Part shown: one piece after another, positions 1-21,084 of the stretch
Layout of the letters: each line of letters opens with the position of its first letter
Numbering within the stretch: the first letter of the stretch is position 1
Virus record (IMG/VR): IMGVR_UViG_3300042154_002276
Location: 1-21,084 of that record
From: a virus
DNA: 21,084 bases
Reading direction: 5' to 3' (one strand)
Position numbers and translations under genes: made by a program
The notes under the pieces: model-generated
Database searches by the model: none
The model's input: the letters and a program-made list of their open reading frames with translations, nothing else
What the model was told of the DNA's origin: nothing

Positions 1-2
1 TG

Positions 3-41
3 TACTGTAAAACTAAATTAGAATTAATAATTAAAAATTAG
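3..41 (+). CDS. possible C-terminal end of a gene cut by the window edge
   Basis: The frame beginning at base 3 is open from the edge and stops at a TAG at 39-41, giving a lysine-rich tail (YCKTKLELIIKN). It would end 4 bases before the next ATG, which fits the tight packing of the other genes. Twelve residues are too few to identify anything, and another frame closing at base 21 is also possible. Confidence 0.3.
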   Translation, partial: YCKTKLELIIKN

Positions 42-45
42 TAGT

Positions 46-234
46 ATGAAAGAAATAGAATTGTTGATTAAAAGAGAAAATGCTTTATCTAAGCAAAATC
101 TATTGTATCAATTAATAGGTAAATTTAGTAATGATTTACCAACACAAATTCAAGATGCTATAATGTTAATGGCAGAAAATGAAGGTAAAGAATATAATAA
201 TTTAGCAACTAAAGTAACTGAAAAATTAAAATGA
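46..234 (+). CDS. small unknown early protein, 62 aa
   Basis: A short charged protein that looks mostly helical, rich in Lys, Glu and Leu, with no signal peptide, membrane segment or cysteine motif. I do not recognise a family. Its stop overlaps the start of the HTH gene by four bases (ATGA), so the two are probably translationally coupled. Position ahead of a regulator and a helicase-methyltransferase suggests an early accessory or regulatory role, which is inference from context only. Confidence 0.6.
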   Translation: MKEIELLIKRENALSKQNLLYQLIGKFSNDLPTQIQDAIMLMAENEGKEYNNLATKVTEKLK

Positions 235-431
235 GTAAAGTAGATAACCTAATACAAAGTGCAATATCACAATTGCACTTTAAACGTAAGCAAAAAGGCT
301 TAAATCAGAAGGAATTAGCCGATTTAGTTGGGTGTAGTGATAAAAGTATTTCAAACTTTGAAAGCTTAAAAACTACACCAAGTTTGGAATTGTTAAAAAA
401 ATTGTGCAAAGTTTTAGAAATTGATTTGTAA
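231..431 (+). CDS. XRE/Cro-family helix-turn-helix DNA-binding protein, 66 aa
   Basis: Almost the whole protein is one HTH_3 domain: a first helix around residues 8-22, then the characteristic NQKELADLVG helix, the turn, a recognition helix around SDKSISNFES, and a final helix TPSLELLKKLCKVLEI. This is the Cro/CI/C-protein size class, so it probably dimerises on an operator and controls transcription. It starts in an ATGA overlap with the gene before it and ends one base before the helicase-methyltransferase ATG. That makes it either a phage early repressor or a controller (C protein) of the modification gene. The sequence alone does not separate these, and no obvious operator stands immediately upstream in the short 5' end that is visible. 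Confidence 0.85.
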   Translation: MSKVDNLIQSAISQLHFKRKQKGLNQKELADLVGCSDKSISNFESLKTTPSLELLKKLCKVLEIDL

Positions 432-432
432 T

Positions 433-2619
433 ATGGAATATTCAGAGTTTTTAGAATCAAAAAAGAAAACATTTATTGAAAGTGGTTTCGATATTAATGA
501 AAATGAGTTAAATACTAATTTGTTTGACTTTCAAAAGTTTGCAGTAAAAACAGCTTTATTTAAAGGCAAGTTTGCATTGTTTTTTGATTGTGGATTAGGT
601 AAAACATTGATGCAACTTTCATGGAGTGAAGCGGTTTATAATCACACAAATAAAAAAGTGTTAATATTAGCACCATTAGCAGTAGTTGAACAAACTAAAT
701 TAGAATCTGTTAAGTTTGGTATTTCATTAGATTGCTTTGATATTACTAATTACGACCAGTTAAAAAATATTGAAAATATCAATCAATATTCAGGAGTTGT
801 ATTAGATGAAAGTTCAATTTTAAAAGGGCGTGACGGTAAGTTATCAAATTTAATTATTGAAACTTTTAAATATACGCCTTACAAATTAGCATGTACGGCT
901 ACACCTTCACCAAACGACCACATGGAATTAGGTCAGCATTCTGAGTTTTTAGGTGCTATGTCTTATCTTGAAATGTTAGCAATGTACTTTGTGCATGATG
1001 GCGGTGAAACAAGTAAATGGAGATTAAGAAAACACGCTAAAGATTCATTTTGGAAATATGTATGTACGTGGTCAATGGCTTGTGATAATCCTAAAACATT
1101 GGGATTTGATGTAAAAGGTTATGATTTACCTGAAATTGAATTTATAGAACATTTTATTGAAGTTGAAAATAATACCGATAATCTTTTTGGCGATGTGGCA
1201 ATTTCTGCAACTGATTTACATAAAGATTTAAACCGTTCTTTTGATGCACGTATTCAAAAAACTGTTGAATTAGTTAATTCAAATGATAAGCAATGGATTG
1301 TTTGGGGTCTTAAAAATAATGAAACTGATACTATTGTAAAATTGCTTAATAATGCAATAAATGTACAAGGTTCTGATAGTCCTGAATATAAAGCGAAACA
1401 TTTAAATGGATTTGCTAAAAAAGACTTTAATACTTTGGTTACCAAAACATCAATTGCTTCATTTGGTATGAATTACCAACAATGTAATCAAATGGTATTT
1501 ATGTCTTATGATTTCAAGTTTGAAGCTTTTTATCAAGCCGTAAGACGTTGTTATCGTTTCGGACAAAAAGAAAAAGTATTTATTCATATTTTGATTCCAA
1601 AAAGCCAATTAAATGTTAGACAATCTATTATTGAAAAACATCAAAGGCATATTGAAATGATTCAAGAAATGGCTAAATATTCAAGTGAAGCAAATTATAA
1701 AAGTTCAAAATCTAAATTTAAAGTTGTGAATAAAGAAATTAAAACTAACAATTATCATTTGATCAATGGTGATTGCGTTCAAGAAACTAAAAAACTAGCT
1801 GATAATATTGCAGATATAGTTGTTTTTAGTCCACCTTTTGCTGAATTATATGTTTATTCAGATAAAGAAGAAGATATGGGGAATGTTAGCGATTACAAGC
1901 AATTTGAAGAGCATTTTAAATATCTTATTCCTGAGTTGAAACGTGTATTAAAAAGCGGTCGTATTTGTGCTATTCATTGCATGGATTTACCAATTCAAAA
2001 AGGGAAAGAAGGATATATTGGTTTACGTGACTTTTCAGGTATGTTAATTGATTGGTTTCAAGAAAACGGTTTTATTTACCACTCACGTACAACAATATGG
2101 AAAAATCCTGTAACTGAAATGCAACGTACTAAAGCATTAGGATTACTTCATAAAACTATTAAAAAAGATAGCTCTATGACTAGGGTAGGTATTCCTGATT
2201 ATATTTTGTTTTTTAGAAATGAAGGTGATAACGAAATACCAATTACTCACCAAGATACAGACCCAAGTAAAAAAGACTATTTACCAGTTGATTTATGGCA
2301 AAAATACGCAAGTCCTGTATGGTATGATATTGATTACTCACGTACTTTGCAATATCGTTCAGGACGTGACGGAAATGATGAAAAACATATTTGTCCTTTG
2401 CAATTAGATACAATTGAAAGAATATTGCATTTATATTCAAATGAGGGTGAAACCGTTTTAAGTCCGTTCGGTGGTATTGGTAGTGAGGGTTTTTGTGCTT
2501 TAAAAATGAATAGAAAATCAATATCTATTGAATTAAAAGAAAGCTACTTCACTTTAAATGCTAAGAATCATAAATCTTGTATTGAAGAAAAAAACAGCGT
2601 ATTACAAATTCAATTCTAA
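433..2619 (+). CDS. SNF2-like helicase fused to a beta-class DNA methyltransferase, 728 aa
   Basis: The N-terminal half is a superfamily 2 ATPase: Walker A DCGLGKT (residues 52-58), motif II LDESS (124-128), motif III TATPSP (155-160) and a C-terminal RecA lobe ending in motif VI QAVRRCYRFGQ (368-378). The C-terminal third is an AdoMet-dependent DNA methyltransferase in circularly permuted beta order: catalytic motif IV SPPF (466-469) comes first and the AdoMet-binding motif SPFGGIGSEG (677-686) near the end. SPP-aromatic is most often seen in N4-cytosine enzymes, but N6-adenine cannot be excluded. There is no nuclease domain. I chose ATG 433, one base after the HTH stop. The longer frame would need a TTG at 421 inside that gene. 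Likely roles are self-modification or restriction avoidance coupled to translocation, loosely like phage P1 DarB. This is inference. Confidence 0.88.
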   Translation: MEYSEFLESKKKTFIESGFDINENELNTNLFDFQKFAVKTALFKGKFALFFDCGLGKTLMQLSWSEAVYNHTNKKVLILAPLAVVEQTKLESVKFGISLDCFDITNYDQLKNIENINQYSGVVLDESSILKGRDGKLSNLIIETFKYTPYKLACTATPSPNDHMELGQHSEFLGAMSYLEMLAMYFVHDGGETSKWRLRKHAKDSFWKYVCTWSMACDNPKTLGFDVKGYDLPEIEFIEHFIEVENNTDNLFGDVAISATDLHKDLNRSFDARIQKTVELVNSNDKQWIVWGLKNNETDTIVKLLNNAINVQGSDSPEYKAKHLNGFAKKDFNTLVTKTSIASFGMNYQQCNQMVFMSYDFKFEAFYQAVRRCYRFGQKEKVFIHILIPKSQLNVRQSIIEKHQRHIEMIQEMAKYSSEANYKSSKSKFKVVNKEIKTNNYHLINGDCVQETKKLADNIADIVVFSPPFAELYVYSDKEEDMGNVSDYKQFEEHFKYLIPELKRVLKSGRICAIHCMDLPIQKGKEGYIGLRDFSGMLIDWFQENGFIYHSRTTIWKNPVTEMQRTKALGLLHKTIKKDSSMTRVGIPDYILFFRNEGDNEIPITHQDTDPSKKDYLPVDLWQKYASPVWYDIDYSRTLQYRSGRDGNDEKHICPLQLDTIERILHLYSNEGETVLSPFGGIGSEGFCALKMNRKSISIELKESYFTLNAKNHKSCIEEKNSVLQIQF

Positions 2620-2678
2620 TGTCAACCCTAATCAACCCAACCACAATAAGCCAAAATGATAGTATTTTGGATTATTAA
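2619..2678 (+). CDS. possible 19-codon peptide or gene remnant
   Basis: An ATG overlaps the methyltransferase stop in the TAATG arrangement used elsewhere in this genome and opens 19 codons (MSTLINPTTISQNDSILDY) before TAA. The stretch is richer in C than its surroundings, and it runs through the hairpin at 2651-2670. It may be the remnant of a lost gene, a leader peptide, or chance. Confidence 0.2.
   Translation: MSTLINPTTISQNDSILDY
2651..2670 (+). terminator. perfect 7-bp inverted repeat after the helicase-methyltransferase gene
   Basis: CCAAAAT and ATTTTGG pair perfectly around a six-base loop (GATAGT). It lies 31 bases after the stop codon, a normal place for a terminator, but no run of T follows it. 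It could equally be a protein-binding palindrome belonging to the repeat cluster that begins at 2684. I lean weakly to a terminator or an operator. Confidence 0.35.
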
Positions 2679-2683
2679 TAAAA

Positions 2684-2895
2684 GTAAAATAGTAAAAAGT
2701 AAAATGATTTTACTAATAGGTATTAAAAAATAAATACTAAAAAAATAAAAAAAATAATTTTTAGTAAAATGGTAAAATTTTTACTGTTTTTACAGAATAT
2801 CAATAAGTTACGTGTTATTTTGTTTTACTTTATTGTTTTACTATTTTACTAATTATTTTACTAAATACTTTTATAGTAATAATTTGAATGTAAAA
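2684..2895. repeat. cluster of 13 GTAAAA/TTTTAC repeats, candidate origin or operator array
   Basis: GTAAAA occurs at 2684, 2692, 2699, 2764, 2772 and 2890. Its complement TTTTAC occurs at 2708, 2779, 2788, 2823, 2836, 2844 and 2856. Neighbours are often 7-9 bases apart. Copies on the left face mostly one way and copies on the right mostly the other. Two pairs form exact dyads: AGTAAAAT-G-ATTTTACT (2698-2714) and GTAAAA-T-TTTTAC (2772-2784). A nearly pure A/T stretch (2715-2762) lies between the groups. Iteron-like repeats with an easily melted A/T block just upstream of a primase gene fit a phage replication origin. An operator array for the HTH protein is the main alternative. Confidence 0.55.
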
Positions 2896-2913
2896 TAAAT
2901 ATTACTATATTTG
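2884..2913 (+). promoter_or_regulatory. Bacteroidota-type promoter upstream of the primase leader
   Basis: A TTG (2884-2886) is followed after 19 bases by TATATTTG (2906-2913), matching the known Bacteroidota pattern of a -33 TTG and a -7 TAnnTTTG. Transcription would begin near 2920, just before a folded leader. The box overlaps the edge of the GTAAAA repeat array, so repeat-bound protein could affect the promoter. Confidence 0.65.
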
Positions 2914-2919
2914 TGTAAC

Positions 2920-3026
2920 AAAAAAGATAAACCGCCATTTATCTATAAGAAATTAAGGTTTAAAAATCTTAAACCTACAAAACCGAATTACTGAAGACTG
3001 GCGGGTCTGACGTATTCGGTTTTTTG
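2920..3026 (+). ncRNA. structured leader or small RNA with a possible pseudoknot and terminator
   Basis: From the predicted start site three elements follow. A 7-bp hairpin pairs AGGTTTA (2956-2962) with TAAACCT (2970-2976). A long stem pairs AAAACCGAA-TAC (2979-2991, one bulged T) with GTATTCGGTTTT (3012-3023). Inside this long stem, AGAC/GTCT (2995-2998 with 3005-3008) closes a loop TGGCGG (2999-3004). That loop is the exact complement of CCGCCA at 2932-2937, giving a possible six-pair pseudoknot with five G-C pairs in very A/T-rich surroundings. I recognise no named family. It could be an attenuating leader for the primase operon or a separate small RNA. Confidence 0.5.
2979..3025 (+). terminator. 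intrinsic-terminator-like hairpin upstream of the primase
   Basis: A 12-pair stem with one bulge (2979-2991 with 3012-3023) ends in a run of six T (3020-3025). The apex carries the inner AGAC/GTCT hairpin whose loop can pair with 2932-2937. It stands 23 bases before the primase ATG and downstream of its promoter, so read-through would have to be allowed or regulated for this promoter to express the primase. Confidence 0.5.
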
Positions 3027-3048
3027 TTTTATTATGAATTTATAAAAT

Positions 3049-5337
3049 ATGATTACTTTAAGTTACTGCAATAAATTACTTGATATTGGTTTCTCTTTAA
3101 TAACTGTTGGAGAAAATAAAAGACCAAATACAAGCTGGAAACAATACCAAACTAGTAAAATATCAAAAGAACAGTTTGAGAAAAACTATAATATAAAAAA
3201 TAGTTCTTATACTGATAGTGAAGGTAATACAAAAGAAATACAAGCAACTACCAAGATAGGTATTGCAACAGGTTTTTTTGATGTTGAGGTTATTGATATT
3301 GACTTAAAAGTGTTACCAAGTCTTAAATTACAACAAGATTTTTGGAATGAATACACTACATTTTTAAGAGAATCAATACTAGATTTTGATAAAAAAGTAG
3401 TTATTTATAAAACACTTTCAGGAGGTTATCATATACTTTACAGATGCAAAAAAATAGGTGGAAATGTAAAGATAGCTAAATTAAAAGACTACAAAGAAGC
3501 TATTATTGAAACTCGTGGAGTAGGTGGTTATGTAGTTGTTTATGAAGACCAAGTAAGTGAATTAGCATATCATAATATCAAAGAGATTTCTGAATTAGAT
3601 AGAGATGCTATAATTAATTGCTCTAAATACTTTAATTATATTGAGCCTACGAATATACCTAATGAGCAAAAGAAAGCTATTAAAGAGTATAAAATAGAGC
3701 AAAATAAAGTAACTCCTTGGGATGATTATAATGCTAAAACTGATATTTGGGATATAATCGGGAGTGACTTTGAAATAATAAAGCATTTATCTAATCAAAC
3801 AGTTATAAGGCGTTACGGTGCTACTTCTGATAAATCAGGTTCAATATTTTCAAATGGTTGTATGTATCTATTTAGCACAGGCACAATATACCCAAACGAA
3901 AAGCTTTTAAGTCCTTTTGCTTGTTACACTTATAAATATCATAATGGGGATTTTTCAGCTTCAGCAAGTGATATTTATAGTAAAGGTTTTGGTAGTAGAA
4001 ATATTATAAAACCTATTGAGTTAGAAGAAAAAATAGAAAAGCCTATTTTAGAAAAAATAGATTTCCCTATTGAAATTTACCCTACAGAAATACAAAACTA
4101 CATTTTAGAGTGTAATAAAACTTTAGATTCTAGTGTAGATTTTATGGGTGCTAGTTTTTTATGGCTATTATCAGTTATTGTTGGTAATGCAATAAAAATT
4201 GAAGTAAAAAAAGGGTGGTTAGAAAATGCAACAGTTTGGGTTTCTTGTGTTGGTAAAGCTGGACTAGGTAAAACACCAAGTATTAATAATATTATTTTCC
4301 CATTAAAGAAAATAAATAATAAAGAAATAAAAAACTACATTAAAGAGCGTGAAAAATATGAACATTATGAGAAACTAGATAAAAAAGAAAAAGAAACATC
4401 AGAGATTATTAAAGAGCCTAAAAAAACACAATTTATTGTTAATGATGTTACTTTGGAGGCATTGGTTGAATTACATGAAGAAAATAAAAATTCAATCGGA
4501 GTATTTAAGGATGAGTTAGCTGGCTTCTTTAAGGATATGAATAAATATAGACAAGGTTCTGATTTAGAATTTTGGCTAAGTTCATGGAGTAATCAAGGCG
4601 TATCTGTAAACAGAAAAACTGCAAAAAGTTCATTTGTTGAAAGTCCTATAATTCCAATTTTAGGAGGTATTCAACCTAGTATTTTAACACAATTCTTTAC
4701 AGAAGAAAATAAAGATAACGGTTTTATTGATAGGATATTACTTGTATTTCCTGAATTAGAAATTGAGTTATACAATGATAGAGAAATGCAAGAAAATATT
4801 ATTACTTGGTATAATGATTTTATAGTAGATTTTTATCAAACTGTTAAAACTGCATTAATAGTTTACAATGAAGATAATGAAATTGTAAGTCATATAGCAA
4901 GGTTTGATAATGATGCTAAAAATGAATGGAGTAGAATTTATAATACTATAACTGGTTATCAAAATTCAGATAACGAAACTGAGTATTTTAAAAGTATGTA
5001 TCCTAAATTAAAATCTTACATACCTAGATTTGCTTTATTATTAAATACTTTAGATAGTATTATTCATGGTACTGAATACGATGTAATTAGTAAAGAATCT
5101 ATTTTAAAAGCTGAATTGTTAGCTAATTACTTTATTAATCAAGCTAAAAAAATCAAGTTTGATAATATTGAAAAAAGCGAAGCAAAAAAAGTAGTTAAAG
5201 CTAACGAAAGTAAGACTAAAAAAGAACAAGCTATTGAAATATTTAAAGCTAATCCAAGTTTTAAAAAATCTGAAATAGCAGAAATATTAGGAGTAAGTAA
5301 ACAATTAATTAACCATTATTTGAAAGAATGCAATTAA
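3049..5337 (+). CDS. bifunctional primase-polymerase with DUF3987 helicase-like domain, 762 aa
   Basis: Residues 1-170 form a prim-pol (archaeo-eukaryotic primase) domain: the KRPNTSWKQYQ entry motif, catalytic VIDID with acids at 83 and 85, the SGGYH motif with His128, and ETRGVGGYVVV at 154-164. The middle and C-terminal part matches DUF3987 replicative ATPases: Walker A GKAGLGKT (402-409), an acidic Walker B-like pair in VFKDELAGFF (488-489), and the following FWLSSWSNQG segment. Residues from about 730 form a small helix-turn-helix (KKSEIAEILGVSKQLINHYL) that may recognise the origin. Together these would prime and unwind phage DNA. The helicase gene that follows overlaps its end by ten bases. 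The repeat cluster upstream is the natural candidate target. Confidence 0.87.
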   Translation: MITLSYCNKLLDIGFSLITVGENKRPNTSWKQYQTSKISKEQFEKNYNIKNSSYTDSEGNTKEIQATTKIGIATGFFDVEVIDIDLKVLPSLKLQQDFWNEYTTFLRESILDFDKKVVIYKTLSGGYHILYRCKKIGGNVKIAKLKDYKEAIIETRGVGGYVVVYEDQVSELAYHNIKEISELDRDAIINCSKYFNYIEPTNIPNEQKKAIKEYKIEQNKVTPWDDYNAKTDIWDIIGSDFEIIKHLSNQTVIRRYGATSDKSGSIFSNGCMYLFSTGTIYPNEKLLSPFACYTYKYHNGDFSASASDIYSKGFGSRNIIKPIELEEKIEKPILEKIDFPIEIYPTEIQNYILECNKTLDSSVDFMGASFLWLLSVIVGNAIKIEVKKGWLENATVWVSCVGKAGLGKTPSINNIIFPLKKINNKEIKNYIKEREKYEHYEKLDKKEKETSEIIKEPKKTQFIVNDVTLEALVELHEENKNSIGVFKDELAGFFKDMNKYRQGSDLEFWLSSWSNQGVSVNRKTAKSSFVESPIIPILGGIQPSILTQFFTEENKDNGFIDRILLVFPELEIELYNDREMQENIITWYNDFIVDFYQTVKTALIVYNEDNEIVSHIARFDNDAKNEWSRIYNTITGYQNSDNETEYFKSMYPKLKSYIPRFALLLNTLDSIIHGTEYDVISKESILKAELLANYFINQAKKIKFDNIEKSEAKKVVKANESKTKKEQAIEIFKANPSFKKSEIAEILGVSKQLINHYLKECN

Positions 5338-6692
5338 GACCATACCAAATAGAAAACGCTAATAAATTAACTGAAATTATTAGTAAATATAAATTAGCAT
5401 ACTTTCAAGCTGAAGTAAGAACAGGAAAGACTTTAACATCTTTAGAGGTTGCTAAATTATTAAGCAAAAATAATGTTTTATTTATTACAAAGTTAAAAGC
5501 TATTTCAAGCATTCAAAGTGATTTTGAAGCAATGAAATTCACTTATAAGTTAACTTGTATTAATAAAGAATCATTACATAAAATTGAAGAAAATAATTTT
5601 GATTTTATAATAATTGATGAATCACACCAATACGCTAGTTTTCCAAAGCCAAGTAAATACACTTTAGATATTAAAAAAAGATTTAGTAAAATACCTATGC
5701 TTTTACTTTCAGGTACACCAACGCCTGAAAGTGAAATGCAAATTTATCATCAATTGTATTTATCAAATTACAATCCATTTAATCAATTTAGAAATTTTTA
5801 TCAATTCTTTAATGGTAATAATTGTGTTAAAGTTGATTTTGTAATTAATGGATTTAATAAAGCTGATTATAGTAATTCAGTTGAAAATATTTATAAATTT
5901 ATCGCAATAAAAAAGCGTGAAGTAAGTAAATTAAATACTGATTATGATATAATTATAAATCAATTTAATAAATATCAAAATGAATTAATTGAAAGACAAA
6001 AAAAGTCTATTGAATTAATTAAAAATTCATATAAGCATTTAGTGCTATCATTTTCACAAAATGAAGCTGGTTTTGAATCAAAAGTAGAAGAGCATATTTT
6101 GTATGTAAAAATGAAAGATACTACTTATAATTTAGCTAATAAATTATTAAAAGATAGAGTTATTGAGAAAGGTGATAATGTTATTTTAGCAGATACAAGC
6201 GTTAAATTACAACAAAAATTGCATCAAATATACTCAGGTACTATTAAGTTTGAAAATGAAGAAAGATTAGTATTTGATAAAACTAAAGCTGAATTTATTA
6301 AAGAAAAATTTAAAGGATATAAATTAGCTATAATTTATAAATTTAAAGCTGAATTAATGATGTTAAAAGAAGTTTTTGGAAGTGAAATAACCGAAGATTT
6401 ACACGAATTTAACTCAACATCAAAACATATTGTAGGGCAAATACAAAGTATTAGAGAAGGCGTAAATCTTAGTAAAGCCAATTATTTGATATTATTAAAT
6501 TTAGATTTCTCAGCTACTTCATATTGGCAAATTAGAGATAGAATGACTACTAAAGAAAGGTTAAAAAATGATGTTTATTTTATATTTTCTCATGGTGGAA
6601 TTGAAGAAAAAATATTTGAATCTGTAGGTAAGAAAAAAGATTATACTATTAATAAATTCAATAAACATTATGGCATCAAAGCATCAAACTAA
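5328..6692 (+). CDS. SNF2/DEAD-like superfamily 2 helicase, 454 aa
   Basis: A compact two-lobed helicase: Q-motif-like RPYQIENA near the N terminus, Walker A AEVRTGKT (28-35), DESH (97-100), motif III LSGTPTP (127-133), and in the second lobe REGVNLSKANYLILLNLDFS followed by motif VI WQIRDRM (400-406). It belongs with the small phage SNF2-like helicases that commonly sit next to a VRR-NUC nuclease. Here too the nuclease gene overlaps its 3' end. Expected role is branch migration, recombination or replication-fork processing inside the host cell. The start overlaps the primase gene by 10 bases. It is related in fold, but not obviously in sequence, to the helicase half of the methyltransferase fusion. 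Confidence 0.85.
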   Translation: MQLRPYQIENANKLTEIISKYKLAYFQAEVRTGKTLTSLEVAKLLSKNNVLFITKLKAISSIQSDFEAMKFTYKLTCINKESLHKIEENNFDFIIIDESHQYASFPKPSKYTLDIKKRFSKIPMLLLSGTPTPESEMQIYHQLYLSNYNPFNQFRNFYQFFNGNNCVKVDFVINGFNKADYSNSVENIYKFIAIKKREVSKLNTDYDIIINQFNKYQNELIERQKKSIELIKNSYKHLVLSFSQNEAGFESKVEEHILYVKMKDTTYNLANKLLKDRVIEKGDNVILADTSVKLQQKLHQIYSGTIKFENEERLVFDKTKAEFIKEKFKGYKLAIIYKFKAELMMLKEVFGSEITEDLHEFNSTSKHIVGQIQSIREGVNLSKANYLILLNLDFSATSYWQIRDRMTTKERLKNDVYFIFSHGGIEEKIFESVGKKKDYTINKFNKHYGIKASN

Positions 6693-6915
6693 ACTCATTA
6701 AAGAGTACGAAAAACAAGGTTATTATGTAATTAAATTAGGAATTACAAATAAGCCAGGCATAATGGATTTATTGTGTTTAAAAGCTAATGAAATACCTTT
6801 ATTTGTTGAAAGTAAAGAAGCTCACGATACAGTTAAGCCATTACAACTATTTAGACAAAAAGAGTTAATTAAATTAGGTTTTAACGCAATAATAAAACAA
6901 GCAAATGAAAATTAG
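6670..6915 (+). CDS. VRR-NUC family nuclease, 81 aa
   Basis: A stand-alone VRR-NUC domain of the PD-(D/E)xK superfamily: the PGIMDLL segment supplies Asp33, FVESK supplies Glu47 and Lys49, and the downstream PLQLFRQ supplies Gln59. The usual motif is G-x-P-D, and here Met replaces the Pro before the Asp. Members are structure-specific nucleases and some resolve Holliday junctions. Length is near the lower end for the family. It overlaps the end of the helicase by 23 bases, and the two proteins probably act together on branched phage DNA. Confidence 0.82.
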   Translation: MASKHQTKLIKEYEKQGYYVIKLGITNKPGIMDLLCLKANEIPLFVESKEAHDTVKPLQLFRQKELIKLGFNAIIKQANEN

Positions 6916-7066
6916 AGTATTCACGATGTCACACGAAAAGTTAAATAAACAATCTTACGAAGATAAATTAAGAAATAAGGCATATGTAGATTGGTATAAT
7001 GCACATCCGCTTAAATCAGGACACTACGAAACTAAGGAGCAAATAAATTATTATAGAATTGTATGA
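6905..7066 (+). CDS. small unknown protein, 53 aa
   Basis: An ATG overlapping the end of the nuclease gene opens 53 codons. The product is hydrophilic and rich in Tyr, Lys and His (for example YVDWYNAHPLKSGHYETKE), with no membrane segment. Met8 (6926) is an alternative start. The stop is TGA inside an ATGA overlap with the next reading frame, which continues the operon spacing and supports real translation. I do not recognise a family. Confidence 0.55.
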   Translation: MKIRVFTMSHEKLNKQSYEDKLRNKAYVDWYNAHPLKSGHYETKEQINYYRIV

Positions 7067-7317
7067 ACCTAGAACAAGCAAAAATAATATGTAATGCACA
7101 CGTTGTACATATTTTGCAAAATGTAAAAAATAGCTATACACCTGAATAAATTGGCGAAGCTATACACTACATAGCTATCGTAGTTAAACCTATTTGCGAG
7201 TATAATTATAATATACTTATGAAGTACAACAAATGGAGGCGTGGTGAAATATTAAATTATCCAACTAATTCAATTCACAATATGAATATTCTAAAAGAAA
7301 GTATTACATTTGTGTAA
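7063..7317 (+). pseudogene. small gene interrupted by an in-frame TAA (28 + 56 codons)
   Basis: An ATG in an ATGA overlap opens MNLEQAKIICNAHVVHILQN and reaches a TAA at 7147-7149. The same frame then stays open for 55 more codons, starting IGEAIHYIAIVVKPICEYNY, to a TAA at 7315-7317. Both halves look like one continuous helical protein of about 84 residues. A nonsense mutation or a sequencing error is the simplest reading. Internal re-initiation at ATG 7219 would give a 32-aa protein. TAA ends many intact genes here, so stop-codon reassignment is unlikely. The last codons overlap the promoter box at 7305-7312. Family unknown. Confidence 0.5.
7305..7312 (+). promoter_or_regulatory. TAnnTTTG -7 box at the early/late boundary
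   Basis: TACATTTG is followed by GTGTAA, almost the same as the box and flank at 2906 (TATATTTG-GTGTAA overlap in 14 of 16 aligned bases). No TTG lies at the ideal -33 distance. TATG at 7281-7284 is the nearest match. An activator or a phage factor may be needed. The start site would fall near 7319, the first base of the AGGG stem described next. An AATTCACA/TGTGAATT inverted repeat (7272-7279 and 7348-7355) flanks the box. Confidence 0.5.
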
Positions 7318-7318
7318 T

Positions 7319-7349
7319 AGGGAAACGCTCACTAACCCTTATAATAGTG
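7319..7349 (+). ncRNA. H-type pseudoknot at the 5' end of the late leader
   Basis: AGGG (7319-7322) pairs with CCCT (7336-7339). Its loop contains CACTA (7330-7334), which pairs exactly with TAGTG (7345-7349). Loops of 7, 1 and 5 bases are geometrically comfortable for an H-type pseudoknot. It begins at the predicted transcription start and is followed at once by a strong terminator, so the transcript would be a roughly 68-base RNA unless read-through occurs. Not assignable by eye to a known riboswitch or small RNA class. Confidence 0.45.
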
Positions 7350-7355
7350 TGAATT

Positions 7356-7387
7356 AAAGCATAGCATTTGTTTGTTATGCTTTTTTT
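7356..7387 (+). terminator. strong intrinsic terminator ahead of the late operon
   Basis: AGCATAGCA (7358-7366) pairs over nine positions, one of them G-T, with TGTTATGCT (7373-7381) around a TTTGTT loop. Two further A-T pairs extend the base. Seven T (7381-7387) follow. It ends 28 bases before the small terminase ATG. Either it closes the early operon and the late genes have another promoter, or it is an antitermination control point. Confidence 0.8.
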
Positions 7388-7415
7388 ATTTAATTTTGAA
7401 CCAAACAACTAGGCT

Positions 7416-7865
7416 ATGAATAGCGAAATTAAGTCGGATAATACCGAGAAAAGAGGAAGACCAACAAAGTATTCAGATGAACTTGCAGATAAAATTTGTT
7501 ATAGAATTGCAACTTCAAAAGATGGAATACATAAAATTTCAGAAGAGTTTAATTTAGACCCTTGGACTGTTTTTAATTGGAAACACGAACATGAATATTT
7601 TTCCCACAATTACGCACGTGCTAAAGAGTTACAAGCAGAATTTTTAAAGCAACAAATTATTGATATTGCAGACGATTCAAGCGGTGATGAAATGGTCAAC
7701 GACTTAGGTCAGGTAAAAATGGATAGAGAATTTGTTGAGCGCTCTAAATTACGTGTTCAAACTCGCCAATGGTTAATGGGTAGATTAGCACCTAAAGAAT
7801 ACGGAGACAAAAAACAAGAGGAGGATACTGCTAAAGAAATTACTATTAGAGTAGTTGAGGACTAA
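7416..7865 (+). CDS. terS: terminase small subunit, 149 aa
   Basis: The small terminase recognises phage DNA and loads the packaging motor. The protein opens with the family signature RGRPTKYSDELADKIC (13-28), then a helix-turn-helix (about 37-57, ISEEFNLDPWTVFNWK), the helical oligomerisation segment YARAKELQAEFLKQQIIDIA (66-85), and the conserved ERSKLRVQTRQWLMGRLAPK region (108-127) ending in KEYGDKK. Length is typical. The gene follows the terminator, starts the late operon, and its stop codon shares a base with the large-subunit ATG. Confidence 0.87.
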   Translation: MNSEIKSDNTEKRGRPTKYSDELADKICYRIATSKDGIHKISEEFNLDPWTVFNWKHEHEYFSHNYARAKELQAEFLKQQIIDIADDSSGDEMVNDLGQVKMDREFVERSKLRVQTRQWLMGRLAPKEYGDKKQEEDTAKEITIRVVED

Positions 7866-9091
7866 TGGAATTATCTGTATCAAGACCAAAACTTCACACA
7901 GGACAAAAGATAGTTTATGATAATAAAAAAAGATTTAACGTACTCAGAAATGGAAGACGTTGGGGTAAAACAATATTATCTGTAAGACTAGCAATTGATA
8001 CCATTTTACAAGGTGGTAAGGTTGGTTATTTTGTACCTTCTTATAATTTTTGCGATGAGTTTTGGGATGAGATAAAAGATAGATTAGAATCAATTATTAC
8101 TTATAAAAATGAATCTAAATACCGTATCACTTTTAAAACAGGTGGCTCAGTTCAAATATTTTCTTTAGAAAAAAAACGTGCTGGACGTGGTAAAAAGTTC
8201 CATAGAGCAATAATAGATGAGGTTGCTTTTGTAAAGGATATGGAAACATCATGGAACAAAGCAATAAGACCAACTTTAGCAGATTATGCTGGAGATGCTT
8301 TTTTTATGAGTACTCCAGATGGATTTAATAACTACTTTCACACTTTAGATGAAAATAGTAAAAAGTTTGAGGATTGGCAAAGTTTTCATATGCCAACAAC
8401 ATCAAATCCTTTTATACTTGAATCTGAGATAGAAGAAATTAAATCACAAATAGACAGTTTAACTTATCAACAAGAGTTTGAAGCTGAATATATTAACTTT
8501 ACAGGTAATGCTTTTGCATATGCTTTCAACGATACAAAACACATTTCAAATGAAGCTGAATATTTAGAAGGTGGTACTATTTATTTATCATTTGACTTTA
8601 ATGTTGACCCAATGACTTGTAGTGTGTTTCAACATACTGCGGACTTTATTTATCAAATAGACGAATTTAGATTATCAACAAGTGATATTTATGAGTTGTT
8701 AGGACAAATTAAAGCAAAGTATTGCGATAGAGGAAACCCAATTAAAGTAACAGGCGATGCCAGTGGTTGGGCAAGAGAAAAGAGTACAAAAGGTTTAGTT
8801 TGTATGTACGATATTATTCAAAAGGAATTGGATATTTCTTTCAATAATATTGATGCACCACGTAGTAACCCAAGCCACAAAAACAATAGAGTTTTAGTCA
8901 ATTCTATTTTAGAAAAACATAAAAACGTAAAAATAAACCCTAAATGCAAAGGTACAATCAAAGATTTAATGTACGTTCAAGTTGATGCTTTCGGTAACAT
9001 TGATAAATCAAACATGGAATTAACTCACAACTTAGATAATTTTAGGTATTATTTAAACTCTTATCATTCGCAATTTTGTAGATTAATTTAG
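7865..9091 (+). CDS. terL: terminase large subunit, 408 aa
   Basis: This is the ATP-driven packaging motor with headful-cutting nuclease. Walker A-like NGRRWGKT lies at 29-36, and Walker B with catalytic Glu in RAIIDEVAF (Asp118, Glu119). The RNase H-like nuclease begins at LSFDFNVDP (Asp244, Asp248), with a second acidic site in GDASG (Asp298). The domain order is the classic terminase arrangement and the length is near the short end of the family. TAATG coupling to terS supports a two-subunit complex. Confidence 0.92.
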   Translation: MELSVSRPKLHTGQKIVYDNKKRFNVLRNGRRWGKTILSVRLAIDTILQGGKVGYFVPSYNFCDEFWDEIKDRLESIITYKNESKYRITFKTGGSVQIFSLEKKRAGRGKKFHRAIIDEVAFVKDMETSWNKAIRPTLADYAGDAFFMSTPDGFNNYFHTLDENSKKFEDWQSFHMPTTSNPFILESEIEEIKSQIDSLTYQQEFEAEYINFTGNAFAYAFNDTKHISNEAEYLEGGTIYLSFDFNVDPMTCSVFQHTADFIYQIDEFRLSTSDIYELLGQIKAKYCDRGNPIKVTGDASGWAREKSTKGLVCMYDIIQKELDISFNNIDAPRSNPSHKNNRVLVNSILEKHKNVKINPKCKGTIKDLMYVQVDAFGNIDKSNMELTHNLDNFRYYLNSYHSQFCRLI

Positions 9092-9099
9092 TACATTTG
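9092..9099 (+). promoter_or_regulatory. possible TAnnTTTG box downstream of terL
   Basis: TACATTTG starts right after the terL stop and 17 bases before the next ATG. A match to the -33 TTG at normal spacing is missing (TTCG at 7067+2000 bases, that is 9067-9070, is the nearest, 21 bases away). A transcript would have only a very short leader. Weak on its own, but this is one of the few inter-gene gaps in the late operon. Confidence 0.35.
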
Positions 9100-9115
9100 C
9101 ATAAAACATAATGCA

Positions 9116-9460
9116 ATGAATCCACTTTGCCAAAATGGTTATGTAGCTTATCCACTTTCAAACTGTTGCGAAACGCTACAAATAAATGATTTAGATTCTG
9201 ACGATTTAGAAGCTAAATGTATAATTACTAATAGTTTAGGTAACAAACAAATATTAGATTGTACTATCTTAGATGGTACAACTGTATTAGATTTAACCGA
9301 ACTACCAAAAGGATTTTTAAGTAATTACAAGCTATATGATATAGCAATATTTGCTGAATTAAATAGTACATTACCAATTACTTATAATACTGATTATGAT
9401 TGTATTATAATTCAGTTTGTAAACACTAATCCAATAATAACAAATGAATTTATTCGTTGA
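9116..9460 (+). CDS. unknown small late protein, 114 aa
   Basis: The composition suggests a beta-rich soluble fold, with hydrophobic and polar residues alternating and many Ile, Thr and Asp. Three cysteines cluster early (Cys5, Cys17, Cys18) and others follow (35, 49, 95). No signal peptide or membrane segment. It lies between the terminase and tail genes and overlaps the membrane-protein gene by 17 bases, so a minor structural or assembly role is possible. I recognise no family. Confidence 0.6.
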   Translation: MNPLCQNGYVAYPLSNCCETLQINDLDSDDLEAKCIITNSLGNKQILDCTILDGTTVLDLTELPKGFLSNYKLYDIAIFAELNSTLPITYNTDYDCIIIQFVNTNPIITNEFIR

Positions 9461-9707
9461 TGCTATAATAGGTTTTAGTATTTCTTTAGTTATGCAAACT
9501 ATTACTGAAAATGGACATATTTTGTCGTTTTTAAATAGGTTTGATAAGTACGAAATAATAAGTAAACCTTTATGGTTGTGTAATATTTGTAGTTCATTTT
9601 GGTACACTTTGTTGGTTGTATCAATAAATCAATCAAATTATTTTTCTATTCCTATTGCAATGAGTATTAGTATATTAGTTAATAAATATTATGATAAACA
9701 AGATTAA
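9444..9707 (+). CDS. small membrane protein with CxxC motif (DUF1360-like), 87 aa
   Basis: Hydrophobic stretches near residues 4-20, 51-62 and 68-80 predict two or three membrane spans. Before the second span is KPLWLCNICSSFW, with Cys46 and Cys49. This P-x-x-C-x-x-C-x-x-x-W pattern at a membrane entry recalls DUF1360 proteins, which I offer as a resemblance only. It overlaps the genes on both sides by 17 bases. Possible roles include a holin-like or envelope-interacting protein. Function is unknown. Confidence 0.6.
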   Translation: MNLFVDAIIGFSISLVMQTITENGHILSFLNRFDKYEIISKPLWLCNICSSFWYTLLVVSINQSNYFSIPIAMSISILVNKYYDKQD

Positions 9708-10344
9708 GTCACTATTTAGCAAACCAGTTTGGCAAAAAGAAAGTCCAAAGTATGTAATTGAAAAAGCTTTTACACTTGGTGGTAAACAATACTATCACAT
9801 TAACGATTTCATAAATATTCCTTGTGAACGTGCCTTAATGGCAATTCAGTACTACAATGAAATGGAAATGAAGGTTGATAGTAAGTTTATGACTGCACAC
9901 GTTGAGGCTATTTTAGATGCTACAAATAGGGGTAAATTAACAGAAGTTGCACAACTTACACAAGATTTAAAGTATAGATTAAGTACTGTTTCAGATTATG
10001 ATACTATACTTCGTTTAGGTTCTATTATGTGGTTTGATGATAATGAAAGTCATTTAACTTATGATGAAACTTACAACGAAAAGAAAATAAAGGAGTGGAA
10101 AAAACTTAAAGTGGAGTCTTTTTTTTTGAGCGTACCATTAAAAGAATTACTACCCTCGTTAAATTTGTCAAAGGTAGATTCGGACATCTTTACGAACTTA
10201 ACGAAGGCAACATCGCAACTGAAAATAGAACAGTTAGAAAGAATTATGCAGTCAATCACGCCAAACAACAAGAACAAAGATTTGTTGAATTCTTTAGAAT
10301 TGCAAATTTCAGAGTTGAAGGAATTGATTTTGTTAAACGATTGA
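9691..10344 (+). CDS. tail assembly chaperone, zero-frame product, 217 aa
   Basis: The position directly before the tape measure gene, the length, and a probable frameshift product make this the equivalent of lambda gpG. The N-terminal 140 residues are helical and hydrophilic (for example ERALMAIQYYNEMEMKV) and would be shared with the longer product. After the run of nine T the zero frame continues for about 72 codons as a leucine-rich helical tail ending LELQISELKELILLND. In the lambda system the short form coats the tape measure during tail building and is absent from the virion. By sequence I recognise no specific family, so the assignment rests on context and the overlapping frame. Confidence 0.65.
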   Translation: MINKIKSLFSKPVWQKESPKYVIEKAFTLGGKQYYHINDFINIPCERALMAIQYYNEMEMKVDSKFMTAHVEAILDATNRGKLTEVAQLTQDLKYRLSTVSDYDTILRLGSIMWFDDNESHLTYDETYNEKKIKEWKKLKVESFFLSVPLKELLPSLNLSKVDSDIFTNLTKATSQLKIEQLERIMQSITPNNKNKDLLNSLELQISELKELILLND

Positions 10345-10403
10345 CAATATTAGAATATTTATTAGTTTTAGAAGAACTTAAGAAAAACGAATCAAAAAAA
10401 TAG
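9691..10403 (+). CDS. tail assembly chaperone, -1 frameshift product (about 237 aa)
   Basis: If ribosomes slip back one base on T-TTT-TTT (10119-10125), reading continues FFERTIKRITTLVKFV and stays open through FFRIANFRVEGIDFVKRLTI to a TAG at 10401-10403, four bases before the tape measure ATG. The last 59 bases lie beyond the zero-frame stop and would otherwise be an unexplained gap. They use ordinary codons for this genome. This mirrors lambda gpGT, where the extension binds tail tube protein. The alternative is a miscounted homopolymer in the sequence. Confidence 0.65.
10119..10127 (+). other. slippery T9 run, candidate programmed -1 frameshift site
   Basis: Nine consecutive T lie in the register TCT-TTT-TTT-TTG, which supplies an X-XXY-YYZ heptamer (T-TTT-TTT) with both tRNAs able to re-pair after slipping one base back. 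I found no convincing downstream stem or pseudoknot by eye. A TACC/GGTA pairing is too weak to count. Confidence 0.65.
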
Positions 10404-10407
10404 ATTT

Positions 10408-13383
10408 ATGGCTACTGATATAAACGTGGTAAAAGTTGAGTTTGATATTGATACAAAAGATATCACTAAAGCTCAAAAGGATTATGAAGATTTGATAAAA
10501 GATATTGATAATACTAAGTTATCAACTGATAAACTATCTGCTTCATTTGACAAAGAAACACAATCAGTAGCTTCAAATAGGGCTAAGATGCTTGAGTTAC
10601 AGGCTGAACATCGTAGGCTACAAAGTGAGATTAAAAGAACAGGCGATACTAACGGTGAACTATCAAAAAAAGCACAACAAGTAAATAAAGACTTTAAAGA
10701 AACATCTGAAAAGTTTAAAAGTGCTACTCAAAACAGTAAGCAGTTAAGCGAACAAATAAAAAGTACTAGCAAAGATAGTGGAGTTCTTTCAAGCACTATG
10801 GGAGGGCTTAAAGGTGCTATTGCTGGGGCATTTGCCGTTGGTGGTGTTATTGCGTTTGGTAGTGCAGTATTGGAAGCTACAAAGAACAACGAAACATTTG
10901 TAATGAGTTTGTCTGCTATGCTTAAAAGCAAAGAACAAGCTAATATACTAAATGCACAGTTGATTGAATTGGCTAAAAGTACACCTTTTAGTTTAGTTGA
11001 AATTCAACAATCAACACGTTCATTGATTGCTATGGGTGTTGCATCAACTGATATTTCAAAAACACTTACAATGCTTTCAGATGTTTCAGCTGGTACAGGA
11101 AATAGTATTACTGAATTATCTGAAAAATTTGGAAGGTTTAAAACACAAGGGCGTCTATATCAACAAGATGTAAATGAGTTAACAGGTCGTGGTATCCCAG
11201 TAATTGAAGAGTTTGCTAAACAGTTTGGAGTTGCTGAAAGTGAGGTAAGAAAGTTAATTGAAACGGGTAAAATCGGATTTCCTGAGGTTACTAAGGCTTT
11301 GGAGTCTATGACTGCTGAAGGTGGTAAATTCTATAAATTATCTGAACAACTTGCACAAACTACCGAAGGGCAACTATCTGCAATGGGGGATAGTTGGAAT
11401 CAGTTGTTAGTAAAAATGGGTAGTAGTACTACTGGTTTCATTAACTACACTATCAAAGGTTTTAATGCAATGCTTGAAAAAATTTCATCATTGTTTGATA
11501 CTGCTGATATGGAAGCACAAACAAGATCAGGTAAGCTATTAGAATCACAAGGAGAAGCATATAAAAATATTTATGATAGGGTTATTAAAATAGCAAAAGA
11601 AGGCAACAAAAATGTAAATGATGAATTATTAAAAACTGAAACAAGTTTATTGAATCAAAATTTAAAAAATATCAAAGATGCTGAAATTAGATTAAAAGCA
11701 ATACAAGATGATTTTAGATTAGTAAAAGATGATAATTCAGATTTAGGTAAAATAAACCCAAAAGATAAAAATATTACATCTTTAATAATTGGGGAAAATG
11801 ATTTATCTTCAGTAGGTAAAACAGGGCAAAATTATGTAGATTTATATATTAATCAATTAGCTGAATTAAATAAATTAAAAGCTGAAACTGGCATTATCAA
11901 CGAACAATACAAAGCATCTTTAAAAGATGTTGAAAATACTGAGGCTGAAATATCTAAAGCTAAAGAAGAAAGACTTAAGAAAGAAAAAAATGATTTTAAA
12001 GAGCGTTTGGCATTATTGAACGCTAGGGAGCAAGAAAGTAAAAGACTCAACGAACGTAATAAAAACGATGAAGAAAAGCAAATTGAAGGATTAAGAATTG
12101 AAGGTAGATATAACCAACAAAAGATTGATTTATACACTGAATATGCAAGGGTTTTAACCAAAATTGATAAGCAAACAAAGGAACAAATGATTGTTAGGCA
12201 AGGTGAATATCAAATTGATATTTTAGTTGCTGAGGAAACATTTTACCAAAAACAGGCACAAAAGTATTTAGAACAACAAGATAAGCTTAAGCAAATTGAT
12301 TTAGATAGAGAAACTACAAATACTGATGAGGTTTTAACTAAGCAAAAAACAATTGAGAATGAAAACTTAATTGCTATTTATAAAGAACGTAACGAAAAGT
12401 TAAAAGGATTGCAAGGTAAGGAGTTTAACGATGTTTATCAATCGTATCAAAACAAAATAACCGAAACAACTAAAAAGCATGAGGTTGATAGATTAACTAT
12501 TGAGATTCAATCATTAGAACGCAAAAAAGAACTTGGAGAAGATGAAATAAAGATAGCTAAGGAAATAAGCGATAAAAAGCTACAAATTGAAAAGCTTACA
12601 AATGACAAGTCAGAGCAAATGACTAAGGATTCAGAAGAAAAGAAACGTAGTGAACGTGAAAAAGCTTTAGCTATTTCAAGACAATTAGCTGATACATTAC
12701 TAACTATTTATAGTGAAAATTATAAACAAGATATTCAAAATCAATCTGATGCTTTAAATGTTCAACGTGAACAAGAGTTAAGTAATAAAAACTTAACTGA
12801 ATCTGAAAAAGAAGCAATTGATAAAAAATATAAAAAGTTACAATTAGATTTAAGGGTTAAGGAATTTAATTTTGATAAACAAATTAAATTAACTGAGGTT
12901 GCTATTAATACTGCTTTAGCAATTACAAAAGTAATGCCTAATCCGTTCTTAATTGCTTTAGTTTCAGGTTTAGGACTTGCACAAGCTGGAGCGATTGCAT
13001 CTAGACAACCACCTAAATATTTCAAAGGTACTGATTATTTAGATTTGAACGGTAATAAAAAAGGCATTGATACAATTCCTATTTTAGCACACGAAGGAGA
13101 AAGAATACTACCAACGGCTGATAATTTAGCAATAGGAGGTAAAGGTTTAAGTAATAAAGAACTTGTTAAGCTTGTAAAATTAGGTCAATTAGTACGTTCA
13201 GGACAATTAGAAGTAAAACAACAACAATCAAATGTAATTGTAAATGTTGATAATGCTGAATTGGTTAATGCTTATAAGAATCAACCAAAATTAGCTATTT
13301 CTATGGATGAAAACGGATATAATAAGTATCTTTACAAGCAAGGAAAAAAAACCGAATTATTGAACAAAAGATACGGTAACTAA
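10408..13383 (+). CDS. tail tape measure protein, 991 aa
   Basis: This is the protein that sets tail length and is ejected with the DNA. It has an N-terminal coiled region (about 15-120), a glycine/alanine-rich hydrophobic segment (GGLKGAIAGAFAVGGVIAFG, about 132-151), then a conserved tape-measure domain with STPFSLVEIQQSTRSLIAMG and LTGRGIPVIEEFAKQFGV. A long Lys/Glu/Gln-rich coiled coil (about 400-830) follows, then a second hydrophobic segment (about 845-865) and a C-terminal AHEGERILP element seen in many tape measures. By the usual 0.15 nm per residue, about 990 residues would correspond to a tail near 150 nm. A tape measure this long indicates a siphovirus or myovirus. No sheath gene is visible, which favours siphovirus. 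Confidence 0.92.
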   Translation: MATDINVVKVEFDIDTKDITKAQKDYEDLIKDIDNTKLSTDKLSASFDKETQSVASNRAKMLELQAEHRRLQSEIKRTGDTNGELSKKAQQVNKDFKETSEKFKSATQNSKQLSEQIKSTSKDSGVLSSTMGGLKGAIAGAFAVGGVIAFGSAVLEATKNNETFVMSLSAMLKSKEQANILNAQLIELAKSTPFSLVEIQQSTRSLIAMGVASTDISKTLTMLSDVSAGTGNSITELSEKFGRFKTQGRLYQQDVNELTGRGIPVIEEFAKQFGVAESEVRKLIETGKIGFPEVTKALESMTAEGGKFYKLSEQLAQTTEGQLSAMGDSWNQLLVKMGSSTTGFINYTIKGFNAMLEKISSLFDTADMEAQTRSGKLLESQGEAYKNIYDRVIKIAKEGNKNVNDELLKTETSLLNQNLKNIKDAEIRLKAIQDDFRLVKDDNSDLGKINPKDKNITSLIIGENDLSSVGKTGQNYVDLYINQLAELNKLKAETGIINEQYKASLKDVENTEAEISKAKEERLKKEKNDFKERLALLNAREQESKRLNERNKNDEEKQIEGLRIEGRYNQQKIDLYTEYARVLTKIDKQTKEQMIVRQGEYQIDILVAEETFYQKQAQKYLEQQDKLKQIDLDRETTNTDEVLTKQKTIENENLIAIYKERNEKLKGLQGKEFNDVYQSYQNKITETTKKHEVDRLTIEIQSLERKKELGEDEIKIAKEISDKKLQIEKLTNDKSEQMTKDSEEKKRSEREKALAISRQLADTLLTIYSENYKQDIQNQSDALNVQREQELSNKNLTESEKEAIDKKYKKLQLDLRVKEFNFDKQIKLTEVAINTALAITKVMPNPFLIALVSGLGLAQAGAIASRQPPKYFKGTDYLDLNGNKKGIDTIPILAHEGERILPTADNLAIGGKGLSNKELVKLVKLGQLVRSGQLEVKQQQSNVIVNVDNAELVNAYKNQPKLAISMDENGYNKYLYKQGKKTELLNKRYGN

Positions 13384-15563
13384 TGAAATATAAATTTGAG
13401 TTAATAGACCAAGACAATAATAGTACTGAAATATCCGAGCCAATAGGTTGGGATGTTTCGGCTATTAAAGTTAAAAGAGATAAGAAATATCATGGCATTT
13501 TTTATGAGTATACTAACGATTTAGAGTTTATAGGTAATGGTTATTTATTACTCAGAAATCTATTTGAAACACTTGGTATATTAGCAAATATTAGCTTAAA
13601 AATTAGTGTACAATGTGCTGAAAACTTAGAGTTTGAAGAAGTATTTACAGGTAAAGGTAACTTCTCTAATTTCAGTATAAAAGAGGGGAATTTTTGTAGT
13701 TGTACGTTAAACTTTGAGGAACAAAATGAATCATTGACTTTATTCAATAATATGGATAAGAAGTTTGATTTGTTTGACGGTACGGATATTAACGAAATGA
13801 CTTTACATAGTAAAGCTATTGTATTGACATCTAATTTTATTCAAAGTAGTTTAAGCGTTCCAACAATAGCTGAATATACTACAAATGAGTTAAAAACTTT
13901 ATTTATAGTTCCTCCTATTGTTATAAATACAGATGATTTAGAAAGTGCTTTTGAAGATTTACAAACAAGTCCAGCAGAATCATGGGGGGCAGTTGGTAAA
14001 ATATTTAAAGCTAAATTCACAAGTGATTATACATTTACTTTTGATTTTAACGGACAATTTCAAAACTTTTCAAGTAAACAAAGGAATTTTAATTTACAAT
14101 TAACTATACAAATAAATGGAGGTACTGCAACACCTTTAATAAATTATGGTTCTAAAACTAGTACAGGAGGTGGTACAATAACACAAGCCATTGATTATAA
14201 TGATTCTTTTGTTTTATCATTGAATGAAAATGATGAAGTAAAAATTGCTTTTGTTTTAGCAAATTATACTACTATAAGTGGGTTTCCATTAACAAGTAAT
14301 TTCATTACAACATTTACAAACCCTTCATTTTTAAACATTGAAGCTATAACATTAACCGATTCAAGCACCGCCAAAACAGTACTTATACATGAAGCATTCG
14401 ACAAAGCAACGGAGCAACTATTTGGAGCAAATAAGTTTAAATCTGATTTCTTTGGAAGAAAGGATATTGGATATTTACAAAATGGTTGCGGTTCGTTTAC
14501 TTCTTTAACCAATGGCTTAAGTGTTAGAAAGTTTGAAGAAAAGCCATTTTTCACAAGCTTTAAAGCTTTATTTGATGCAGTTCAACCTGTCTTTAATTTA
14601 GGAATAGGTTTTGAAGATGGATTAGTAGTTATTGAGCCAGTAGAGTATTTTTATAACCGTAATGAGGTTGTAATTCAATTCAATACAATTAGAAGTAGAG
14701 TAATTGAAATGCAACAAGATTATATTTACAATACTATAAAAATTGGTTACGCTAAAGATGGTACAGAGGAAGGAACGGACAAAGCAAATACATTAGATGG
14801 TTTTGCAACCATGCGAGAATACAACACGCCAATAACTCAGATAAAAAATGAGTATTTAGCAGTTTCTAGTGGCATTGCAGACCATTACGCTATTGAGTTT
14901 ACTAGAAGGCAACAATACAAAACAACAAGTACAAGCGATTGGAAATTTGATAATGATATTTTCATTATTGCAACAAAAAGAACGGTTGATTTTGATGGCA
15001 TACCAAGTGAATTAAACCTTGCTGAAAAGAATGAAAACTTTATAGAAGTTAATAATATTCTTAGTCCAGAAACATCGTACAATTTGCGATTAAGTCCTGT
15101 AAGAAATTTATTACTTCATAACAAACAGTTTTCGGGTGCTTATTGTAAACTTGCAGGATCTAAATCTACGTTTGCATCGGCTACAAAGAATTATTTAATG
15201 AGTACAAAGTTAAATAGTTTATGTAGTAATAATTTTGAAAAGCAATTATTAACTGAAAATGACGATTTAATATTTAATGAAGAATACAATACTGCAAATA
15301 AACCTTTGTTTGAGCCTTACACAGTAATATTTGAAGCACCTTTAAGTTGGACTAACTATAAGACAATAAAGTCAGCAACAAATGCAGAAATAAAAGTTAA
15401 TTCAGTAAACAATACAATTATTCAAGGATTTATTTTAAATTTGGAGTATAATCCACAAAAAGGACTAGCTAACATACAATTGCTTAAATCTTTCGTTGAT
15501 TCGGATGAGTGCAATATGGAATATGTAGAATCTGATTATGTTGAATGTGACTATGTTGAATAG
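13383..15563 (+). CDS. large tail/baseplate-region protein, 726 aa
   Basis: The start shares a base with the tape measure stop (TAATG). The product is large, beta-rich, with no membrane segment, and its position right after the tape measure is where distal-tail and tail-hub proteins are encoded. I do not recognise a named domain, so hub or distal tail is inference from order. The extreme C terminus is a tiny acidic repeat: EYVES-DYVEC-DYVE (codons 713-726). Confidence 0.68.
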   Translation: MKYKFELIDQDNNSTEISEPIGWDVSAIKVKRDKKYHGIFYEYTNDLEFIGNGYLLLRNLFETLGILANISLKISVQCAENLEFEEVFTGKGNFSNFSIKEGNFCSCTLNFEEQNESLTLFNNMDKKFDLFDGTDINEMTLHSKAIVLTSNFIQSSLSVPTIAEYTTNELKTLFIVPPIVINTDDLESAFEDLQTSPAESWGAVGKIFKAKFTSDYTFTFDFNGQFQNFSSKQRNFNLQLTIQINGGTATPLINYGSKTSTGGGTITQAIDYNDSFVLSLNENDEVKIAFVLANYTTISGFPLTSNFITTFTNPSFLNIEAITLTDSSTAKTVLIHEAFDKATEQLFGANKFKSDFFGRKDIGYLQNGCGSFTSLTNGLSVRKFEEKPFFTSFKALFDAVQPVFNLGIGFEDGLVVIEPVEYFYNRNEVVIQFNTIRSRVIEMQQDYIYNTIKIGYAKDGTEEGTDKANTLDGFATMREYNTPITQIKNEYLAVSSGIADHYAIEFTRRQQYKTTSTSDWKFDNDIFIIATKRTVDFDGIPSELNLAEKNENFIEVNNILSPETSYNLRLSPVRNLLLHNKQFSGAYCKLAGSKSTFASATKNYLMSTKLNSLCSNNFEKQLLTENDDLIFNEEYNTANKPLFEPYTVIFEAPLSWTNYKTIKSATNAEIKVNSVNNTIIQGFILNLEYNPQKGLANIQLLKSFVDSDECNMEYVESDYVECDYVE
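15519..15560 (+). repeat. 15-bp tandem repeat encoding (E/D)YVE(S/C)
   Basis: Three copies of a five-codon unit end the 726-aa tail protein: Glu-Tyr-Val-Glu-Ser, Asp-Tyr-Val-Glu-Cys, Asp-Tyr-Val-Glu-stop. Synonymous and single-base differences separate the copies, so this is not a recent perfect duplication. Confidence 0.6.
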
Positions 15564-15566
15564 ATT

Positions 15567-15947
15567 ATGATTTATATTTCTAAATTAAATGGTTGTAAAT
15601 TTATCGCTAATAACGTGCTTAATGTTACGGTATTTAGTGCTATAAATCCAGTTAGTAACTTAAATGATGGTGTAATAACTATTGCAGTTACAGGTGGAAG
15701 GCAACCATATTTATATTCTATTGACAATGGTAAAACATTTCAGACTAGTAATGTATTTGCAGGCTTAGGGGTTGGTAAATACGTTATTACTGTTAAAGAC
15801 CAATTCAATAATTTAGGTTGGGTTAGTAAGTTTCTTTATGAAAATGTTGATTGTGGGTTGTATAGTGGTTCAACTTTACAAGATATAATCGACACAAATA
15901 AAAGATTAGAAAATTTCTTAAATTGTACATTAGACGACTTTATATAA
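15567..15947 (+). CDS. small tail protein with an SprB-repeat-like domain, 126 aa
   Basis: Residues about 35-82 follow the SprB repeat pattern found in surface adhesins of Bacteroidota: VTGGRQPYLYSIDNG, then NVFAGLGVGKYVITVKDQFNN. The order GG-x-x-PY-x-YSxDNG, F-x-GL-x-x-GxYxxxVxD matches the family closely as I know it. Flanks are unlike the repeat. The C-terminal half (LQDIIDTNKRLENFLN) looks helical and may anchor it to a partner. Between a large tail protein and a probable fibre, a role in tail-tip adhesion is likely. It starts three bases after the previous stop and ends one base before the next ATG. Confidence 0.62.
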   Translation: MIYISKLNGCKFIANNVLNVTVFSAINPVSNLNDGVITIAVTGGRQPYLYSIDNGKTFQTSNVFAGLGVGKYVITVKDQFNNLGWVSKFLYENVDCGLYSGSTLQDIIDTNKRLENFLNCTLDDFI

Positions 15948-15948
15948 A

Positions 15949-16848
15949 ATGGCTTTATTAACAAAATGGTTAACATCCGATTTGTGGAGTGCAATTAAAA
16001 CTAAAAATGATAATTTAGTAGATGCAGTTAATGAATTTGCTGGTGGTACAATCGGACAAAGATTAGTTAAGAGTAGTTCAACTGATTTTGATGTAGAATA
16101 TGCTAACCCTGAGAATATTGCGAAATATACAGGAGCATCATTTTCACTATCAACCATGTTAATTGGTGAAGATTATAACTTTACTACAATACACAGTTCA
16201 TATGTAGGTAATGCAAATCAAACTGTAAAATTCTTTTCTTTAGCTAATCCTTCAAAATTTTTCATTGTCAATATTGAAAGTGGAACAACATCAACTAATT
16301 TAGTTGGTAGAGTAACATTTAATAATAATATTGCAGATACTACATTAATTTCAGATTGGGTAATTGTGCCTTACACATATCAACTAAGAAATGATTACGT
16401 TTATGGTAGTTTGATATTTGATGACACTCAAACAGATATATTTACTAATATAAATGCTGGTGGATTAAGTGGTGTTAGTGGTATTGAGTTTCAAATGCAA
16501 GGCTCTAAAATAGGTAAAAAAGTTAGTATTAATGGAGGTGTTTCTGTTTTTAATTCGAGCCAAAATTTAACTGATAAAAAAATAGATTTGTATGTTGATT
16601 TAGACCCTAATTATGAAAGTGCTAATCAAGTGGGAGAACTTTCAAATATTAATGCTATATTCCCAATTACAGGGGTAGTTTACAATTCAAGTTCTACAAC
16701 AGTTGACCAAATACTAACAGGTTTTGCATATTTTAACACTACTACTCAATTAGTATTACAACTTAATGGGAATAATACTATAGCATTAAATAAGGATGTT
16801 TATTTTTACTTTAACATTAACTACATAGCTAAAAACTATTCTGCATAA
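15949..16848 (+). CDS. probable tail fibre or receptor-binding protein, 299 aa
   Basis: The N-terminal GGTIGQRLVKSSSTDFDVEY (32-51) matches the G-Q-x-L-x-K-x-S-x-T-D-(F/Y)-D motif seen in many phage fibre proteins. The rest is rich in Ser, Thr, Asn and Gly and beta-like, as expected for a trimeric fibre head. Asn-rich strands such as NYIAKNYS close it. Its position downstream of the tail-tip genes agrees. Receptor specificity cannot be read from the sequence. The 241-aa gene starts within the stop codon (TAATG). Confidence 0.62.
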   Translation: MALLTKWLTSDLWSAIKTKNDNLVDAVNEFAGGTIGQRLVKSSSTDFDVEYANPENIAKYTGASFSLSTMLIGEDYNFTTIHSSYVGNANQTVKFFSLANPSKFFIVNIESGTTSTNLVGRVTFNNNIADTTLISDWVIVPYTYQLRNDYVYGSLIFDDTQTDIFTNINAGGLSGVSGIEFQMQGSKIGKKVSINGGVSVFNSSQNLTDKKIDLYVDLDPNYESANQVGELSNINAIFPITGVVYNSSSTTVDQILTGFAYFNTTTQLVLQLNGNNTIALNKDVYFYFNINYIAKNYSA

Positions 16849-17573
16849 TGGTTGAAACTCTGTATAAATATCAAGGACAAAGAGGGGAAACAAGACCACC
16901 TTACGAACAAAAGTTTCCATCTTGGGGTTGGTTTGCTATGCAAATTCAAACCGATGTATCAACTCCTATTCTAGGGTGGTTTGATTGCGATGGAACTTGT
17001 TTAACTGAGTGGGTAATGACTTCTTTCAGTACAGGTAGATATACAGTTAAAATCGATTTAAACTTACAAGATGCTTACTATAATAGGCAATTGTATGCAA
17101 TGATTTATCAAAATACTCAAACCACTACAGACCCATTAGAGCCTATTATTTTAGGAGTTTCTGAGCATTTTGTAATTGCTGATTATTGGCAAAATATACA
17201 TGAGTTTGAGTACTCAAATAATGAAATGATAGATGGTGTTTCGTATGCTGGTTGGAAAGGTTACGCTTATACTCAATTTACCTTTGATGAAAATGAATAT
17301 CCAGTTGAAGAAACTGTTTACATAGATTCGAATAATACTAAAATAAGGCTTTCAGCATCATTACAAGATGTTGAAACTATATCAACTGCATCACTACCAA
17401 AATACGAACTTGAAAGACTAAATTTTATTAGTATTCACGATTATTGCAATATTGATGGAGTTCCTTATATTTGTGAAAACTTTGTTCCTACGTTTGTAAA
17501 ACTTTATAGTCTAATGCAATGTAAATCAAAGATTTATAAAACAATATTTAATTATCAAAATTCAAACTGTTAA
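16848..17573 (+). CDS. unknown tail-region protein, 241 aa
   Basis: A soluble protein rich in Tyr, Trp and Thr (for example SWGWFAMQIQTD and YAGWKGYAYTQFTFDENEY) with no membrane segment. Cysteines occur near residues 43 and 47 (DCDGTC), in the YCNIDGVPYIC segment, at the MQCK site and as the last residue. A beta-sandwich-like tail accessory or baseplate component is possible. I recognise no family. Coupled by TAATG to the fibre gene. Confidence 0.62.
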   Translation: MVETLYKYQGQRGETRPPYEQKFPSWGWFAMQIQTDVSTPILGWFDCDGTCLTEWVMTSFSTGRYTVKIDLNLQDAYYNRQLYAMIYQNTQTTTDPLEPIILGVSEHFVIADYWQNIHEFEYSNNEMIDGVSYAGWKGYAYTQFTFDENEYPVEETVYIDSNNTKIRLSASLQDVETISTASLPKYELERLNFISIHDYCNIDGVPYICENFVPTFVKLYSLMQCKSKIYKTIFNYQNSNC

Positions 17574-17585
17574 ATTAATATACAA

Positions 17586-18110
17586 ATGAGTGTTTATGAC
17601 AATTGCGTAGAGCAAGGCGTTTACGAAGTTCTTGCATGTTTACCAAAAGAATTAGGGCGTGTTCGCTCGGTTGCTTTTGTAAATAAAAATTCAACAATTT
17701 TAGACCCAACTGATGCTTCAGAATGGAATGCTTTAATTGCTAGTGGCGATGCTATTATAATTCCACAAGTACGTGGTAATTACGATGGTGGAGCAGTTTC
17801 TGAGGGTGCTGGTTTCGGTGACGAAGCAACGGAGTTTACAGGTAGAATCCATACCTTAAACTACTTTGACCCAAATACTACTCAAAATAATGAGGTTTGG
17901 TATAATAATTTCACTAAAAATGCCAAAAACTATGTTTTATGGTATAGAACTGAAACTAAAATTTACAATACTGATGCTCCGTTATCATTATCTGCAAAAG
18001 AAGCAATAACTGAAAATACTACAGATGTAGTAACTTATGAGGTTATGTGTAAATGGACTAATGAAAATATGGCTATTTCATATCCAGCACCAGCAGGAAT
18101 ATTTAATTAA
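17586..18110 (+). CDS. phage structural protein, candidate tail tube or tail-terminator, 174 aa
   Basis: A medium, acidic protein. Features include ELGRVRSVAFVNKN, an alternating hydrophobic DAIIIPQVRGNYDGG segment and a Gly/Ala-rich GAVSEGAGFGDEATEFTG loop, consistent with a beta-barrel structural protein such as a tail tube subunit. Length (174) suits that, but the order of tail genes here is shuffled relative to lambda and no specific motif settles it. The 12-base gap before it is one of the larger ones in the late block. Confidence 0.55.
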   Translation: MSVYDNCVEQGVYEVLACLPKELGRVRSVAFVNKNSTILDPTDASEWNALIASGDAIIIPQVRGNYDGGAVSEGAGFGDEATEFTGRIHTLNYFDPNTTQNNEVWYNNFTKNAKNYVLWYRTETKIYNTDAPLSLSAKEAITENTTDVVTYEVMCKWTNENMAISYPAPAGIFN

Positions 18111-18115
18111 GCAAC

Positions 18116-19018
18116 ATGAAAAGAGGGATAATATTAGTAGCAACAGGACATACTAATTACCCTAAGATGGCATTTAATTTAGCCTTATCGTTGAAACAAT
18201 GCGATAAGGCTATTTTAATACACTTAGTACATACAAAGGGTAATTTAACAGGTTTAACAGAATTACAAAAAAGTTATTTTGATAGCTTTACGGAACTTGA
18301 ACCAAGTTTTTACACAATTGAAGGTAAAGAGCAACACGTTTACACTAAGACAAGGGTTTACGAGTTTAGTCCATTTGAAGAAACAATCTTTTTAGATGTT
18401 GATTCTATTTGGTTACCAAAACAAGATATTAATTCATTATTTGAGAAATTCAAGCATAAAGACTTTGGATTTACTTGTTATAGTGAAAATGATGTATTCC
18501 CAATTACTAGCGAACGTAGTGTATTTTGGAATGCAGAAGGGGAATGTATTAACGATTTAAATAAATATTTCAAGTTTAAAAAAGATGCGATTTTTTATCA
18601 TATTCAAAGTAGTTTCTTATACTTTAAGAAAACAAATAAAGCTAAGGCAATATTTGAAACTGCGGAGGAAAGATTTAGAAAAAAGGATTTTGGTACTAGA
18701 GAATGGGCGAACGGTATGGGCGATGAATTTGCTTTTAGCATATCTTTAGCGTTAAACAATGTTAAAGAAGAAAAACCATATCAGCCGATATTTTGGTATC
18801 CAGCAGGTGCAAATCAAGTTAATTTGGTTGATAGAAAGAAACTCTATGAAACTTATTACTTTGTATCAATGGCTGGTAATAGATTAGGAACTGAATTAAA
18901 AAATTTCTATAATACACTTGTGTTGGTATATTATCAAAGAAGTGGTAAATTTATGACAAATTCACGTTGGGTTTGGATTGACAAATTTAATTTCTTAAAG
19001 GAAAGGCTAAAACATTAA
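18116..19018 (+). CDS. GT-A fold glycosyltransferase (GT8-like), 300 aa
   Basis: An N-terminal strand GIILVATGHT with the substrate-handling region after it, then the metal/nucleotide-sugar DxD motif in FLDVDSIW (Asp94, Asp96), are the signature of GT-A enzymes. Further along, GMGDEFAFSISLAL (about 200-213) supplies a plausible acidic acceptor/catalytic site, as in GT8 relatives. No membrane span or signal peptide, so it would act in the cytoplasm. It sits in the middle of the structural operon, between a tail protein and the portal. It may therefore glycosylate virion proteins, or alter host surface polysaccharide precursors. The target is unknown. Confidence 0.68.
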   Translation: MKRGIILVATGHTNYPKMAFNLALSLKQCDKAILIHLVHTKGNLTGLTELQKSYFDSFTELEPSFYTIEGKEQHVYTKTRVYEFSPFEETIFLDVDSIWLPKQDINSLFEKFKHKDFGFTCYSENDVFPITSERSVFWNAEGECINDLNKYFKFKKDAIFYHIQSSFLYFKKTNKAKAIFETAEERFRKKDFGTREWANGMGDEFAFSISLALNNVKEEKPYQPIFWYPAGANQVNLVDRKKLYETYYFVSMAGNRLGTELKNFYNTLVLVYYQRSGKFMTNSRWVWIDKFNFLKERLKH

Positions 19019-19022
19019 TTTT

Positions 19023-20756
19023 ATGTTACAAATAGGTTCTAAAGATTTCATTGATAAGTATATTACTCGCTATCATGATGCATACGTAAGGGATGAGCAA
19101 ATAAGACTTTACAAAGCACTTAAAAAGCATTTTAGCGGTAAATATGAGGATGTTGCAGAATTACTAACATCTTATCAACCTTCTGAGCCTGATTGGATTA
19201 AAGAATATAAAGCAAAGATTTACAGACCTATTACTAAAAAAGGTACAAGTAAAATAACTTCTGTTTTATCAAAAATTAGCCGAGCAAATGACTTTGTAAT
19301 TATAAAAGGTAATGAAAGTCCTAAAGTAGCTGATGGACAAGGTATTTACGATTATATAACCAAAGGATTTGGTAAATACAAATCTATTCAAAATTGGTTC
19401 TTTAATTACAACTTTGAAAACTTTTTGCAAGATGCAAATGGAGTTCAAGTTACAATGCCAAAGCATATTCACGAAGCTATTGAAGGAGAAATTTATGAAA
19501 TACAAGAAAGTGAATTTGTAGAGCCTTTGCCTTACTATTATTGTATTGAAGATTGTCAGTATATTGATTATGATTTATTGATTCTAAAAGAAGGAAAGAA
19601 AGTTTGGACTATTTGGGATAAAGTTAATTTATACAAGTTAGTTCAAAATGAAAAAGGACAGTATAATACCGATATTATTTGGGTTCATAACTCAGGTTAC
19701 ATACCATTTATTTATAATGGTGGAGTAATAAAATACTTAAAAGATAACTTTCTTTATGAATCTTTTATTGCTGGTATTGTTCCAGACTTTGACCAAGCAT
19801 TAGTAGAAAATACCGATAAAAACGCAGGTATTAAGATGCATACATACCTTGAAAGTGCAATTTATGGGCAACAAATTTGTATGCATTGTAACGGTCAAGG
19901 GCAAATAGAGAAAAAAATAGGAAGCTCTATAACTAGACATACTTGTAGTCATTGCGATGGTACAGGAATAGCAAAAAGTAGTACATTTGCTGATTTGGTG
20001 GTTCGACCTACTAAAGGTGGAGAAGATGCACTACCAAGTTGGGCGCCAAAAAAATATATTGATAGAAATCTTGACCCTATTAAGTTTTTAAGCGAAGATA
20101 TTAAACAACTTATTAATAGTGGTTATGATGCGGTAAACATGAGCCATTTGTCAGAAATGCCGATGAATACTAGCGGAACATCTAAGGCTTACGATTGGGA
20201 ACAAACAAATTTATTTATATTTAAAGTTGCTGATTATATTTGCCAAGTTGTATTTAAAAATATAATTAAGTTTATAAATGACCAAAGATATGGTGTGTTA
20301 TTAGGTTTAGGTAGTGAGGAGTTGAATAATCAATTGCCATTCATTACTACACCAACAAACTATGATATTGTTGGAGTTTCTGAATTAGAACAACAAATTG
20401 CATTAGCAAAACAAAACGGTATTTCTAGTTCTATTTTAGAAGAAATGGAATTGGCGTATGTTTCTAAAAAGTTTGCAGGTAACCCTAGACAAATAGCATT
20501 TCATACAAATATTATTCAGTTAGACCCTTTACGTGGGGCAACTTCAGATGATGTACTTACAATGCAATCAACAGGAGTTAGCCAAAAAACTATTATTACT
20601 CATAATTTAATTAATCAGTTTGTTACAAAAGCATTTGAGGAGATTAAAAACTTTCAAGAGTTACCATTACTGAAAAGATTTGAGATAGTAGATAAATACG
20701 CAGAAGAGTATTTGAAAGCTAACAAACCTACGTTAATACCTACGCCACAAGTATAA
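19023..20756 (+). CDS. probable portal protein with a DnaJ-like zinc module, 577 aa
   Basis: Size, helical and loop composition, and place before the head genes fit a portal, the dodecamer through which DNA is packed and leaves. No catalytic motif contradicts this. A striking insertion at 286-315 carries two CxxCxGxG units (CMHCNGQG and CSHCDGTG) separated by 14 residues, a zinc-binding pattern typical of DnaJ central domains. The following DLVVRPTKGG and SEDIKQLINSGYDAVNMS segments look like the portal core. Zinc binding is inferred from the pattern. Start ATG is four bases after the glycosyltransferase stop and the end is coupled to the next gene by TAATG. Another head-vertex protein is the main alternative. 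Confidence 0.58.
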   Translation: MLQIGSKDFIDKYITRYHDAYVRDEQIRLYKALKKHFSGKYEDVAELLTSYQPSEPDWIKEYKAKIYRPITKKGTSKITSVLSKISRANDFVIIKGNESPKVADGQGIYDYITKGFGKYKSIQNWFFNYNFENFLQDANGVQVTMPKHIHEAIEGEIYEIQESEFVEPLPYYYCIEDCQYIDYDLLILKEGKKVWTIWDKVNLYKLVQNEKGQYNTDIIWVHNSGYIPFIYNGGVIKYLKDNFLYESFIAGIVPDFDQALVENTDKNAGIKMHTYLESAIYGQQICMHCNGQGQIEKKIGSSITRHTCSHCDGTGIAKSSTFADLVVRPTKGGEDALPSWAPKKYIDRNLDPIKFLSEDIKQLINSGYDAVNMSHLSEMPMNTSGTSKAYDWEQTNLFIFKVADYICQVVFKNIIKFINDQRYGVLLGLGSEELNNQLPFITTPTNYDIVGVSELEQQIALAKQNGISSSILEEMELAYVSKKFAGNPRQIAFHTNIIQLDPLRGATSDDVLTMQSTGVSQKTIITHNLINQFVTKAFEEIKNFQELPLLKRFEIVDKYAEEYLKANKPTLIPTPQV

Positions 20757-21084
20757 TGACACCTGAGGAGATAATTGAAAAGATTGATACTGTTATAAGT
20801 GAGTTTTCAAATAAGTTTGAAGGCTCACTTAATAGTATTCAAAAAGAAATTTACGATAATGTAGTAAATGAGATTACTAAATTAGACCGTACAGGAGATT
20901 CAATTAAAACAAGCGTAAACAACTTAAAACAAGTAAGTAAAATAAACTCAAACATTGATAGTATTGTTTTAAATACTGATTACATCAATAAATTAAATGA
21001 GTATGTAAAAGGATTTAATGAGGTACAAACATTAATGAATACTTATTTTTCAGCTATCAATACAAGTTTTGAAGTAAAGACAGT
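20756..21084 (+). CDS. start of a helical head-region protein, cut by the window edge (at least 109 aa)
   Basis: The ATG overlaps the portal stop (TAATG). The visible part is hydrophilic and helical, with coiled-coil-like spacing and many Asn, Ile and Lys (MTPEEIIEKIDTVISEFSNK onward). No domain is recognisable before the edge. Genes after the portal usually encode head morphogenesis, scaffold or minor head proteins, which is only a positional guess here. Confidence 0.75.
   Translation, partial: MTPEEIIEKIDTVISEFSNKFEGSLNSIQKEIYDNVVNEITKLDRTGDSIKTSVNNLKQVSKINSNIDSIVLNTDYINKLNEYVKGFNEVQTLMNTYFSAINTSFEVKT

Follow-up and report, generated by a model that had tools for sequence, protein, structure and literature searches.

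A T-run probably joins two reading frames ahead of the tape measure gene

How might a phage obtain two tail proteins from a single start codon? The question is raised by a gene in a 21,084-base IMG/VR virus record, the whole of which was analysed and is called the window below. The gene is a zero-frame ORF of 217 aa (9691-10344, + strand) made up of a shared N-terminal part of ~145 aa and a 72-codon tail, and homologues of its product were found at 47 loci. Within it lies a run of nine T (10119-10127, + strand), the sole homopolymer of at least nine in the window. The zero-frame reading around this site is GAG TCT TTT TTT TTG AGC, which puts the heptamer T TTT TTT (10119-10125) in register, followed by the zero-frame codon TTG (10126-10128). 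Past TTT TTT the zero frame continues for 72 codons and ends at TGA (10342-10344). The -1 frame extension (10125-10403, + strand) has 92 codons and closes at TAG (10401-10403), leaving a gap of four bases before the tape measure ORF. On all of these points, namely nine T in slippage register, a -1 frame open for 92 codons up to the tape measure gene and a zero frame open for 72, the coordinates agree with the initial annotation.

The -1 frame is already open from 10110, and its first ATG, GTG or TTG is codon 74 past the T run, so the -1 extension depends on a change of frame. We consider it likely that one start codon gives rise to two tail-assembly proteins by ribosomal -1 slippage at U_UUU_UUU, much as in lambda G/GT. 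Most ribosomes would stay in the zero frame throughout 9691-10344 and release the 217-aa G-like protein, while a minority would slip back one base at U_UUU_UUU (10119-10125) and go on to make a 237-aa GT-like fusion, composed of the shared 145 aa and the 92-aa -1 tail. Gene callers would give the zero-frame protein alone and miss the -1 domain.

The arrangement recurs at 47 homologous loci

The count of nine T held up in independent contigs: L001 (99.9% identical to the window) and L002 (about 92%) both keep the T9 and the two frames. More distant relatives were reached through the terminase large subunit (7865-9091, + strand; phrog_2, E=3.4e-31), which served as an anchor; the gene before the tape measure gene of these relatives is a distant zero-frame homologue. 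A scan of genome contigs with the -1 alignment gave no match, and a terminase scan took its place. Profiles of the zero-frame protein then gathered members from viral contigs and bacterial assemblies, the latter mostly labelled Bacteroidetes/Bacteroidota. The resulting family of uncultured phages, chiefly associated with Bacteroidota, comprises 47 loci, about 40 once near-identical ones are merged. The profiles and scan patterns were built on zero-frame conservation, with the patterns of the last scan lying upstream of the site, and therefore the T run did not select the loci.

Several candidates were set aside. Two weak profile matches (L155 and L156) were taken as chance, and a direct search of deposited phages with the fusion proteins gave no match. 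Overlapping gene pairs precede the tape measure gene in Leeuwenhoekiella phage Arctus_1, Tenacibaculum phage JQ and phage LS06-2018-MD05; these were not taken as homologues, since in Arctus_1 and JQ the leading protein is a member of a different tail family (phrog_6195), and the frames are not connected by a T9 site.

Whether homologues keep the site and both frames, a point raised by the initial annotation, has a clear answer. An X XXY YYZ heptamer of the kind used for -1 programmed ribosomal frameshifting, U_UUU_UU(U/C), is present in zero-frame register with both frames open at 47/47 loci, as U_UUU_UUU in 45 and U_UUU_UUC in 2. The T run is nine long in 39 loci, eight in 4, six in 2, seven in 1 and ten in 1. 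Beyond the heptamer the zero frame extends for 18-72 codons (median 55) and the -1 tail for 62-122 codons (median 97), giving an overlap of 58-220 nt (median 169). Three viral members (L183, L185, L188) have T8 rather than T9 (GAT TTT TTT T[CA]) and retain both frames. Homology of the -1 tail can be recognised at every locus except L153, a MAG in which the zero and -1 tails are both displaced by one base from the upstream frame, probably through an assembly indel.

Ribosomal and transcriptional slippage

The register of the heptamer is invariant while the length of the run varies from 6 to 10. Members with T6 (L152, CGT TTT TTC TCA; L163, GAT TTT TTC GTT) and T7 (L147) keep the architecture together with a homologous -1 tail, and taken together these two observations favour ribosomal -1 slippage. 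A downstream stem-loop or pseudoknot, or an upstream Shine-Dalgarno sequence, is common at sites of -1 programmed frameshifting but not obligatory. Neither gave a consistent signal here: the mean z-score for pseudoknot-free downstream folding was -0.04 over 27 members, and a Shine-Dalgarno motif 10-14 nt upstream occurs in few members (L142, L145, L154). In L145, which has T8, the sequence AGGAGG stands 13 nt upstream of the site, the classical spacing of a -1 stimulator, and possibly compensates for the shorter run. We infer the ribosomal nature of the slippage, and likewise its rate, which may be low because U_UUU_UUU is less shift-prone than A_AAA_AAG in E. coli (PMC5009743) and no stimulator was found.

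The same fusion would result from normal translation if RNA polymerase stuttered on the T9/A9 tract and left one extra U in a fraction of the mRNAs. Transcriptional slippage of this sort operates in Shigella mxiE and spa13 and in Thermus dnaX, where, as in the present family, access to a second frame goes through a run of about nine A or T (PMC5009743). We judge it unlikely to be the explanation here. In its favour are the modal run length of nine (39/47), more than the heptamer needs, the high efficiency of slippage by the bacterial enzyme at 9 consecutive A or T (reviewed in PMC5009743), and a codon bias directly after the site; the lack of a detected ribosomal stimulator points the same way. 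The bias concerns the codon following the heptamer, which encodes Leu in 22/27 lineages of the first set and is then always TTR (22/22), as though the length of the run were under selection. Since the mean share of TTR among Leu codons at these loci is 34%, 22/22 has P about 1e-12. However, TTR would be equally forced if the -1 frame required Phe at this position, and the Leu statistic is therefore not specific. The zero-frame exceptions (Tyr, Ser, Val and Gln) indicate that neither Leu nor Phe is strictly required. The TTR bias thus reflects either selection on run length or a joint demand for zero-frame Leu and -1-frame Phe.

Run length provides the evidence on the other side. While runs of at least 8 T are found in 44/47 loci, 3 have only 6-7, lengths at which transcriptional slippage is not expected; yet these two T6 members and one T7 member keep both frames, the homologous -1 tail and the in-frame heptamer. 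In this persistence at T6 and T7, and in the invariant heptamer register, the family differs from mxiE, spa13 and dnaX. Transcriptional slippage may act alone or alongside ribosomal slippage. We tentatively suggest, as one possibility, a double device in which the heptamer serves ribosomal -1 slippage, T9 is selected in most lineages since RNA-polymerase slippage raises or buffers the amount of fusion, and ~170 dual-coded bases would specify parts of two distinct C-terminal domains. The sites, with runs of 6-10 T, provide a ready-made graded set with which the two mechanisms could be told apart.

Both frames are constrained over the overlap

Ribosomal -1 slippage, the reading we prefer, leaves a dual-coded stretch at 10126-10344 (+ strand) in which both frames would be read. 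Comparative sequence evidence supports the site, both frames, the homology of the -1 tails and constraint in two frames. Synonymous codons were sampled at window codon usage to see how often an open overlap arises by chance. With the zero-frame protein fixed, 0/20,000 draws left the -1 frame open throughout it; with the -1 protein fixed, the fraction leaving the zero frame open was 5e-5. Therefore neither frame is open by accident. The excess of G and C at third positions that had been noticed in the overlap was also borne out: zero-frame GC3 there, at 0.44, exceeds the values upstream (0.25) and in other genes (0.11-0.24). The rise comes from the -1 frame, in which these bases occupy first positions and which itself has the profile of a normal gene (GC of 0.46/0.31/0.25 by codon position).

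The -1 tails were recognised in members that had not gone into the profile. Eight members supplied the -1 profile, which was searched against all six-frame ORFs at unseen loci and placed the -1 tails above background in 20/22 unseen members, including L153, where the tail lies in another phase. After iteration of the profile the annotated -1 tail was found in every member but L153, and in a second unseen set 16/16 tails were recognised (E 1e-8 to 1e-19). Over 399 genomes the -1 profile matched only at loci also matched by the zero-frame profile.

Third positions were compared in three independent close pairs. Upstream of the site 77/360 had changed, whereas in the overlap change was suppressed in the zero-frame reading (14/203, P=2.2e-6 versus upstream) as well as in the -1 reading (8/203, P=1.9e-9 versus upstream). 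These figures bear on the view that only the -1 frame matters past the site, the zero-frame tail being a non-functional read-out that lacks stops by chance. Such a view predicts that third positions of the -1 frame are free to vary, but they change in 8/203 cases within the overlap compared with 17/77 in the -1-only part (P=1.1e-5). It draws some support from the zero-frame tails, which fall short of the -1 tails in length and, between distant members, in conservation, and from a profile of the zero tail alone, which had little power across the family. In the window's subgroup, however, the zero-frame tail is conserved between members of ~30% identity (FFLxxPLxxLxPxL...HLD), and this conservation, together with the openness of the window's zero frame given its -1 protein, makes a purely -1 function highly improbable. 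Long dual coding is a family trait, with ~170 bases constrained in both frames, and the long dual-coded region of the initial annotation is real.

Internal initiation of the -1 frame was rejected: the -1 ORF usually opens merely 0-32 codons ahead of the T run, and in most members no start codon lies close to it. Error in sequencing or assembly, or gene decay, with a single uninterrupted frame over a true tract of 8 or 10 T, can be dismissed for the family. Homopolymer errors are common and L153 carries a one-base discrepancy, but the same split recurs in about 40 separate lineages sampled by many projects, no confident member fuses both parts in one frame, and the T9 itself is kept by two other contigs.

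Relation to frameshifted tail-assembly chaperones

With its place immediately ahead of the tape measure gene, its conserved slippery site and its two C termini, the gene fits the pattern of the lambda and P2 tail chaperones. The ORF following the site encodes a tape measure protein of 991 aa (10408-13383, + strand; Pfam TMP_3, E=1.9e-21; phrog_9959, E=2.7e-63), and PHROGs assigned the downstream ORF likewise in L033, L023 and L164 and weakly in L143; the next ORF of L057 and L151 received no such assignment. Upstream of the zero-frame ORF the window has two small function-unassigned ORFs (9116-9460 and 9444-9707) and the terminase gene, and searches of Pfam and PHROGs found no recognisable tail-tube or major tail protein gene there. 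Neither frame had an accepted match in Pfam or PHROGs, or any match among PDB sequences. AlphaFold models reached a mean pLDDT of 70 for the zero-frame protein (modest confidence) and 57 for the -1 tail (poor) and gave no informative fold match, none being significant for the zero-frame model.

The frameshifted tail chaperone proposed by the initial annotation therefore stands as regards its position and, at 47/47 loci, the slippery site and two frames, but not as regards sequence or fold, for which no match to a known chaperone family was found. We infer a chaperone role from position and architecture. If the parallel with lambda holds, the shared part would bind the product of the next gene, the tape measure protein, while the -1 tail would bring in tail-tube subunits.

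Lambda gpG/gpGT is alike in having one start, a G-like product, a -1 GT-like fusion and a place beside the tape measure gene (PMC5009743). There is no sequence match between the two systems, the shift in lambda comes close to the 3' end of G whereas 18-72 zero-frame codons follow the site here, and in the window, unlike in lambda, no gene immediately upstream is a candidate for the major tail protein. P2 gene E, which yields E and E+E' in the FETUD tail operon, likewise makes two tail proteins from one start by a -1 frameshift on a T run (PMC3931495, PMC3091744). The P2 slippery site is T6G, and P2-like relatives use T7G and T7C (PMC3931495, PMC3091744); slippage on a run of T thus has precedent, although the initial annotation had thought the pure homopolymer unusual. 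Two further likenesses are that the site of P2-like phages has no downstream RNA structure and that the P2 -1 frame has no ribosome-binding site of its own (PMC3931495, PMC3091744). Nevertheless, the proteins are unrelated by the searches made, the P2-like runs are T6-T7 whereas those here are usually T9, and E' reaches merely 37 nt back into E, against an overlap of 58-220 nt (median 169) in this family.

The second feature singled out as unusual, the long overlap, was confirmed to exceed textbook cases. In a large set of actinobacteriophages the distance from slippery site to in-frame stop averages 26 nt (PRFect paper), compared with a median of 55 codons here, and long dual-coded stretches kept over deep divergence look unusual for frameshifted tail chaperones. 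While the principle of frameshifting is known already, the protein family would be an addition to the frameshifted tail-chaperone kind. Queried with members' sequences, Pfam, PHROGs and 50,697 deposited phage records did not contain it, and in open-licence literature we found no description of the protein family, of the length of dual coding and depth of its conservation, or of the T9 preference.

Other features of the window

The gene order between 7416 and 20756 is unusual, with terminase, tape measure and tail or virion proteins followed by the portal gene at the end. The portal protein (19023-20756; phrog_7376) carries a DnaJ CXXCXGXG-like zinc-binding stretch, CMHCNGQGQIEKKIGSSITRHTCSHCDGTG, at residues about 284-318; the Pfam DnaJ_CXXCXGXG match (E=4.8e-4) is below cut-off, and such a stretch is unexpected in a portal. 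From reading the translations by eye, a 732-aa ORF at 421-2619 appears to combine a helicase-like N-terminal part with a DNA-methyltransferase-like C-terminal part (SPPF motif), and a glycosyltransferase-like protein (18116-19018; FLDVDSIW) lies amid the structural genes, directly preceding the portal gene.
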